This document shows, one piece after another, positions 1 through 64,000 of a stretch of DNA of 64,000 bases (position 1 is the stretch's first letter; every line of letters starts with the position of its first letter). The notes under the pieces are model-generated. The model saw only the letters and a list, made by a program, of their open reading frames with translations. It did not search any database and was not told where the DNA came from. The translations under genes were made by a program, and so were the position numbers. This DNA is from Agathobaculum sp. NTUH-O15-33 (GTDB taxonomy: Bacteria > Bacillota > Clostridia > Oscillospirales > Butyricicoccaceae), in contig NZ_CP136187.1 in assembly GCF_033193315.1 (NCBI RefSeq), forward strand, positions 3,417,501 to 3,481,500, written 5' to 3'.

Positions 1-708
1 TCCGATCCCGCCCGCAATGGCGCGCGCTGGTTGTTCGATATCGCCGCCCAGACCGTACCGAGCGAGCATTACACCCCCGGCACTGTATTTGAGTGGAACG
101 ACGGTTTCTACTCGCACACCATTACAGTGGAAGCGGTCGACCGCTCACCGCTTGGCTGCTTTCTCACGATGCACGATTCGCTGGGCGGAACAGGCCATCT
201 GGATCCGGAATTTTCTCTGCGCGACCAGAACGGAAACGGCATCCCATACCGCCGCGCGTCGAATGTGGTCTCCGACCGATTTACCTATGAGCTGCTCGGC
301 GATCTCACCTCGCTCACCGAATTGACCATCGTGCCGCTGCGCCCTGAGAAGAACGGCGACTTCCACCGCATGCTGATCCCGGTCGACCGCGTTCCCAAAG
401 AGTTGCATGCTTACGGCTACGCGCTTACAACGCTTACGCTGGACAGCCGCCGCCTTTCGATGACCTTCCGGCCCGACGGCATGACCATTCCCCCCGCTCT
501 TTATCCTGTTGCCGCGGATCAAACCGGAGAGGAGCTTTTTGATTCGTATGTGGATGCTGCGGTGAGCCATCAGGACGGCTCGGTCCACATCACCCTATCC
601 TTCCGTGTACCGCTCACACCGGACCAGCTGCGGCGGCTCACGCATGTGCGCCTGCAAACCCGCGTTTTCTCGCTTTCGGAAGACGCCGCCGTATCGATCG
701 CCCTATGA
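1..708 (+). CDS. 3' part of a hypothetical secreted or surface protein
   Basis: The frame is open from base 1 to a TGA at 706-708, so this is the C-terminal 235 residues of a gene that starts upstream of the window. The visible part has no membrane segment after its first residues. It has the alternating hydrophobic and polar pattern of beta-rich extracytoplasmic domains. A loose resemblance to the C-terminal region of DUF4179-type anti-sigma or surface proteins is possible, but I cannot confirm the family. A TTG at 31 could be misread as a start; the open frame upstream of it argues that the gene simply continues beyond the edge. The stop lies only 17 bp before the -35 box of the ndk promoter. 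Confidence 0.6.
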   Translation, partial: SDPARNGARWLFDIAAQTVPSEHYTPGTVFEWNDGFYSHTITVEAVDRSPLGCFLTMHDSLGGTGHLDPEFSLRDQNGNGIPYRRASNVVSDRFTYELLGDLTSLTELTIVPLRPEKNGDFHRMLIPVDRVPKELHAYGYALTTLTLDSRRLSMTFRPDGMTIPPALYPVAADQTGEELFDSYVDAAVSHQDGSVHITLSFRVPLTPDQLRRLTHVRLQTRVFSLSEDAAVSIAL

Positions 709-725
709 AAACCAGCCGCCGCCGC

Positions 726-754
726 TTGACAAGCGGCCGCCGTTCGTTTACAGT
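726..754 (+). promoter_or_regulatory. Sigma-A-type promoter of ndk
   Basis: TTGACA (726-731) and TACAGT (749-754) are separated by 17 bp, 31 bp before the ndk ATG. A strong Shine-Dalgarno (AGGAAGGAG) follows. The promoter is intact although the gene behind it is broken. Confidence 0.7.
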
Positions 755-785
755 GAAGATACACGCAATAAGGAAGGAGCTTTTC

Positions 786-1173
786 ATGGAAAGAACGTAT
801 ATCATGCTCAAGCCGGACGCTTTGCAGCGCGGACTGAGCGGCGAAATTCTGGCCCGCATCGAGCGCAAGGGCTACCGCATCACGCACATGAAGACCATGC
901 AGCTTGACGAGGCGATCCTGCGCGAGCATTACGCCCACATCGCCGGAAACGGTTACGTATATGGTTAGCGGCCCCGTGCTCGCCATGGTCGTAGAGGGGG
1001 AAAACGCGGTGCGCGGCCTGCGCATGCTGATGGGCCCGACCAAGTTCGAGGACGCGCAGCCCGGCACGATCCGCGGCGACTTCGCGCATTCGACCACCTA
1101 CAACATCATCCACGGTTCGGACAGCCCCGAAAACGCCGAGATAGAGATCCGCCGCTTTTTCGGCGACCTCTAA
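786..1173 (+). pseudogene. ndk: Nucleoside diphosphate kinase, frameshifted by a small internal deletion
   Basis: Ndk transfers the gamma phosphate of ATP to NDPs through a phosphohistidine. The first frame (786-968) encodes a normal Ndk N-terminus (MERTYIMLKPDA, then REHYAHIA) and then runs into TAG. The second frame, entered by about base 940, continues with a normal Ndk C-terminus: SGPVLAMVVEGENAV, the catalytic His in NIIHGSDS, and the end RRFFGDL. The conserved segment between HYAHIA and PETVTYM (usually DKPFF) is missing. The frame offset plus five missing codons fits a 17-nt deletion next to base 943. Promoter and Shine-Dalgarno are intact, which suggests recent inactivation or an assembly error. 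No second ndk is visible in the window. Confidence 0.85.
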
Positions 1174-1200
1174 GCGCCGATACGGCTCCGCAAAAACAAA

Positions 1201-1230
1201 AAGCCGCCGCAAGCGAACTTGCGGCGGCTT
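1201..1230. terminator. Bidirectional terminator between ndk and pnp
   Basis: A 13-bp perfect stem (AAGCCGCCGCAAG paired with its complement) has a CGAA loop. It is followed on the minus strand by TTTTTGTTTTTG and on the plus strand by an AT-rich stretch, so it can end both convergent transcripts. Confidence 0.85.
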
Positions 1231-1240
1231 ATATTTTGCT

Positions 1241-3364
1241 TTACTTGATCTTTTCTTCTTCCTTGACATCCTTCATGGACAGGTTGACGCGGCCCTTGTC
1301 GTCGATCTCCATGACCTTGACCCAGACCATATCGCCTTCCTTAACAGCGTCCTCCACCTTTTCAATGCGGTGGTCGGCCATCTTGGAAATGTGAACCATG
1401 CCGTCCTTGCCGGGCAGCAGGTTGACAAACGCGCCGAACGCCATCAGGCGGACGACCTTGCCGTAGTAAATCTCGCCGGCTTCCGGCTCCTTAACAATGG
1501 CTTCGATCATCTTCTTGGCCTTCTCCGCATCGGTCGCCTTGATGGCGGCGATGGTGATGGTGCCGTCGTCCTCGATGTCGACCTTTGCGCCGGATTCGGC
1601 AACGATATTCTGGATCACGCTGCCGCCCTTGCCGATAACCTCGCGGATCTTATCCGGGTGAATATGCATGGTGGTCATCTTGGGCGCCCAATCGGAAACA
1701 TCGGCGCGCGGCGCGTCGATCGCCTTCAGCATAACTTCGTCGAGGATGCCATAGCGGGCAACGCGGCACTTTTCAAACGCCTGCTTGATGATGTTCGGGG
1801 TCAGACCGTCGACCTTGATATCGACCTGAATCGCGGTGATACCCTTCTTGGTACCGGCCACCTTAAAGTCCATATCGCCGTAGAAGTCCTCAACGCCCTG
1901 AATATCGGTAAAGGTGGTCTCCTGACCGCCATCCGTGATCAGACCGCAGGAGATACCGGCTACCGGCGCCTTGATCGGCACGCCGGCGTCCATCAGAGCC
2001 AGCGTGGAACCGCAGACCGAGCCCTGCGAGGTGGAACCGTTGGAGGAAACGACCTCGGAAACCAGACGCAGCGCGTACGGGAATTCGCTCACCGGCGGGA
2101 TCACGGGCAGCAGCGCGCGCTCAGCAAGCGCGCCGTGGCCGATCTCGCGGCGGCCGGGGCCGCGCGACGGACGGGTTTCACCGACCGAGTAGGACGGGAA
2201 GTTGTAGTGGTGCATATAGCGCTTTTCTTTTTCTTCAAAGATGGTGTCCAGCTCCTGCGCGTCGCCCAGCGTGCCGAGCGTGCAAAGGGTGAGCACCTGC
2301 GTCTGGCCGCGGGTGAATAGGCCGGTGCCGTGTACGCGGGGCAGCACGCCGACTTCGGCGGCCAGCGGACGGACTTCCTCCATGCCGCGGCCGTCCACGC
2401 GCTTGCCGGAGGCCAGCCAGCGGCGAACGATCTTCTTTTCGAGCTTGTCCACGCACTCGTCAAGGAACGCGCCGTGCTCGGCGAGGTATTCCTCGGAAAG
2501 GGTGGCCTTGAACGCATCGACGACTTCGCGGATGCCCGCGTCGCGCACAGTCTTGTCGTCCGTATCCATGACGCGCTCAAACTCGGAAACACAGTCGGCT
2601 TCCAGCTTGTCGAACAGCTCATGGTCGATGTCGTGGTGTTCGTAATCGAACTTGGGCTTGCCGATCTGATCCTTGATATCGGAAATGAAGGCGCACATCT
2701 TCTTGATTTCCTCGTGCGCTTCCATCAGCGCGTCAAACATCGTATCCTCCGGCACTTCGTTCGCGCCGGCTTCGATCATGACGATCTTGTCCTTCGTGGC
2801 GCACAGGGTCACTTCCATATCGGAGACCTTGCGCTGCTCGGAGGTGGGGTTCATAACCATCTTGCCGTCGATCAGGCCGACGGAAGCGCCCGCCACGACA
2901 TAGTCGAACGGGATATCGGAAATAGAGACCGCGATGGACGCGCCCAGCAGGGACACGACCTCGGGCGAATTGTCAAAATCGTTCTCCAGCACGGTGCAGA
3001 CGATGGAAACGTCGTTTCTCAGGTCCTTGGGGAACAGGGGGCGCATCGGGCGGTCGATCTGGCGGGAAGCCAGAATGGCCTTTTCGCTCGGGCGGCCTTC
3101 GCGGCGCATGAACGAGCCGGGGATGCGGCCAACGGAGTAGAGACGCTCCTCAAAATCGACCGAAAGCGGGAAAAAGTCGATGCCGTCGCGCGGCTTGGCG
3201 GAAGCGGTGGCGGTGACGAGCACGGCGGTGTCGCCGTAGCGCACCAGACACGAGCCGTTGGCGAGCTGTGCCAGCTTGCCGGTCTCGACCGTCAGCTTGC
3301 GGCCGGCGTAGGTGGTTTCAAAAACGCGGTGATCCTTGAAATCAAAGTGGTTGATGTTTGACAT
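1241..3364 (-). CDS. pnp: Polyribonucleotide nucleotidyltransferase (PNPase)
   Basis: This is the phosphorolytic 3'-5' exoribonuclease of RNA decay, a trimeric cytoplasmic enzyme. The 707 residues match the usual length. They contain two RNase PH-type domains (about 10-145 and 310-520, the second with the GDMDFKVAG active-site motif), a KH domain (about 565-620, with IREVIGKGGS) and a C-terminal S1 domain (about 630-700, with GAFVNLLPGKDGMVHIS). The ATG at 3364 is preceded by AAGGAGGA at a good distance. It lies downstream of rpsO on the same strand, the conserved rpsO-pnp order, and is probably co-transcribed with it through a leaky intergenic hairpin. Confidence 0.97.
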   Translation of the reverse strand: MSNINHFDFKDHRVFETTYAGRKLTVETGKLAQLANGSCLVRYGDTAVLVTATASAKPRDGIDFFPLSVDFEERLYSVGRIPGSFMRREGRPSEKAILASRQIDRPMRPLFPKDLRNDVSIVCTVLENDFDNSPEVVSLLGASIAVSISDIPFDYVVAGASVGLIDGKMVMNPTSEQRKVSDMEVTLCATKDKIVMIEAGANEVPEDTMFDALMEAHEEIKKMCAFISDIKDQIGKPKFDYEHHDIDHELFDKLEADCVSEFERVMDTDDKTVRDAGIREVVDAFKATLSEEYLAEHGAFLDECVDKLEKKIVRRWLASGKRVDGRGMEEVRPLAAEVGVLPRVHGTGLFTRGQTQVLTLCTLGTLGDAQELDTIFEEKEKRYMHHYNFPSYSVGETRPSRGPGRREIGHGALAERALLPVIPPVSEFPYALRLVSEVVSSNGSTSQGSVCGSTLALMDAGVPIKAPVAGISCGLITDGGQETTFTDIQGVEDFYGDMDFKVAGTKKGITAIQVDIKVDGLTPNIIKQAFEKCRVARYGILDEVMLKAIDAPRADVSDWAPKMTTMHIHPDKIREVIGKGGSVIQNIVAESGAKVDIEDDGTITIAAIKATDAEKAKKMIEAIVKEPEAGEIYYGKVVRLMAFGAFVNLLPGKDGMVHISKMADHRIEKVEDAVKEGDMVWVKVMEIDDKGRVNLSMKDVKEEEKIK

Positions 3365-3435
3365 AGTTTGTCCTCCTTATTTTTGATCCCGGAGGGCGGC
3401 GAGCGGCTTTTAGCACTTGAAGCAGGGGCAACGTT

Positions 3436-3467
3436 TTGCCGGTTCACGGGTGTGCTGTGAACGGCAA
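3436..3467 (-). promoter_or_regulatory. Stem-loop in the pnp leader
   Basis: TTGCCGGTTCAC pairs with GTGAACGGCAA with one bulged base, about 70 nt upstream of the pnp start. In other bacteria the pnp leader folds into a stem used for RNase III/PNPase autocontrol. A similar role here is inference from position only. Confidence 0.4.
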
Positions 3468-3535
3468 ATTTGCGGTTTGTCTCTCCTTCAACTGCTAAAA
3501 AACGGGCGGGCCGCCTTCCATTGAAATACAGAAAC

Positions 3536-3556
3536 AGGGGAGCAGACTGCTCCCCT
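3536..3556 (-). terminator. Hairpin after rpsO
   Basis: A 10-bp stem (AGGGGAGCAG with its complement, one-base loop) lies 10 bp downstream of the rpsO stop. The minus strand after it has only a weak T run, so read-through into pnp is likely. On the plus strand it is followed by TATTTTT. Confidence 0.55.
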
Positions 3557-3565
3557 ATTTTTCTC

Positions 3566-3832
3566 TTACTTACGGATGCCGAGCTTGGCGATCAGTGCGC
3601 GGTAACGGTTGATGTCCTTCTTCTGCAGGTAAGCCAGCAGCGAACGGCGCTGACCGACCATCTTGAGCAGGCCGCGGCGGGAATGGTTATCCTTCTTGTG
3701 GATCTTCAGGTGCTCGGTGAGCTCCTGAATGCGCGCGGTCAGGATGGCGATCTGGACTTCCGGCGAGCCGGTGTCGGTCGCATGGGTGCGGTTTGCTTCA
3801 ATTACAGCGGTTTTGTCTTCCTTACGGATCAT
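3566..3832 (-). CDS. rpsO: Small ribosomal subunit protein uS15
   Basis: S15 is a primary 16S rRNA-binding protein of the 30S platform. The 88 residues from MIRKEDK to the C-terminal AKLGIRK match the family length. Hallmarks such as [24 protein letters not shown] and RRSLLAYL are present. I chose the ATG at 3832. A longer reading from the GTG at 3844 would start inside the Shine-Dalgarno GAGGTGA (about 3841-3847). It has its own promoter (3953-3981) and a leader of about 115 nt, the region where S15 autoregulation occurs in other species. Confidence 0.95.
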
Positions 3833-3952
3833 GGTATCTTTCACCTCATTATAATATTACCCACTGCGCCGGGCCGCGGAGGAGGGAAACTTGACACGGT
3901 AGGAACGTGCCCTGTATATCCGGCGGCTAAGCACGGGGCCAAAGTTATAATT

Positions 3953-3981
3953 ATGATAACACAGTGCCGGGATTTTGTAAA
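3953..3981 (-). promoter_or_regulatory. Promoter of rpsO(-pnp)
   Basis: On the minus strand TTTACA (3981-3976) and TATCAT (3958-3953) are separated by 17 bp. Transcription would start near 3946 and leave a leader of about 115 nt before rpsO. Confidence 0.6.
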
Positions 3982-4095
3982 GCTTTTTCTTGATTTTGCA
4001 CATGCAAGGGCTTTTTGCATGGATTTTCCGCCGCTTTTTGTCGAATTGCACAGATGTAAACAAATTGTAAAGAAGCGATTTGTAAAATATGAATC

Positions 4096-4125
4096 TTGCC
4101 TAGAAAAGACAATAAGTGATATAAT
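4096..4125 (+). promoter_or_regulatory. Distal promoter of the radical SAM gene
   Basis: TTGCCT (4096-4101) and TATAAT (4120-4125) are separated by 18 bp, with a TG extension before the -10 box (TGATATAAT). The 500-bp gap between rpsO and the radical SAM gene is otherwise AT-rich and non-coding. It holds the two divergent promoters, and apart from them and the hairpin at 4278 I see nothing else in it. Confidence 0.55.
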
Positions 4126-4277
4126 TCTTTTATTCGGTGGACAACCAGAGACATCCACCCTCTTTATTTTTCGGAAGAAACGCGGCGGGGCTGTGCAATC
4201 GTGCGGCCTGATGTCGCGTTCTTTTTTTAATCATTCGATCACAACCGCCGGTTGGATCATTTCATATATTTTATGCG

Positions 4278-4314
4278 ATTCCGGACAAGCTTTGTCCGGA
4301 ATTTTTGTTATAAT
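4278..4314 (+). promoter_or_regulatory. Terminator-like hairpin fused to a proximal promoter
   Basis: An 11-bp perfect stem (ATTCCGGACAA, GCT loop, complement at 4292-4302) is followed by TTTTG, which is an intrinsic terminator or attenuator for the upstream transcript. Directly behind it lies an extended -10 box (TGTTATAAT, 4306-4314), about 32 nt before the ATG at 4346. Transcription from the distal promoter would be attenuated here while a second start lies just downstream. Confidence 0.5.
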
Positions 4315-4345
4315 AGAGAAAACAGCTGAAAGGGGTGTTCCCGCC

Positions 4346-5233
4346 ATGGAGACCGTTCCGGCCAAAACCATAGTAACGAACGCCAAGGCGCCCAGCGCAT
4401 GGTTTGGGGCGCGTTATATGATGAACATCTACCGCGGCTGCTGTCACGGCTGCATTTACTGCGACAGCCGCTCCGAATGCTACCGGGTGGAGGATTTCGA
4501 CACCGTGCACGCAAAGGAAAACGCGCTTGCCATCATCCGAAGCGATCTGAACCGCAAAACGCGTTCCGGCGTGGTGGCGACCGGCGCGATGAGCGACCCC
4601 TATAACCCGTTTGAGCGCGAGACCGAACTGACGCGCCACGCGCTTGAACTTATTTCCGCCTATGGTTTCGGCGCGGCCATCGCCACCAAGAGCGATCTGA
4701 TCTGCCGCGATATCGACGTGCTGCGCGAAATACACGCAAACGCCCCCGTACTATGCAAAATGACCGTGACCACCACGGACGACGCGCTCGCGAAAAAGAT
4801 AGAGCCGCGCGCCCCCTCGCCCACCCAGCGCTTTGACGCGCTCGCGCGGCTGGCGGCGGCCGGTCTGCCCACCTGCATCTTATTGATGCCCGTTTTGCCG
4901 TGGCTGACCGACAGCGGGGAAAATATACGCGCCATTGTAAGAAGCGCCAAGGAAGCGGGCGTGATGGGCATATACCCCGCCTTCGGCGTGACCATGCGCG
5001 ACCGCCAGCGCGCCCACCTGTACGAAGCGCTGGACCGGGAGTTCCCCGGATTGCGCGAAAAATACGCGGCGCGTTACGGCACGCGCTATTCCTGCGGCGT
5101 GCCGCGCGCGAAAGCGCTGTGGCACCTATTCTCCACCGCGTGCGATCAGGCGGGCCTGTTCTACCGCATGCGCGATATCATCCGCCGCTACCAGCGCGGC
5201 TACGGGGATGGGCAGCTATCGCTTTTTCTATAA
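4346..5233 (+). CDS. SPL-family radical SAM protein
   Basis: The 295-residue protein carries the radical SAM motif CX3CX2C (CCHGCIYC, about residues 31-38), which binds a 4Fe-4S cluster. It also has the MNIYRGCCHGC and GAMSDPYNPFE signatures of the Rv2578c/spore-photoproduct-lyase-like group. That group includes DNA photoproduct lyases but most members have no known substrate. The start is the ATG at 4346 (Shine-Dalgarno AAAGGGG). The open frame extends far upstream, but that part overlaps rpsO in antisense and is not coding. It stands alone with its own promoters. The fold and cofactor are clear; the reaction is unknown. Confidence 0.85.
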   Translation: METVPAKTIVTNAKAPSAWFGARYMMNIYRGCCHGCIYCDSRSECYRVEDFDTVHAKENALAIIRSDLNRKTRSGVVATGAMSDPYNPFERETELTRHALELISAYGFGAAIATKSDLICRDIDVLREIHANAPVLCKMTVTTTDDALAKKIEPRAPSPTQRFDALARLAAAGLPTCILLMPVLPWLTDSGENIRAIVRSAKEAGVMGIYPAFGVTMRDRQRAHLYEALDREFPGLREKYAARYGTRYSCGVPRAKALWHLFSTACDQAGLFYRMRDIIRRYQRGYGDGQLSLFL

Positions 5234-5236
5234 CGC

Positions 5237-6439
5237 TTACGCCTTTTGCTGATACATTTTCCGGTCCGCCGCTTGGATCAGCTCGTCCGGCCCGGCAGCG
5301 GCGTCCGAACGCACCGCGCCAAAGCATAGCGATAGCGAAAACGGGTAGGCCGAGGTGTTGCTGCACGCGCGCAGCATGCGGTCGGCTTCGCGCAGCTTGC
5401 GCCCGGCCTCTTCTTCAGTGTAGTCGGAGAAAAGCGCGATAAACTCATCCCCGCCGTAGCGGAACAGATGATCCGCCCCCGGCCGGAGCACGCGCCCGAT
5501 CTCCTGCGCGGCCGCCAGCAAGTACGCGTCGCCCGCCGAGTGCCCGATCCGGTCGTTGACGTGCTTGAGCCCGTTCAGATCGATAAAGCACAGGCAAAAC
5601 GGCTCGCGCCGGTCAACCATTCCTTCAATGCGCTGCTGCGCGCACTGCCGGTTAAACAGGCCGGTCAGCGCATCGCGAAACGCCAGCGAGCGCAGGCTTT
5701 CGGTTTCCCTGCGCTGTAAGCGCACCTCGGCGCGCATTTTTTCATTTTGCTTCCGGTATAGGGACAGACGGCACATGCGGATGGTATACCACAGACCGTA
5801 TTGATAGCCCACAGCCGTAAACACCGCCGATTTGATGCCCCACAGCTTGAGCACCAGCAGATTTTCCCCGGTGCTGTACAAAAGCAGGCCCAACGACAGA
5901 TAACCGTAAAGAATCGCCGCCATCCATAAAAACACGCGCAAATGCTCCCTGCTGCGCATGACCAAGCGGAGCGCCCGGATACGGCCGGGCTTCAAATACA
6001 ACTGAAACACCAGCGCGGCCAAAAGGAAACCGGCCATGACCGGATACAGCTTGATATTGTCCGCCTGACTGGTATTGTTATTCACCGCGTTCAGCGGCAC
6101 ATCGAGCACGAGCGTGACAATGCAGCGGCTGAGCATATTGAAGGTGAGCCCAATCAGCGCGCCTTGCAGCGCAAGCAAGCCGGAAGGCAGCAGGCCGCCG
6201 CGAAACAGCGGCAGCGTTTCGGCAAACAAAAGCGCGAACAGCAGCGTCCAGTTCACGATCAGGTGGAACTGCATCACGCTGCACAGGAAAAACACCGTGT
6301 AATTGACAAGGAACAGGCCCAGCGTGTACCGCACTGGGGCGGCGGGGCGCGCCAGCGCTTTGGCGGCGTAAGTAAAATACCGGTCGCAGTAGCAATAGGC
6401 GGCGGCAGCGGCTAAAAGCAGTCTCAGCACGTCACGCAC
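5237..6439 (-). CDS. Membrane diguanylate cyclase (GGDEF), downstream gene of a pair
   Basis: Predicted to make cyclic di-GMP from two GTP. Residues 1-225 form several hydrophobic helices, a membrane sensor of unknown ligand. A short coiled coil (about 228-250) precedes the GGDEF domain (about 250-395), with an intact GGDEF motif near residue 331. The inhibitory RxxD site normally five residues before GGDEF is not in register (RPGAD), so product inhibition may be lost. It overlaps the upstream GGDEF gene by 8 bp, which suggests translational coupling. Only 3 bp separate its stop from the convergent radical SAM gene. Confidence 0.9.
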   Translation of the reverse strand: MRDVLRLLLAAAAAYCYCDRYFTYAAKALARPAAPVRYTLGLFLVNYTVFFLCSVMQFHLIVNWTLLFALLFAETLPLFRGGLLPSGLLALQGALIGLTFNMLSRCIVTLVLDVPLNAVNNNTSQADNIKLYPVMAGFLLAALVFQLYLKPGRIRALRLVMRSREHLRVFLWMAAILYGYLSLGLLLYSTGENLLVLKLWGIKSAVFTAVGYQYGLWYTIRMCRLSLYRKQNEKMRAEVRLQRRETESLRSLAFRDALTGLFNRQCAQQRIEGMVDRREPFCLCFIDLNGLKHVNDRIGHSAGDAYLLAAAQEIGRVLRPGADHLFRYGGDEFIALFSDYTEEEAGRKLREADRMLRACSNTSAYPFSLSLCFGAVRSDAAAGPDELIQAADRKMYQQKA

Positions 6440-7628
6440 CTCCCTGCACGGACCGACGGCCCCGTTGCTTATCCTGATACATGGCGGCGTCGGCCTGATC
6501 GATCAGCGCCTGCGCCTCGGGCGGCGTACCGCCCGCGTAGCAGGCCACGCCAAAGCTAAACGGGCACTTATCCTGACCACCGGCGAGCCGGTCGCGGACC
6601 GCGCGCATGCGTTTTCCGGCTTGCTCCTCATCGGCGGACGGCAGCAATACAAGGAACTCGTCCCCTCCGTAGCGCGCAAAAATATCCTGCGGCTGCTGCA
6701 AGCGGCTGAACCGCCCGGCAAAATCGCGCAGGTGGTCATCCCCCGCCTTGTGGCCATGCCGGTCGTTGACCTGCTTGAGCCGGTCCAGATCGATAAATAC
6801 GGCGGCAAAGGGCTCGCCTTGCTCCAGCATGGTCTGCATGCGCGCCACGGCATAGCTGCGGGAATAAGCGCCGGTGAGCGCGTCGGACGAGGCGCTGCGG
6901 CGCAGCATGGCGGCGGTGCGCGCGTTGGTTTCGATCTCCTCGCGCAGCTCCGCGTTTTCCCCCTCCTCGCCGATGTTTTCCACAATGGCGCTGATATCGC
7001 GCAAGAAACAGGCGATAAGAAACAGCAGTAGCGCGTTGCTGCCGATCAAAAACAGCGGCGTGTGCAGGGTAAGCGTATCAAACCGGCCCAGCATCCCATC
7101 CACCAAAATGGAAAGCACGCACCACCACAGGCAACGGTTGAAGGGCCGAAAATCGCCCCGGCCCTCGTCCCGCGCGAACAAGGCGATCACCCGGCTATGC
7201 CGCAGCATGATCATGCCGCACGCCAGATCGGCCGTCATCGCCAGAATCAGGGTGAACAGCCGCCGCATCGGGTCGTTCATGGCGTCGGCCAAACTGAGCC
7301 GTCCCGCGAGCGCGACCGCGCCGATCGCCATCAGGTGCAGCGCCGCAAAGGTGACAAACCGTGTATGGAGCAGGGCCTGCCTCGTCAGCCACGCGCCGCG
7401 GCGCGGCAGCAGGCGCACAAGCTTTACCAGATAAACGAGCGAATAGAACGCCAAAAGCGGGATGCGCCATACCGTCAGCGCGGTAAACAGCAGCGCCGCC
7501 GGAACATACCCGGCGATACGCCAACCGAGCCCATCCCCGCATGGCCCGCACAGTGCATCATCCAAACGCAGGCAAACACGGCTGTGCAGCACGGACAGCA
7601 CCACGACCAAAACTACCGCGACCAGCAC
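6432..7628 (-). CDS. Membrane diguanylate cyclase (GGDEF), upstream gene of a pair
   Basis: A 398-residue protein with seven or so hydrophobic segments in residues 1-220, a linker helix, and a GGDEF domain (about 240-395) with an intact GGDEF motif. The usual RxxD inhibitory site is replaced (QPQD). The architecture is the same as its downstream neighbour, so the two probably arose by tandem duplication. The start is the GTG at 7628, with a Shine-Dalgarno (GAAGGGGTAG) about 9 nt before it. It is the first gene of a two-gene operon with a clear promoter upstream. Confidence 0.88.
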   Translation of the reverse strand: MLVAVVLVVVLSVLHSRVCLRLDDALCGPCGDGLGWRIAGYVPAALLFTALTVWRIPLLAFYSLVYLVKLVRLLPRRGAWLTRQALLHTRFVTFAALHLMAIGAVALAGRLSLADAMNDPMRRLFTLILAMTADLACGMIMLRHSRVIALFARDEGRGDFRPFNRCLWWCVLSILVDGMLGRFDTLTLHTPLFLIGSNALLLFLIACFLRDISAIVENIGEEGENAELREEIETNARTAAMLRRSASSDALTGAYSRSYAVARMQTMLEQGEPFAAVFIDLDRLKQVNDRHGHKAGDDHLRDFAGRFSRLQQPQDIFARYGGDEFLVLLPSADEEQAGKRMRAVRDRLAGGQDKCPFSFGVACYAGGTPPEAQALIDQADAAMYQDKQRGRRSVQGGA

Positions 7629-7676
7629 AGCTTATCTACCCCTTCCTCATTTGTTGAATTTTTTTCCTATTTAAAT

Positions 7677-7705
7677 ATGCTACCACATCGCTCTTTGCTT
7701 TTCAA
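7677..7705 (-). promoter_or_regulatory. Promoter of the GGDEF pair
   Basis: On the minus strand TTGAAA (7705-7700) and TAGCAT (7682-7677) are separated by 17 bp, about 50 nt upstream of the GTG start. Confidence 0.6.
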
Positions 7706-7860
7706 GCGCGAAGGCTGGTGCATTTCGCCGGTTTGGGCGCGCTAAAGTATCTCACGCGCGTAAATTACCACAAAAGGGCGCTTCTTTCGGAAATCTTAAT
7801 ATTTTCCTTTTACATTCCTTAATTTCTTACCGGCATACTGCTAGGTAGAGGTGATGAGGA

Positions 7861-9138
7861 ATGAAACGAGCAAAGCTGGCGCCGGCCGCGCTGTCGCTTG
7901 TTCTGCTGCTGACAGGGTGCGGCCCACAGCCTGCCGGGCCGGGTTCGGCGGATAGCGCGCGGTGGAACCCCGCGCTGAATAATATACTCGGTCTGACAGC
8001 CGAGCAGCGCTTGGAGGATTACGACTATTTCCGGGACACGCTGCAAAACAGCTACCTGTACCTTGGCGTGCACGACCGGGAAGTACCGGACGACCCGTCA
8101 AGCGGCATTTTTGACGAGTACCGCGAGTTGATCGCCGCAAACGATACGGACGAGGCCTTTTATACCGCGCTTTACAGCTGCCTATACCGTTTGAACGGAT
8201 TTGGCCACCTGTGGCTGATCGAACCAGAGGGTTATCAAGCTACGGTGGAAGCGGCCCAACTAGGCGCTTACAGCGATAAGCCCTATTGGGCCGAGGTGAT
8301 CGGCAGCTCAAAGGCCCGAGAGGGCTACGCCAAGCTATCCGCCTATTTAGCGGAGCGGGACAAGGACGATCCATATGACGGCCAGAGCCCCACGGTGGAC
8401 GAGGATTACCAAAACCTGCGCACGATGCTGCTGCCCGGCGGTGAGATCGGCTACATCAAGATCGACAGCTTTCTCGCGCCGTATGAGTACGAGGAGGAAC
8501 AGAACGCGCTTTTCGCCTTTTACGAGCAGGCCGCAAATTGCACCGACCTGATAATCGACCTGACCGAGAACAGCGGCGGCAGCGAGCTTTACTGGCAGAA
8601 TCTGATCGTCGCGCCGCATATCGACCAGCCGCTCGCCTGCGAAAACTACGCGTTGCTGGCCAAAAGCGAGAATAACACGCCCTATATCGAATCCGCTTTC
8701 CGGCCGGAGGAGCTGCACCCGATCGCCGAACTGCCAAAGCTGCCCGCCTTTCAGCAAAGTGGCACCCAAGCCGCCACCCATTTTATAGTCAGCAAGCTTG
8801 CGGTCTCGCCCTCCGCCTACCGCAGCCCGTTCCGTGGACGCTTATGGTTTTTGGTGAATGAAAGCGTGTACTCGGCCAGCGAGAGCCTGTGCGTGTTTGC
8901 CAAACAGACCGGCTTTGCCACACTGGTTGGCACGCAGACCGGCGGCGACGGCATCGGCGCGCTCGACCCGGTTTATATGACGCTGCCCAACAGCGGCCTG
9001 ATGATCCAGTACTCCATGATGTTCGGCCTGAACCCGGACGGTTCAAGCAGCGAGGAAGCGGGCACCACGCCCGATATCGTTTCGCCGGCCGGAGAAACGC
9101 CGCTGATCACCGCGCTGCGCGCCATCATCGAAAAATAG
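7861..9138 (+). CDS. Lipoprotein with an S41-type peptidase domain
   Basis: A 425-residue exported lipoprotein: signal peptide with lipobox LLTGC, lipidated Cys at residue 20. Residues 180-425 have the S41 (tail-specific/tricorn-like protease) layout. There is a beta-strand plus DLTENSGGS segment, then NESVYSASES with a candidate nucleophilic Ser, then VGTQTGGDG. Near residue 118, GFGHLWLIE corresponds to the family GDxHT-like His region but is altered. Activity is therefore likely but not certain. The ATG is preceded by GAGGTGATGAGGA. It is convergent with a second S41-like gene across a shared terminator. Confidence 0.8.
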   Translation: MKRAKLAPAALSLVLLLTGCGPQPAGPGSADSARWNPALNNILGLTAEQRLEDYDYFRDTLQNSYLYLGVHDREVPDDPSSGIFDEYRELIAANDTDEAFYTALYSCLYRLNGFGHLWLIEPEGYQATVEAAQLGAYSDKPYWAEVIGSSKAREGYAKLSAYLAERDKDDPYDGQSPTVDEDYQNLRTMLLPGGEIGYIKIDSFLAPYEYEEEQNALFAFYEQAANCTDLIIDLTENSGGSELYWQNLIVAPHIDQPLACENYALLAKSENNTPYIESAFRPEELHPIAELPKLPAFQQSGTQAATHFIVSKLAVSPSAYRSPFRGRLWFLVNESVYSASESLCVFAKQTGFATLVGTQTGGDGIGALDPVYMTLPNSGLMIQYSMMFGLNPDGSSSEEAGTTPDIVSPAGETPLITALRAIIEK

Positions 9139-9178
9139 AACAAGAGGACGTTGCTATCATTCGCAACGTCCTCTTGTT
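9139..9178. terminator. Bidirectional terminator between two S41-like genes
   Basis: A 16-bp perfect stem begins AACAAGAGGACGTTGC directly after the stop at 9138, with an 8-nt loop. It can serve both convergent genes. Confidence 0.8.
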
Positions 9179-9218
9179 GTGATCCCGCGGCTGTAAGCCA
9201 AAGGACTGATGATCGCTA

Positions 9219-10934
9219 TCATGCGGCGGCGGACGCATCCTCCGTGGTGAGCGCGATGGTTTGCGTTTTGCCGTCCCACGCGACGCTCACGCCCGCCATG
9301 CGGCACAGGTCGCGCAGCTTGAAATAGTGGTTGCCCGCAATCTCATACGCCTTGCCTACAAGGGGCATATCCCCGATGGCCACGTCGCTCGTCGCGCGCA
9401 CCGCGGTCTGGTCGCCGCCCGTAAGGGGCTGCAACTCGCCGCCGACCGGCGTATACGTCCCCTCCGTCAGCTGGATGTGCTTTGCCGCGCCGTCCCACGT
9501 GACGTTGAAGGCGCTTTTTGTGCCCGCGAACGCCATGGCCAGATCGCGCAGCTTAAAATAGTTGCTGTCCGCGATCTCGTACGCCGCGGCGGCAACCGGC
9601 TTGCCGTTCACCGTAACGCGGGCAGAGGATACCTTGGCCGTCTCCGTCAGCACCGGCGTGACGGGCGCGTGATCCAGAATATACTGCACCGCCGTGTCCA
9701 CGCCCTTTAAATAATCCGCGAAAGAGGGCTGCACCGTGATATCGGGCGGGAAGCTTTCCACATCATAGGGCTTTGCCGCGTCCAAATAGTCCGCCATATC
9801 GATAAATTTATTGGAATATTGGCCGCGCATTTTGGAATTTGGCAGCTCGAACGTGCTGATGGAACCGAAATGATCCACGCTGCCGCCCGTCGGCGTGCCG
9901 ACCACCGCCGCGTCAACGTCCTTAAGTTGCACGGTGTTGATCAGCGCCGAGGAAAAGGTGCGGTCGCCGGCCAGAGCGTAAACCGCGCCGCCCTTTGCCA
10001 GAAACTGCTGCGTCTGATAGACGACCGGGTACAGCACGCCGTCCGACCCGCCGCCATTGTTCCGCAGATCGATGATAAATTTGGAATACGCGCCGGAGTC
10101 CAGCTTTTCCTTAATCTCGGCGGCAAAGGCAGCCATGGGCAGGTTTTCGTCCTCCCGGCACTTGTTATACTGCATATAGAGCGTGCCGTCGCCCAGATCG
10201 AGCAGCTTGTAGATCACGGCGCTGTCCGGCTCGGTCGCGGGCACGGCGGAACGCAAAAGCTTTTTGTTGATAAAGCCGTCGTCGCCTAGCGCCGTTTCCT
10301 CTTCCGCGGTCAGGATGGGCATATCCAGTACGGTCTCCTTGCCGTCCGTGCCGCGCAGGGTGACGGGCACCGTCTTTTCATCGCCCTTTACCACGCCGTA
10401 GTGCGCGAGCACCTCGAACACATACATGTTGCCGCCGAGCTGAACGCGCAGTCGCGTGTCGTTGTCGTTGCTGAGCATGGGCTTCAGGCGCTCCAGCAGC
10501 TCGTCCATGGACACGCTGCCGATCGCCGTGATCTCGCTGCCGACGTACTGCTTATATTCGCGCAATCCGCCGGTCATCGTCCAGCGGCCGTCAAACCATT
10601 CGGGCGCAAAGGGCAGCATATGTACCTGTGCGCCCGCGCTGCCGATGGAAAGCATGGTGTGCGCGTCGCCCGCAAGGGCGGCCAGCTCCTGCAGGGAGAT
10701 CGCAAAATCAATATCGCTCGCCGTTGCGATCGTGCTCTCGATCGCGGCCTTTTTATCCGCCACCGCCTGCTTTGTCGTGTTCCGGTAAAAATCCGGGTGT
10801 TTCTCCGTCAGCGTCTGTACGAGGAAATCCAAATCCTCCTGCCTTTTGTCCGCTTCCGTGCCGCCCGCCGCAAAAGCGGAGACAGGCAAGAGCGCCGCCG
10901 CAAGCAGCGCCGCCAACCAGCGTTTGATCTTCAT
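9219..10934 (-). CDS. Secreted S41-like peptidase with two C-terminal stalk domains
   Basis: The 571-residue protein has a Sec signal peptide ending near ASAFAA (about residue 22). Residues 30-420 are S41-like: LAGDAHTML matches the family His region, IDLRNNGGGSDG the central strand, DRTFSSALI the candidate Ser, and GTPTGGSVD the following turn. Residues 430-560 hold two tandem copies of the copper-amine-oxidase-N-like or stalk domain, each with YEIA.x.YFKLRDL followed by a V.WDG turn. These are common cell-wall-associated modules in Clostridia. Start ATG 10934, Shine-Dalgarno AAGGAGTGA. The substrate is unknown; a role in envelope or peptide turnover is inference. Confidence 0.85.
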   Translation of the reverse strand: MKIKRWLAALLAAALLPVSAFAAGGTEADKRQEDLDFLVQTLTEKHPDFYRNTTKQAVADKKAAIESTIATASDIDFAISLQELAALAGDAHTMLSIGSAGAQVHMLPFAPEWFDGRWTMTGGLREYKQYVGSEITAIGSVSMDELLERLKPMLSNDNDTRLRVQLGGNMYVFEVLAHYGVVKGDEKTVPVTLRGTDGKETVLDMPILTAEEETALGDDGFINKKLLRSAVPATEPDSAVIYKLLDLGDGTLYMQYNKCREDENLPMAAFAAEIKEKLDSGAYSKFIIDLRNNGGGSDGVLYPVVYQTQQFLAKGGAVYALAGDRTFSSALINTVQLKDVDAAVVGTPTGGSVDHFGSISTFELPNSKMRGQYSNKFIDMADYLDAAKPYDVESFPPDITVQPSFADYLKGVDTAVQYILDHAPVTPVLTETAKVSSARVTVNGKPVAAAAYEIADSNYFKLRDLAMAFAGTKSAFNVTWDGAAKHIQLTEGTYTPVGGELQPLTGGDQTAVRATSDVAIGDMPLVGKAYEIAGNHYFKLRDLCRMAGVSVAWDGKTQTIALTTEDASAAA

Positions 10935-11002
10935 CCTGCTTCACTCCTTGTATTATTAAATTAACACAATAATATCATGTCCATAACGCCCTGTCAAGTG
11001 GT

Positions 11003-11031
11003 TCTATCAAATACCCAAGGGCGCATACAAT
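11003..11031 (+). promoter_or_regulatory. Sigma-E-type sporulation promoter of spoIID
   Basis: CATACAAT (11024-11031) matches the sigma-E -10 consensus exactly. A -35-like TCTATCA lies about 14 bp upstream (11003-11009), a partial match to the usual ATATT core. The Shine-Dalgarno AAAGGAGGCGG and the spoIID ATG at 11059 follow within 28 bp. In Bacillus subtilis spoIID is transcribed by sigma-E. Confidence 0.65.
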
Positions 11032-11058
11032 GGCTGGGTAAAGGAGGCGGGGACAGAC

Positions 11059-12090
11059 ATGCGCAAGCTGTTTTACGCGGGATTGGGGCTAGTGCTTATT
11101 TTGTATCTGCTGCCCGCTGTTTATCAAATCATGGGGCGCGGGGACAAACTCGCGATCGACTTTGAAACGCTCGACCTGCCGGGCGCGGTGCCCGCGAGCC
11201 AAACGCCGGAAGCGTCGCCCGGCGCGGCGCAGGATGAGACCGGCGACGCTGACGCGCCGCTCGACTATTCTTCCATTACCGTTTCGATCGACGGCAAGCC
11301 GGAAACCCTATCGTTGGAAAGCTATGTGGCGGGCGTGACGGCGGCGGAGATCGGCGATGAGTTCCCCGAAGAGGCTATCCGCGCGCAGGCGGTAGCGGCG
11401 CGCACCTATGCAGTCTATAAAATCTTTCGCGGCCGGCCGGACGCGCACCCGGACGCCGACGTATGCGACGATTTCCACCACTGCGCGGCCTACCGCGCGG
11501 ACGCGGCGGAAGCTTCGACCGGCGGCGGGCTGACGCGCGTGCAGCAGGCGGTAAAGGACACGGCGGGCCAAATTCTGACCTACAATGATGAACCGATCGC
11601 GGCGGTGTTCCACTGCGCGAGCGGCCCGCGCACCGAGACCGCGACCGATGTTTGGGGCGGGGACGATATCCCCTATTTGCAAAGCGTGGTCAGCCCCGGC
11701 GGTTCGGCCTGCGAGAAATATGAAGGCACGGTGAAGGTAACGGCGGATGAATTTCGGGAAAAGGTAAAAGCCGCCTTTCCGACCGCCGACGTATCCGGCA
11801 AACCAAAGTCATGGTTTAAAGCCTCCGTGCGGTCGGAAGCGGGCGGCATAGAAACCATCAAGCTGGGCGGCGTAACGGTTGAGGGCACGGCGGTGCGCGA
11901 GCTGTTCGGCCTGAACTCCACCAACTTCACCGTCACCACGGACGAGGACGCGATCACCTTCCACACCATCGGCTACGGCCACGGCGTGGGCCTGTCGCAA
12001 TACGGCGCCAAGTACCTTGCCGAGCAGGGCGAAGATTTTGAAAAAATTCTAACGCATTATTATCCCGGCACGTCGCTCACGCAAATTTAA
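11059..12090 (+). CDS. spoIID: Stage II sporulation protein D (engulfment lytic transglycosylase)
   Basis: SpoIID cleaves glycan strands during forespore engulfment, in the DMP complex with SpoIIM and SpoIIP, anchored in the mother-cell membrane. The 343-residue protein has a single N-terminal membrane helix (about 6-24), a Pro/Ala-rich linker and the SpoIID domain from about 75 on. LESYVAGVTAAEIGDEFP contains the expected catalytic Glu (residue 97 here). The C-terminal GYGHGVGLSQYGA and HYYPGT motifs are typical. The spoIID-spoIIQ order is common in Clostridia. It is preceded by a sigma-E-like promoter and a strong Shine-Dalgarno. Confidence 0.95.
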   Translation: MRKLFYAGLGLVLILYLLPAVYQIMGRGDKLAIDFETLDLPGAVPASQTPEASPGAAQDETGDADAPLDYSSITVSIDGKPETLSLESYVAGVTAAEIGDEFPEEAIRAQAVAARTYAVYKIFRGRPDAHPDADVCDDFHHCAAYRADAAEASTGGGLTRVQQAVKDTAGQILTYNDEPIAAVFHCASGPRTETATDVWGGDDIPYLQSVVSPGGSACEKYEGTVKVTADEFREKVKAAFPTADVSGKPKSWFKASVRSEAGGIETIKLGGVTVEGTAVRELFGLNSTNFTVTTDEDAITFHTIGYGHGVGLSQYGAKYLAEQGEDFEKILTHYYPGTSLTQI

Positions 12091-12204
12091 TTCAAAAAAA
12101 TCCGCTTTTTTTGTTGCTGTTACAAATCATTTTTCATCAGGCCCGAAACGAAGTATAAATGAAATTCCTCCTGTCGATACTATTGGCAACGGAGGTAAAG
12201 GGAC

Positions 12205-12927
12205 ATGAAAAATTATCAATCCAAACACGTATCCACACTATCCACACGCGGCTTTTACACGATTTTGACCATATGCGCGCTGATCATCGCGGTATCGGTC
12301 TATGTGCTGACGAGCACCGCTTCGCGCGGTCAGGAGGAAGGCCCGGCGACGATCTCCACACCGATCATCGCGCCGACCGAAGCCATCCCCGACCTGTCGG
12401 GCGACGAGCCGGTATCCGCCGACGAACCCGAACCGGCGGAGCCCGCGTCCGCCACGGCGGAAACGAAAGAGAAGGAGCAAGCTCCCGCCGTGGTCGAGAC
12501 CGTGCACGCGCCGGTCTACGTCCGTCCGACGTCGGGCGCGATCATCACCCCGTTTTCGGGTGACGAGCTGCTTTACCAGCCGACGCTTGGCGATTGGCGC
12601 ACGCACACGGGCACCGATATCGGCGCCGAGCCGGGCGAGCCGGTGCTTGCCCTGACGGACGGCACGGTCATTTCGGTTTATGACGACGCGCTGTACGGCA
12701 CAAGCGTCACCGTATCGCACGACGCGGAGCTGACCACCACCTATTCCGGCCTTGACGCGGTGCGCGTTTCCGCCGGTCAGGCCGTGGAAGCGGGCGAGAC
12801 CCTCGGCACCTGCGCGGAGACCATCGACGCGGAAGCCGACCTTGGCACCCACATCCACGTGGTCGCCCAGCGCGCCGGCACCAACATCGACGTTCTGGAG
12901 CTGCTCGGGGAAGCGGAAACTGAATAA
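12205..12927 (+). CDS. spoIIQ: SpoIIQ-like M23 peptidase-fold sporulation protein
   Basis: A 240-residue protein with one N-terminal membrane helix (about 18-36), an acidic Pro/Glu/Ala-rich linker (45-100) and a LytM/M23 domain (about 105-235). SpoIIQ sits in the forespore membrane and pairs with SpoIIIAH across the intermembrane space. The metal-site residues look intact here: HTGTD (His134, Asp138) and HIH (216-218). This resembles clostridial SpoIIQ, which keeps zinc and endopeptidase residues, rather than B. subtilis SpoIIQ, which has lost one. The position directly after spoIID supports the call. Shine-Dalgarno GGAGGTAAAGGG; no convincing sigma-F promoter was found. Confidence 0.85.
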   Translation: MKNYQSKHVSTLSTRGFYTILTICALIIAVSVYVLTSTASRGQEEGPATISTPIIAPTEAIPDLSGDEPVSADEPEPAEPASATAETKEKEQAPAVVETVHAPVYVRPTSGAIITPFSGDELLYQPTLGDWRTHTGTDIGAEPGEPVLALTDGTVISVYDDALYGTSVTVSHDAELTTTYSGLDAVRVSAGQAVEAGETLGTCAETIDAEADLGTHIHVVAQRAGTNIDVLELLGEAETE

Positions 12928-12946
12928 TGAAGTAAGACGGGGCTGG

Positions 12947-12989
12947 GGCTGCGACGATTTACGTTTCGTCGCAGCCTCCGTTATTTTTG
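12947..12989 (+). terminator. Terminator of spoIIQ
   Basis: An 11-bp stem (GGCTGCGACGA with complement at 12966-12976, 8-nt loop) is followed by TCCGTTATTTTTG. Confidence 0.8.
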
Positions 12990-12991
12990 AA

Positions 12992-13710
12992 GGCTCGCTG
13001 TGCTCGCGATATCATCCGCGGCAGTAGCCGCGAGGACGGTGCGGCTCCCGCCGCAGGGGCAAAGGGGAAGGAACAACCATACGGTTTTTCCTTCCCCCTT
13101 GACCTCCATTCATTTCCTTTATTACTGTCCGTGGGCGGTGTTTGCCGTCCTTTTATGATACATATAATTTGCCATGGAGCTGTATCGGGTGCCAAGTGAT
13201 TCAGTGGACGGGTTGCTTCGCCCGGCCGAACCGGCCTGCTCCGCGCGCCCATCTTTGTTGGCGCTTCGCTTTCGGCGGGCTGGGGTCAGCCCGCTCTACC
13301 GCGGCGTATTTTATTGCAAGCAAAGCAAGTATCCGCAAGCCTCCCATACGCAATAAGGACATGTTTTTTTACAAAAGCACAGCGCTTTCCAAACACTTTG
13401 CACCTGTAGGGCGGGCTGTCCCAGCCCGCCGCAAGCGAAGCGCCCAGACATGCGGGCGCGCTAATCAGGCCGGTCCGGCCGAGCGAAGCAACCCGTCCAC
13501 TGAATCACTTGGCACCCGGTACGGCTCCATGACAAATTGATTATATAGCAAAAGGGCGGCACGAGTCCTCCAGTCGGGAGATGGGAAAAGGAGAGGAATC
13601 CATAAAGGGGAGGAAAAACCGTCTGGGTTTTCCTCCCCTTTATGCCTCCGCGGGTGCCGCACCGTCCTCGCGGCTACCGCCGCGCATTATATTGTGAGCA
13701 AAGCGAACCT
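12992..13710. repeat. Large imperfect inverted repeat, non-coding
   Basis: Two arms, roughly 12992-13303 and 13406-13710, are reverse complements of each other along their whole length with scattered mismatches. Examples are CCAAGTGATTCAGTGGACGG on the left against its complement near 13490-13515, and CGAGGACGGTGCGG near 13032 against 13658-13671. About 100 bp of unrelated sequence separates them. Each arm contains local hairpins. At the matching position the two arms have different stem sequences that both stay self-complementary (about 13060-13100 and 13593-13642). No credible coding frame. It fills almost the whole 857-bp gap after spoIIQ. Confidence 0.8.
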
Positions 13711-13721
13711 CCTACAAAACG

Positions 13722-13760
13722 AAGGCACCGGCCCCGCCAAGTGCGGGAAGCCGGTGCCTC
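13722..13760 (-). terminator. Terminator of the 13.8-kb lipoprotein gene
   Basis: AGGCACCGGC (13723-13732) pairs with GCCGGTGCCT (13750-13759), with an inner GC-rich stem. It lies 25 bp past the stop of the minus-strand gene and is followed on that strand by TTCGTTTTG. Confidence 0.75.
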
Positions 13761-13784
13761 TTCTTCTTCATTTCTAATCACATT

Positions 13785-14459
13785 TTACGATGCTGTGTAG
13801 TTTCCTGTTACCCCGCCGCCCGCGACGGTGATGACATCATCCGAAAACAGGAAATTGATCTTGCCGTCCACGCTCTTGGCGGTGTTGCCCGCAATCTGCG
13901 CGTTGCCGGTGGTGCCGTCTGAGAATGCGAACTCAAACGAGCTGCCATCCCCCTGCAGCACATCGAGCGTTACCTTGGCCGGGCCGGTGTAGCTGCCTTC
14001 CCAATCGCAGACCGCGTCCACGGTGGGATCGTACAGCGGAAAGGTAGCATAATCATCCAAAACGCCGTCGCCCAGATAATTGTACTTGTCGCCCGTCTGC
14101 TGGTCGACCGCGACACGGCCGACGGAAGCGCCTTCGAGGTCCTTTACATCGATCACAAAGTAATCGTGCTGGCTCTCTTCATCCTTGCCGACGGTGAGCG
14201 TTTCGTCGGTCAGTTCGGCGGTATAGTGGTCATCGTTTAGCGATTCCACAACGCGAGCCTTGGCTTCCTCGCCGGTCAATCCGGTGCCGGGCGCGGGGTC
14301 TTCCGGCGTTTCCGGCGGTTCGTCGGTCGGGTCGGTCGCGCCCTGTTCCGTCGCGGGCGGCTCGGTTCCGGCCTGCGGATCGGTCACGGGCAAATCATCC
14401 TTTCCGCAGCCGGCCAGAACGAGCGTAAGCAGCGCGATAAGCGCCAAAATTCGTTTCAT
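13785..14459 (-). CDS. Hypothetical lipoprotein
   Basis: 224 residues. Lipobox LVLAGC puts the lipidated Cys at residue 18. Residues 20-65 are a Thr/Pro/Glu/Asp-rich linker. The rest (about 65-224) is a soluble domain with alternating short strands; one stretch (QHDYFVIDVKDLEGASVGRV) recalls small beta-sheet domains in other clostridial lipoproteins, but I do not recognise the family. The Shine-Dalgarno GGAGGCAGGGGGAG precedes the ATG at 14459. It is downstream of, and codirectional with, the RND operon, but 117 bp separate them and it ends with its own terminator. Confidence 0.7.
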   Translation of the reverse strand: MKRILALIALLTLVLAGCGKDDLPVTDPQAGTEPPATEQGATDPTDEPPETPEDPAPGTGLTGEEAKARVVESLNDDHYTAELTDETLTVGKDEESQHDYFVIDVKDLEGASVGRVAVDQQTGDKYNYLGDGVLDDYATFPLYDPTVDAVCDWEGSYTGPAKVTLDVLQGDGSSFEFAFSDGTTGNAQIAGNTAKSVDGKINFLFSDDVITVAGGGVTGNYTAS

Positions 14460-14576
14460 TTCTCCCCCTGCCTCCTTTTGCGCACGGTTGTAAAGTGCGT
14501 CGAGTCGAAGTATACCGTTACATCATACCGTATTTTATGCAAAAAAGCAATGGGATTTTTCCGAGAAGAAACGACC

Positions 14577-17500
14577 TTATTCCGCAGTTTCCTCCGCTTT
14601 CAGCAACTTCTGCCCCTTCCTCGGCTTCTTTTTCCGATTTGTGAAACGCGAAGCAAGGCTGTCGATCAGCGAGTAATAAACCGGGGTAATGAACAGCGTG
14701 GCAATGGTGGAAATAATCATACCGGTGACCATAACGATCGCCATGGGCTTCATCATTTCGGAGCCTTCGCCGCCCGAGAACACCATGGGCAGCAAGCCCA
14801 AAATGGTGGTGAGCGCGGTCATGAGCACCGGGCGCACACGGCGCGGACAGGCGTTCAGGATCGCTTCGTTTTTCTCCTCGCCCGCGTCGCGGCGCTGCTG
14901 GATATAGTCGATCAGCACGATCGAGGAGTTGACCACCGTACCGGCCAGAATGATAACGCCGAGCAGCGCGACCATGGAAACCTTGTTGCCGGTAAAGAAC
15001 AGAAGCGACATGGATCCGAGCAGGCCGATCGGCAGGATCAGCATGATCGCCACCGGCAGCACGAACGAGTTGAACTGGCTGGCCAGAATGAAGTACACCA
15101 GCAGGATCGCGGCGCCCAGCGCCAGCATCAGCGTGCCGGTGGTCTCGGCCATATCGGCGGCGGCGCTCGACCCGTCGTCTATCTCGACGCCGTCCGGCAG
15201 ATCATAGGTCGCAAGGAATTCGTTGACGCGCGTGGCCATGCCCGCCGAATCGCCCGATTCGGAATCGCCCGATATCGTAACGGTTTCGTTCTGGTTTTCG
15301 CGCTCGATCGACTGCGGGGCCAGCTCGGTGTATACATCGGCCACCATGCTCAGCGGCACGGTGCCGCCGGTCGGCACCGGAAGCTGCATGGACTTGAGCG
15401 CGTCGATATTTTTAGAGGCGCTGTCGTCACCGGAAACGGTGATGTCGTACTCCTCGCCCTTCATGCGCAGCTTGGTAGCGACCGAGCCGGTCAGCTCGCC
15501 GCGCACCAGACCGCCGATGGAGGCAGCCGACAGGCCGAAACGCGAAGCGTTCTCGCGGTTCACCTTGACCGCGATACGCGGCACCTGCTCGGCGGCGGAG
15601 CTCTTGACGTTGACCGCGTCCGGCAAGCGGGACAGTTCCTCCGCCAGATCGTTTGACACCTGACTGAGCTCGTCATAGTCCTTGCCGGTCATTTTCAGGC
15701 TGATCGCGCTGCCGCTCACGCTCGACATCGAGCTGGACGACGAGACCGTGATCTCGCAGCCCGCGATATCCTGCAGGTCGCGGCGCAGCTGGTTGGCCAC
15801 CTGCTTTGCCGAGCGGTCGCGGTGCTTGCGCTCGACAAGCGTGATGCCCACGCTCGCGCTGGACGAGCTTGACATCATGGAGGAGGAGTTGCCCGTGGTG
15901 TAATACAGCAGATCCATTTCCGGGATCGTATCGGTCGCAATGGTCGCGATACGTTCCTGAATGGCCGCCGTTTCCTCCATCGAGGAGCCGGTCGGCATGC
16001 CGACCGAGACGCTCAGTTCGCCCTGATCCATTTCCGGGATCAGCTCCATGCCGGCAAGTCCGATGCTGATGATGGAACCGACACAGATCACTACCGTGAG
16101 CAGCATGCCCACCGCGCGGCGCGTGATGAACAGCTTCAGCACCGCTTTATACTTGCGCATCAGCGGCTTGTCGGCGATAAATTTATCCTTCACATCCGGA
16201 ATGGTGACCATCCGGTGGCGGCCGCCGCGATCGAGAAGGATATAGCACAGCAGCGGCACAAGGGTAAGCGCGATGATCAGCGACGAGCCGAGCAGCGCGC
16301 AGATCGTGATACAGAACTCGCGGAACATCATACCGGTCATACCGCCGGAAAGGCCGATGGGCAGGAATACCGCCACGGTCGTCAGCGTGGACGCGGTGAT
16401 GGAGAGCGAAACCTCGGCCGCGCCCTTGGTACAGGAATCCCAGCGGTCGTAGCCGTCCGCCCGGTATCGGAAAATGTTATCCAGCACAACGATTGAGTTA
16501 TCCACAATCATACCGACGCCGAGCGCGACGCCGCCGAGCGACATCATGTTCAGCGTGATGTTCAGGCCCTTCATGATAAGGAACGTGAACAGGATACAAA
16601 GCGGCATCGCGATCGAGATCGCCGTGGTCGCGCCGAAATCACGCAGGAACAGGAACAAAACGAGCGCGGCGAAAATAACGCCGAACACGATGTTGGAGAT
16701 CGCGTTGTCAACCGACAAGTTGATAAATTCGGATTGATCCATGAGCATATCCCAAGAAAGCGCCGCGTTCTGGCTGACCAGCTCGTCGAGCTTGGCCTTG
16801 GCGCGTTCCGCGATATCCACCGTGTTGGAGCCGGACTGCTTGTTGACGGAAAGAAGGATACATTCCTCGCCGTTTACCTTGGCGAGCGAGTTCTGATCCT
16901 TATGCGCCATGGAAACGTCCGCGATCTGGCTCAGGCGGACGGTGCCGCCGGTGGGCAGCGAGATCAGCGCGTTTTTCACATCGTTGACCGATTCGTACTG
17001 GCCGTTCGTGCGGACCGACAGCGTCTGCGAGCCGCTGTCCAGATCGCCGCCCGGCACGGCCATGTTGTCCGCGCCGATCTGCTGGGCCACGCTCGAAACG
17101 GTCAGGTTATAGCCCTTGAGCTTGACAGCGTCGGTCTTGACCGCGATCTCGCTGTCGTAGCCGCCCGATACGTCGACCGAAGCGACGCCGTCCAGACGGG
17201 AGAGCGCGGGAGAAAGCTCATCGTCCGCGATGGACTGCAGGGAAGCCAGATCGTTGCCGCGCAGCGCGACCATGATGACCGGCATCGAATCGATGTCGAG
17301 CGACATGACCGTGGGTTCGCCCGCGTCGTCCGGCAGGGACGACTTCGCCATGCCGATCTTATCGCGCAGATCGGCCATCGCGGTATCGATCTTGGTATCC
17401 TCCGTAAACTGAATGACGATCACGCTCATGTTCTCCGAAGAGGACGAGGTGAGCGTATCAAGGCCGGACATACTGGCGCAGACGCTCTCGAGCGGATCGG

Positions 17501-17690
17501 TCACCTGCTGCTCGATATCGTCCGGGCTCGCGCCCGCGTACGTGGTGAACACGATGGCGATGGGCACTTCCATGGACGGCATCAACGAAAGCGGCAGGGC
17601 TTTAAAGCCGACAAAGCCGAAAATGGCGATTAGGATAAACGTCAGGATGGTCATGACCCTGCGTTTGATGCAAAGCTGTGCGATTTTCAT
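14577..17690 (-). CDS. RND-family efflux pump permease (HAE1-like)
   Basis: The 1037-residue inner-membrane pump has the AcrB-type layout: TM1 (about 12-32), a large extracytoplasmic loop with GASPDDIEQQVTDPLE, TM2-6 around 330-520 with the MPLCILFTFL and GGVALGVGMIVDNSIVVLDN motifs, a second large loop, then TM7-12 with GTVVNSSIVLIDYI. The ATG at 17690 was chosen because it begins the classic amphipathic start and has GGAGGG before it. A longer frame runs back into the adaptor gene and is rejected. Proton-driven export of drugs or lipids is the family role; the substrate is unknown. It is the last gene of the efflux operon, 7 bp after the adaptor. Confidence 0.93.
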   Translation of the reverse strand: MKIAQLCIKRRVMTILTFILIAIFGFVGFKALPLSLMPSMEVPIAIVFTTYAGASPDDIEQQVTDPLESVCASMSGLDTLTSSSSENMSVIVIQFTEDTKIDTAMADLRDKIGMAKSSLPDDAGEPTVMSLDIDSMPVIMVALRGNDLASLQSIADDELSPALSRLDGVASVDVSGGYDSEIAVKTDAVKLKGYNLTVSSVAQQIGADNMAVPGGDLDSGSQTLSVRTNGQYESVNDVKNALISLPTGGTVRLSQIADVSMAHKDQNSLAKVNGEECILLSVNKQSGSNTVDIAERAKAKLDELVSQNAALSWDMLMDQSEFINLSVDNAISNIVFGVIFAALVLFLFLRDFGATTAISIAMPLCILFTFLIMKGLNITLNMMSLGGVALGVGMIVDNSIVVLDNIFRYRADGYDRWDSCTKGAAEVSLSITASTLTTVAVFLPIGLSGGMTGMMFREFCITICALLGSSLIIALTLVPLLCYILLDRGGRHRMVTIPDVKDKFIADKPLMRKYKAVLKLFITRRAVGMLLTVVICVGSIISIGLAGMELIPEMDQGELSVSVGMPTGSSMEETAAIQERIATIATDTIPEMDLLYYTTGNSSSMMSSSSSASVGITLVERKHRDRSAKQVANQLRRDLQDIAGCEITVSSSSSMSSVSGSAISLKMTGKDYDELSQVSNDLAEELSRLPDAVNVKSSAAEQVPRIAVKVNRENASRFGLSAASIGGLVRGELTGSVATKLRMKGEEYDITVSGDDSASKNIDALKSMQLPVPTGGTVPLSMVADVYTELAPQSIERENQNETVTISGDSESGDSAGMATRVNEFLATYDLPDGVEIDDGSSAAADMAETTGTLMLALGAAILLVYFILASQFNSFVLPVAIMLILPIGLLGSMSLLFFTGNKVSMVALLGVIILAGTVVNSSIVLIDYIQQRRDAGEEKNEAILNACPRRVRPVLMTALTTILGLLPMVFSGGEGSEMMKPMAIVMVTGMIISTIATLFITPVYYSLIDSLASRFTNRKKKPRKGQKLLKAEETAE

Positions 17691-17697
17691 ATGCCGC

Positions 17698-18912
17698 TCA
17701 GCCCTCCCCGCCGTCGTCCTGAGACGCGGCCGGGCTTTCCTCGCCCGCGGTATCGTCATCCGATACGACACGGACGGCCGCGCCATCCGACAGATAGGAT
17801 TGCCCCTTGGTCACGACCAGATCATCCGGCTCCAGTCCGGAAACGATCTCGGTCAGGCTTTCGCCGACCAGACCGGTCTCCACCGGCAGGCGCATGGCGC
17901 TTTTCCCGCCTTCCCCATCGTCCTGCACGATATAGACGAACTGTCCGTCGGTGCCGGTCAGGATCGCTTCGGTCGGGATTTGGATGGTGTTGTCGCGTCT
18001 ATTGGTATAGAAGGTCACCGTGGCGAACGCGCCGATGGGCGGCGTCACGCCGCTCGGCAGCGAGATCGACACATCGTAAAGGCTGGTCTGCACGTTGGCG
18101 GCCGCCGGTACGGAAGCGATCTTGCCCTTTGCCGTCTTTTGCTCGGTGGAGGCGATGGCCAGATCGACCTCGTCCCCCGCCTTGATATTGGTAAACACAT
18201 CCTCGGCAACGGAGACCTTTACCTCTACCTTGCTATCCTCCGCGATGACCACGGCGGGCTGCGCGGACGAAGCCATTCCGCCGCGCACAACGTTCACCGA
18301 GGTAATCAGGCCCGCGCAGGGCGAAACGACCGTGCCGTTTTGCGCCTGCTTATTGATCTGGTCGATCTGCGCTTGGATCTGCGCCAGCGAAGCCTTCTGC
18401 TGCGCCTGCGCCTGATTCAGACCGGCGGTGGCCTGTTCCAAAGCCTGCTTTGCCTTGGTCAGGTCCTGCTCGGCCGCCGCGCCGGCTTCGTACAGCGCCT
18501 GCGTGTTATCCACCGCGGTCTGCGCCTGATCGATGCTGATGCGCGCCGACTGGATGGCGAGATTGGTCGCCTGCTGGGTTGCAGCGTAAGACTGCTGCAG
18601 CGCGGAAAGCGAGGAGGTCACGTTAGAAGTATCAACCGTGAACAGAACCTGCCCCTTGTTTACCTTGCCGCCTTCCTTGACCGGAAGCGTGAGCACCTGT
18701 CCCGCGAGCATCGGGAACACCTGCACCTCGTTTACCGCGGCGACCTTGCCGGTCAGCACCGACTGCGCCGACATCGGCCCCGCGAGCGCCGGGGTTACCT
18801 CTACCGCCGTGCCGACCGGCGCTTCTTCTTCCGGCTCTTCCTCTTTGCCACAGCCCGCGCAGAGAATCAGCGCTCCCGCGAGCGCGGCTGCTATGATACG
18901 TTTGGTTTTCAT
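17698..18912 (-). CDS. HlyD/RND-type periplasmic adaptor lipoprotein
   Basis: A 404-residue adaptor that links an RND pump to its partner protein. Lipobox ILCAGC gives Cys21. The order is barrel-sandwich half (about 60-95), long coiled-coil hairpin rich in Gln/Ala (about 95-190), second half motif with SPCAGLITSVNV, then a beta-barrel domain (about 215-300) and a membrane-proximal domain. An acidic Ser/Glu/Asp tail ends the protein. It sits between the TolC-like genes and the pump in one transcription unit. Confidence 0.92.
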   Translation of the reverse strand: MKTKRIIAAALAGALILCAGCGKEEEPEEEAPVGTAVEVTPALAGPMSAQSVLTGKVAAVNEVQVFPMLAGQVLTLPVKEGGKVNKGQVLFTVDTSNVTSSLSALQQSYAATQQATNLAIQSARISIDQAQTAVDNTQALYEAGAAAEQDLTKAKQALEQATAGLNQAQAQQKASLAQIQAQIDQINKQAQNGTVVSPCAGLITSVNVVRGGMASSAQPAVVIAEDSKVEVKVSVAEDVFTNIKAGDEVDLAIASTEQKTAKGKIASVPAAANVQTSLYDVSISLPSGVTPPIGAFATVTFYTNRRDNTIQIPTEAILTGTDGQFVYIVQDDGEGGKSAMRLPVETGLVGESLTEIVSGLEPDDLVVTKGQSYLSDGAAVRVVSDDDTAGEESPAASQDDGGEG

Positions 18913-18950
18913 GCGGTTCCTCCGTTATATGTGATTACTGCCTGATCCCG

Positions 18951-20195
18951 TCAGGAAGCAGAACTGATGACGCCACGCTTGGCCCACTGGTAGTTGTTAT
19001 ACGCGGTGAGCAGATCGATCTTTGCACTATCGATCGCTTCCCGCGCGGTCTCCAGCTCATCCTGCGCGTTTAAATAGTCGAGTTTGGAGATCATGCCGCG
19101 CTTATACTGTGTTTCCTGCACATGGAAGGTCTTCTGCGCCTGCTCCCAGTCGGACTGGGCCGCGCCGAGCATCGTTCTGGCTTCCTCCAGCGCTTTGTAC
19201 AGCTTGCGGAAGGCGACGGTCGCCTTTTCCTTTTCCGCGTCCAGTTCGATCTGCGCGGCCTTATAGGCGTACAGGTTGTTGGTCTTGTTATTTTCGTAAT
19301 CATCCGAAGCCTGACGCACCGCGTCCTCCTTGGACCAGATGGAGTAGCTGTTTTTCAGCGCTTCGGCCAGATCGGCGGCATAGTCCACCCCGCCCGCCTG
19401 CTCGGGCGCGACCTCGGGCAGCGCGGTGGTAATGATCTCGGTGCCGATGGCGTAGCCGCACTGCACGGCCAGCGTGTTTTTCAGGTTTTCCGCCTGCGTT
19501 TCGATGGTGTCGAGCGCGGCCAGCACGGTCTCGCGCTGGCTTTGCAGGCTTTTCAGGGTGTTCTGCCCCGCCGCGCCGAGGGATACGCGCACGCGGGTCG
19601 CTTCGATGTTGCGTTCCAGCTGCTTGAGGCTGCGCTCCCGCTCGCTGTGCGAGAAAGCCAGCGACTGGAGCGAGATATAGGTGCTTTCCGCGCCCATGCA
19701 GATCAGGTCGGCCGCGTTTTCAGTCTGCCTTCTGGTGCTGTTCACCGTAAACTCGTGCTGTTCCTCGTCGTCGTCTTCCTTATCCTCCAGATCGTCGTAG
19801 GATGCCTGCGCCGCTTCCAGACTTTGTTGCAGCGCGTAGCGCTGGGCCTTGAGCGTATCGCGCAGCGCGGTCTCGCCTTCAGGCAAGGCGGCGATCGCTT
19901 CGTCCAGCTCCTTGATCTGCTTGGTGTACTGGGCAATCTCGTTGTCCGTGTTCCAGTAGTTTGTTATGTAGCTGTCTCCGGGATCGGTTTTTTCCACGCC
20001 GGTGAGCGTCGACTGTCCCGCCTTGATGGAGACGTTGTTCTCGCGCACGGTTTGCTCCAGCGTTTCAAAGGAGAGCGTTACCGGCCCCTTTTTCGTTTCG
20101 GTCTTGTCGGTCTCCGCGGCGTCCGCTGCGTACGCGGGCACGCAAAAGCCCATCAGCATCAGCGCGGTTAAGCCCGCGGCTATATATCGTTTCAT
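18951..20195 (-). CDS. TolC-family protein (second of two)
   Basis: 414 residues from the ATG at 20195 (Shine-Dalgarno AGGAGGAAACGAAGG); an upstream in-frame extension has no signal peptide and is rejected. Signal peptide to about AYA, then two long alpha-helical hairpin repeats typical of outer-membrane efflux proteins (pfam OEP). Both carry motifs of the type Y.RGMISKLDYLNAQDELE...A near the C-terminus and end in YNNYQWAKRG. TolC normally forms a trimeric channel in an outer membrane. Here the host looks like a single-membrane spore former, so the partner layer is unclear. The neighbouring TolC-like gene shares the same C-terminal signature. Confidence 0.88.
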   Translation of the reverse strand: MKRYIAAGLTALMLMGFCVPAYAADAAETDKTETKKGPVTLSFETLEQTVRENNVSIKAGQSTLTGVEKTDPGDSYITNYWNTDNEIAQYTKQIKELDEAIAALPEGETALRDTLKAQRYALQQSLEAAQASYDDLEDKEDDDEEQHEFTVNSTRRQTENAADLICMGAESTYISLQSLAFSHSERERSLKQLERNIEATRVRVSLGAAGQNTLKSLQSQRETVLAALDTIETQAENLKNTLAVQCGYAIGTEIITTALPEVAPEQAGGVDYAADLAEALKNSYSIWSKEDAVRQASDDYENNKTNNLYAYKAAQIELDAEKEKATVAFRKLYKALEEARTMLGAAQSDWEQAQKTFHVQETQYKRGMISKLDYLNAQDELETAREAIDSAKIDLLTAYNNYQWAKRGVISSAS

Positions 20196-20233
20196 TCCTT
20201 CGTTTCCTCCTGTTTCGCCTAAGCTGCGCCGCT

Positions 20234-21523
20234 TTATACCAACCCTTGCTTGGCCCACTGGTACTTGTTGTACGCGCTGGTGAGCTGTAGCCCCGCGCTG
20301 TCCACCGCGTCCTTCGCGCTGTCCAGCGTATCCTTCGCCGCCAAATAGTCCATTTCGGATATCATGCCGTGCTTATATTGCAGCTCGGCCGTTGAGAAAT
20401 CCAGTTCGGCCTGCCGCAGCGCGGCCTCGGTGGCGGTCAGCGTGGTCTGGCAGTTGCGAACGGTTTGGTAGGTGGTAAGAAACGCGCTTTCTACCGTTAT
20501 CTTTTCGGCCGCCAGCGCGTCCTTCGCGCCGGCCACCGCTTCGGCCGTGCCCGCGATCGCCGTATCGTAACGGTTTTGCGCGTCGCGCAGGTCGCACTGC
20601 TTCTGCCAGATGGAAAAGCTGTTATCCTTAGCGGAAGCCAGATCGGCTTCATACTTCATCTTACCCAGATCGGCCGCGCCGGGAACGGGCAGTACCGACG
20701 GCAGCACCAGCGTGCTCGCGTCGAAGCCGCACATCAGCGCAAGGCTGCTGGCCAGATTTTCGCGCTGCGTCGCCAGCGTGGTCATGTTGACCGCAAGGCT
20801 CTGCCGCGCGTGCCGGGCGGTGTCGATCTGGTACTGGCTGATCATGCCGAGCTTGCGGGTGGTCTCCATCATCGAAAGCGTGCGGTCGAGCTGCGCGAGC
20901 TGACGGTTCAGCCCCACCTCCGTGCTTTGCAGGGTCTTGATGCCGATCAGCATATCCTGCGCGCCCATCGCAAGCTGGTCGGCCACGTTCGCCGCTTGCT
21001 TTCGCAGGTCGTACACCGCGTCGTCGATCGCGGAGGCGTAGGCCTGCTGCTGCACCGGCATGGTCAATTCGTTAAGCTGCAAGCTCTTTAAATTGTCCTC
21101 CAGCAGCTTTTTCTGCGCCGCGTAGGTTTTGTACAGGTTATCCGAGGGTTCCAGCCCCTCCATCGCCGCATCCAGCCCGGCGATCAGGTTTTTGTAATTC
21201 TCGATCTGCACTTGGATCAGGCCGCCCTGTGCCGCGTATTGATCGGAGATGTCTGATACCGTGTCGATGCTGGACGCTATGTTTTTTAGCGATCGCACGG
21301 TCGAGTTGTTTTCGCGCACCGCGCGTTCCACCGCCGTCAGGCCCATTTCTTTCACTGTGACCGGCATTCCACTAACGGCGGGGGCCTCCGTACCCTGTGG
21401 TGCCTGCGCGGCCGCCTGTCCGCCGTCCTCCGCCGCGCCCGCCGGCGCGGCCAAAGCAGCAAGCAGCGCCGCCGAGAGCAGCGTGCTGACAAGCCGCCGT
21501 CCCTTGTTGCTATTTTGCTTCAT
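20234..21523 (-). CDS. TolC-family protein (first of two)
   Basis: 429 residues from the ATG at 21523, preceded by AGAAAGGAAC. A positively charged N-terminus and hydrophobic stretch ending near PAGAA form the signal peptide. The rest is almost wholly alpha-helical with OEP-type repeats. The C-terminal part (QYKHGMISEMDYLAAKDTL, ending YNKYQWAKQG) is clearly paralogous to the next gene. It opens the four-gene efflux operon, 38 bp ahead of its paralogue. No beta-barrel strands of a classic TolC pore stand out by eye. Confidence 0.88.
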   Translation of the reverse strand: MKQNSNKGRRLVSTLLSAALLAALAAPAGAAEDGGQAAAQAPQGTEAPAVSGMPVTVKEMGLTAVERAVRENNSTVRSLKNIASSIDTVSDISDQYAAQGGLIQVQIENYKNLIAGLDAAMEGLEPSDNLYKTYAAQKKLLEDNLKSLQLNELTMPVQQQAYASAIDDAVYDLRKQAANVADQLAMGAQDMLIGIKTLQSTEVGLNRQLAQLDRTLSMMETTRKLGMISQYQIDTARHARQSLAVNMTTLATQRENLASSLALMCGFDASTLVLPSVLPVPGAADLGKMKYEADLASAKDNSFSIWQKQCDLRDAQNRYDTAIAGTAEAVAGAKDALAAEKITVESAFLTTYQTVRNCQTTLTATEAALRQAELDFSTAELQYKHGMISEMDYLAAKDTLDSAKDAVDSAGLQLTSAYNKYQWAKQGLV

Positions 21524-21693
21524 TCGGTTCTCTGTTCCTTTCTCTACCGTCGCTGCCAAGCGGCCGCGACCATGCCTGTAGAATACGTTTCGCTCACCAA
21601 ACGCGGGGCGCTCCCCCAAGCGCGGCGCACGGCGGGCGATATGCGGGGTTTGCTACCTCAAATTTAAGGTTCGTTCCATAATCGCAAGACGTA

Positions 21694-21721
21694 GTTATAT
21701 TACCACAACTTTGCCCTTCAA
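21694..21721 (-). promoter_or_regulatory. Promoter of the RND efflux operon
   Basis: On the minus strand TTGAAG (21721-21716) and TATAAC (21699-21694) are separated by 16 bp, giving a leader of about 165 nt before the first TolC-like gene. The 451-bp gap to iolG holds this promoter and the divergent iolG control region. Confidence 0.6.
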
Positions 21722-21881
21722 AACAAGCGTTCGCGTGTATTTTAGACATCTTTAAGGGAAGTGTTGCATTTATTCCGCCCTGAATTTGACACCGCGCGCA
21801 TGATTCCCCTATTCTTTCCCCCGTTTTCCTTCGCATAATGACCAATGGCAAGCCAAGAAATTACAGCGGTGCGCCAAAAAT

Positions 21882-21922
21882 TTGCAAGACCGCTTGCAAG
21901 CGCCCCGGCAACAGGCTATAAT
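21882..21922 (+). promoter_or_regulatory. Promoter of iolG with an overlapping palindromic operator
   Basis: TTGCAA (21894-21899) and TATAAT (21917-21922) are separated by 17 bp. The -35 box is the right half of a palindrome, TTGCAAG-ACCG-CTTGCAA (21882-21899). Its half sites resemble those bound by LacI/GalR-family or CcpA-like repressors. The regulator is not in the window. Confidence 0.65.
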
Positions 21923-21974
21923 AAAGGTGCCCTTGTATGAGGACAACCTTAATATTCTAAAGGAGAGAAGAATA

Positions 21975-23000
21975 ATGGGAATCTTAAAAATTGGCGTAGT
22001 GGGCTGCGGCCGTATCGGCAAGCTGCACATCAACAACCTGATCAACTCTGTGCCGGGCGTGCAGGTCGTCGCCGCTGCCGATCCGATGCTTGACAAATCT
22101 GGTGCGCGCGAGTGGCTGGCAGAGCGCGGCGTTACCAATGCCTCCACCGATTTTATGGACGTGATCAACAATCCTGAAGTGGACGTTGTTTTCGTTTGCT
22201 CCTCCACCGATACGCACTGCGACGTTTCCATGGCCGCTGTCAAGGCCGGCAAGCACGTCTTCTGCGAGAAGCCGATCGATTACGATATCGACAAGATCAA
22301 GGCGCTGCTCGCCATGGTAGAGGAAAAGGGCGTGAAGTTCCAGGTCGGCTTCAACCGCCGCTTCGACCACAACCACAAGGCCGTGGCTGACGCTGTGAAG
22401 GACGGCTCCATCGGCGATCCGCACATCGTTGTTGTTTCCTCCCGTGACCCCGAGCCGCCCCCGGCTTCCTATGTCGCTGTTTCCGGCGGTATTTTCTACG
22501 ATATGATGATCCACGACTTCGACATGGTCCGCTACGTGACCGGTTCGGAAGCAGTAGAGATCTCGGCTGTCGGCTCCTGCCTCGTCAACCCGAAGCTGCA
22601 GGAAGAGTCCGGCATTCCGGACGTTGACACCGCTGTTGTTACCCTGAAGATGGCCAACGGCTGCATCGCCGTGATCAACAACTCCCGTCAGGCTGTTTAT
22701 GGCTACGACCAGCGCGTCGAAGCGTTCGGCTCCAAGGGCATGGCTTCCGATGCGAACGATCTGGTCAACACCACGACCGTTGTCACCGTGGACGGCGCCA
22801 AGAGCGAGAAGCCGGTTTGGTTCTTCCTCGAGCGCTACAATCAGGCGTTCATCGAGCAGGTCATCTCCTTTGTCGATGCGATCCAGAACGACAAGCCGAC
22901 CGCCGTTGGCGCTATCGACGGCCTGCGTCCGGTCCTGATGGCAAAGGCTGCTACCGAATCCTGCCGCAACGGTGGCGTTTACGTAAAGGTAGAAGCATAA
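21975..23000 (+). CDS. iolG: Inositol 2-dehydrogenase (Gfo/Idh/MocA family)
   Basis: Oxidises myo-inositol to scyllo-inosose with NAD+ in the cytoplasm. The 341 residues have an N-terminal Rossmann fold (GVVGCGRIGKLH), the EKP motif with Lys99, and the catalytic pair in FYDMMIHDFDM (Asp176, His180), the same spacing as in Bacillus IolG. ATG 21975 follows AAAGGAGAG. Many third positions are T or C in the style of strongly expressed genes, unlike its G/C-ending neighbours. It is a single-gene unit with its own promoter and terminator. An IolI-like isomerase acting on the product lies at 62.3 kb. Confidence 0.85.
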   Translation: MGILKIGVVGCGRIGKLHINNLINSVPGVQVVAAADPMLDKSGAREWLAERGVTNASTDFMDVINNPEVDVVFVCSSTDTHCDVSMAAVKAGKHVFCEKPIDYDIDKIKALLAMVEEKGVKFQVGFNRRFDHNHKAVADAVKDGSIGDPHIVVVSSRDPEPPPASYVAVSGGIFYDMMIHDFDMVRYVTGSEAVEISAVGSCLVNPKLQEESGIPDVDTAVVTLKMANGCIAVINNSRQAVYGYDQRVEAFGSKGMASDANDLVNTTTVVTVDGAKSEKPVWFFLERYNQAFIEQVISFVDAIQNDKPTAVGAIDGLRPVLMAKAATESCRNGGVYVKVEA

Positions 23001-23017
23001 GCACATATGCATCAAAG

Positions 23018-23046
23018 AGCGTCCGCTTCGGCGGGCGCTTTTTTTG
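23018..23046 (+). terminator. Terminator of iolG
   Basis: A stem of AGCG-CCGC type with a TTCG loop (23018-23039, one G:T pair) is followed by seven T. Confidence 0.9.
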
Positions 23047-23051
23047 CGCCC

Positions 23052-23291
23052 TTATTCCTCTTGCTCCGCTTCCTTGGGATCGCTGGCCGCTTCCATAATG
23101 GCCTGCGCAAAGCCCATGATCGCCTCGCTTTTTATCATCGCCAAGCCGCCGCCCTGCGCTTCATCGCCTAAGACGAGCAGTAGGTCGCCCGGGTGGATGC
23201 CAAATAGATCCCGCGCTTTCTTCGGGATGACGATCTGCCCCTTTTCCCCGACCTTTACCGTGCCAAAAATATGTTTGCCATGCTGCTTCAC
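23052..23291 (-). CDS. AbrB/SpoVT-type transition-state regulator
   Basis: A 79-residue DNA-binding protein whose core (GTVKVGEKGQIVIPKKARD, then GIHPGDLLLVLGD) is the swapped-hairpin AbrB domain, about residues 10-55. The acidic C-terminal tail may mediate oligomerisation. The start is either the TTG at 23294 or the GTG at 23291. The GTG is preferred because GGGGGA lies 9 nt before it. A near-consensus promoter precedes it. Family members are global or local repressors of stationary-phase genes and often autorepress; the targets here are unknown. Confidence 0.88.
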   Translation of the reverse strand: MKQHGKHIFGTVKVGEKGQIVIPKKARDLFGIHPGDLLLVLGDEAQGGGLAMIKSEAIMGFAQAIMEAASDPKEAEQEE

Positions 23292-23343
23292 CAAATCAGT
23301 TCCCCCAGTTGATAAAAGTATGAAAAATATGAATTGTGCGATA

Positions 23344-23372
23344 AGTATACAACTTCTCTCCTTTCATGTCAA
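23344..23372 (-). promoter_or_regulatory. Consensus promoter of the AbrB-like gene
   Basis: On the minus strand TTGACA (23372-23367) and TATACT (23349-23344) are separated by 17 bp. Confidence 0.8.
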
Positions 23373-23503
23373 GGCCTTCCGAAAGGGCTTTTCGCAATCT
23401 GATCGCGGTTTCTTAAAAAAATTCAAGGGGCGTGCGATAAAGCCCGCGGCCGGCGCATTATCCTTACAAAGGCGGAAGCGCCGCGACGAAAGGATGGATC
23501 GAC

Positions 23504-24817
23504 ATGAAAAAGAAAAGGTTAGCACTTCTCGCCCTGCCGCTGGCGGGCGCGTTCGCCCTCGGCGCGGCTGCCGCGGGCGGCGTTCAGCAGATCACCGCAT
23601 ATCTCCGGCCCGACGTGACCGTAGAACTCGACGGCTACCGGCAGGTCATGACGGACCGGAACGGCAACACCGTTTACCCTGTGGAGTATAACGGCTCGAC
23701 CTACCTGCCGATCCGCGCGCTCGGCGAAATGCTGGGCCAGCAGGTGGTGTGGAACCCGGATACCCTGACCGTTGCGCTTTCCGCGCGCACCGGCACCCCG
23801 GCAGAATCGCTGAGCCCCGAGGCCCTGCGTTCGCGCATGACGGCGCTCGAAAACCGCTACGCTTCGCTCGCCGCCGATCTCCGCAATACCGACAAGGCTT
23901 CCTCCTACGCGGAAAACCAAAACCGCTACGGCAAGCTGGAGGAACGCCGCGAAGCGATCGAGGACGCGGCCACGTTTTTACTGATCGACTGCCGCGAAGC
24001 GCGGTACGGCGGAACCCTGACCGCGAGCGAGTATCAAGCGCTGCAAGACCGTCTTGCCACCTTGGAGGATCAACTGGACACACTAAAGGATAGCATACGC
24101 ACCAAATTCGGCGTCTATGAGGACGGGGCGAAAACCGAGCAGGCGCTCCGCGGCGAAGCCGACCGGCTGGACGCCGAGCTGACCGCATTGCGGCGGCAGG
24201 TGGCCAATGTGGAAGCGGCGGACAGCAAGTCCGTCTGGAAAGCGCGTGACAACGAAGCGCGCGCCGACTGGCGTTCCTTCCGCACCGATGTGCGCGCGTT
24301 GCAGCTTGCGCTGAACGACAGCCTGCGGCGTGACGTCATCGGCTACACCGCGTACGACGAGATCCGCGCGGACGCCGACGCGCTGGACACCGCAAGCAAG
24401 GAACTGGGCGACCGGCTGGATCGGGCGCAGGCCCGCTGGGACGGCACGGCCACACAGCCCGGCGCCGAGCCGTCGGGCAAGGATTATGAAGGCTACTTGG
24501 ATGACCTTGCCGCTCTGGAAACAGATTCGGAAGCCCTGCTCACCGATGCGCGCGAATTTTTCACCAGCAAAACGCAGGACCGGGACGCTTACCGCGCGCT
24601 CGAAAAGCGGCTGGATACGCTGGATGACCGCGCCGACCGGCTGGAAGACGCGGTGGAGGACAGCCGCAAGCTGAGCCGCCAGCAGGCGCACGAGCTGCTC
24701 AGCCGCCTCGACAAGGTGGAAAACAAACTCGATCAGGCGGACAATTTCCTTGACAAGGCGGAAGACCGCTATGACGACGACCACGATGATGACGATCACG
24801 ACGACTGGGACGATTGA
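23504..24817 (+). CDS. Secreted coiled-coil protein with stalk domain and Asp/His-rich tail
   Basis: 437 residues. A signal peptide (about 1-24) is followed by a copper-amine-oxidase-N-like or stalk domain (about 38-93, with VYPVEYNGSTYLPIRALGEM). Then comes a long Ala/Arg/Glu/Asp-rich, mostly helical region (about 105-420) with heptad character. The last 15 residues are nearly all Asp with His, a likely cation-binding tail. The Shine-Dalgarno AAAGGA precedes the ATG. It sits ahead of the sigma/anti-sigma pair, whose anti-sigma factor also ends in an Asp-rich tail, so a shared role at the cell surface is plausible but unproven. Confidence 0.75.
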   Translation: MKKKRLALLALPLAGAFALGAAAAGGVQQITAYLRPDVTVELDGYRQVMTDRNGNTVYPVEYNGSTYLPIRALGEMLGQQVVWNPDTLTVALSARTGTPAESLSPEALRSRMTALENRYASLAADLRNTDKASSYAENQNRYGKLEERREAIEDAATFLLIDCREARYGGTLTASEYQALQDRLATLEDQLDTLKDSIRTKFGVYEDGAKTEQALRGEADRLDAELTALRRQVANVEAADSKSVWKARDNEARADWRSFRTDVRALQLALNDSLRRDVIGYTAYDEIRADADALDTASKELGDRLDRAQARWDGTATQPGAEPSGKDYEGYLDDLAALETDSEALLTDAREFFTSKTQDRDAYRALEKRLDTLDDRADRLEDAVEDSRKLSRQQAHELLSRLDKVENKLDQADNFLDKAEDRYDDDHDDDDHDDWDD

Positions 24818-24854
24818 TCCCTTGCCCCCAGCGCGCCGCGCCGAACAGGCGCGA

Positions 24855-25126
24855 GGAGGAGGGCATTTCCCTCCTCCTTTCCAGCTTGTCAAAGAGCCCC
24901 TCGCGCCGCAGCGCATATAAAATGGAAACTTGAAGCAAAGCTTCAAGTTTCCAAAAAAGTGGGAGCATGTATCTCACTTTTTTAACAAACCGGCGGAGAA
25001 GTGTGCCCAGAGGGCGCGCGCCGAAGCCGGAATACTCGATCGAAATGGGGCTTTGTTTCGATCGACAGACTGTCAAAAATAGTTTTTGACAGTCTGGGAA
25101 GGAGGAGGGCATTTCCCTCCTCCTTT
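24855..25126. repeat. Terminator-flanked miniature element, copy A
   Basis: A 215-bp core (24882-25096) has related ends in inverted orientation (CAGCTTGTCAAAGA on the left, complement of CAGACTGTCAAAAA on the right). It is flanked by a 27-bp perfect direct repeat (24855-24881 and 25101-25127) that is itself a hairpin, GGAGGAGGG-loop-CCCTCCTCC. Inside are a 12-bp stem (GGAAACTTGAAG), a stem around the loop GGAGCATGTATCT, a stem CGATCGAAA, and a terminal stem AGACTGTCAAAAA. It fills the 397-bp gap before the sigma factor gene. No coding frame. See copies B and C. Confidence 0.75.
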
Positions 25127-25154
25127 CGCCTGCGGCGAACGCCACGCCGCTCAC

Positions 25155-25183
25155 TTGAATTTCCCCGTCCGCTCTGCTACACT
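25155..25183 (+). promoter_or_regulatory. Promoter of the sigma/anti-sigma pair
   Basis: TTGAAT (25155-25160) and TACACT (25178-25183) are separated by 17 bp, about 30 nt before the sigma factor ATG. It looks like a housekeeping rather than an ECF-type promoter. Confidence 0.6.
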
Positions 25184-25214
25184 GTAAAAAACGGGCCAAA
25201 AGGGGGAACGGGCC

Positions 25215-25799
25215 ATGCTGTTTACCATCGCAGAGCCAAAGGCGGACATAGACGCCGCCGCGTTGGAACGGATGCTGGCGGCTATCGCGCTTGGGGACGG
25301 GTCGGCCTTTGAAGCGTTTTACCGGGCGACCGAGCGCACGGTATACACCTTTGCCCTTTCACTTACCCGCAACGCGCCCGATGCGCAGGACGCCATGATG
25401 GAGACCTACCTTGCCGTGCGTACCGGCGCCGGACGGTATCTGCCTATGGGCAAGCCGCTCGCATGGATTTTTACCATTACCAAAAACGCGGTGCGGATGC
25501 AGCAACGCAAGCTAAGCCGCGAAACGCCGCAGGACGAACTGCCCGAGACCGGCCCGCCCTGCGCCGCCGATGAAACGGACAGCCTCGCCCTGCGCGAAGC
25601 GCTTACGATCTTAGCCGAGGACGAGCGCGAGATCGTTCTGCTGCACGCGGTATCCGGACTGCGCCACCGCGAGATCGCGGACGCGCTGGCCCTGCCGCTT
25701 TCCACGGTTTTATCCAAATACAGCCGCGCGATGCGCAAGCTGCGCCGGCATCTGACCGCGCTCGACGAGGAGGTGGGCAACCATGCGGAAGTGGAATAA
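25215..25799 (+). CDS. ECF-type RNA polymerase sigma factor
   Basis: 194 residues. The sigma-2 region (about 28-95) has FEAFYRATERTVYTFALSLTRN and the helix PLAWIFTITKNAV. Sigma-4 (about 125-180) has EREIVLLHAVSGLRHREIADALALPLSTVLSKYSRA-type helix-turn-helix; parts of this are only partly conserved, as in sigma-70 subgroups that pair with membrane anti-sigma factors. Shine-Dalgarno AAGGGGGAACGG. It overlaps the anti-sigma gene by 17 bp, a typical coupling of a sigma factor to its inhibitor. Its regulon is unknown. Confidence 0.9.
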   Translation: MLFTIAEPKADIDAAALERMLAAIALGDGSAFEAFYRATERTVYTFALSLTRNAPDAQDAMMETYLAVRTGAGRYLPMGKPLAWIFTITKNAVRMQQRKLSRETPQDELPETGPPCAADETDSLALREALTILAEDEREIVLLHAVSGLRHREIADALALPLSTVLSKYSRAMRKLRRHLTALDEEVGNHAEVE

Positions 25800-26757
25800 C
25801 CGCGAGATTGAACAAAGCCTATCCCGCGCGGCCTTGAGCGGCAAGACCGACGTATACGGCCGGTTGGCGAATGCGCCCGCCACGCGGCAGTCGCAAGCCC
25901 TCGCCCTGATCCCGGACAGCGCTCCCGTCCCACGCCGCCGCGCCCCCGTTCGCGCTTTGGCGGCTTGCGCCTGCCTTTTTATTTTGTGCGGGGTGGGGCT
26001 GTGGAGCTGGTTTGGCACGGCGGCTTCCATCACCATCGAAATCAATCCCAGCTTTTTGCTGACCGCGAACCGCTTCGGCCGCGTGCTCTCCATTGCGCCG
26101 CAAAACGAAGAGGCGGAAGCTGTACTGGATGGACTTACGCTCCGCTACGCCAAGCTGGACGACGCGCTCGCCGCCCTGTCGAATTCGCTGCTCCGGCACG
26201 ATTACCTGACCCCGACTTCTACCGTGCGCGTCACCGTGACCGGGCCGAGCGAAGCGCGGGCGGAGCAGCTTGCGCAACGCGTAACGCAGGATATTCGCGC
26301 CCTTCAGCCACAGGCTAAGCCGGAGGAAAAGGCCGAAGAAAAGCCCGAAGCGCCCCCCGAAAGCGCGCCCGCCCCGGCCGCGCCAAACCAAGCGGCGACC
26401 GCGCCCAGCGCCGCGCCGTCCACAGCGCCGGCCCCCAAGCCCTCGGGCGCCGGCGCAAGCCCCACCCCGCCGCGCGGCGATCATTTCGACGATGACGAAC
26501 GCGACGATGATGACGAGGACGACGAGGATGATGACCGCGAAGACGAGGATCTCAGCGACGAGCGGGACCAGAACGACGTGCCCGCTTTGCAGCCGACACC
26601 CGCGCCTCCCGTCGGACAGCCCGACGATTCCCAAAACGATGAGTGTGACGAAGAAGACTTCGACCGCGAAGACGACGGGGACGATGATGATCGCGACGAT
26701 GACGGCGACGACGAGCATGACGATGATATCGATGATGAAGATGACGACGATGATTGA
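25783..26757 (+). CDS. Membrane anti-sigma factor, RsgI-like, with hyperacidic tail
   Basis: 324 residues. An N-terminal cytoplasmic segment (1-56) presumably binds the sigma factor; one membrane helix spans about 57-77. The extracytoplasmic part opens with ITIEINPSF (Asn88-Pro89), followed by NRFGRVLSIAPQN. This is the signature of the RsgI extracytoplasmic domain, where self-cleavage at Asn-Pro is reported for some members. A Pro/Ala/Glu linker (175-230) leads to a tail (232-324) made almost entirely of Asp and Glu, interrupted by a Pro-rich stretch near 268-280. No carbohydrate-binding module is present. The tail could bind cations or cell-wall cations; that is inference. Confidence 0.8.
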   Translation: MRKWNNREIEQSLSRAALSGKTDVYGRLANAPATRQSQALALIPDSAPVPRRRAPVRALAACACLFILCGVGLWSWFGTAASITIEINPSFLLTANRFGRVLSIAPQNEEAEAVLDGLTLRYAKLDDALAALSNSLLRHDYLTPTSTVRVTVTGPSEARAEQLAQRVTQDIRALQPQAKPEEKAEEKPEAPPESAPAPAAPNQAATAPSAAPSTAPAPKPSGAGASPTPPRGDHFDDDERDDDDEDDEDDDREDEDLSDERDQNDVPALQPTPAPPVGQPDDSQNDECDEEDFDREDDGDDDDRDDDGDDEHDDDIDDEDDDDD

Positions 26758-26767
26758 GCCCATTTCC

Positions 26768-26799
26768 AACGGCCCGTGGAGCAGCTTCCACGGGCCGTT
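26768..26799 (+). terminator. Terminator of the sigma/anti-sigma operon
   Basis: A 13-bp stem (AACGGCCCGTGGA with complement at 26787-26799) is followed by CCTTTTCGTTTTTC. Confidence 0.85.
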
Positions 26800-26861
26800 C
26801 CTTTTCGTTTTTCTATAATTAGCTTCCGCTAACCATTTTTCTTTTCATTTTTGCAAAAACG

Positions 26862-26870
26862 TGGTATACT
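26862..26870 (+). promoter_or_regulatory. Extended -10 promoter of the CobW-type genes
   Basis: TGGTATACT is an extended -10 box about 30 nt upstream of the ATG at 26902. No good -35 box lies at the usual distance. The palindrome-like TTTGCAAAAAC just upstream might be an operator, but no metal-regulator site was recognised. Confidence 0.45.
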
Positions 26871-26901
26871 AGAGAAAAATACATTAAAGAGGCGACTATC
26901 C

Positions 26902-28014
26902 ATGACCAAAATCGACATTATTTCTGGCTTTCTGGGCGCCGGTAAGACGACGCTGATCAAGCGGCTGCTGCCGGAGGCGCTATCGGGCGAGCAGGTCGTG
27001 CTGATTGAAAACGAGTTCGGCGAGATCGGCATAGACGGCGGCTTCCTCAAGGAATCCGGCATTGTGGTAAATGAAATGAACGCGGGCTGCATCTGCTGCT
27101 CGCTCGTGGGCGATTTCAGCAAGGCGCTTGCCGATGTGCAAGCCACCTACCACCCGGACCGCATTTTGATCGAGCCTTCGGGCGTCGGCAAGCTGTCGGA
27201 CGTGATCCATGCCGTGCAAAACGCTCACATCGATGTGACGCTCAATTCCTTCGTCACCGTGGTGGACGCGCTAAAGGCCAAGATGTACCTGAAAAACTTT
27301 GGCGAGTTCTTTGAAAATCAGGTGGCGCACGCGGGCGCGATTCTTCTTTCCCGCACGGCGGAATGCCCGGCGAAGCGGCTGGAAGAGACCGTGGCCCTGC
27401 TGCGCGGCCTGAACGCGAACGCGCGCATCGTCACCACCCCGTGGAAGGAGCTTTCGGGCGCGCAGCTGCTTGAAGTGATGGAAGGCAGCCGCGACCTGAC
27501 GAGCGAGGTGCTCGCCGAGCTAGCGCATGAACACCATCACGACCATGACCACGAGCATCATCATGAACACGACCATGAGCACGAGTGCGGCCACGACCAC
27601 GAGCATGAACATCACCACGAGCACGGTCCGGACTGCACCTGCGGCTGCCATGACCATGACCACGAACATGCGCACGAGCACGACCACCACGAGCATGGCG
27701 CGGCGTGCGGCTGTGGCCACCACCATGACCACGACGCGGACGAGGTGTTCACCTCTTGGGGCACAGAAACGCCGCACGCCTACACCGAGGGCGACCTGAA
27801 CCACGCGCTGATCGGTCTGGGCGATCCCTCGCTCGGCACGGTGCTGCGCGCCAAGGGCATCGTACCCGCATCGGACGGCGGCGAGTGGATCCACTTTGAC
27901 TATGTGCCCGGCGCGCCCGACATCCGCCGCGGTCCGGCGGACTATACCGGCCGCCTTTGCGTGATCGGCGCAGAACTCGATCAGGAGCGCATTTCGGCCC
28001 TGTTCGGCCTGTAA
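26902..28014 (+). CDS. COG0523/CobW GTPase with long His-rich metal-binding region
   Basis: A 370-residue G3E-family GTPase, a class of metal chaperones (zinc, cobalt or nickel). Walker A GFLGAGKTT is at about 8-16. The CxCC metal site (CICC) is near residue 66. The switch and base-recognition regions follow. Residues about 209-290 are a low-complexity His/Asp/Glu/Cys stretch with dozens of His. The C-terminal CobW-C domain (about 295-370) completes the protein. ATG 26902 has AAAGAGG before it. A closely following partner gene suggests a two-gene metal-handling unit. Confidence 0.93.
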   Translation: MTKIDIISGFLGAGKTTLIKRLLPEALSGEQVVLIENEFGEIGIDGGFLKESGIVVNEMNAGCICCSLVGDFSKALADVQATYHPDRILIEPSGVGKLSDVIHAVQNAHIDVTLNSFVTVVDALKAKMYLKNFGEFFENQVAHAGAILLSRTAECPAKRLEETVALLRGLNANARIVTTPWKELSGAQLLEVMEGSRDLTSEVLAELAHEHHHDHDHEHHHEHDHEHECGHDHEHEHHHEHGPDCTCGCHDHDHEHAHEHDHHEHGAACGCGHHHDHDADEVFTSWGTETPHAYTEGDLNHALIGLGDPSLGTVLRAKGIVPASDGGEWIHFDYVPGAPDIRRGPADYTGRLCVIGAELDQERISALFGL

Positions 28015-28029
28015 GAAGGAGGATGCAGC

Positions 28030-28980
28030 ATGATGCCACAGCGCATTCCGGTGTATGTGTTCACCGGTTTTTTGGAGAGCGGCAAGACCCGCTTTATCCG
28101 TGATATCCTGTCCGACCCGGACTTTACCGCCGGTGAAAAAACGCTTTATTTACAGTGTGAAGAGGGCGTAGAAGAGCTTTCAGAAGACGAACTGATGGAT
28201 TACAACACCATCGCCGTGCCGGTCGATTCCCAAAAGGAATTAGAACCCGCGCCGCTCAAGCAGCTCGACCGCCTACACCAGCCCGAACGCGTGCTGGTCG
28301 AACTGAACGGCCTTTGGAACATCGACTCCGTTGTCGATCACTTCCCCGCCCGGTGGGAACTGTACCAGATCGTCACCGTGGTGGACGCGACCACCTTTGA
28401 ACTATACTCAAACAATTTGGGTCCCATGATGTTCGAGCATATTACGACGGCGGATCTGGTCGTCTTCAACCGCTGCACGGACGAATTGAAGGACATGCTC
28501 TACCAAAAGAACATCCGCGCCATGAACCCCCGCGCCACCATCTTTTTGGACGGGGCGGACGGCACGACCGAGGATTACAACCAAAACCTGCCCCTGCCCT
28601 TTGATATCGAAGCCGATGTGATCGACATTGCCGATACCGATTACGGCCTGTGGTATGTGGACGCGATGGGCTCCCCCGGAAAGTACGACGGTAAGACCGT
28701 TCGCTTTACCGGCATGGTCTATGTCGGCGGCGAGGTGCCGCCCGGCTCGTTTATCCCGGGCCGGTTCGGCATGGTCTGCTGCGCGGACGATATCAGCTTT
28801 TTGGGCTTCCTTTGCCGGTATGACGGCTCCGACAAGCTGACCACGCGTTCGTGGGTCACGGTCACCGCGTCGATCACGGTCGAAGCCCTGCCCCAGTACC
28901 GCGGCGAAGGCCCAGTGCTGCACGCAACCCGCGTAACGCCCGCCGAAAAGCCCGAGGAAGAGCTCGTTTATTTTAATTAA
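28030..28980 (+). CDS. CobW-type GTPase fused to a YcgQ/TIGR03943-like domain
   Basis: 316 residues. The N-terminal half is a shortened G3E GTPase fold with Walker A GFLESGKT (13-20) and the later NRCTDEL region, but the CxCC metal motif is reduced to a single Cys (QCEEGVEE). The C-terminal third (about 200-316; GKTVRFTGMVYVGGE, then GRFGMVCCADDISFLGFLC) looks like the OB-type domain of YcgQ/TIGR03943 proteins, which in Bacillus are encoded beside the zinc chaperone gene yciC (zagA). One chain therefore seems to join two functions usually on separate proteins. AAGGAGGATGCAGC precedes the ATG, 15 bp after the upstream stop. Confidence 0.78.
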   Translation: MMPQRIPVYVFTGFLESGKTRFIRDILSDPDFTAGEKTLYLQCEEGVEELSEDELMDYNTIAVPVDSQKELEPAPLKQLDRLHQPERVLVELNGLWNIDSVVDHFPARWELYQIVTVVDATTFELYSNNLGPMMFEHITTADLVVFNRCTDELKDMLYQKNIRAMNPRATIFLDGADGTTEDYNQNLPLPFDIEADVIDIADTDYGLWYVDAMGSPGKYDGKTVRFTGMVYVGGEVPPGSFIPGRFGMVCCADDISFLGFLCRYDGSDKLTTRSWVTVTASITVEALPQYRGEGPVLHATRVTPAEKPEEELVYFN

Positions 28981-28990
28981 ACCCTCAAAA

Positions 28991-29021
28991 AGAGCGCCGC
29001 AGACCAAATCTGCGGCGCTCT
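28991..29021. terminator. Bidirectional terminator
   Basis: A 13-bp stem (AGAGCGCCGCAGA with complement) is followed by TTTTTTT on the plus strand and by TTTTTGAG on the minus strand, between two convergent genes. Confidence 0.9.
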
Positions 29022-29036
29022 TTTTTTGGGGGCGGC

Positions 29037-30872
29037 TCACCTGCCCCGGTAATAATCCGTATCCAATATCGCGTCGCCCACATGGGCAAGGCGGCGGGCA
29101 TAAGCGTTCATTTGCGCGATTTCTTCCTCCGTCATGCCATGGTTCCACTCCACCGCGCCGTTTTTTACATAAGCCTTGTCCGTCATCCACGTGCCGTCCG
29201 GAAAGACGGCCCATCCCGGGTACGCGGAATCAAAGGCGTCGCGCCCCGGCGTGCGCGGCTCCGGCAGGCCGTACAGGTTCGCGAGGGTCGGCAAAATATC
29301 GATGGTTTGCAGCGTTTTGGAAACCGTCGTGGGCGTACAGCCGGGATACCAGAAAAAGCACGGCGTGCGCTCTAAAAGCGCGCCGCCCGCCTGCGCGGAG
29401 TAGGTTTCCAGCACGGCCCGGTCGGTCAGGCCATAAGCGTAATGATCGTCATAGACGAAAAACACCGTGTTTTCAAGCAAACCGTCCTCGGTCAGCCGTT
29501 CAAGCAGGCGCTCGAACAGCTCGTCGGTCAGACGCGCCTTGGCAAATAGACCGCTTATCTCATAGGGGCGCGCGGGGTCCAGATACTCGGGATAGCGTTC
29601 CAGCGCGTAGGTAGTCAGCGCGTCGCGCTCGTCATAGCCAAGATGTCCGCTATAGGTGATGATAAAATCAAAAAACGGCTGGCTTTCGATCATTTTCTCG
29701 TATAGCTCGTCGCAGTCCGCGAGGAAACGGTCGGTGCCCGCCTCGGTCTCGTTCGCCGCGTAATCAAGGGCGGAGTGGTAGCCCTCATACCCAAAGGCGC
29801 GGTGCATCGCGCCCCGGTTGTAAAACTTGGCTTCGCTCTTATGAAACGAATTTGCCGCATAGCCCGCCTGCCGCAGCAGATGCGCCAGCGTATCCGGAAA
29901 CGCGCTGCGGCTGAGCGAATAGGCCACGTTGCCGTTGGCATAGGGATACAGCCCGGTCTGCGCGGCGAACTCCGTGTTGAAGGTATAACCGTTGGCATAC
30001 TGCGGGGTATAAAAATTCGTAAAATTCACGCCCTCGCGCATCAAACGCGCCATTGTGGGCGTGTTTTCTTCGTTCAGCACAAAATCATCGATGCTTTCGA
30101 GCTGCACCATGATCAGATTCTTACCGCGCAGCAGACCGGTCATCTCGTTATCCTGACGGGCGGGCCGCTCCGCCAAAAACGCTTCAATCTCCGCCAGCGC
30201 CGCTTCCTCGTCCGCGTCCGGCGCAAGGGATAAAAACGCGTCCCGCGCGACGAACTGATACGGCCCGGTCAGCGCCATATCGTAGCTGGACGAAGCAAAC
30301 TTTCGGTATTCGTATCCGCTCGACTGCCAAGCGTCCCAATCCAACGTTTCGGGCACGGACGCGTAGCAGCGCGGAGCCGCAAACTGTGTCAGAGCAAAAA
30401 ACAACGCCAACCCGTCGCATACGCGGCGGCGCGGCAGCGCGCCGCCCGCCGGCAGCCGCCAAACGCCAAACGCGCCCCATACTATAAGCAGCAGCACGAA
30501 AAACGCAAACCGCAGATCGAGCAACTGGCGCACGTAGCCCAGAAAACCAAGCCCCTCGCCCGCGAACAGAAAATCGCTCAAAAATAAAAACCGGTCGAAA
30601 ATGCGCCACACACCATACTGCACGACCGCATACACCGCCCACAGCGCGTAACAAACGCCGTATGCGATACGCCCCGCCCGCCTTGGCAGCGCAAGGCACA
30701 GCGCGGCAAACAGCGCGCCGAAGCCGAGCGAAAACAGATTCGGCGCTGCGGCATAAAGCGCGTAATAGCCCGCGCTGCCCGCCATGGCGCGCAGCGTCAG
30801 GTCGAGCAGCCAAAACGGCAAAACCGCCGTGAAAACGCCGAGCCACGCCCGTTTCTGTTCGGTTTTGTCCAT
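29037..30872 (-). CDS. LTA synthase-family membrane sulfatase-fold protein
   Basis: 611 residues: five or so N-terminal membrane helices (about 10-180) and an extracellular alkaline-phosphatase-fold domain (about 240-590). Key LtaS-like residues are visible: the metal-binding Glu in MVQLESIDD, the Thr nucleophile position in GYTFNTEF, and the Asp/His pair in YDDHYAYG. LtaS polymerises glycerol phosphate into lipoteichoic acid; relatives transfer other phosphoglycerol groups, so the exact product is uncertain. It is 80 bp downstream of a VanZ-like gene on the same strand. Confidence 0.88.
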   Translation of the reverse strand: MDKTEQKRAWLGVFTAVLPFWLLDLTLRAMAGSAGYYALYAAAPNLFSLGFGALFAALCLALPRRAGRIAYGVCYALWAVYAVVQYGVWRIFDRFLFLSDFLFAGEGLGFLGYVRQLLDLRFAFFVLLLIVWGAFGVWRLPAGGALPRRRVCDGLALFFALTQFAAPRCYASVPETLDWDAWQSSGYEYRKFASSSYDMALTGPYQFVARDAFLSLAPDADEEAALAEIEAFLAERPARQDNEMTGLLRGKNLIMVQLESIDDFVLNEENTPTMARLMREGVNFTNFYTPQYANGYTFNTEFAAQTGLYPYANGNVAYSLSRSAFPDTLAHLLRQAGYAANSFHKSEAKFYNRGAMHRAFGYEGYHSALDYAANETEAGTDRFLADCDELYEKMIESQPFFDFIITYSGHLGYDERDALTTYALERYPEYLDPARPYEISGLFAKARLTDELFERLLERLTEDGLLENTVFFVYDDHYAYGLTDRAVLETYSAQAGGALLERTPCFFWYPGCTPTTVSKTLQTIDILPTLANLYGLPEPRTPGRDAFDSAYPGWAVFPDGTWMTDKAYVKNGAVEWNHGMTEEEIAQMNAYARRLAHVGDAILDTDYYRGR

Positions 30873-30952
30873 ACGACCGCCCCCCGTCTTCCAACAGACA
30901 GTATAAAGCAGATTTTACGGGGACGCAACGAAAATTTTACACAGGCGCGCCC

Positions 30953-31579
30953 TTAAAAGCCGTACAGCAGCCCGGCGATGCCCATTTCATTGTACAAAAG
31001 AAAATTGCCCAAAAACAGCGCGGCGATATAAAGCTCGGGCGCGCCCTTGCCCGCCGGCGTGCGCTTGACGTCGCGGCGCAGCAGCAGGCCCGCGAGCACC
31101 CGGAACGCCAGATAGCCCAGCACCGCGCCGAGTGTATTCATGAGCAGGTCGTCCACATCCGAGCTGCGCGGGTTCAAAAGCTGGCTCAGCTCGATCAGCA
31201 GAGAGACAGAAAGGCCGGACAGCGCCACGCGGCCAAGGCTTCGCATACACGGCCAGATCACGGGCAGCAAAAAACCCAGCGGCAGAAACAGCACCACGTT
31301 CAGCACATAGCCGACAAGGCTGATATCGTGCGAAAAGGGCAGCCAGTTGATGTTCGCGCGCTCCAGCTCCAGCCCGTGCCGCAGCAGATCGTACAGCGTG
31401 CCCGAACCGGTCAAATAAAAGACGGCGCAAAAATACGCGGCGAGCAACAACACCAGCGGCAGCCGCCCTGCGGCAGCGCCGCTCTCATGCTTACCGCGCC
31501 CGCGCAGCAGCGCGTAAACCACAACGCACGGTAGAAGCACCGCCGCGAACTGATAGGCCAATATGATATAAGTTTCCAT
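30953..31579 (-). CDS. VanZ-like membrane protein
   Basis: 208 residues with five or six hydrophobic helices. The VanZ signature is clear: INWLPF, then LFLPLGFLLP, ELSQLL and DVDDLLMNTLGAVLGY. VanZ gives low-level teicoplanin resistance in Enterococcus by an unknown mechanism; most family members are of unknown function and probably affect the envelope. It lies directly upstream of the LTA synthase-like gene, consistent with a cell-surface role. Confidence 0.85.
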   Translation of the reverse strand: METYIILAYQFAAVLLPCVVVYALLRGRGKHESGAAAGRLPLVLLLAAYFCAVFYLTGSGTLYDLLRHGLELERANINWLPFSHDISLVGYVLNVVLFLPLGFLLPVIWPCMRSLGRVALSGLSVSLLIELSQLLNPRSSDVDDLLMNTLGAVLGYLAFRVLAGLLLRRDVKRTPAGKGAPELYIAALFLGNFLLYNEMGIAGLLYGF

Positions 31580-31716
31580 TTTTCACTTCCTCCATAGACA
31601 CTTAGGATACCACGGTTTTCTTGCCAAAACCGGCGGGAAATTCTTAAGAAATGATAAAGGACGCATTTTGTCTTACTGATAAGAGCCGCGAGCGCATCAT
31701 TTGGTTCATTGATACA

Positions 31717-31815
31717 CTGTGAAAAATCACAGAAAAAGTGAAATATGATCAAACCGCCCGCCCCGTCCCCAAAGGCCGCAAACCCATTGCGGCCCCTTCC
31801 AAAACCTGATATGCT
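31717..31815 (+). promoter_or_regulatory. Control region of the alpha-glucoside PTS genes
   Basis: A perfect 16-bp palindrome, CTGTGA-AAAA-TCACAG (31717-31732), lies upstream of a promoter-like pair TTGCGG (31787-31792) and TATGCT (31810-31815) with 17-bp spacing. The palindrome is a candidate operator for one of the two RpiR regulators or a general regulator. The rest of the 300-bp gap after the VanZ gene is AT-rich and empty. Confidence 0.45.
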
Positions 31816-31877
31816 GAATGCAACAAGAAAGCCGGCTGGTAAAGAGACGTAAGAGAAAGGGTGACGATTTCAAGGTT

Positions 31878-33476
31878 ATGATGCAAAAAATTCAAAAGTT
31901 CGGCGGCGCAATGTTCACACCCGTCCTGCTGTTCGCGTTTGCGGGCATCGTGGTCGGCGTGGGCACGCTGTTCACCACCGAAGCGATCATGGGCGATCTG
32001 GCCCGGCCCGAAAGCATGTTCTACCAATGCTGGAACGTTATTTTGCAAGGCGGCTGGACCGTGTTCAACCAACTGCCGCTGCTGTTCGCGGTGGCCCTGC
32101 CGATCGGCATGGCAAAAAAGCAAAACGCCCGCTGCTGTATGGAAGCGCTCGTTTTGTACCTAACCTTCCATTACTTCCTGAGCACGATGCTTTCCCAGTG
32201 GGGCGGCGCGTTCGGCGTTGACTTTTCAGCCGAGGTGGGCGGCACCAGCGGCCTTGCGATGATCGCCAACATCAAGACGCTCGACATGGGTATGCTGGGC
32301 GCGCTGGCGGTATCCGGCCTCGTCATTTGGCTGCACAACCGGTTTTACGAAACCGAGCTGCCCGACTGGCTGGGCTCGTTCAACGGTTCGACCTTTGTTT
32401 TCATGGTAGGTTTTTTCGTGATGATCCCGGCGGCGCTGCTCTCCGCCCTCATCTGGCCCAAAATTCAACTTGGCATGCTGGCCTTTCAGGGGTTTGTCAC
32501 ACACGCCGGCGCGGCGGGCGTTTGGGTGTTCATCTTTCTGGAGCGCATGCTCATCCCCTTCGGCCTGCATCACATCCTGTACTCCCCCTTCTATTACGAC
32601 AACGCGGTCGTACCCGGCGGCCTGTACTCCTACTGGGCGACCAAGCTGCCCGAGCTGGCCGCTTCGACCGCGCCGCTCAAATCGCTCGTACCCGAAGCGG
32701 GCTTCACGGCGACCGGCTTTTCCAAAATCTTCGGCTGCCCGGGCATCGCGCTGGCGTTCTACTCCACCGCGCGGCCTGAAAAGAAAAAGCAGGTCATGGC
32801 TCTGCTCATTCCGATCACGCTCACCGCGATTCTGTGCGGCGTGACCGAGCCGATCGAGTTCACGTTCCTATTCGTCGCGCCGCCGCTATTCGTCGTGCAC
32901 GCGCTGCTGGCCGCGACCCTGTCAACCGTCATGTATCTGGCGGGCATTGTCGGCATCCACTCGGGCGGCGCGATCGAGATGGCTTCCCTTAACTGGATCC
33001 CGCTCGGCGCGAACCACGGCTGGCAGTATCTGGTGATGCTCGGCATCGGTCTGGTGTTTACCGTGATATGGTTCCTCGTCTTTAAATTCCTGATACAGAA
33101 ATTTGACTTTAAAACGCCCGGCCGCGAGATCGACACCGGAGACGTCAAGTTCTACTCGAAAAAGGAGTACCGCGAACGGCAGGCGGAGGGCAAGACCGAA
33201 GACCAACCCGCACAGCAGGCCGCCGGAGGCGACAGCTTAGCCGCCCGCATTCTCGAAGGACTTGGCGGCGCGGATAATATCGAAGAGCTGACCAACTGCG
33301 CGACCCGGCTGCGCGTCAACGTAAAGGACGCGACCAAGGTACAGCCGGACGGATACTTTAAGTCCATCGGCACGCACGGCGCGATGGTAAAGGGCAAGAG
33401 CGTGCAGGTCATCGTGGGCCTGTCGGTCGCCAAGGTGCGCGCCAATGTGGAAGACCTGATGTTAGTCAAAACCTAA
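31878..33476 (+). CDS. PTS alpha-glucoside transporter subunit IICB
   Basis: Imports and phosphorylates alpha-glucosides at the expense of PEP. 532 residues: an EIIC domain with about ten membrane helices (GGAMFTPVLLFAFAG, ERMLIPFGLHHILYSPFYY, CGVTEPIEFTFLF) and a C-terminal EIIB domain (about 445-532) with the phospho-accepting Cys474 in ELTNCATRLRV. No EIIA is fused or nearby. I chose the ATG at 31878 (the ATG at 31881 is also possible) because it begins the typical first helix; the upstream frame is not membrane-like. The next genes encode a small membrane protein and the matching GH4 hydrolase. Confidence 0.88.
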   Translation: MMQKIQKFGGAMFTPVLLFAFAGIVVGVGTLFTTEAIMGDLARPESMFYQCWNVILQGGWTVFNQLPLLFAVALPIGMAKKQNARCCMEALVLYLTFHYFLSTMLSQWGGAFGVDFSAEVGGTSGLAMIANIKTLDMGMLGALAVSGLVIWLHNRFYETELPDWLGSFNGSTFVFMVGFFVMIPAALLSALIWPKIQLGMLAFQGFVTHAGAAGVWVFIFLERMLIPFGLHHILYSPFYYDNAVVPGGLYSYWATKLPELAASTAPLKSLVPEAGFTATGFSKIFGCPGIALAFYSTARPEKKKQVMALLIPITLTAILCGVTEPIEFTFLFVAPPLFVVHALLAATLSTVMYLAGIVGIHSGGAIEMASLNWIPLGANHGWQYLVMLGIGLVFTVIWFLVFKFLIQKFDFKTPGREIDTGDVKFYSKKEYRERQAEGKTEDQPAQQAAGGDSLAARILEGLGGADNIEELTNCATRLRVNVKDATKVQPDGYFKSIGTHGAMVKGKSVQVIVGLSVAKVRANVEDLMLVKT

Positions 33477-33499
33477 CGAGAAAAAAGGAGATGCCATTG

Positions 33500-34006
33500 A
33501 TGATGGATCTGCAGCTTACCGCTCCGCTGAAAGACGCGAAGCTGAACCGGTACTTTAACATTTTAAAGCTGGCGCTGGTTTTGATGCCCTTCCTCTGCCT
33601 CGGCTACCTGACGATCGGCGCGGGCGGCGCGAGCCTGACCGCGGACGGCGTGCTTGCGGGAAACCCGGCGATGGCGGTCTCCTTCCTCTCCGCGATGATA
33701 CAGCCCTACGCGGCGTGGCTCGTCATTCTCGCCGAGCGCCGCCTCGCGGACGGCCGCACGGCGTGGGCGCTGGTGAATCTCACCCTGCTGCTGATTGCCG
33801 AACTGATGCTGATGAGCACGGTCGGCGTGATCGGTCTGGGTCTGATCGTATGGAAGACCGGCAGAGTCTACGCGCTGCGTCCCGCCGCCGCGTTCCGCCA
33901 GTGCGATAAGCGGCAGTTTGTACGCGAGGCGGGCGGCAGCGTACTGGTCATCCTGCTTGCCGGGCTGTGCCTGTTCGCCATGTGCCGGCTGGGGCTGGCG
34001 TTTTAA
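33500..34006 (+). CDS. Hypothetical four-helix membrane protein
   Basis: 168 residues with hydrophobic segments at about 22-45, 60-78, 90-112 and 145-165, and a cytoplasmic basic stretch before the last helix. No family recognised. The ATG at 33500 is 9 nt from AAAGGAG; the ATG at 33491 abuts the Shine-Dalgarno and is unlikely. It lies between the PTS gene (23 bp upstream) and the GH4 gene (50 bp downstream), so it is probably part of the alpha-glucoside operon. A helper role is only inference. Confidence 0.7.
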   Translation: MMDLQLTAPLKDAKLNRYFNILKLALVLMPFLCLGYLTIGAGGASLTADGVLAGNPAMAVSFLSAMIQPYAAWLVILAERRLADGRTAWALVNLTLLLIAELMLMSTVGVIGLGLIVWKTGRVYALRPAAAFRQCDKRQFVREAGGSVLVILLAGLCLFAMCRLGLAF

Positions 34007-34041
34007 GAGCCTTAACCCTTTTGTCAAACCAACCACTTTAA

Positions 34042-35391
<1,350 letters not shown>

Positions 35392-35432
35392 AGCCCACTC
35401 CTTTTCATTCATCATAAGGTTCCCATCGCGAG

Positions 35433-35460
35433 CAAAAGACCGACGAAAGTCGGTCTTTTG
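35433..35460 (+). terminator. Terminator of the alpha-glucoside operon
   Basis: An 11-bp stem CAAAAGACCGA with its complement at 35450-35460 and a 6-nt loop; the T run is within the stem's 3' arm. Confidence 0.7.
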
Positions 35461-35518
35461 TGCATTCTTGGTGATTCGCGCCGCCAATGTCATTTAGTTA
35501 AGGAAATTGTATATGTCT

Positions 35519-35605
35519 GTCATCCTTCGCTCTCATTCGATCGCCGCTCGGCGGCGATCGGAGGATAGAGGACTACGGTCTCGTCACTACGTTCCTCAGA
35601 ATGAC
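35519..35605. repeat. Short interspersed repeat ending in GTCAT/ATGAC
   Basis: The segment runs from GTCATCCTTCG to CCTCAGAATGAC, with imperfect inverted ends and an internal perfect hairpin (CGATCGCCGCTCGGCGGCGATCG-like, 35538-35560). The GTCATTCTGAGGAACG-type end resembles an interspersed motif found in many bacterial genomes. About 50 bp of it (CTCTCATTCGATCGCC onward) are homologous to an insert inside element copy B at 47650-47702. It occupies much of the 324-bp gap before the first RpiR gene. Confidence 0.65.
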
Positions 35606-35655
35606 AATACAAACCCAAACCAAACGACATTGGTATCCCCACCCCGCCGTCTTGC

Positions 35656-35684
35656 TGGACATTCCCCGCCCCATCCGGTATACT
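35656..35684 (+). promoter_or_regulatory. Promoter of the RpiR pair
   Basis: TGGACA (35656-35661) and TATACT (35679-35684) are separated by 17 bp, about 32 nt before the GTG start. Confidence 0.65.
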
Positions 35685-35715
35685 GGTAAAAAAGGGTGCA
35701 AAGGGGCTGGACCGC

Positions 35716-36513
35716 GTGAAGCTGGATGAACTGTTTAACGAGCACCGTCCACAGCTTGGGGATAACGACCTGTATATTTGGAACTATATCGCGCCGCGCA
35801 AACGCGCCTGCGCCCGCCTGTCGATCGAAGAGCTGGCAAAGCGCTGCAACGTTTCGCGCACCACCATTCTGCGCTTTGCGCAAAAGCTGGGCTTACAGGG
35901 CTACAGCGAGCTCAAGCTGCTCATGCGCATGGAGCTGGACGAGCAGCAGGGACAGGCCCCGGACTACATCGGCCAAGCGTGCGACGCTTACCGCCAAATG
36001 ATGGACGCCATCTGCCAAAAGGACTGTACGGACCTGTTCCGGCAGATCGATCAGGCGGAAAACCTTTATGTATTCAGTTCCGGTATGCTGCAAGATGCGG
36101 TGGCGCGCGAGCTGTGCCGCGTCTTTCCGGTGGGCGACCGGTGGTTCTTCCACATCCACGCGGGCAGCGAAGCCGATGTACTGCTGCAAAACGTGACCGC
36201 GCGCGATTTGGTGCTGATCCTATCCGTGTCCGGCGAATCGCCGCATGTGCTCAGCTTAGCGCAGGCGCTCAAGGTGCGCGGCATCCCGGTCGTTTCGGTC
36301 ACACGGCTGCGGGAAAACACGCTCGCGCAGCTGTGCGACACGCGGCTGTACGTTTCCACCATTGAAATGACCGAGCAGGAGCTGGGCGCGCAATATCAAT
36401 CGACCACCTCTTTTTTTATCCTGATCGAACTTTTATTCCTGAAATACATGGAATACCGAAAGGAGGCGGCCGGGCGTGACGCTGGAAACGCTGATCGAGC
36501 AGAATTACCATAA
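35716..36513 (+). CDS. MurR/RpiR-family transcriptional regulator (first)
   Basis: 265 residues: an N-terminal RpiR helix-turn-helix (about 1-75, with SIEELAKRCNVSRTTILRFAQKLGLQGYSELK) and a C-terminal SIS sugar-phosphate-binding domain (about 105-245, with LILSVSGESP). Such regulators respond to phosphosugars, here possibly glucose 6-phosphate or a phospho-disaccharide from the adjacent operon. The start is GTG with AAGGGG upstream. The 3' end overlaps the second RpiR gene by 38 bp. Confidence 0.9.
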   Translation: MKLDELFNEHRPQLGDNDLYIWNYIAPRKRACARLSIEELAKRCNVSRTTILRFAQKLGLQGYSELKLLMRMELDEQQGQAPDYIGQACDAYRQMMDAICQKDCTDLFRQIDQAENLYVFSSGMLQDAVARELCRVFPVGDRWFFHIHAGSEADVLLQNVTARDLVLILSVSGESPHVLSLAQALKVRGIPVVSVTRLRENTLAQLCDTRLYVSTIEMTEQELGAQYQSTTSFFILIELLFLKYMEYRKEAAGRDAGNADRAELP

Positions 36514-37240
36514 GCTGAGCGAGAACGATCTTTACATTTGGGACTACATCCGCACCCACCCCGCGCAGTGCCGCGACGGCTCGATCGACGAGCTGGCCGC
36601 CGCGTGCAGCATTTCGCACACGACGATTTTGCGCTTTGCCAAAAAGCTGGGGCTGACCGGCTTCAGCGAACTTAAGGTGCTGCTGAAATGGCAGGAGCCC
36701 GCGCAAAACCGCTTTCGCAGCGACGAAATCACGCGCACCATACAGGATTATCAGCAAACAATGGAATACCTCTGCATGGTGGACCTATCGGATCTGTTCA
36801 CCCTGATTGATCGGGCGGGCAAGATCTATATTTACGGCTCGGGCAGCGTGCAGCAGCTTGCCGCGCAGGATCTGAAGCAGAAGTTTTTCCACGGCAACAA
36901 GCTTTTCCACACGGTGGAGGGTGAGGAGGAGATGCGCAAGCTCGCCGGACGGCTGGGCGAGAACGATTTGATGATCTTTATCTCGCTATCGGGCAATAAT
37001 GCGTTTGTCAACGCCATTGCCGAGCAACTCAAGCAAAAGGGACGGACGATTGTCTCCATCTGCCGTGTGCAGGGCAACCGGCTGATCTACCTGAGCGATA
37101 TCAACATCCCTTTTTTCACCCACGCCATTGACGCGGGCGTGCCGGTCGAACTGTGGCCGGTCAACCTGATTTTTCAGGTCAACGAATTTCTGCTGCTCCG
37201 GTATCTGGAATATCTGGACCGGCAGCGGAATAGATTATGA
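36476..37240 (+). CDS. MurR/RpiR-family transcriptional regulator (second)
   Basis: 254 residues with the same layout: RpiR helix-turn-helix (about 1-75, SIDELAAACSISHTTILRFAKKLGLTGFSELK) and SIS domain (about 105-235; YIYGSGSVQQL, LMIFISLSGNN). GTG start with AAAGGAGG inside the end of the upstream gene. The two tandem paralogues share about half of the helix-turn-helix residues by eye. They may form heterodimers or bind different operators; both ideas are inference. Confidence 0.9.
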   Translation: MTLETLIEQNYHKLSENDLYIWDYIRTHPAQCRDGSIDELAAACSISHTTILRFAKKLGLTGFSELKVLLKWQEPAQNRFRSDEITRTIQDYQQTMEYLCMVDLSDLFTLIDRAGKIYIYGSGSVQQLAAQDLKQKFFHGNKLFHTVEGEEEMRKLAGRLGENDLMIFISLSGNNAFVNAIAEQLKQKGRTIVSICRVQGNRLIYLSDINIPFFTHAIDAGVPVELWPVNLIFQVNEFLLLRYLEYLDRQRNRL

Positions 37241-37254
37241 AAAGCGGGCGACTG

Positions 37255-37296
37255 CACATGAAAAAGCGGCCCCTTAAGGGGCCGCTTTTTCATGTG
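37255..37296. terminator. Perfect 42-bp palindromic bidirectional terminator
   Basis: CACATGAAAAAGCGGCCCC is followed immediately by its reverse complement, giving a stem with A5 and T5 tracts on the two sides. It serves the RpiR pair and the convergent DUF1622 gene. Confidence 0.85.
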
Positions 37297-37585
37297 CGGA
37301 TTCTTCTGTTTTGATCTCCCAATGGATCAGCAGGGTAAGCGCCGCGCGCAAAATGATGATCGCGCCGACCAGCATAATCTCGGAGAACTCGCGCACGACG
37401 ACCGTGCGCAGGATTTCGCTGCCCAGCTTAAATTCCAATCCCGTGGACATGCCCTTGGCAAGCTTTAAGCGGGTAAACGGATCGCGCCGCAGGTAGTGGT
37501 AAAGCCCCATAGCGCCTGTGACTACAATGACGGATACGCCGCCCAGCTCAAAGAGCAGGATGGCGGCGTCCGTCACGAACGCCAA
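37274..37585 (-). CDS. DUF1622 membrane protein
   Basis: At least 103 residues with two or three hydrophobic helices and the family core LEFKLGSEILRTVVVRE. Function unknown. The 5' end is uncertain. TTG at 37585 is the first usual start, but the nearest Shine-Dalgarno (AAGGGGG, just after the trpB stop) is about 28 nt upstream. Codons between them read in the same frame (PIEQLHSL) like a natural N-terminus, so a non-standard start such as ATC at 37606 or CTG at 37597 is possible. The gene is coupled to trpB, the stop of which is only 42 bp before the TTG. Confidence 0.7.
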   Translation of the reverse strand: MAFVTDAAILLFELGGVSVIVVTGAMGLYHYLRRDPFTRLKLAKGMSTGLEFKLGSEILRTVVVREFSEIMLVGAIIILRAALTLLIHWEIKTEESAHEKAAP

Positions 37586-37627
37586 AAGGCTATGCAGTTG
37601 TTCGATCGGCTTTACCCCCTTCCGTTT

Positions 37628-39001
37628 TTACGCCTCCGGCTGCTTCGGCAGGGTAGCAAAGCCCTGCTCTAATTCTTCGTCGGAGGGTACGTGGTTGACC
37701 ATGGTGTGATTCAGGTACGCTTCATAAGCGGCCATATCGAAATAGCCGGTGCCGGTCAGGCCGAAGAGAATGGTCTTGGCCTCGCCGGATTCGCGGCACT
37801 TGATCGCTTCATCAATCGCGCAGCGAATCGCGTGGGACGATTCGGGCGCGGGTAGAATGGTTTCCAGCTTGGCGAACTGAACGGCAGCGTCAAACACATC
37901 GGTCTGCTTGACGGCGTTCGCTTCCATGTAGCCATCGTGGTACAGCTTGGAAAGGATGGGGCTCATACCGTGGTAGCGCAGGCCGCCCGCATGGTTGGAG
38001 GCCGGGATGAAGCCGTTGCCCAGCGTGTACATACGCGCCAGCGGGGTCACGTGGCCGGTATCGCAGAAATCATAGGCGTACTTGCCGCGTGTGAGCGACG
38101 GGCAGGAAGCGGGCTCGACCGCGATAATGCGGGGATTGGCCTTGCCGGTCAGCTTATCCTGCATGAACGGCGCGATCAGGCCGCCGAGGTTGGAGCCGCC
38201 GCCCGCGCAGCCGATGACGATATCCGGGTATTCGCCCAGAATCTCCATGGCGGTCTTGCTTTCCAGCCCGATGATGGACTGGTGCAACAGCACCTGATTG
38301 AGTACCGAGCCGAGCACGTAGCGGCAACCCTCGTGCTTTACCGCCATTTCAACCGCTTCCGAGATCGCGCAGCCGAGCGAGCCCGAGGTGTTCGGGTCGT
38401 TTGCAAGGATGGCGCGGCCGGCATCGGTCGTCATGGAGGGCGAAGGGGTGACGTTCGCGCCGAAGGTCTGCATGACCGCCTTGCGGTAGGGCTTCTGCTC
38501 GTAGGATACCTTGACCATGAACACGTTCAGGTCAAGGCCGTAGAACGAGCAAGCTTCGGAAAGCGCCGTACCCCACTGGCCCGCGCCGGTCTCGGTCGTC
38601 AGCGAGGTCAGGCCCTGTTCCTTGGCGTAATACGCCTGCGCGATGGCGGAGTTGAGCTTGTGGCTGCCCGAGGTGTTGTTGCCCTCGAACTTGTAATAGA
38701 TCTTCGCCGGGGTATCGAGCGCCTTTTCCAGATTGTACGCGCGGATCAGCGGCGAGGGACGGTAAATGCGGTATTCCTCCATAATGCCGTCCGGGATGTC
38801 GACATAGCGGGTCTCGCCGTCCATCTCCTGATGCGCCAGTTTTTCGCAGAAGATCGGATAAAGGTCCTTCTCCTCCAACGGCTCCATGGTGCCGGGGTTC
38901 AGCATCGGATCGGGCTGCTCTTTCATATCGGCCCGCAGGTTATACCACTGCGTCGGCATTTGATCTTCCGTTAAATACAGTCTGTGAGGAATCTTAGCCA
39001 T
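37628..39001 (-). CDS. trpB: TrpB2-type tryptophan synthase beta-like enzyme
   Basis: A PLP enzyme that joins indole and serine to make tryptophan. 457 residues is the length of the TrpB2 (stand-alone) subgroup, longer than TrpB1. The PLP Lys lies in NTSGSHKLNSA (about residue 115), the phosphate loop in GCAGGGSNLGG, and the C-terminal Ser/Gly motif in FGLTGTGYFD. No trpA is nearby, which suits TrpB2. ATG 39001 has AAAGGGAGAG; the longer frame upstream lies in the T-box leader and is rejected. A tRNA-Trp-type T-box controls it. Confidence 0.92.
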   Translation of the reverse strand: MAKIPHRLYLTEDQMPTQWYNLRADMKEQPDPMLNPGTMEPLEEKDLYPIFCEKLAHQEMDGETRYVDIPDGIMEEYRIYRPSPLIRAYNLEKALDTPAKIYYKFEGNNTSGSHKLNSAIAQAYYAKEQGLTSLTTETGAGQWGTALSEACSFYGLDLNVFMVKVSYEQKPYRKAVMQTFGANVTPSPSMTTDAGRAILANDPNTSGSLGCAISEAVEMAVKHEGCRYVLGSVLNQVLLHQSIIGLESKTAMEILGEYPDIVIGCAGGGSNLGGLIAPFMQDKLTGKANPRIIAVEPASCPSLTRGKYAYDFCDTGHVTPLARMYTLGNGFIPASNHAGGLRYHGMSPILSKLYHDGYMEANAVKQTDVFDAAVQFAKLETILPAPESSHAIRCAIDEAIKCRESGEAKTILFGLTGTGYFDMAAYEAYLNHTMVNHVPSDEELEQGFATLPKQPEA

Positions 39002-39045
39002 AGTAGTTTCTCTCCCTTTATGATAAATTATTTGCTTATGAAATA

Positions 39046-39334
39046 TAAAAAAACTCCTGCCCCACCGAAATGGGACAGGAGTTTGTAAACTCTTGCGGTA
39101 CCACCCAAATTGACGCAAAAAGCGCCCACTTTGGCCACACATCGATCAATGTGCGCTCCCCTGATAACGGGTGGAGTCCCCGGCGCTGATACTCGGCCAA
39201 AAATGCTTCGGCCTTTCGCGTTGCCCTGCTGAAGTCCATTCACAAGGTTCTTGCCTGCCGCGATCCCACCGCCCGCGGCTCTCTGAGAGGTTCGATCTCC
39301 CTGCTACTCGTCTTCGTCCTTGGTTTGTCGTTAT
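39046..39334 (-). promoter_or_regulatory. T-box riboswitch sensing tRNA-Trp
   Basis: The minus-strand leader of trpB has the T-box motif GGTGGTACCGCAAGAG (about 39091-39106). A terminator hairpin AAACTCCTG...CAGGAGTTT with a T7 tract follows (39046-39084). A Stem I upstream carries AGAGAG and GGTGGGA elements. The specifier context GAA-TGG-A (TGG at 39238-39236) matches a Trp codon. Uncharged tRNA-Trp would stabilise the antiterminator and turn on trpB. Confidence 0.9.
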
Positions 39335-39340
39335 GTTGAC

Positions 39341-39369
39341 AGTATAAGCGCGGATTTTTGATTTGTCAA
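39341..39369 (-). promoter_or_regulatory. Consensus promoter of the T-box-trpB transcript
   Basis: On the minus strand TTGACA (39369-39364) and TATACT (39346-39341) are separated by 17 bp. Confidence 0.85.
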
Positions 39370-39430
39370 GCGGATTTCCTGAAATTTTCGTGATAATATT
39401 TTATTGCATTTTTCTCATTTTGAGAAACTT

Positions 39431-40294
39431 TTATCCGAAGCGGCCGATCGCGCCGTACTGCGCGGGCCGTCGGTCGCGGAACACGCCCCAATCGCGGCGG
39501 AACGCGCGCACCGCATCCAGATCGAAGGTGTGCGTCAGAATGGCCGCATCGTCGCGCGGAGCCTGCTCGACGATCTGGCCGGTCTCATCCGCGATGAAGG
39601 AAGAGCCGTAAAACGTCAGCGAGGAGGACTGCTGCTGGTTATCCACCGAAGGCGTCACCGTTTCCGTGCCGATACGGTTGGCCGCGATTACGGGCATCAG
39701 ATTGGCCGCCGCGTGGCCCTGCATGCAGCGCTGCCAATGCGGCATGGAATCGCAATCCAGAATCGGCTCCGAACCGATGGCAGTCGGATAAAGCAGCAGC
39801 TCCGCGCCCATAAGCGCCATGCTGCGCGCGGCCTCCGGGAACCACTGGTCCCAGCAAATGCCCACGCCGATCTTGGCATACGCCGTGTCCCACACGCGGA
39901 AGCCGGTATCGCCGGGGGTGAAATAAAACTTTTCCTGATAAAAGTGGTCGTCCGGGATATGCGTTTTGCGGTATTGGCCCAAGATCGTGCCGTCTGCATC
40001 GATCACGGCGACGGTGTTGAAAAACGTGTTGCCCACGCGCTCGTAATAGCTCACCGGCAGCACGACGTGGAAATCGCGCGCCACCTCGGTCAGGCGTATC
40101 ACGGCGAGGTTTTCCTCCATCGGCGTGGCCAGCTTGTAATTTTCGTAATTCCGCTCCTGACAAAAGTACCAATTTTCAAACAGCTCGGGCAGCAGAATGA
40201 TCTGCGCGCCCAGCGCGGCGGCTTCCTCCACGCGCGGTGCGGCCTCTTCGAGGCCGTGGGTGATCTGGATCGCCGCTACGGTTACCTTGCTCAT
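39431..40294 (-). CDS. aguB: N-carbamoylputrescine amidase
   Basis: Hydrolyses N-carbamoylputrescine to putrescine, CO2 and ammonia. The 287-residue nitrilase-fold enzyme has the Glu-Lys-Cys triad: LLPELFE (Glu37), YRKTHIPD (Lys110) and GICWDQWFPE (Cys147). The DDHFYQEKFYF segment is typical of AguB. It follows aguA by 115 bp on the same strand and probably shares its transcript. Confidence 0.93.
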   Translation of the reverse strand: MSKVTVAAIQITHGLEEAAPRVEEAAALGAQIILLPELFENWYFCQERNYENYKLATPMEENLAVIRLTEVARDFHVVLPVSYYERVGNTFFNTVAVIDADGTILGQYRKTHIPDDHFYQEKFYFTPGDTGFRVWDTAYAKIGVGICWDQWFPEAARSMALMGAELLLYPTAIGSEPILDCDSMPHWQRCMQGHAAANLMPVIAANRIGTETVTPSVDNQQQSSSLTFYGSSFIADETGQIVEQAPRDDAAILTHTFDLDAVRAFRRDWGVFRDRRPAQYGAIGRFG

Positions 40295-40409
40295 ATGATC
40301 TAAAACTCCTTCTTATGGTTTGGCCGCGGATGCGCGGCACGGCTCGTTTAAACACCATAGCAAAAAACGGGCTCCCGCTTTCGCGCCGCATCAAACGGCT
40401 TTGAGCCGG

Positions 40410-41492
40410 TCACACCGCCGGTATTTGCTGCGTGATGCAATGGATATTGCCGCCGCCGATCAGGATATTCCGCGTGGGGATGGAAACGATCTCGCGCGTG
40501 GGGAAAAGCCCCTGCAAAATGCGCACGGCTTCCGCGTCCGCCGGGTCGTCGAACGCGGGCATGACGACCGCGCCGTTCGCAATATAAAAATTAACGTAGC
40601 TTGCCGCAAGGCGCTCGCCCGGCACGCGGGTCGGCTCGCCCTCGCAGAAATCAAGGCCGCCGCATTCCTCTTCCGTGATGGTAACGGGCCGGGGCAGCGG
40701 CAGCTTGTGCACACGGATGGCCCGCCCCTTCGCGTCCCGCTCGTCCGCGAGCGTTTGCAGGCAGGCGTTCGACAGCGCGAACTGCGGGTCGCTCTCGTCG
40801 TCCGTCCAAGCAAGCACGACCTCGCCGGGCGCGGTGAACGCGCAGATGTTGTCCACGTGCTCGTCCGTTTCGTCGCGGTAAATACCGCGCGGCAGCCAAA
40901 TCACCTTTTGCACATTCAAATAATCGCATAGGGTGCGCGTGATTTCGTCCTTCGTCATATCGGGGTTGCGGTTGGGGTTTAAAAGGCACGCCCCGGTGAC
41001 CAGCGCGGTGCCCTGCCCGTCCACATGGATCGAGCCGCCCTCCAAAATAAACGCGCGCTTATCATAGCAGTCGTCGCCGTACAGGTCGCACACCTTGCGG
41101 GCGGCGGCGGCATCCCGCAGGCAGTCCGGGTAAAGCCCGCCCCATGCATTAAAGCCCCAGTCGATCCCGCGCCGCGTGCCGCGGCCATTCACCACATAGG
41201 TGGGGCCTACGTCGCGCGCCCATGCGTCGTCCGTCGCCGTTTCGATCACGCGCACGTTCGCCGGCAGCGCCAACCGGGCGTTATCATACTGCCGGGGCGA
41301 GCACAAAACCGTCACGCGCTCGCTGCGCCCAATGGCGGCGGCAATCTGAACAAACGCGCGTCTGGCCGCGTACGCGCCATACTGCCAGGAATCGCCCCGT
41401 TCGGGCCAGATCATCAGGCAGCCTTCGTGCGCTTCCCACTCGGCAGGCATATGAAATCCGTCCCGCGCGGGGGCTGTGTGTAAAATTTCCAT
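40410..41492 (-). CDS. aguA: Agmatine deiminase
   Basis: Converts agmatine to N-carbamoylputrescine and ammonia. The 360-residue protein has the pentein fold with DAWARDVGPTYVVN near residue 90, LEGGSIHVDG, and the C-terminal catalytic Cys in GGGNIHCITQQ (about residue 352). The ATG at 41492 (Shine-Dalgarno TGGAGAAAG) is chosen over a longer upstream frame. With aguB it gives putrescine from agmatine; no arginine decarboxylase is in the window. Confidence 0.95.
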   Translation of the reverse strand: MEILHTAPARDGFHMPAEWEAHEGCLMIWPERGDSWQYGAYAARRAFVQIAAAIGRSERVTVLCSPRQYDNARLALPANVRVIETATDDAWARDVGPTYVVNGRGTRRGIDWGFNAWGGLYPDCLRDAAAARKVCDLYGDDCYDKRAFILEGGSIHVDGQGTALVTGACLLNPNRNPDMTKDEITRTLCDYLNVQKVIWLPRGIYRDETDEHVDNICAFTAPGEVVLAWTDDESDPQFALSNACLQTLADERDAKGRAIRVHKLPLPRPVTITEEECGGLDFCEGEPTRVPGERLAASYVNFYIANGAVVMPAFDDPADAEAVRILQGLFPTREIVSIPTRNILIGGGNIHCITQQIPAV

Positions 41493-41548
41493 GTCGCTTT
41501 CTCCATTTGCAATTCTTCTTCTCATAGGGTACAACATTTTCGCGGCAC

Positions 41549-41596
41549 TTGCAACGCCCCCGGCCATATGTTACACTAAAGTCACAAATTCTTCAA
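41549..41596. promoter_or_regulatory. Overlapping divergent promoters (aguA and membrane protein gene)
   Basis: Plus strand: TTGCAA (41549-41554), 17 bp, TACACT (41572-41577). Minus strand: TTGAAG (41596-41591), 17 bp, TAACAT (41573-41568). The two -10 boxes overlap by two bases, so RNA polymerase cannot occupy both at once. Confidence 0.65.
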
Positions 41597-41618
41597 GGTT
41601 TGCACAGGAGGCTCCTTC

Positions 41619-42098
41619 ATGTTTTATACGCCACAGTTCTTTTACTCGCCCCTTGCCGTATTGCTGCCGCTGCTCGGTCTGATTGTCGTTCTAGCGTGCG
41701 GGCTGGCGCTTTATTTTCTGTTTGTTCGCAAAACGCCGGAAAAGCCGCTTTCCCACGCGCTCGCTTGGCTGCATGACGCGCTCAATTTCCGCACGCTGTT
41801 TACGGAAAAGCTGCTGCGCGTTTTATACTGCATCGCCGTTTGCGCGCTCATCCTAGGCAGTGTGGACATGCTGTTCACCAACTTCCTCGGCGCTGTTTTG
41901 CTGTTTGTGATCGGCAACGTCGCGGCGCGCATCGTATTTGAGTTCGCGCTGCTGCTGCTCATTTTGTGCCGCAACACGCAGGAGATCAACCGAAAAATGG
42001 GCCCCCTGCCCGCCGAACCGCAACCCACCCAGCCGCCCGTTCAGCCCGTGCAGCCGCCCGTTCAACCCACGCAAACGGAAGACCGCACCACGCTTTAA
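41619..42098 (+). CDS. Hypothetical membrane protein with Pro/Gln-rich tail
   Basis: 159 residues. Hydrophobic helices lie at about 10-35, 65-85 and 90-115; the last 30 residues are a Pro/Gln repeat (QPPVQP-type). The size and helix arrangement are reminiscent of DUF4282 proteins, but I cannot assign it firmly. Shine-Dalgarno AGGAGG lies close to the ATG. It is a single gene between a divergent promoter and a strong terminator. Confidence 0.7.
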   Translation: MFYTPQFFYSPLAVLLPLLGLIVVLACGLALYFLFVRKTPEKPLSHALAWLHDALNFRTLFTEKLLRVLYCIAVCALILGSVDMLFTNFLGAVLLFVIGNVAARIVFEFALLLLILCRNTQEINRKMGPLPAEPQPTQPPVQPVQPPVQPTQTEDRTTL

Positions 42099-42102
42099 AC
42101 TT

Positions 42103-42138
42103 AACCGCCCCCGGAAACATTTGTTTCCGGGGGCGGTT
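42103..42138. terminator. Bidirectional terminator
   Basis: A 16-bp stem AACCGCCCCCGGAAAC with its complement at 42123-42138 and a 4-nt loop, between convergent genes. Confidence 0.85.
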
Positions 42139-42165
42139 TGCTATCTGTCTTTGCCGCTGCGCGAC

Positions 42166-42900
42166 CTACTCACGAGAAATAAACACCAGCTCCGCTTCAC
42201 TCGACAGGCTGCCTTCAAAATAAAAGCCGTTCCAGTCGAAAAACGGGAGCTGTTCGGGTCCGTCCAGCTGGTTCTGTAGGATGAACCGCGCCATTGCGCC
42301 GCGCGCCATTTTGGCCATGGTAGGCAGGCAGCGCAGCTTGCCCCGGCTGTAAACGAGAAAATTACAGGCGATCAGCCGGTCGCCGGGCCGCAAGAACGCG
42401 CGTACCGCGCGGCTGTACTCCTTGGAAGCAAGGTCGATCACCGGCTCGCCCGCCGCAAACAGGTCCTCGTAAAACGTTTTGTCCCAAAATCCGTATAACG
42501 ATTGCCCGCCGATCTTGTGCGCCAGCTCCAGCCGATACGGATGAATCGCATCCAGCGGCCGCAGCGGGCCGTAAAACCCGGAAAGCAAGCGCAAATGCTC
42601 CTGCGCGTACTCCAGCTCCCATTTGGACAGGCTGTGCGCGTCCAAGTAGCGGTAAGCCAAGCCGTCAAAGGTCAAGGCCGCAGCCGTGCCTCCCTCGTCC
42701 CGCCATTCGGCAAAATCCGCGCAGGCGCGCAGCGCGATGCGCGGGCCCACGTGCAAAACGCTTTCCAGTTCATGCGGCGCGAGCGCGCGCAATTCATCCC
42801 ACAGCCGCCGCGTAAGCTCCATGTAACGTGGCGCGGCGGTCTTGATATCCGGCCGTTCCGTGGGCCGCATGTTCTTTGCCGGCGATAGCATGGCGATCAT
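42166..42900 (-). CDS. yaaA: YaaA/UPF0246 peroxide-stress protein
   Basis: 244 residues covering the whole YaaA family: MIAMLSPAKNM at the start, GLAYRYLDAHSLS in the middle, LSGFYGPLRPLD, and KGxLRCLP-type and ARGAMARFI motifs near the end. In Escherichia coli YaaA lowers intracellular free iron under peroxide stress and binds DNA. ATG 42900 with CGGAGGG upstream. It is divergent from a DtxR/MntR-type metal regulator, fitting iron or manganese homeostasis. Confidence 0.92.
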   Translation of the reverse strand: MIAMLSPAKNMRPTERPDIKTAAPRYMELTRRLWDELRALAPHELESVLHVGPRIALRACADFAEWRDEGGTAAALTFDGLAYRYLDAHSLSKWELEYAQEHLRLLSGFYGPLRPLDAIHPYRLELAHKIGGQSLYGFWDKTFYEDLFAAGEPVIDLASKEYSRAVRAFLRPGDRLIACNFLVYSRGKLRCLPTMAKMARGAMARFILQNQLDGPEQLPFFDWNGFYFEGSLSSEAELVFISRE

Positions 42901-42928
42901 ATGGTTATCCCTCCGTTATCCTGCCCCT

Positions 42929-42997
42929 ATTATATACGGCGCGGCGGCTTATCGCAAGCGCGCGTATATTGCCAAATCTGCCAAGGCATGATAAAAT
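42929..42997. promoter_or_regulatory. Divergent promoters of yaaA and the DtxR-like gene
   Basis: Minus strand: TTGCGA (42957-42952), 17 bp, TATAAT (42934-42929). Plus strand: TTGCCA (42969-42974), 17 bp, TAAAAT (42992-42997). Eleven bases separate the two -35 boxes. Confidence 0.7.
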
Positions 42998-43033
42998 AAG
43001 ATATCTACATCCATCACTAGGAGGCGCAGTGCG

Positions 43034-43408
43034 ATGAAACTGCAGGAAAGCGCGGAAAATTATCTTGAAGCAATATATGTACTGTCTCAGGAAAAGGGCT
43101 CGGTTCGATCGATCGACGTGGCCCACTATATGGGCTTTTCCAAGCCGAGCATCAGCCGCGCCGTCGGCCTGCTGCGTGATAACGGCTTTGTCGCCATCGA
43201 CCAGAACGGTCTGCTCGCCCTGACCGAAGCCGGGCTGAAAACCGCGCAGTCGGTTTATGAGCGCCACACCGTGCTGACCGACTGGCTGGTCTCCATCGGC
43301 GTCAAACGCGAGACCGCCGCGCAGGACGCTTGCCGTATCGAGCATGTGATCAGCCGCGAAAGCTTTGAAAAGCTGAAAGAGCACCTGCGGGAACACCACA
43401 ATACGTAA
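43034..43408 (+). CDS. DtxR/MntR-family metal-dependent regulator
   Basis: 124 residues: N-terminal winged helix (ENYLEAIYVLS, VAHYMGFSKPSISRAV) and the metal-binding dimerisation domain (about 72-124) with ACRIEHVIS. It lacks the C-terminal SH3-like domain, as in MntR. Such proteins repress iron or manganese genes when the metal is bound. Shine-Dalgarno TAGGAGGCG. Own promoter and terminator; the divergent neighbour yaaA may be a target. Confidence 0.9.
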   Translation: MKLQESAENYLEAIYVLSQEKGSVRSIDVAHYMGFSKPSISRAVGLLRDNGFVAIDQNGLLALTEAGLKTAQSVYERHTVLTDWLVSIGVKRETAAQDACRIEHVISRESFEKLKEHLREHHNT

Positions 43409-43412
43409 CGCC

Positions 43413-43445
43413 ATCCCGCCCGGCCGCATGGCTGGGCGGGATTTT
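43413..43445 (+). terminator. Terminator of the DtxR-like gene
   Basis: A stem ATCCCGCCC...GGGCGGGAT (43413-43442) is followed by TTTCC. Confidence 0.75.
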
Positions 43446-43461
43446 CCGAAAGGAGCATAAA

Positions 43462-44151
43462 ATGCCGCGCACCTTGGAGCGCCTGCCGAATGGGCTTGTC
43501 CTTTGGCAGGACGACGCTTATTTTAAACTGGGGCAGGACAGCGTGCTGCTCGCCGCCTTCGCCCGGGTCCGCCCGCGCGACCGGGTGCTCGATCTGGGCT
43601 GCGGAACGGGGGCGCTCAGCCTGCTTGTTTACCGGCCCGGTCTTCAAATCACCGGTCTTGAGCTGCAAGAGGGCCCGCTCTCCCTTTTTCGCACTTCTAT
43701 CGCGGAAAACGATGTTCCCATCTCCACTTTACAGGGTGATATGCGGAATATTCGTCAGCTTATCCCCCACGGCAGTGCCGACCACGTGATCTGCAATCCG
43801 CCCTACTTCGCGTCTGCCGCGGGCAAGTCCGCCGCTTCTCCCGCCCACGCCGCCGCCCGGCAGGACGCCGCCTGTACCGCGCGGGACGTAGCGTCCGCCG
43901 CCTCCTTCGCGTTGCACACCGGCGGGCGGCTCAGCATCGTCTTTCGGCCCGAGCGGCTTTGGGTGCTGCTCCCCGCCCTGCACGAAGCAGGACTTACGCC
44001 CAAGCGGCTGCGCTTTGTCCACCAAAACGCCGGCGCGCCGCCCTCCGCCGCGTTGGTCGAATGCCGCAAGGGCGGCAGCGCGGAAGGGCTCGCCGTCGAG
44101 CCGCCGCTTCTCGTGGCGAGCGAAGAGTATCAACAGATATACGGAAAATAA
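43462..44151 (+). CDS. TrmN6-like tRNA (adenine-N6) methyltransferase
   Basis: 229 residues. SAM-binding motif DLGCGTG (44-50) and catalytic NPPY (112-115) of the N6-adenine methyltransferases; the N-terminal QDDAYFKLGQDSVLL matches the TrmN6/YfiC group that modifies A37 of tRNA1-Val. An Ala-rich insert lies around 115-145. It is 20 bp upstream of rsmI and probably co-transcribed; this pair is common in Firmicutes. Confidence 0.88.
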   Translation: MPRTLERLPNGLVLWQDDAYFKLGQDSVLLAAFARVRPRDRVLDLGCGTGALSLLVYRPGLQITGLELQEGPLSLFRTSIAENDVPISTLQGDMRNIRQLIPHGSADHVICNPPYFASAAGKSAASPAHAAARQDAACTARDVASAASFALHTGGRLSIVFRPERLWVLLPALHEAGLTPKRLRFVHQNAGAPPSAALVECRKGGSAEGLAVEPPLLVASEEYQQIYGK

Positions 44152-44171
44152 TATTTAAAGGATATACTACA

Positions 44172-45038
44172 ATGAGTAATGGAACGCTTTATCTGGTCGC
44201 TACGCCGATCGGCAATTTGGGCGACCTTTCGCCCCGTGCGCGCGAGGTGCTCTCCTCGGTCGATTTTCTAGCGGCGGAGGACACGCGCGTCACACACAAG
44301 CTGCTCACCGCCCTCTCCCTGCCGCGCAAGCCGATGATCTCCTATTACGAGCACAACCGCCGCGCGCGCGGCGAAGAGGTGTTGGAACGGATTCTCGCGG
44401 GCGAGGACTGCGCCCTTGTGACCGACGCGGGCACGCCCGCCGTTTCCGATCCGGGCGAAGATCTGGTCGCCCTGTGTGCGGAACACGGCGTGGCCGTTAT
44501 CCCCGTGCCGGGCGCGTGCGCCGCGGTGTGCGCGCTCGCCGCCAGCGGGCTGCCCACCGGCCGCTGGTGCTTCGAGGGCTTTCTTTCCGTCAATAAAAAG
44601 GCGCGACGCGAACATCTGGACGCGCTCGCGGGCGAAACGCGCACCATGATCTTTTACGAAGCGCCGCACAAGCTGCGCCAAACGCTGAGCGACCTTGCCG
44701 CCGCTTTTGGCGCCGAGCGCCGCCTATCGCTCTCGCGCGAGCTGACCAAGCTGCACGAAGAGACGCTGCGCATGACGCTGGGCGAGGCTATCGCTCATTT
44801 TGAGCAAACGCCGCCGCGCGGCGAGTTCGTCCTCATTTTGGAGGGCGCGCCGCCCCAAACGCCGACGGAGCAGAGCGAGACCGAACGCCTTTCCGCCGCC
44901 GCCACCGAGGTGCGCCGTCTGATCGAGGCGGGCGAAACCCAGAAGGACGCGGTAAAGACCGTTTCCGCCGCCTCGGGCGTCAAGAAAAACGCGCTGTACC
45001 AGTATGTTTTAGCCCTTGCGGACGATTTAGACACCTAA
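44172..45038 (+). CDS. rsmI: 16S rRNA (cytidine-2'-O) methyltransferase
   Basis: Methylates the 2'-O of C1402 of 16S rRNA with SAM. 288 residues: GTLYLVATPIGNLGDLSPRA at the N-terminus, AAEDTR, the DAGTPAVSDPG loop, and VPGACA are all canonical. The ATG at 44172 follows AAAGGATAT. A longer frame overlapping the upstream gene is rejected. The C-terminal region is typical for clostridial RsmI. Confidence 0.95.
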   Translation: MSNGTLYLVATPIGNLGDLSPRAREVLSSVDFLAAEDTRVTHKLLTALSLPRKPMISYYEHNRRARGEEVLERILAGEDCALVTDAGTPAVSDPGEDLVALCAEHGVAVIPVPGACAAVCALAASGLPTGRWCFEGFLSVNKKARREHLDALAGETRTMIFYEAPHKLRQTLSDLAAAFGAERRLSLSRELTKLHEETLRMTLGEAIAHFEQTPPRGEFVLILEGAPPQTPTEQSETERLSAAATEVRRLIEAGETQKDAVKTVSAASGVKKNALYQYVLALADDLDT

Positions 45039-45112
45039 AACACGTCCCCTGTTCACACAACGGACAAAAAGCCGGTCTATACTAAAGGCATATTAGGATG
45101 GAGGTATCGGAC

Positions 45113-45793
45113 ATGTCCACCATATTGATTGCAGACGACGAGGCGCGCATCCGCCGTCTGGTCAGCGATTTTCTCAAACGGGATGGGCACACCATCATGG
45201 AGGCGGGCGACGGGCGCGAAGCGCTCAACCTGCTGGAAAACCGCCGCGCCGGTATCGATCTGGCCATTTTAGATGTTATGATGCCCGGCATGGATGGTTT
45301 TTCCGTGCTGCACGAACTGCGGCGGCAAGAGGAGGAAAACACCCACCTGCCCGTGATGATGCTGACCGCGCGCGCCGAGGACGCGGATCAGGTACGCGGG
45401 CTGGAGGACGGCGCGGACGATTACGTGACCAAGCCGTTTTCCCCGGTCGTGCTGGCCGCCCGCGTGCGCGCGCTGCTCAAGCGCGAAGGACGGGGCGCCG
45501 CGCCCGTGGCCGAGCTGGGCGCGCTGTCGATCAACGAGCTGCGTCGCGAGGTGCGCGTAAACGGCGCGGCGGTCGAGCTTACGCCCAAGGAATACGAACT
45601 GCTGATTTATTTTAAAAATAACCGTGCGATCGCGCTTTCTAGGGAAAGTATCCTCAACGCCGTTTGGGGCTATGACTATTTCGGCGACCTGCGCACCGTG
45701 GATACCCATGTGAAAAAGCTGCGCGCCAAGCTGGGCGACTGCGGCGCCATGATCGAGACCGTGCGCGGCTACGGCTACCGGCTTGAGGCCTGA
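45113..45793 (+). CDS. OmpR-family response regulator
   Basis: 226 residues. Receiver domain (1-120) with acidic ADDEAR, phospho-acceptor Asp in LAILDVMMPG (about residue 53), and conserved Thr and Lys (MLTA, VTKPF). A winged-helix DNA-binding domain (about 130-225; ELTPKEYELL, VDTHVKKLRAKLGD) follows. ATG 45113 has GGAGGT; an upstream in-frame ATG lacks one. It overlaps no gene and is 3 bp ahead of its kinase. Confidence 0.94.
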   Translation: MSTILIADDEARIRRLVSDFLKRDGHTIMEAGDGREALNLLENRRAGIDLAILDVMMPGMDGFSVLHELRRQEEENTHLPVMMLTARAEDADQVRGLEDGADDYVTKPFSPVVLAARVRALLKREGRGAAPVAELGALSINELRREVRVNGAAVELTPKEYELLIYFKNNRAIALSRESILNAVWGYDYFGDLRTVDTHVKKLRAKLGDCGAMIETVRGYGYRLEA

Positions 45794-45796
45794 CGG

Positions 45797-47347
45797 ATGA
45801 AACGCCATTCGATCAAATTTAAGTTTTTCGTTGCGATCAGCGCGGTTGCGCTGGTCTTTATCGGCGTGCTTTTGCTATTAAACCTGTTTTTCTATGACGA
45901 TTACTACCTCATGACCCGCAAGACCGAGCTGCGCGACACCTACCAGACGATCACCAAAAGCTACGACGGCGATCTGGAAACGACCGCCTCCACGCTTGAC
46001 GCGCTGGAAAGCAAAAGCGCCATCCGGTTCGCATTGGTCGACCGCAGCGGCTCGCTGCTCTACGCCTCGTTTTTTTCTTTTGATCAGGACCGGAAGACCA
46101 CACCCAACTTTCCGCCGAACGACGACTTTTCCGGCCCACCCTTTACCGGCGGCCTTCCGGATTTCGGCGACCAACGCATGCGCGGCGCGGCGATCGTGTT
46201 CGCCGTACTCAGCAGCACCGACCTGAGCGCCGTTTCGCCCAACAAACTGCTCACCGTATCGCTGCACGGCAATGAACAGTACCTCTGTCTGGTCGGCGAA
46301 TTGGACGATCATTACCTGATCGCCTACATGCCCTATGCCTATATCGAGCAAAACTCCACCTTCAATCTGCTTTTTCTGCTGATAGCGGGCGGCTGCGCGC
46401 TGGTCATCTGTCTGTTTTGCGGCTATGTCATCTCCCGCGCCTTCACCAAACCGCTGATCCAAATGGGTACCGTGGCCAACAGCATGGCGCGCTTTGATTT
46501 TTCCAAAAAGTACGAGGGCGGTGAATCGGACGAGATCGGGCAGCTGGGCGATTCGCTCAACCGCTTGTCCGCTTATCTGGAACAAGCCATCGGCGAATTG
46601 CAGCAATCCAACACGCAGCTCGCGCAGGAGATTCGCGAAAAGGAACGCATCGACAACATGCGGCGCGAGTTTATCGTCAACGTTTCACATGAGCTAAAAA
46701 CGCCGATCGCGCTGATTCAAGGCTATGCCGAGGGCCTGACCGCCGGCGTGGCCGATGACCCGGAGGACCGCAAGTTTTACTGCGACACCATCGCGGACGA
46801 AGCCGATCACATGAACAAGCTGGTCATGCAGCTGCTAAGCCTTTCTAAGCTGGAACTGGGCGCGGAGCAGACCTATTTGGAGGACGTGGACCTGCACGCC
46901 CTGTGCGACGAGGCGGTACGCAAAACCGCCGTGCTCTGCGAAAGCCGCGGGCTGAGCGTCGGCTATGCAAACACCGCGCTTACCGTGCATACCGACAGCG
47001 GCCTGCTGGAGCAGGTGCTGATGAACTACCTGTCCAACGCGATCCGCTATACGCGGGACGGCGGACACATCGAGCTTTCCGCCGTGGAAACAGAAACCGG
47101 CGTACGCCTTTCCGTGTTCAACGAAGGCGACGGTCTGCCCGAGGAGGAGCTCGATAAGATCTGGGAGAAATTCTACCGCACCGACCGCGCCCGCACCCGC
47201 GAGGCGGGCGGTACCGGCATCGGCCTGTCTCTCGTCCGCGCGATCGCGGATACTCTGCACGGTTGCTGCGGCGCCTGCAACGCCCCCGGCGGCATTGAAT
47301 TTTGGTTTGAAATACCCGCCGGAATTGCCTCCACGGAAAACCTTTGA
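45797..47347 (+). CDS. Sensor histidine kinase
   Basis: 516 residues: TM1 (about 10-30), an extracellular sensor region (about 31-190, aromatic and Pro-rich at 95-115, ligand unknown), TM2 (about 191-212), HAMP (213-265), HisKA with phospho-His in NVSHELKTP (about residue 298), and an HATPase domain with NYLSNAIRYT, IWEKFYRTD and GTGIGLSL. It phosphorylates the upstream response regulator. The signal and regulon are not evident. Confidence 0.94.
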   Translation: MKRHSIKFKFFVAISAVALVFIGVLLLLNLFFYDDYYLMTRKTELRDTYQTITKSYDGDLETTASTLDALESKSAIRFALVDRSGSLLYASFFSFDQDRKTTPNFPPNDDFSGPPFTGGLPDFGDQRMRGAAIVFAVLSSTDLSAVSPNKLLTVSLHGNEQYLCLVGELDDHYLIAYMPYAYIEQNSTFNLLFLLIAGGCALVICLFCGYVISRAFTKPLIQMGTVANSMARFDFSKKYEGGESDEIGQLGDSLNRLSAYLEQAIGELQQSNTQLAQEIREKERIDNMRREFIVNVSHELKTPIALIQGYAEGLTAGVADDPEDRKFYCDTIADEADHMNKLVMQLLSLSKLELGAEQTYLEDVDLHALCDEAVRKTAVLCESRGLSVGYANTALTVHTDSGLLEQVLMNYLSNAIRYTRDGGHIELSAVETETGVRLSVFNEGDGLPEEELDKIWEKFYRTDRARTREAGGTGIGLSLVRAIADTLHGCCGACNAPGGIEFWFEIPAGIASTENL

Positions 47348-47376
47348 ATTTGTCGAACATAATTTCAAGTTAACGC

Positions 47377-47405
47377 TTGACAAAGCCCAATACAAATGGT
47401 ATAGT
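47377..47405 (+). promoter_or_regulatory. Promoter of the initiator tRNA
   Basis: TTGACA (47377-47382) and TATAGT (47400-47405) are separated by 17 bp, 31 bp before the mature tRNA 5' end. Confidence 0.85.
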
Positions 47406-47435
47406 ATATAAGCACCTCAAACGAGGCGCCTATAT

Positions 47436-47512
<77 letters not shown>

Positions 47513-47517
47513 TATTG

Positions 47518-47847
47518 AAAGGCCGGTTTCGTAAGAAACCGGCCTTTTTTCAGCGTGTCAAAGAACTCCCTCGCGCCGCAGCGCGCATAAAATACGATTT
47601 TGCCGTTTGCGGCAAAATTCGTAAAAACCGGGAGCATATATCTCGGTTTGCTCTCATTTAATCGCCGCACGGCGGCGGTCAGTGGATAGAGGCCTACGGG
47701 CTATACAAACCGACTTCAAGTGTGCCTGCAAGGCGCGCGCAGAAGCCGGAATTCTCGATCGAAATGGGGCTTTGTTTCGATCGACAGACTGTCAAAAATT
47801 GTTTTTTGACAGTCTGAGGCCGGTTTCTTACGAAACCGGCCTTTTTT
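47518..47847. repeat. Terminator-flanked miniature element, copy B
   Basis: Core 47551-47816 (266 bp) with ends CAGCGTGTCAAAGAAC and the complement of CAGACTGTCAAAAAAC. It is bracketed by two hairpins with the same stem (GGCCGGTTTC...GAAACCGGCC), each with a T6-T7 tract on the plus strand. Their loops are GTAA (left) and TTAC (right), reverse complements. Internal stems are TACGATTTTGCCG with its complement and AAACCG around GGAGCATATATCT. The last 70 bp are nearly identical to copy A. A 51-bp insert (about 47650-47702), related to the 35.5-kb repeat, accounts for the greater length than copy A. The left hairpin is also the tRNA terminator. Confidence 0.75.
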
Positions 47848-47874
47848 TGTTATGATTACTCTCTTTCTCAGGCG

Positions 47875-48807
47875 TCACCGCTGTTTCCAATCAAAGCAGC
47901 CGTAAAACGCCGCGTTTTTACGCTTTAGATAATCCTGCTCGTCTTTTTCGGTCCAATCGTACAGCCCCCGCCCCGCGCTTCGGCCTGTCGCGCCGTCCCG
48001 CAGACCCTGCCGGACAATCGGCGCGATTTCCTGCGCGCTGCACAGCGAGGGGTACACGCTTTTGGCGATCTCCGCCTCCAGCGCAAAGCCCACATCGTCA
48101 AAGTATTCCAAAAGGCCGATATTGGCGTAGCGCATCCCGACCGCGTACTTGACCGCCTTATCGAGATCAGCCGGCGTCACCACGCCCTGACCGACCAAAT
48201 AGAGCGCTTCACGAAACAGCGCCTGCGCCAGACGATTCACCACAAAGCCCGGCACGTCTTTTTTCAGCACTACCACCTCGCGGCCCAACGCTTCCAGCCA
48301 CGCTTTCATTTGCGCCAGTACCGCGGGATCGGTTTTCGGCCCGGGGACGAGCTCAATCAGCGGCAGCAAGTGCGACGGCTGAAAAGGATGCGCCACCGCA
48401 AAGCGGCGCGGCAGGCGCAGGTGCTCCGAGATTACCGCCGCCGGTATGGCGGAGGTAGCGGAAACCAGCATCGTTTGCTCCTCCACCGCAGCTTCGATCT
48501 GTTGAAACACCGACCGCTTGACGGCGATTTCCTCCGAAACCGCTTCCATGACCATTTCGCAGCCTGTAAACGAACCATAGTCCACACCCCCTGTAATGCG
48601 CCCGGCGATCGTTTCCCGGTCCGCGGAGGTCAGCAGCCCCTGCCGCACAAGATCGTCCAAGTTTTCCCGCACCATGGCCAGACAGCGCGTTACGCTGCTC
48701 TCCCTACGGCCCACCACGGCGACCGAAAAACCGTTTCCCGCCAAAAGCGTCGCCAGCCCGGCGCCGATTCGTCCGGTGCCTGCAACGCCAGCCTTTCGCC
48801 CTTCCAT
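47875..48807 (-). CDS. 3-hydroxyacyl-CoA dehydrogenase-family oxidoreductase
   Basis: 310 residues: Rossmann domain with GTGRIGAG (about 10-17), then AVSEEIAVKR, the His of AHPFQPSHLLPLIELVPG and the following Glu, and the C-terminal helical domain with PGFVVNRL. This family includes 3-hydroxybutyryl-CoA and L-gulonate 3-dehydrogenases. In this operon of small-acid enzymes a hydroxy-acid or sugar-acid substrate seems likelier than a fatty acyl-CoA. It is the last gene of the operon, after a hairpin that may lower its expression. Confidence 0.85.
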   Translation of the reverse strand: MEGRKAGVAGTGRIGAGLATLLAGNGFSVAVVGRRESSVTRCLAMVRENLDDLVRQGLLTSADRETIAGRITGGVDYGSFTGCEMVMEAVSEEIAVKRSVFQQIEAAVEEQTMLVSATSAIPAAVISEHLRLPRRFAVAHPFQPSHLLPLIELVPGPKTDPAVLAQMKAWLEALGREVVVLKKDVPGFVVNRLAQALFREALYLVGQGVVTPADLDKAVKYAVGMRYANIGLLEYFDDVGFALEAEIAKSVYPSLCSAQEIAPIVRQGLRDGATGRSAGRGLYDWTEKDEQDYLKRKNAAFYGCFDWKQR

Positions 48808-48827
48808 TTGCTTTCCTCCTATGTTTT

Positions 48828-48857
48828 AAATGCCGCACTGCATCCAGTGCGGCATTT
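48828..48857. terminator. Intra-operon hairpin
   Basis: A 13-bp stem AAATGCCGCACTG with its complement and a 4-nt loop lies between the transaldolase-like gene and the dehydrogenase gene. Only TTT follows on the minus strand, so it probably attenuates or protects RNA ends rather than stopping all transcription. Confidence 0.5.
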
Positions 48858-48869
48858 TGTTTATTTTTA

Positions 48870-49913
48870 TTATATACGCCGCGCCGCGATGAAGTCCAGC
48901 GCGTTTTTCCACGCATCTTCAAACCCGGACCGGAACAATACCACCGGCCCGAACGACTCGTAATCCGCGGCCTGCAACGCGTCCGCGTCGTATCCCTTTC
49001 TAAAATCGGGCAGCTTGGCGCGCAATTCTTCCACGACAGACGCGGGCGTTGGCATGAAAAACCGTTGCACGACCGGCGGGTCCTCTTCGAGCAGCCGGTC
49101 CGCCGTACCCTTCCAGTTGATCGTGATGCACGCATCTGCGCCCACCATTTCTGTAAAGTGCTGCAAGCCGCGCGCGCCGCCGCCGATGAAGCCGATCTCC
49201 GGGCAGATCTCCCGCGCCATCCAATATGCTTTTTTCGCCGCGGCAATGCCTGCCTGCCAAAGCGCGTCCGGGCAAACGTCAATGCTCTGACGGGCCGCTT
49301 GCTCAGTCAGGTACTGATCCAGAATACCCGTGATATGGGAAAAATAAAGCTTGGGCTTTCTGCCCATGCCCTCCGTCGCGCGCCGGTATACCCGGCACAC
49401 ATCTAAAGCCTGCCGCACGCTCAGCACCTCAGTCGCGTTGACGGAGATTTCTTCCCGCAGCACGGTCTCGATCGCCCGAAGCCCCTCCTCGGTCACCGGG
49501 ATCTTGGCGATCATATTGGGCGCGTTCTCGCAGTTATATCGCGCGCACCGCACGATCGTATCATAATCCTCGTGAAACGGGTCGCCCTGTATGCTCACCA
49601 AGCCCTCGTTGCCGCCGCTTTTCTCGTACAGCGGCAGGAACTGTTCGGCCACCCGCTCGACCAGCGTCCGTTGCAGCGCGACCAGCGCCTTCGTATCGTC
49701 CGGCTCCCGCTGCAAGATTGGATTTAGCAGCGTGCCCACATAATCGGCCTCTTCCGGGCTTTGCATCATCTTCCACGAGTAAGCCGGATTTTGCGTACAG
49801 CCCACCGCGCCCGCGTCGATCGCCAGCCGCGCCTGCTCCCTCGTTACGTTGTTGATCCAAAATCTCGTCGCGGTCTGCGCGTGCACCCGTTTAAAATAGC
49901 TTTCCTTCATCAT
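48870..49913 (-). CDS. Transaldolase-family protein
   Basis: 347 residues with a TIM-barrel transaldolase pattern: CTQNPAYSW near residue 40, VSIQGDP, and the Schiff-base Lys in MIAKIPVTEEG (Lys137), then LYFSHITGI. It is longer than compact transaldolases and its partner sugar is unknown. The start ATG at 49913 overlaps the TGA of the upstream gene (ATGATGA), so the two are translationally coupled; a Shine-Dalgarno GGAAGGGG is present. In sulfoquinovose and related pathways, transaldolases split modified keto sugars, one possibility here. Confidence 0.8.
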   Translation of the reverse strand: MMKESYFKRVHAQTATRFWINNVTREQARLAIDAGAVGCTQNPAYSWKMMQSPEEADYVGTLLNPILQREPDDTKALVALQRTLVERVAEQFLPLYEKSGGNEGLVSIQGDPFHEDYDTIVRCARYNCENAPNMIAKIPVTEEGLRAIETVLREEISVNATEVLSVRQALDVCRVYRRATEGMGRKPKLYFSHITGILDQYLTEQAARQSIDVCPDALWQAGIAAAKKAYWMAREICPEIGFIGGGARGLQHFTEMVGADACITINWKGTADRLLEEDPPVVQRFFMPTPASVVEELRAKLPDFRKGYDADALQAADYESFGPVVLFRSGFEDAWKNALDFIAARRI

Positions 49914-50863
49914 GATTTTGCATCCCCTTCCAAGACGGTCGGATTGACCGGGTATTTTGGCGCGCCGCCTGTCAAAAAATCGGCGATGCCCTGCGCGCTG
50001 TCCATGCCCATGGCGCGCAGCGCCGCGTCGCTCAGCGCCGCGTTGTGCGGGGAAACGATCAGGTTGTCCAGTTCCCACAGCGGCGAATCGGACCGCGGCG
50101 GCTCTTGCTCAAATACATCCAGCGCCGCGCCCGCGATCGCGTGTGCCGACAGCGCCTCGTACAGCGCGCGCTCGTCCACCACCGGTCCGCGCGACGCGTT
50201 GATCAAATACGCGCCGGGCTTCATCCGGCTAAGCGCCCCTGCATCAATCAGATGGTGCGTTTCTTCGGTAAGCGGCGTGTGTAAGCTCACAATATCGGCA
50301 GCGCGCAGCACTTCCTCTAAAGACACCAGCGAAACGCCCAGCGCGTCCGCCTGTTCCCGGCTCATAAAGGGATCGTAGGCAAGAAACGCCGCGCCAAAGC
50401 CAGAAAGCTTGTCGCGCACCAGCTGCGCGATACGGCCGAACCCTACCAAGCCGACCGACTTGCCCCGCAGCTCGGTCGTTATGTACTGATTGCGCTTTTG
50501 AAACTCGCCCTTTCGCGTTGCCCGGTCTAAAAACAATAGGTTTTTCAGCAGCGCCAAGATCAGCGCCGCCGTGTGCTCGGCCACGGCGTGTATGTTGGCC
50601 GTGGGCGCGTTCACGACCAGAATGCCGCGTTCCGTCGCCGCTTGCAGATCGATATTGTCCACACCGATGCCGTGCTTTGCAATCACGCGCAGCGTGGGCA
50701 GCGCGTCCATCACCTGCGCCGTTACCTGCTTGACCCGCACCAGCATGCCCTCGCAGCCCCGTGCGGCGGTCAGGTCTTCGCCGCCCTGTACGACTTCAAA
50801 CTGCTTTTGCAGCAGCGCGATCGCATCCTCGTGGATTTGTTCGGTTACCAATACTTTTTTCAT
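49910..50863 (-). CDS. D-isomer-specific 2-hydroxyacid dehydrogenase
   Basis: 317 residues: substrate-binding halves around a Rossmann domain with GLVGFGRIA (about 138-146), the active-site Arg in INASRG, Glu in DVFEQEP and His in SPHNAA. Closest by pattern to 3-phosphoglycerate or hydroxypyruvate-type dehydrogenases, but no ACT domain. It reduces or oxidises a 2-hydroxy acid with NAD(H). It lies 13 bp after tctA in the same operon. Confidence 0.9.
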   Translation of the reverse strand: MKKVLVTEQIHEDAIALLQKQFEVVQGGEDLTAARGCEGMLVRVKQVTAQVMDALPTLRVIAKHGIGVDNIDLQAATERGILVVNAPTANIHAVAEHTAALILALLKNLLFLDRATRKGEFQKRNQYITTELRGKSVGLVGFGRIAQLVRDKLSGFGAAFLAYDPFMSREQADALGVSLVSLEEVLRAADIVSLHTPLTEETHHLIDAGALSRMKPGAYLINASRGPVVDERALYEALSAHAIAGAALDVFEQEPPRSDSPLWELDNLIVSPHNAALSDAALRAMGMDSAQGIADFLTGGAPKYPVNPTVLEGDAKS

Positions 50864-50876
50864 GCCTCAGCCTCCG

Positions 50877-52382
50877 TTATCGATCGTTTGCTTTTTCCTT
50901 GTGCCGCGCGCGCAGCTCCTTACGCACCGCCAGCACGATCACGGCGGCTGTGATGAGAAGGAAAACCAAGCTGATCGGGTGTGTGAAAAACGGCACGATG
51001 CTGCCTTCCGACTGCATCAGCCCGCGCCGCAGGTTGGTTTCGATCATGGGCCCCAAAATAAAACCCAAAATGATCGGCGGCAGCGGGAACCCGCCCTTTT
51101 CCAGCAAATACGCCACGATGCCGAAAAACAAAACCGCCCATACGTCGAACAGCCGGTTGTTCACGCCGAACGCGCCGACCACGCACAGCACCATGATAAT
51201 GGGCAGCAGAATGTGTTTGGGTACGGTGAGCACGCGGGCAAATACCTTAATGCCGAGGTACTCCATGACCAGCATCAGCACATTTGCGATCAGGCACGCG
51301 GCAAAAATACCGTATACCAGCGGCCCGTTGTTCTGGAACAGCAGCGGGCCGGGGTTTAGTCCATGAATCATCAGCCCGCCCAGCAGCATGGCCGTCACCG
51401 TGTCGCCCGGAATGCCAAGGGTCATCAGCGGCACCAGCGCGCCGCCGATCGATGCGTTGTTAGACGTTTCCGAAGCGACGATGCCGTCGATCACGCCCGT
51501 GCCGAACTTTTCCGGCGTTTTGGACTGGTTCTTCGCCGCCGTGTACGCCAAAATATTGGAGGTGCCGCCGCCGATGCCGGGCAAAATACCGATGCCGATA
51601 CCAATCGCGGCCGAGCGGAAAAGGTTGCCGATCTGGCTTTTAAACTCCGCGAAGGAAAAGCCAAAGCCCCGGATCTTAAAATCCTGCAAGACCTTGCCCT
51701 GCGGCACGCCCTTTTGCTTTGCCGCTTTGATGATCTCCGAGATGGCAAACAGGCCGATCAGCACGGGCAAAATATCGAAGCCCGCGTCGAGCGCGTGAAA
51801 GCCGAACGTCAGCCGGGGGATCCCGTCGATCGGGGCCGAACCGACCATTGCGAACGCCAAACCGACGGCCCCGCTGACCAGCCCCTTGACGACCGACCCG
51901 CTGATCAGGCTCGCCATCATGGAGATCGAAAAAATACCGACCGCGAAATACTCGTAATAGCTGAATTTCAGCGCCACCCGCGCCAGCGAGGGCGCGATGA
52001 ACATCAGAACCGCAAGACCCAGCAGCGTGCCCAAAAAGGAAAAGAAAATGCCCACGCCGAGCGCCTTGCCCGCCTGTCCCTTGGCGGCCAGCGGATAGCC
52101 GTCAAAGCACGTCGCGACGGAGGCGGGCGTGCCCGGGATTCGCAATAGGATCGCCGCCACCAGACCGCCGGAAATACCGCCGATATAGAGACCCATTAAA
52201 AGCGCCATGCCCGAAATGGGCTCCATGCCGTACGTCATCGGCAGGCAGAGCGCGACCGCCATCGTCGCAGACAGGCCGGGGATCGATCCGAAAATAATGC
52301 CCAGCAGTACGCCGCCCGCGATCAGCGCGATGCAAAGAGGATTGAAGACCTCGGCAAAGCCGGTAGAAATCAGTGATAACAT
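50877..52382 (-). CDS. tctA: Tripartite tricarboxylate transporter, large permease TctA
   Basis: 501 residues with about twelve membrane helices and the TctA motifs GxxPGLSATMAVALxLP-like at the start, GGISGGLVAAILLRIPGTPASV, and GIGILPGIGGG. It is the main translocator of a sodium- or proton-linked uptake system for carboxylates. AGGAGAGC precedes the ATG. It works with TctB and the binding lipoprotein TctC encoded just upstream. Confidence 0.94.
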   Translation of the reverse strand: MLSLISTGFAEVFNPLCIALIAGGVLLGIIFGSIPGLSATMAVALCLPMTYGMEPISGMALLMGLYIGGISGGLVAAILLRIPGTPASVATCFDGYPLAAKGQAGKALGVGIFFSFLGTLLGLAVLMFIAPSLARVALKFSYYEYFAVGIFSISMMASLISGSVVKGLVSGAVGLAFAMVGSAPIDGIPRLTFGFHALDAGFDILPVLIGLFAISEIIKAAKQKGVPQGKVLQDFKIRGFGFSFAEFKSQIGNLFRSAAIGIGIGILPGIGGGTSNILAYTAAKNQSKTPEKFGTGVIDGIVASETSNNASIGGALVPLMTLGIPGDTVTAMLLGGLMIHGLNPGPLLFQNNGPLVYGIFAACLIANVLMLVMEYLGIKVFARVLTVPKHILLPIIMVLCVVGAFGVNNRLFDVWAVLFFGIVAYLLEKGGFPLPPIILGFILGPMIETNLRRGLMQSEGSIVPFFTHPISLVFLLITAAVIVLAVRKELRARHKEKANDR

Positions 52383-52394
52383 GCGCTCTCCTCC

Positions 52395-52883
52395 TTAACC
52401 CAGCAAGCCGCTGGGCAGCATTAAATAAAACACGCGCGTAAACAGCAGATAAATACCGGCCGACAGCGCGAGCGACAGCAGCACGTACAGAACAAGGTCC
52501 TTTTTACGCCGGTGCGCATCGTCCGCCAGCACCAGCATCTGCACCACCAGATACACCGCGGTCGACAAAAAGAAGCCGACCGGTTCCAAACAGAATACGT
52601 ACACCGCGATCAGCGCCAGCGTTATGATCATGCAGCGCGTGCCTTCTGAAATCCCCTTTTGCTCTGCTTCCGCAGGCCCCGGATCACGCTTCGCTTTTTT
52701 CACCCCGTCGATCAGCAGAATTATTCCGAGGACGCCAAGCAACACGGCATCCATTTTCGGAAAGAAATCCGCCTTAATCAGGTTTAGGGAAAGCGACTGG
52801 ATGGTCGTGCTCGCCCCAAACAGAGCCAGCGCAATGAGGATGACAACGCCGCCAATCGCGGCGTCCTTATATTTTTTGAGCAA
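52395..52883 (-). CDS. tctB: Tripartite tricarboxylate transporter, small subunit TctB
   Basis: 162 residues, four membrane helices (about 8-25, 45-62, 88-105, 125-155) with a cytoplasmic Lys/Glu-rich loop, the usual TctB size and pattern. The start is TTG at 52883 with GGGAGGCGAG about 8 nt upstream. It ends 12 bp before tctA. Confidence 0.88.
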   Translation of the reverse strand: MLKKYKDAAIGGVVILIALALFGASTTIQSLSLNLIKADFFPKMDAVLLGVLGIILLIDGVKKAKRDPGPAEAEQKGISEGTRCMIITLALIAVYVFCLEPVGFFLSTAVYLVVQMLVLADDAHRRKKDLVLYVLLSLALSAGIYLLFTRVFYLMLPSGLLG

Positions 52884-52990
52884 TACGCTCGCCTCCCGCC
52901 CTTACTTGTTTTGCCTACTTCGGTATGGGGAGGGCGGTCGGACGCCGCTCCTTCCGAACAGCGCCCGTTCCGCCCCGGTCCGTCGATCTT

Positions 52991-53971
52991 TTAGGAAAGC
53001 AGCTCGGCCGCGTACCGGTCGATGATCTCCTTGGTCGAATCCAGCAGCTTTCGTCCTTCCGCCGCGTCGGCATAGAACGGCGTTTGCCGGTATGCGTCCA
53101 TGATATTTTCTGCGTATGCCGGCTCCTCGCTTACGGCCTTGCACGCTTCCGCAAACTTCTGAACGATTTCATCCGGCGTATCCTTCGGGAACGCGAAGAA
53201 ATAGTATTTTTCCAAATGCACGTCAAAGCCTTGCTCGGTCGCGGTCGGGATATCGGGGAAGCCGTCGCTGCGTTCCGCGTTCACCTGTCCCAGCGCCACG
53301 AACTCGCCGGTTTCCAGATAATCCTTCACCGTGCCATACGCGTTGATAATCAGATCGATATGGCCTCCCGCAAGCGCCGCCACACGGTCGGAAGCGCCGC
53401 CAGCGTCCACAAAGGAGATATCGATGCCTGCGTCCTGCATCTGCTTGCCGTTGATATGCACCATCGTGCCGGTCTCAATGCCCATTTTCACCTCGCCCGG
53501 ATGCTCCTTGGCGTACTGCGCCAATTCGGTCAAATTGGTGTAGCCCGCGTCCTTGCGCGCCACGATGATCTCGCCCGGGCCCTTGCCGACCACGGCGGCG
53601 AGCTTAAACTCGTCCAGTCCAAAGTCCGCCGTGCCGATCGCCTGATTGACGTTCATTGCCGTATGGAAAAACAAAGCCGTATACCCGTCCGGCTCCGAAT
53701 CCTTGACCTGACGGCTCGCGATCGAGCCGCCGGAGCCCGTCACGTTGCTCACCACCACGGATGTGCCGAGCTGCTGATTGAGCCCTTCGAGATAAGCGCG
53801 CGCGTTGAAATCCGTATCGCCCCCTGCGCCGTACGGTACGATAACGGTAATGGGCCGTGCGGGCCATTCGCCGCCCTTGGCCGCGTTTGCCCCGTCGCCC
53901 TGCGTTCCGCAGCCGCCCAAAAGCCCCATGCACACAGCGCCTGCCAGCAATGCCGATACCATTCGTTTCAT
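52991..53971 (-). CDS. tctC: Tripartite tricarboxylate transporter binding lipoprotein TctC
   Basis: 326 residues; lipobox LLGGC (Cys21). The Bug/TctC fold begins WPARPITVIVPYGAGGDTDFNAR, followed by VVVSNVTGSGGSIA, PDGYT and GHIDLII. The GAGGDTD loop normally carries the Asp that positions a carboxylate ligand. It delivers substrate to TctAB. Confidence 0.93.
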   Translation of the reverse strand: MKRMVSALLAGAVCMGLLGGCGTQGDGANAAKGGEWPARPITVIVPYGAGGDTDFNARAYLEGLNQQLGTSVVVSNVTGSGGSIASRQVKDSEPDGYTALFFHTAMNVNQAIGTADFGLDEFKLAAVVGKGPGEIIVARKDAGYTNLTELAQYAKEHPGEVKMGIETGTMVHINGKQMQDAGIDISFVDAGGASDRVAALAGGHIDLIINAYGTVKDYLETGEFVALGQVNAERSDGFPDIPTATEQGFDVHLEKYYFFAFPKDTPDEIVQKFAEACKAVSEEPAYAENIMDAYRQTPFYADAAEGRKLLDSTKEIIDRYAAELLS

Positions 53972-54006
53972 TTCAATGACCTCCTAATTTTTATATTGTT
54001 TCCTTG

Positions 54007-54801
54007 TCAACGATCCGGGTATGCCGCATGGAATCGGTCCACCTGTTCGCGCGCCACGCGGCCGAGCGTGCCGCCATCCGCAAATGCCACCACCATGCTG
54101 TATCCCTTGTCGTACAGGTCTTTTGCTTTGTCAAAGCTGCCCGCCACCGTGGCGAGGAATTTCCCGCTTGCAAACACCTTTTGCTCGATCGTGCGGATCG
54201 CCTGCTGGACCTCCGGAGCGGAGGGATCGCAGAAATGCCCCATCGACGTCGCCAGATCCATCGGCCCGATAAAAATACCGTCCAGCCCGTCCACTTCCAG
54301 AATCTCATCCAGATTTTCCACGGCAGCGCCCGTCTCCACCGCGGTCATCACGACGATCTCGTCGTTAGCGTGCGCCAAATAATTTTGCGCGTTCATGCCG
54401 AAGCCGCCTGCCCGCGGAGAAGGCGCGATGCCGCGCATGCCCTGCGGCGGATATTTGCACGCGCGCACCGCGTTTTCCGCCTCCTGCTTTGTGTTCACGT
54501 AGGGAATGAGCAAGCCGTACAAGCCAACGTCCAGCATGCGCTTGATGGTCACCAGATCGTTCCACGGCGCGCGGGCGAAGGGCACCGCGTCGAACCGGCC
54601 CATGGCCCGCAGCTGTTCCAGCAGGGTGAGCGGGTCGTTGGGCGCATGCTCCATGTCCACCATCAGCACGTCCACGCCGGCCTTGGCGAATATCTCCGCC
54701 GCGTACGGGCTTGCCATTTGCAGCCAAGCCCCCAGTACCTTTTTGTTTTCTTTCAGCAGTTGTTTTACCGGATTGTGAAACGTCTCATCCAGTCTCAGCA
54801 T
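54007..54801 (-). CDS. HpcH/HpaI-family aldolase
   Basis: A class II metal-dependent aldolase that splits 2-keto-3-deoxy or 4-hydroxy-2-oxo acids to pyruvate and an aldehyde. 264 residues: MVDMEHAPND, the active Arg in PFARAPWND, metal ligands Glu in MTAVETGAAVENL and Asp in IFIGPMDLATSMG. The family acts on rhamnonate, glucarate, hydroxyphenylacetate or sulfogluconate intermediates; the substrate here is not identified. It lies 17 bp after the Ldh-like gene. Confidence 0.9.
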   Translation of the reverse strand: MLRLDETFHNPVKQLLKENKKVLGAWLQMASPYAAEIFAKAGVDVLMVDMEHAPNDPLTLLEQLRAMGRFDAVPFARAPWNDLVTIKRMLDVGLYGLLIPYVNTKQEAENAVRACKYPPQGMRGIAPSPRAGGFGMNAQNYLAHANDEIVVMTAVETGAAVENLDEILEVDGLDGIFIGPMDLATSMGHFCDPSAPEVQQAIRTIEQKVFASGKFLATVAGSFDKAKDLYDKGYSMVVAFADGGTLGRVAREQVDRFHAAYPDR

Positions 54802-54818
54802 CGTAATGCCCCCTTGTT

Positions 54819-55880
54819 TTATTTTTCAATGCGAAACGGTAAGTCATACCGTTCCGCGTAACCTTTCAGCTCTTCATAAATACTGGGTTGCAGCAAAAGG
54901 CCGTTTTTCTGTCTATCGCGTTTGCAGGTTTCCTCGATCTCGCCGGGGAAGCAAAGCGGCGGCCCGTCCTCCACGGTCGGGATGGCGGCGATGTATTCCC
55001 GGTATTCCTTCATCCGCGCCTTTAGGATTTCTTTTCCGATCACCGCTTCCGCGTTCAGGGCCAGAAACAGGTGGCATGTCCCGCTGGGTTCGTCCGGGTC
55101 GGCATACATGCTCTTCAGGTGGTCGGAAAACGCGCCGCCCGTCAACACGCCGCACAAGATATCTATCACGTAGGCGATGCCAAGGCCCTTGAAGCCACCC
55201 ACCGGCAGGAAATAGCCGTCAAACCCCTTTTGCGGGTCGTCCGTCGGGTCGCCGTTGCGGTCGGTCGCCCAGCCGAACGGTATCTTTTCCCCTTTGCGCG
55301 CCGCCATTTTCAGCTTGCCGCCCGCCACAACGGACAACGCCATGTCCAGCATGAAGGGTTGCTCGTCATAGGTCGGTATACCGATGGCGAACGGGTTGTT
55401 CCCCACCACGCGCCCCTTCGCGCCCGGCGCGGTGATATTGGGGCGCACATTGGTCGCCGCCGTGCCGATCATGCCCGCGTCCACCGCCAGCTGCGCGTAA
55501 ATCGAAGCCGCGCCGAAATGATTGCTGTTTTTCACCAGCACCATGCCAAGGTTATATTTCTTTGCCAGCGCGATCGCCCGCTCCATCGCAAAGTGCGAGG
55601 CGACAAACCCGGAAGCGTTGTCCGCGTCTATCACGGTAAGCGCCCGGTCGCCGGAAACCGTTCTCATCCGGGGCGTTCGGTTGATTGCCCCCTTACAAAA
55701 CCGTTCAAAATAAGCGCCCGTCCGCATCACGCCGTGCGAATCCACCCCGCGCAGACTCGCCTCGGTTAAGCCGTGGGCGTGGATCTCGGCGGTTCGTTCG
55801 TCCAAGCCTGCCTTTTGATACAGGCATTTAATAAAATCCGCAAGCTTTTTATCATCGCATAGGTAAGCCTTATCACTCAT
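54819..55880 (-). CDS. Ldh/malate/sulfolactate-type dehydrogenase
   Basis: 353 residues of the NAD(P)-dependent Ldh2/MDH2 family (not the classic LDH fold): RGVDSHGVMR near residue 45, the conserved His in KNSNHFGAA (about 121), and NPFAIGIP, then GFKGLGIAYVIDILCGVL. Members oxidise L-malate, L-sulfolactate, ureidoglycolate or sugar-acid analogues. It is the first gene of the operon; ATG 55880 has GGGAGGATGATC. A likely oxidation of an imported 2-hydroxy acid. Confidence 0.9.
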   Translation of the reverse strand: MSDKAYLCDDKKLADFIKCLYQKAGLDERTAEIHAHGLTEASLRGVDSHGVMRTGAYFERFCKGAINRTPRMRTVSGDRALTVIDADNASGFVASHFAMERAIALAKKYNLGMVLVKNSNHFGAASIYAQLAVDAGMIGTAATNVRPNITAPGAKGRVVGNNPFAIGIPTYDEQPFMLDMALSVVAGGKLKMAARKGEKIPFGWATDRNGDPTDDPQKGFDGYFLPVGGFKGLGIAYVIDILCGVLTGGAFSDHLKSMYADPDEPSGTCHLFLALNAEAVIGKEILKARMKEYREYIAAIPTVEDGPPLCFPGEIEETCKRDRQKNGLLLQPSIYEELKGYAERYDLPFRIEK

Positions 55881-55988
55881 TTTTGATCATCCTCCCATAT
55901 GCCTTGTAAAATATTCACTTCCCCAGAACAATTATCCGAACAGCTTTTCTAGGCAAAATTATGCTATTCGACCAGAATTATTGGATTT

Positions 55989-56000
55989 TTCGATATCGAA
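55989..56000. promoter_or_regulatory. Palindromic operator candidate upstream of the TTT operon
   Basis: TTCGATATCGAA, a perfect 12-bp palindrome, sits in an AT-rich stretch about 110 bp before the first gene. A weak promoter pair (AAGACA-17-TATATT on the minus strand, near 56025-56055) is only a guess. The 584-bp gap also holds element copy C. Confidence 0.35.
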
Positions 56001-56140
56001 TTATGAATTGTGCTTATAATATAACAAGCATTCCGCTGTTTGTCTTTAGAATATCTTCACCTCTCTTTCCCCTATATTCGCTTTTTGCGTAAAATCTATC
56101 GCAAACCTTTTTGGTCATGATTTATCACCCCATCAAAAAA

Positions 56141-56422
56141 AGCGGAAGTCAAATGATTGACTTCCGCTCAGACTGTAGACAAAGGTCTCTCGCCGCAACG
56201 CGCATAGAATGGAAAATGGAGCGTAGCGACGTAAAATCCGTTTTTTCGGGGGCGTGTACCTCGAAAAAACACCTCGACCCGCGCCACTGGGCGCGTAACC
56301 CGGGGGTATCGAGACCGGTTTCTCCGGAACTGGTCGAGTATCTAGGGGGCACCCAATGCCCCCTAGACAGCGTGTCGACTTTGTCGACACGCTAAGCGGA
56401 AGTCAAGTAATTGACTTCCGCT
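56141..56422. repeat. Terminator-flanked miniature element, copy C (diverged)
   Basis: Core about 56169-56394 between two hairpins with the same 12-bp stem (AGCGGAAGTCAA...TTGACTTCCGCT) and different loops. Left end CAGACTGTAGACAAAGG and right-end complement CAAAGTCGACACGCT show the same end pattern as copies A and B. GACAAAGG-CTC-CGCCGCA, a stem around GGGCGTGTACCT, GCGCCACTGGGCGCG and a terminal stem AGCGTGTCGAC occupy the corresponding places, with new stem sequences. One extra hairpin (TCTAGGGGGCA) is present. The left hairpin has A7 before it, so on the minus strand it is a terminator for the AraC gene. Confidence 0.7.
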
Positions 56423-56464
56423 TTCAGGTATGTGAGGTATGTATTGATGCGGGCGCAAAAAGCT

Positions 56465-57328
56465 TTATCCGCCATAATATCGATAGCTGAACTTTCCATG
56501 CTGCTGAATCGCCGTAAACATCGCGTCCTTTTCCAGTTCGCGCATTTCACCCGGCGTTTTGCCCGTCACTTTTTTAAACACTTGGGTAAAATAATGCACG
56601 CTGGAAAATCCCGAAAGCGCGCTGATATCGGTCAGGCTATAACCGGAATAGCAGATCAGCTCATACGCCTTGCACACGCGCAAATAATTTACATAATGCA
56701 CGATCGTAAAGTTCGTGGCTTGTTTGAACACTTTGCACAGGTAATTCTTGTTGTATTTCAGCTCATCCGCCAGCTGGCCGAGCGTAAAATCCTCTGCAAA
56801 ATGGGCGGAGGCGTAGTCCGCGATCCGCTTTTCGATCCCGGTCAGGTTCGCAATGATATGGTCGATCGCGCGCGAAAACGGGTTGCGCTCCACAAAGGAG
56901 CCGTTTTTCCGTATGTACAGGTAAAACGCCTGTTCAAACAGCGCGTTGGCCATGGCCCGGCTGTACCGCATGTTGGACTGCCACTCGTTCCGCGCGCCCA
57001 AAAGCGCGGTCTCAAACTCGCTGTCCTCAATGGCAAAGCAGCGCGGAAGGCCGTGCACCTCCTCGCGCATTTGCTCGTTATGCAAATAGAATTTGGTGTC
57101 AATAATGCGCAGGCAACCGGCTTTGATCACGGGCAGCTCGTGCAGCTGCCCCGGTTCAATAATCAGGCACAGGTGCGGATACAGGCGCAGCTCCTGCCGC
57201 TCGAGCAGCATGTCGGCCTCGCCGGAAACCACGTAATACATCTGGTAAAAGTCATGGCTGTGTTCGCGAATGCCCCAGCCCCGCATGTAATCCAGCATGA
57301 ACGTCCATACGACCTCGATATCCCGCAT
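56465..57328 (-). CDS. AraC-family transcriptional regulator
   Basis: 287 residues: an N-terminal cupin-like ligand domain (about 15-95; REHSHDFYQMYYVVSGEA) and a C-terminal double helix-turn-helix (about 185-285; TLGQLADELKYNKNYLCKVFK, then SLTDISALSGFSSVHYFTQVFKKVTGKTPGEMR). It lies upstream of, and on the same strand as, the TTT-linked operon and is the best candidate activator of it. It has its own promoter. Confidence 0.92.
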   Translation of the reverse strand: MRDIEVVWTFMLDYMRGWGIREHSHDFYQMYYVVSGEADMLLERQELRLYPHLCLIIEPGQLHELPVIKAGCLRIIDTKFYLHNEQMREEVHGLPRCFAIEDSEFETALLGARNEWQSNMRYSRAMANALFEQAFYLYIRKNGSFVERNPFSRAIDHIIANLTGIEKRIADYASAHFAEDFTLGQLADELKYNKNYLCKVFKQATNFTIVHYVNYLRVCKAYELICYSGYSLTDISALSGFSSVHYFTQVFKKVTGKTPGEMRELEKDAMFTAIQQHGKFSYRYYGG

Positions 57329-57361
57329 GCGCCGTCGCCTCCCCTTTTATGTTTCAGCCCT

Positions 57362-57390
57362 ATTATACCGTTCACCCATTAGCGGCGCAA
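57362..57390 (-). promoter_or_regulatory. Promoter of the AraC-type gene
   Basis: On the minus strand TTGCGC (57390-57385) and TATAAT (57367-57362) are separated by 17 bp. Confidence 0.7.
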
Positions 57391-57465
57391 GAGTGGGATT
57401 TTTCCTGTTTGCCGCGCGCGTTCCCAAGCATCCCGCGATTGCTTTTCCGTTTTGGTATGGTATAA

Positions 57466-57667
57466 GCCGCAAGACGGCTATTATACCCGGATTAAATTAA
57501 TTATACCATCAGCGGCGCTTAGGTGCATTTTGACTCTTCGGAATTGCTTGCCGCTGTGGTATAATAGCCGCAAGACGGCTATTATACCCGGATTAAATTA
57601 ATTATACCATCAGCGGCGCTTAGGTGCGTTTTGACTCTTCGGAATTGCTTGCCGCTGTGGTATAATA
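57466..57667. repeat. Two tandem 101-bp repeats with bidirectional promoter-like palindromes
   Basis: Two units (57466-57566, 57567-57667) differ at one visible base. Each contains a perfect inverted repeat GGTATAATAGCCG...CGGCTATTATACC and the sequence TTATACCATCAGCGGCGC. A related, more diverged third copy seems to lie just upstream (about 57358-57465). Each unit ends with an extended -10 box TGGTATAAT, the last of which (57661-57666) probably drives the GNAT gene. Confidence 0.8.
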
Positions 57668-57701
57668 GCAGTATCTAAAATCCGAAACAGAGGTGTTGAC
57701 C

Positions 57702-57977
57702 ATGGACTTTACCACGCTTTCCGGTTGCATTTACGCGGAGGACGCCTCAGGCAAACGGATCGCCGAAATCACGTTCCCCACCGTTCGTCCGGGCGTCGTT
57801 GACATCGACCACACGTTCGTCGACAACTCCCTGCGCGGTCAAGGCGTTGCCGACCAGCTTATGCGCGCGGCGCTGACCGAGATCCGCGCCGATGGCAACC
57901 GTGTGGTCGCCACCTGCCCCTACGCCGCCGCATGGTTTGAAAAGCATCCCGAGCAAGCCGACATTCTTGCGGATTGA
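57702..57977 (+). CDS. Small GNAT-fold N-acetyltransferase
   Basis: 91 residues, the short Acetyltransf_CG type (YjdJ-like). Core VDIDHTFVDNSLRGQGVADQLMRAAL contains the acetyl-CoA-binding RGQGVA loop, and CPYAAAWFEKHPE is the family C-terminus. The ATG at 57702 follows AGAGGTG; the GTG at 57693 is part of that Shine-Dalgarno. Substrate unknown. It is preceded by the tandem repeats and followed by a terminator. Confidence 0.88.
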   Translation: MDFTTLSGCIYAEDASGKRIAEITFPTVRPGVVDIDHTFVDNSLRGQGVADQLMRAALTEIRADGNRVVATCPYAAAWFEKHPEQADILAD

Positions 57978-57994
57978 TCCGTTTGGGCTGTCTG

Positions 57995-58033
57995 AAGGAC
58001 CCGTTGCAGAATTTTATTCTGCAACGGGTCCTT
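57995..58033. terminator. Bidirectional terminator
   Basis: A 16-bp stem AAGGACCCGTTGCAGA with its complement and a 7-nt loop; T4 on the plus strand. It separates the GNAT gene from the convergent PHP gene. Confidence 0.85.
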
Positions 58034-58055
58034 TTCACAGTTTTACTGATTGCTG

Positions 58056-58982
58056 TTATATCGCTTTGCCCTTTACAGGGAGCAGCATGCTCGCAGTCCT
58101 TTGCATGCGCGCCAGCAGCGCGTCCACATACGCGGCGGAATCATCGCAGCGGATGCCGCCGAGGCCGATATACGGCTTCCCCTTGCCGTGAAAATCGCTG
58201 CCGCAGGTCACGAGCAGGCCGCGTATACCGGCCTGCCCACAGTAAAAGGCCGTTTGCTCCGGCGTGTGATAATTGCTGTACGCTTCCACGCCGTCCATCC
58301 CTATGTCCGCTAGGCGCTGCAGCTCGTCCACGCGCAGCGCGTTTCCCGCGCCCGGATGGGCGAGCACCGCCACGCCGCCGCACGCGTGAATCATCCGGAT
58401 TGCTTCGGCCGCCTGCATGTAGCGGATCGGCACATAGGCGGGGCCGCCCGGCGTGCAGTAGTCCAAACAAAAGTTTAAATACGGGTCGTCGCTCCGCGAG
58501 CCGCCCGGCCGGTAGGGCTTTAGCCGCGAACTGTTGACGTTCTCCGCGTCGTTCATCGCCGCTTCCGCGATCAGCTTACCGGTGATCACGCCGTCGCGCG
58601 CATGGCCGCATAGCCACGCGCCGTCGATCTGGATACCGCATTTACGGATCAGCTCAATGCGCAGCCCGCTCGCGTGGCGCTCCTGCCGCAAGATATTTTC
58701 CTCCACATCGGCAAAAACCACGCGCGTCTCGTCCACGCCGTAGCCAAGCAGGCGCAGCGCGCGCCCTTCCCAAACGCAGTCGAGCTCGATGCCGCTGATC
58801 AGCCGAATGCCGTGTACCCGCGCCGCCAGCCTTGCCTGCGCCACGCCGCGCACCGAATTGTGATCGGTCAGCGCCACCGTGGCAAGCCCTGCCGCCGCGC
58901 ACCGCCGCATCAGTTCCTCCGGCGGCAGCTCGCCGTCCATGCTCACGCTGGAATGCAGATGCAGGTCGACCGTTTGTTCCAT
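58056..58982 (-). CDS. PHP-domain phosphoesterase
   Basis: 308 residues with the PHP metal motifs: DLHLHSSVSMDG (about 5-16), TDHNSV, the Glu of SGIELD, AHPG and GSDFHGK. The layout resembles TrpH/nucleoside bisphosphate phosphatase-like proteins. ATG 58982 is chosen because GAAGG is 8 nt away; ATG 58988 is too close. It is the last gene visible in the cluster that runs left from the RbsC-type permease, 15 bp after the HyuA-like gene, so it may remove a phosphate in that pathway. Confidence 0.87.
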   Translation of the reverse strand: MEQTVDLHLHSSVSMDGELPPEELMRRCAAAGLATVALTDHNSVRGVAQARLAARVHGIRLISGIELDCVWEGRALRLLGYGVDETRVVFADVEENILRQERHASGLRIELIRKCGIQIDGAWLCGHARDGVITGKLIAEAAMNDAENVNSSRLKPYRPGGSRSDDPYLNFCLDYCTPGGPAYVPIRYMQAAEAIRMIHACGGVAVLAHPGAGNALRVDELQRLADIGMDGVEAYSNYHTPEQTAFYCGQAGIRGLLVTCGSDFHGKGKPYIGLGGIRCDDSAAYVDALLARMQRTASMLLPVKGKAI

Positions 58983-58997
58983 GTGCATGCCTTCTTT

Positions 58998-60602
58998 CTA
59001 TTGTGGATCGCCGCAAGCCGTCGCCCGTAAGCGCAGCTCGATCAGCTCCCCCGTTTCATCCTCCACGCGCTGGCGGCTTTCGGTTATCTGAAAAACAGCG
59101 GCGCCCGCCCGCCGCGCCTTCCGCGCGGCGGCTTCCCGCGCGCATCGCAGGGCGCGTTCCTCCGCCTGTTCCAGATCATCCGCCCGCTGGCGTTCGGTCT
59201 CGGTATATACAAAATAGGAGGAGCCCAGCTTGTTCGGCCGCACCAGCGTCCACGCGGTCTCCCGTATCTCGCCTACCGCCGCGCCCACCGCGTTGGCCAC
59301 CTCGGCGTATGGCGGCACCGCGGCGCGCAGGCCAAGCCGTTTCGCCGCTTCCGCAAGCCAAATACGCGCCGGCGCGCCCACGCCCACCAGCACGGCGGCG
59401 TGTGCCGCGCCAAACGCCGCCATGCCATCCCGGCAATAAGCCGCGAGCCGCTCGGCAACCTCGGCGCGCAGCGATGCGGCAAGCGCCTCCGGCGTCCGCG
59501 CGCACCGCGCCGCTTCATCCGCCGCGCCCCGCATCGCGCGGGCGGTGTTCCACCGGCGGTATTCGCCGGTGATGTGAAGCAGATCGGTCGGCGTTAGGCC
59601 CGCGTCTTGCGCGCCGTCCCGCGCCCGGCAAAGCGGCAAAACGCGGCGCGGACCGATCTCGGCCCGTCCATCCCGCCCGATCTTGATCTCGCTGTCGCCG
59701 CCCAGCCCATAGGTGCAAATCTCCAGCGCGCGCACGCGCGTACGCCAGCCCGCCAGCCGCGCGCCCTCGTCCGATAGCGCGCAAACCCCGTTTTTCAGGC
59801 AGGCGATATCGGTCGTCGTGCCGCCCATATCGACCACGACGCAGTCCTCCCTGCCGCTGAGGAACCGTGCGCCGATCACGCTGGCCGCCGGGCCGGAAAG
59901 CACGGTCTCGACCGGACGCTCGCCCGCGTAATCGGCCCGCATCAGGCTGCCGTCGCCCCGCACGACCATGACCGGCGCGTCGATGCCGAACCGCGTCATG
60001 ACCCGGCAAACCGTGGCGATCAGGTCGCGAATGATCGGAATCAGCCGGGCGTTGAGCACAGCCGTGACCGTGCGCTCGTAAAAACCGAGCGCGCCCGTCA
60101 GCTGGTGCCCGCAAACCACGGGCAGACCCAAAAGCGCGTCCGCCGCCCGCGCCGCCTGCAGCTCGTGCGCGGGATTACGCACGCTGGCATAGCCCGACAC
60201 GGCCACCGCGTCGCACCGGCCGTGCAGGCGCAGCAGCGCTTCGTGCAGCTCGCCTTGCGCGAGCCGCTCGCGCACGCCGCCGCGAATATCGACCCGCGCG
60301 TTCAGCGTCACGCACACCTCGGCCGGCAACTGTCCCTCCGGCTTTTTGCCCATAACGACCAAACCGACGCGGCAGCCCCGCCCCTCCACGATGGCGTTGG
60401 TCGCCAGCGTGGTGGACAGGCTGACGAGACCAATCTCCTCCCAGCGATCAAACGGTAAGGCGCGCATACAGTTTTCCATGCCGATGGTCAAATCGTTTTG
60501 CGTGGTCAGCGCCTTGGCTGTGCAAAGCACCCGTTTGGTCTCGCGTTCGACGATCACCCCATCGGTATAGGTTCCGCCCGTATCGATGCCTAAAATCAGC
60601 AT
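58998..60602 (-). CDS. Hydantoinase/oxoprolinase HyuA-family protein
   Basis: 534 residues with the actin-like ATPase fold of the HyuA N-terminal and middle domains: MLILGIDTGGTYTDG (1-15), STTLATNAIVEGRG, and VDMGGTTTDIACL. HyuA enzymes couple ATP hydrolysis to opening of hydantoins or oxoproline or to acetone/acetophenone carboxylation. No HyuB is adjacent, so a complete hydantoinase is not encoded here. The ATG at 60602 with GGGAGG is preferred over an upstream frame that overlaps the isomerase gene. Confidence 0.85.
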   Translation of the reverse strand: MLILGIDTGGTYTDGVIVERETKRVLCTAKALTTQNDLTIGMENCMRALPFDRWEEIGLVSLSTTLATNAIVEGRGCRVGLVVMGKKPEGQLPAEVCVTLNARVDIRGGVRERLAQGELHEALLRLHGRCDAVAVSGYASVRNPAHELQAARAADALLGLPVVCGHQLTGALGFYERTVTAVLNARLIPIIRDLIATVCRVMTRFGIDAPVMVVRGDGSLMRADYAGERPVETVLSGPAASVIGARFLSGREDCVVVDMGGTTTDIACLKNGVCALSDEGARLAGWRTRVRALEICTYGLGGDSEIKIGRDGRAEIGPRRVLPLCRARDGAQDAGLTPTDLLHITGEYRRWNTARAMRGAADEAARCARTPEALAASLRAEVAERLAAYCRDGMAAFGAAHAAVLVGVGAPARIWLAEAAKRLGLRAAVPPYAEVANAVGAAVGEIRETAWTLVRPNKLGSSYFVYTETERQRADDLEQAEERALRCAREAAARKARRAGAAVFQITESRQRVEDETGELIELRLRATACGDPQ

Positions 60603-60637
60603 GACGCCGCCCTCCCGCGGTTCAATAATGGTTTCTG

Positions 60638-61486
60638 TTATCCGCGCGCCGGCCACACGCGGTCCAACGCTTCCACGGCGTGGCGCAGGGTCTCGGAAAA
60701 CGGCCGGCCATTGAGCGCCGGATCAATCGGCTCCGGTACGACCGAGCCTCCGTAACCGAGCGCGCGCAGACGCGTAAACAGCGGCCCGCAGTCGATCACC
60801 CCGGTCTCGCCGGGCAGCCGCCTCTCCTGATCAAGCTGTTCGTTCGGCTGCCTGCCCGGCACGCCGTCACTCACATGCACCATGACGACCTGCGCGCCGT
60901 TTTCGATCAGCCGGTAGTCCTCCGCCTGATGCCCGGCACAGTAAAAATGGAAAACGTCCAGCACCGCGCCGACGTTTTCCATTCCGGTTTGCCGGAGCAG
61001 CGAGAGCAGATAGCCAAGGGTCGCCGGGATCGGATACCGGTACTGCTGCTGCAGCGTATAGGGCGCAACCAGCTCCACAGCTAAGCGCATATCATATTCC
61101 GCGAGCAGCCGGGCCAGCCGTGTCAAACGGCTGACCAACACCGCGCGGTGATCGAACGGCGGCACCGTGTCCGAACCCGGCATAATCCAAGTGAGCGCGG
61201 CGGGATACCCGGCCTCATACGCCAGCCGGATAACGCCCGGCAGCGCTGCGTAGGCTTTTTCAAACAACGCGGCGCACGCGTTGAGCCGGATCGGCAGGCG
61301 GAAACCGGTGGGTGTGAGGTGAAATTCTGTAAAGCACCGCCGGGTCTCCGCCGCGCCGCGCGCGGTGTCCGGGCCGATATCATACGAATAATAGCCCGCA
61401 AAGCCGCCCTGCGCCGCGATGCACGGCGCGGTCTGGTAAAAATCGTTCTTACAGCCCAGATAGGCGGGGCAAACCGTTTTAATCAT
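60638..61486 (-). CDS. TIM-barrel sugar-phosphate isomerase/epimerase-like protein
   Basis: 282 residues of the AP endonuclease 2 (xylose isomerase-like) fold: VELVAPYTL, the metal-site Asp/His of VLDVFHFYCAG, then VHVSDGVPGR and VPEPIDP. These enzymes isomerise or epimerise keto sugars and inositols. The Shine-Dalgarno is weak. It sits 4 bp after the SDR gene and 35 bp before the HyuA-like start. Confidence 0.85.
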   Translation of the reverse strand: MIKTVCPAYLGCKNDFYQTAPCIAAQGGFAGYYSYDIGPDTARGAAETRRCFTEFHLTPTGFRLPIRLNACAALFEKAYAALPGVIRLAYEAGYPAALTWIMPGSDTVPPFDHRAVLVSRLTRLARLLAEYDMRLAVELVAPYTLQQQYRYPIPATLGYLLSLLRQTGMENVGAVLDVFHFYCAGHQAEDYRLIENGAQVVMVHVSDGVPGRQPNEQLDQERRLPGETGVIDCGPLFTRLRALGYGGSVVPEPIDPALNGRPFSETLRHAVEALDRVWPARG

Positions 61487-61490
61487 ACCG

Positions 61491-62282
61491 TTAATTCATC
61501 GTTTGGCCGCCCGAAATATTAACGGCCTGCCCGGTCATGTACGCGGCATAGTCGGAGGCGAGGAATACCGCGATATCCGCCACGTCCTCGGGCGTGACCC
61601 AGCGGCCCAGCGGAATGTCGGCCTGCCAAGCCTTGAGCGACTGTTCGGGTTCGATACCGTCCAGCTCGTAAACGGCCTGCGCCTCTCGCAGCGTCATGTC
61701 GCTCATGACCGAGCCCGGGCAGAAGCAGTTGACGCGAATGCCCGTATCCTTCAGCTCCATGGCCAGCGCGCGCGTATAGCCGATGACCGCCGCCTTGGTC
61801 GCGCAGTAGTGCACCTGCTTGGGGATTGCGCCCTTGCCGGCCTGCGAAGCGGTGTTGATGATGCGGCCGCCGCCCTGCTTTTTCATTTGCGGGATGGCCG
61901 CCTTGGAGCACAGGAACACGCCCTTGCAGTTGACGGCAAAGATCTTATCCCACCAATCCTCGGGCATTTTTTCAATTTCGCTCACCGTGCAGATACCGGC
62001 GTTGTTGTACAGCAGGTCGACACGGCCAAACAGCCGCACCGCCTTGTCGATCATGGCCTGCGCGTCCGCCGCGTTGGTCACGTCTACCTGCACGGCCGTC
62101 GCCTGACCGCCCGCCGCGCAGATCATGGACGCGGTTTCCTCCGCGTTTTGTAGCGCCATATCGGCGACCAGCACCTTGGCGCCGTGCGCGCCGAGCGCCA
62201 TACAGATTGCGCGGCCAATGCCCGCGCCGCCGCCCGTGACAACGGCGACTTGATCCTTCAATGAGATTCCCTTGTTCAGCAT
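61491..62282 (-). CDS. Short-chain dehydrogenase/reductase
   Basis: 263 residues. NAD-binding GGGAGIGR, NNAG, and the catalytic Ser-Tyr-Lys (NTASQAG, YCATKAA). It oxidises an alcohol such as a sugar or cyclitol. Start: GGAGGT lies 7 nt before the ATG at 62282; the ATG at 62285 and an upstream TTG are alternatives. It overlaps nothing and follows the IolI-like gene by about 15 bp. Confidence 0.92.
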   Translation of the reverse strand: MLNKGISLKDQVAVVTGGGAGIGRAICMALGAHGAKVLVADMALQNAEETASMICAAGGQATAVQVDVTNAADAQAMIDKAVRLFGRVDLLYNNAGICTVSEIEKMPEDWWDKIFAVNCKGVFLCSKAAIPQMKKQGGGRIINTASQAGKGAIPKQVHYCATKAAVIGYTRALAMELKDTGIRVNCFCPGSVMSDMTLREAQAVYELDGIEPEQSLKAWQADIPLGRWVTPEDVADIAVFLASDYAAYMTGQAVNISGGQTMN

Positions 62283-62296
62283 CATGAATACCTCCA

Positions 62297-63163
62297 TCAA
62301 TAATTGGGTTTTTGTTTATGCGGTGCGCACGCCTGCCGCAGGAACGGCCGCGTGCAGCAGGCGCCGAGCCGGAACACCGCGTCGGCCTCCATGGCCCAGT
62401 ACGCGGGACGAAATAGCTCCAAGCAGGCCGGGCCGTCGTATCCTGTGCTTTGCACCGCCTCCGTGATCTCCGCCACCGGGATACAACCCTTGCCCGGCAT
62501 GATGCGGTGACAGTGATCGAGCACGCCGAAGGGCCGATCCTCGCAGTCGTTGATGTGATAGATAAACAGCTTGCCGCGCGGGATATTGCGAATGGACGCC
62601 ATATCCGCGCACTTATCGTGCATGTAAAAGTTGATGCAGTCCACCGTCAGGCCGACGTTGTCCCGATCGACCGCATTTACGATCTCGGTCGCGAAACGGA
62701 GCGAGTTGCAGCACCAGCGCCGGTCGCCGACCGGCTCAAAGGCGATAGATACGCCATAGGGCCCGGCCAGATCGCTCAGCCTGCAAAGGACGGAAACCGT
62801 ATCGTCAAAAACCTCTTGTTCGGTCTTGGTAAAATAGGTATCCGCCTTGCTGGGGCACACGATCAAATACCGGCAGCCGATCCGCCGCGCGATGCGGCAG
62901 CTAAAAAGCGCCTGCCGCCGGACCTCCTCCCACTGCGCGGGGGAGGTAAAATTGATATAATCGATCGCGTTGATCGAAAAAGGCTTTACATGGCTGGCGC
63001 TGAAAAATGCTTGCAGGTCCTCCACCGTGTGGGTTTGCAGGTATGCTTCCAGCATGTCGATGCGCAGCTCGATATCGTCGTACCCATATTTTTCGCACAG
63101 GATGAGATCCTGCTCCAAGCTGGAATTTTCCATACAGGTGGCTTCGTTATAGCCCAGTCGCAT
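62297..63163 (-). CDS. iolI: Inosose isomerase-like protein
   Basis: 288 residues closely matching Bacillus IolI, which converts 2-keto-myo-inositol to 1-keto-D-chiro-inositol: LGYNEATCMENSSLEQDL, YGYDDIELR, then FEPVGD, VDCINFYMHD, YHINDCEDRPFG and LELFRPAYW. The four metal ligands (Glu, Asp, His, Glu) are all in place in a TIM barrel. An iolG gene is present at 22 kb, not in this cluster. The surrounding genes suggest a cyclitol or sugar pathway distinct from the standard iolABCDE set. Confidence 0.85.
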   Translation of the reverse strand: MRLGYNEATCMENSSLEQDLILCEKYGYDDIELRIDMLEAYLQTHTVEDLQAFFSASHVKPFSINAIDYINFTSPAQWEEVRRQALFSCRIARRIGCRYLIVCPSKADTYFTKTEQEVFDDTVSVLCRLSDLAGPYGVSIAFEPVGDRRWCCNSLRFATEIVNAVDRDNVGLTVDCINFYMHDKCADMASIRNIPRGKLFIYHINDCEDRPFGVLDHCHRIMPGKGCIPVAEITEAVQSTGYDGPACLELFRPAYWAMEADAVFRLGACCTRPFLRQACAPHKQKPNY

Positions 63164-63188
63164 CGCGTATCCCTCCTAACGAACCGCC

Positions 63189-64000
63189 TTACACGTCCTC
63201 GCGCTTCTTTTTGCGCGCGTAACAGTCCATCGCGATAACGAACACGATCACGATGCCGCGGATGAGCTGCTGATAATAGGACGATACGTTTTTCAGGCTC
63301 ATTGCGTTTTCCAGCACGCCCAGCAAGAAAATGCCGATGAGCGACTGGACGATACCGCCATATCCGCCGTTAAACGGCGTGCCGCCTACGACGACGCCGC
63401 AGTTGACCAGCAGCGCGGTATTTTCACCATAAGTGGCCGAACCGGAATTGAGCTCCGCCGAAAAACAGAAGCCCGCGAGCGCCGCGCACATCGCGCTGAT
63501 CAAAAATGTCATGCGCTTGTGCCGCTTGACATTAATGCCGGAATAGGAGGCAACGCCCTTGTCGCCGCCGACCGCGAAGCAGTTACGGCCAAACTGTGTA
63601 TGCGTCATCACCCACCAGCACACGAAAAACATGGCGATGGCCAGCCAAGTGATAAAGTTGATGCCTAGGAACTTGCCGTTGCCAAAATGCACATACGCTT
63701 CACTCGCGCCCGATACCGGCTTGCCGTTGCTCGCTACCAAGGAAACGCCGCGCAGCACCATCATCATGCCGAGCGTACAAATAAACGAGTTTGCCCCCTG
63801 ATCGACGATGATAAAGGCATTGATCGCGCCGACCGCCAGCCCCACCAGCAGAACCACCAGTAAGATCGCGAGTAACGGTAAATACTGCTGCAACTGAATG
63901 GACAAAATGCCGGCTAAGCACATATTGGTGCCGAGCGACAGGTCGCACTCGCCGGATACGATGCAAAACGTTACGCCGAATGCCATTATCAGCAGAATGG
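63189..64000 (-). CDS. RbsC/XylH-type sugar ABC transporter permease (partial)
   Basis: The reading frame runs off the right edge, so the N-terminus is missing. At least 270 residues: several membrane helices with VTFCIVSGECDLSLGTNMCLAG, the EAA-like loop FAVGGDKGVASYSGINV, and GGTPFNGGYGG. Such permeases work with an ATPase and a periplasmic sugar-binding protein, which would lie beyond the window. It is the upstream gene of the cyclitol-like cluster, 25 bp before iolI. Confidence 0.9.
   Translation of the reverse strand, partial: ILLIMAFGVTFCIVSGECDLSLGTNMCLAGILSIQLQQYLPLLAILLVVLLVGLAVGAINAFIIVDQGANSFICTLGMMMVLRGVSLVASNGKPVSGASEAYVHFGNGKFLGINFITWLAIAMFFVCWWVMTHTQFGRNCFAVGGDKGVASYSGINVKRHKRMTFLISAMCAALAGFCFSAELNSGSATYGENTALLVNCGVVVGGTPFNGGYGGIVQSLIGIFLLGVLENAMSLKNVSSYYQQLIRGIVIVFVIAMDCYARKKKREDV

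Follow-up and report, generated by a model that had tools for sequence, protein, structure and literature searches.

Small gene-less elements in the genome of Agathobaculum sp. NTUH-O15-33 lie, at most loci, between two copies of a hairpin that is particular to the locus, and these paired copies are target-site duplications, the hairpin determining how long each one is. The elements form two families of miniature elements (MITEs). Very probably, they are mobilised in trans by IS1182 transposases, which would transfer the strands to the two feet of a palindrome extruded as a cruciform and in this way duplicate the hairpin. Three of the elements, copies A, B and C, are found in the window, by which we mean the whole stretch of 64,000 nucleotides that was analysed (contig NZ_CP136187.1, positions 3,417,501 to 3,481,500). 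Their features are as follows, in window coordinates:

24854..24881, no strand: copy A, left copy of the target hairpin, 28 bp, identical to 25100-25127
24882..25096, plus strand: copy A, family-1 miniature element, 215 bp, CAG...CTG ends
25066..25096, plus strand: copy A, right-terminal hairpin, with the right terminal repeat inside it twice, inverted
25100..25127, no strand: copy A, right copy of the target hairpin, identical to 24854-24881
47436..47509, plus strand: tRNA gene (Rfam RF00005, 63.1 bits)
47518..47550, no strand: copy B, left copy of the target hairpin (47518-47547) with its T tract
47551..47816, plus strand: copy B, family-1 element with 54-bp internal module, 266 bp
47817..47847, no strand: copy B, right copy of the target hairpin (hairpin at 47817-47842)
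56141..56168, no strand: copy C, left copy of the target hairpin
56169..56394, plus strand: copy C, family-2 miniature element, 226 bp
56395..56422, no strand: copy C, right copy of the target hairpin, with a loop unlike that of the left copy

The duplicated hairpin of copy A, AGGAGGAGGGCATTTCCCTCCTCCTTTC, is 28 bp long and identical on both sides; an earlier reading of this DNA from its sequence alone had described the perfect direct repeat correctly and given its length as 27 bp. Three unmatched bases (25097-25099) separate the element from the right hairpin copy. Copy B has as its target the hairpin just downstream of the tRNA gene, which is likely the terminator of that gene, and the 4-nt loop of its right hairpin copy is reverse-complemented (TTAC vs GTAA). 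The final base of the copy C element is A, with G in some other family-2 copies. The end pattern that the sequence-only reading had noted in A, B and C is indeed common to all three, but the single family proposed on that basis is in fact two: A and B belong together, and C represents a second family with little in common beyond this pattern.

Genome searches with copy A, its left part, its right part and copy C collected at least 68 copies in the 4.0 Mb genome, 12 of family 2 and at least 56 of family 1, the latter being a lower bound because only 40 of 82-93 candidates were scored in each family-1 search. Of 13 further loci with the end pattern, eight do not count towards this set; they are mini or decayed forms, apart from two that looked like chance matches. 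Both ends were present in 48 of the 68 copies. Across the genome there are 88 occurrences of the end pattern CAGNNTGTCAAARA and none of its reversed control. By their blast ends, the elements are 212-310 bp long (83 complete copies from two strains), except for one complete copy of 393 bp with a nested insertion. The window elements are thus short, multicopy and gene-less and carry terminal inverted repeats, as MITEs do. Some family-1 copies contain the 54-bp internal module, a stray relative of which was also observed at window positions 35529-35581, where it scored 66 and the best of 200 shuffled sequences 21. This relative lies within a seemingly different repeat whose ends resemble TGTCATT...AATGACA, and the module is apparently common to unrelated small elements.

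We next turn to the flanks. Left and right flanks matched each other (score of at least 36) in 41 of the 48 complete copies, compared with 3 of 2,256 mismatched left/right pairs, so that locus-specific duplicated hairpins, which had been postulated from the three window copies, are the usual state and copies lacking them the minority. At the left end a hairpin abutted 46 of the 48 elements, at the right end 45; the same search scored 1 of 96 shuffled flanks and 3 of 288 other positions at the same loci. Seven complete copies have no matching duplication, one of which (L038) is explained below as a recombinant. Among 54 copies with exact CAG and CTG ends, pooled from the window's genome and a sister strain with sites in both counted twice, a direct repeat with few mismatches allowed abuts both ends in 43. 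In the miniature elements the abutting duplication measures 24-44 bp, with a median of 33. With the axis placed on the dyad, 0.88 of its outer nine pairs are complementary; with the axis moved by 1-4 bases, 0.20-0.34 are. Being self-complementary about the dyad, the duplication indicates that the element was attached to both feet of the hairpin almost symmetrically. The earlier description of the hairpin as a very long target-site duplication of a non-autonomous element with terminal inverted repeats is supported. Its further description as an intrinsic terminator holds for the majority of targets and not as a rule, since among the 43 copies with hairpins on both sides an outer A tract was found on the left in 31 and an outer T tract on the right in 24.

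The loop had the same orientation in both hairpin copies at 42 of 47 classified loci; it was inverted at four and ambiguous at one, and copy B was also judged inverted by eye. Inversion can come after insertion, since of the orthologous copies L009 (window's genome) and L138 (sister strain) only one has an inverted loop.

A few loci showed other arrangements. L158 (G000:C1:2977800-2979200) holds a 54-bp near-perfect palindrome, CAG...CTG, consisting of the element's left end and its reverse complement, and the flanking hairpins of L017 and L045 are palindromes similar to it; element ends may themselves become palindromic targets. L154 and L157 (G000) are minimal elements of about 32 bp, made up of the right-terminal hairpin only and located between two different hairpins. 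L031 (G000:C1:1180070-1181260) is a copy without the usual right end; the direct repeat on its flanks exceeds 40 bp and does not form a single palindrome.

The sequence-only reading had recognised no transposase or known family for these elements. However, elements of the IS1182 family that share these ends behave likewise. The window's genome gave no match to the IS1182 transposase profiles PF13751 and NF033551; the link comes from strain G060, a genome of the same species, whose contig C9 starts inside an IS1182-type transposase gene. Past the transposase stop lies an element end, CAGACTGTCAAAGAACCACAG on the opposite strand (noted as CAGACTGTCAAAGAA), and the hairpin directly beyond it is the one that copy B occupies after the tRNA gene. 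One and the same hairpin is therefore occupied by a miniature element in the window's genome and by an IS1182 element in G060. The 123-aa transposase fragment had NF033551 as its sole match, with 91.2 bits, which is below the whole-protein cut-off. The copy is cut by the contig end, its other element end is not assembled, and no further IS1182 copy was found in G060. The start of C9 is identical to the start of a Butyricicoccus faecihominis DFI.6.109 contig. From position 7825 on, C9 matches window positions 47512-39337 at 99%, and the preceding stretch of about 7.4 kb (C9 ~448-7825; L101, L169), opposite window position 47509, has no match to the window. This stretch lies at the tRNA 3' end, has a 13-base copy of that end on its far side (C9:435-447) and looks like a small integrated island.

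The transposase family behind the miniature elements is most likely IS1182. The family-2 end (CAGACTGTAGACAAAG) resembles the ends of the IS1182 relatives L260 and L266 rather than those of the partners of family 1, so that two transposase subclades may have been involved.

A contig scan with the G060 transposase fragment gave 204 relatives, of which 80 were kept. One of them, L195, scored 393.9 bits against NF033551 (cut-off 270). It comes from the complete genome of Clostridiales bacterium CCNA10, which contributes nine copies to the 80. Three of these (L191, L195 and L196) have the same hairpin on both sides, with the loop inverted in one. L181 and L189 have exchanged flanks, each differing at one base, which is what recombination between copies would give. 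L197, L199 and L200 are flanked by different hairpins, and no left end was found for L188. With a fixed choice of ends across the 80 loci, a duplication was present at 17 of 34 loci with both ends and a hairpin lay beside 30 of 33 elements with a right end only, while 13 had no right end by the motif.

A second set combined 54 of the 80 relatives (most of the others were cut by contig ends) with 30 phylum-wide loci. A blind inverted-repeat search at these 30 loci had succeeded in 0 of 30, as the palindromic flanks were swallowed, and was replaced by motif-anchored ends. Of the 84 elements, 65 had a long frame, and a CAG end pair could be found in 34 of these; the remaining 31 were four GGG-ended elements and 27 without an end pair by pattern. 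An abutting duplication of 20-39 bp was seen in 24 of the 34 full-length CAG-ended elements, a count obtained with the best-scoring end pair, which favours hairpins, and from rows that include the identical records L207 and L281 and six copies from CCNA10. The duplication is again symmetric about the dyad (0.89 centred vs 0.26-0.36 shifted; 20 measured). Ten of the 34 have no abutting duplication, and in seven of these ten there are hairpins on both sides that differ from each other. This could be the result of recombination, which is shown for one exchanged pair only (L181/L189). Six records of plasmid elements were examined as well. An ISEfa7 copy from Enterococcus faecium has an exact 23-bp palindrome abutting both ends, and an element of Sutcliffiella horikoshii an exact abutting duplication of 30 bp; the flanks differ between the two sides in the elements from Exiguobacterium mexicanum and Staphylococcus simulans.

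In a tree of 66 transposase rows, all 37 rows labelled as having a CAG end with hairpins fell within one clade of 51 (100/98), the label being given whether or not the hairpin was duplicated, and to six of the 37 rows by hand. This clade also holds three CAG-ended rows with a one-sided hairpin and 11 rows without assigned ends, and the six GGG-ended rows lie in another part of the tree. Hairpins were labelled by eye for L256, L259, L261, L262 and L268 (a single side in L261 and L268, two unlike hairpins in L262); hand labels were further given to the G060 fragment (as hairpin, in the first tree) and to L265 and L283 (as GGG). For a second tree, 11 rows were listed for dropping, and the G060 fragment was also omitted. 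There, the presumed IS1272, from a record without that name and with ends GAGTCTGGGACATAAA, grouped with the GGG-ended rows on a long branch. Residues D145, D280 and E407 are invariant in 16 transposases and fit a DDE triad. The transposase structure was predicted poorly (mean pLDDT 57.7), and the model was set aside.

These observations can be put together as follows. The two MITE families would be mobilised in trans by DDE transposases of the IS1182 family, from the clade with CAGNNTGTC-like ends. The target would be a strong perfect palindrome, terminator-like in most cases, and the transposase would join the two 3' ends of the element to both strands at the feet of this palindrome. Most simply, joining would occur on a palindrome extruded as a cruciform, which would bring the two feet close in space though they are 24-44 bp apart in sequence. 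If the ends were joined at the 5' feet of both arms, repair would copy the arms and leave a direct duplication of the whole hairpin, with the length of the palindrome. A variable and dyad-symmetric duplication is what one would predict from pathway b, a possible branch in the scheme of Wan et al. 2017 (PMC5678879) next to the deletion observed for IS1272. That the whole hairpin is duplicated suggests that the enzyme reads the shape of the DNA rather than its sequence. Some findings stand against this explanation. By the two profiles, the window's genome has no IS1182 transposase, and only one, contig-cut copy was found in the sister strain, so that trans-mobilisation is not seen directly; in addition, the inverted loops (4 of 47, plus copy B) are not predicted by simple strand transfer. 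Also on this side of the balance are the complete copies that lack a matching duplication (7 of 48), the full-length elements that lack an abutting one (10 of 34), the low yield of the relaxed test in other species (7 of 26) and CAGACTGTCGAA beside the hairpin of the empty site L110.

It is possible, if unlikely, that the transposase uses a single-stranded hairpin, accessible on the lagging strand or in the course of transcription or repair, instead of a two-armed cruciform. Hairpins form easily in single strands, and their use in this form is known for other elements, e.g. IS200/IS605. However, a full direct duplication that is symmetric about the dyad would most simply reflect joining to both strands. 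We give somewhat less credit to the idea that the palindrome is bound as an ordinary duplex, by virtue of its symmetry and by a dimer, and opened by a long staggered cut. Palindromes of this size extrude slowly without supercoiling, which speaks for a duplex target, the cruciform being our inference. But the stagger would then have to vary between 20 and 44 bp and to match the stem ends each time, which a dimer of fixed geometry does not explain.

Returning to joining at the cruciform, a filled site has a full hairpin with its own outer A/T tract on each side of the element. Termination is therefore probably preserved in both directions, and if it is, the insertion sites would be safe havens. 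We think it rather likely that a clade of DDE transposases picks its target by shape and joins at the cruciform feet, that the structure of the target sets the duplication length and leaves a terminator working on both sides, and that the same recognition has split into a duplicating branch (the CAG clade) and a deleting branch (IS1272).

The sequence-only reading had also offered an RNA-templated process, and a group-II-intron-like mechanism that selects terminators can be considered alongside it. Group IIC introns insert near terminators, and the interior of the elements is highly structured, with changes on both sides at 20 of 61 predicted pairs (36 family-1 sequences, 13 rows having been left out). 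Such double-sided changes may reflect selection on structure or palindrome correction. On the other hand, the only Rfam family over gathering score in the whole window is the one tRNA, the terminal inverted repeats and the target duplication are in keeping with a DDE transposase, and those IS1182 elements that code for protein and share the ends act alike. Nothing that we found points to RNA-templated insertion, which appears very improbable and was rejected, as a DDE transposase accounts for the data.

The comparison with G060 provided sites without the element. Of 40 G060 copies examined, 13 pair with copies of the window's genome (two of the 13 with the same copy). Another 13 copies and the copy-B region were compared between the two strains by synteny projection, which gave eight clear filled/empty pairs, with the element in G060 alone at six sites and in the window's genome alone at two; outside these eight, L157 was shared and L055, L023, L041 and L062 gave no alignment. 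All eight empty sites carry a single hairpin, and their filled partners two hairpin copies around the element. Target-site duplication with empty sites in relatives, as known for MITEs, was thus observed in 8 of 8 informative pairs, and neither of the two outcomes named beforehand as contradicting it, empty sites lacking a single matching hairpin or a lack of duplicated hairpins at most other copies, was encountered. Insertion between two pre-existing terminators, for which the 31 strong hairpins that a simple scan counts in the window alone (element hairpins included) might speak, is refuted for these eight sites, and a hairpin belonging to the element itself does not agree with hairpins so locus-specific that 3 of 2,256 mismatched pairs match; we therefore rejected both variants, which have next to no probability left.

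At one empty site (L110), CAGACTGTCGAA follows the hairpin and is perhaps a relic of an older element end. L038 in the window's genome has two different flanking hairpins. In G060, its flanks correspond to L126 and L128 (C3:25848-37704), about 10 kb apart and each with its own duplicated hairpin, so that L038 would most simply be a recombinant of two copies. The comparison of L126/L128 with L038 points to an element-mediated loss (or gain) of about 10 kb. Copy A is present in the sister strain as L148 (G060:C9:29485-31478), with a nested insertion of about 160 bp that has TGTCATTAA...TTAATGACA ends and belongs to another small element family.

Beyond the species, 20 of 23 other genomes of the genus contain family-1-like DNA, as against 0 of 36 genomes from other genera. 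A relaxed test for duplicated hairpins was positive at 7 of 26 loci in other species and at 0 of 47 control stretches, and a strict exact-repeat test at 5 of 27 (two of the five being one locus) and at 0 of 49 controls. Many of the matches in other species are short or diverged.

The closest known system is the IS1182 clade (NF033551) with CAGNNTGTC-like ends, which includes ISEfa7 and shares with the window elements the terminal repeat, the hairpin targets and the duplication of the whole hairpin (24 of 34). The window elements differ from it in being gene-less and only 215-266 bp long, and by eye the likeness to the IS ends is confined to their terminal 15-20 bases. In ISfinder, the repeats given for IS1182 span 0-60 bp, and part of the hairpin duplication described here may already be recorded there. 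IS1182 members that aim at palindromes are on record, as cited in PMC4923244 and PMC5678879, and the duplicated hairpins of the CAG-ended elements agree with this. According to the same papers, the staphylococcal IS1182-family elements IS1272 and TnSha1 have hairpin targets, several of them confirmed terminators, without a sequence consensus, and delete part or all of the target hairpin, leaving no duplication. The window elements share the choice of hairpins with IS1272; however, they keep and duplicate the hairpin, and the stem-loop replacement typical of IS1272 was not observed for them. In Fig. 13 of Wan et al. 2017 (PMC5678879), duplication of the whole stem-loop is drawn only as a possible branch (pathway b), as far as the consulted portions go. 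Among the papers that our literature searches listed, we recognised no report of whole-hairpin duplication as an observed outcome, or of MITEs that use it, though records at the level of database entries may exist.

Target-site duplications normally have a fixed length and are used as a transposase signature. A variable duplication equal to the target palindrome could mislead annotation tools. Bacterial MITEs as described in the available part of a review (PMC10969869) are likewise short, gene-less and present in high copy number, with terminal inverted repeats and a target duplication. The duplication seen here differs in being long, variable and equal to the target palindrome, of which that part of the review mentions no case; the term IS1182 is absent from the text of the review. 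Palindromic intergenic targets have their own precedents. IS1397 and ISKpn1 aim at REP or other palindromic repeats, and the consulted part of PMC10969869 states the same for IS1111. Those targets are repeated sequences, whereas the targets of the window elements differ from each other and have only their shape in common.

The duplications form a genomic record of hairpins or cruciforms that were open to a transposase in living cells, and they open to testing a branch that the published model of Wan et al. 2017 contains as a hypothesis. They also explain the paired gene-end hairpins around small repeats in this gut bacterium.
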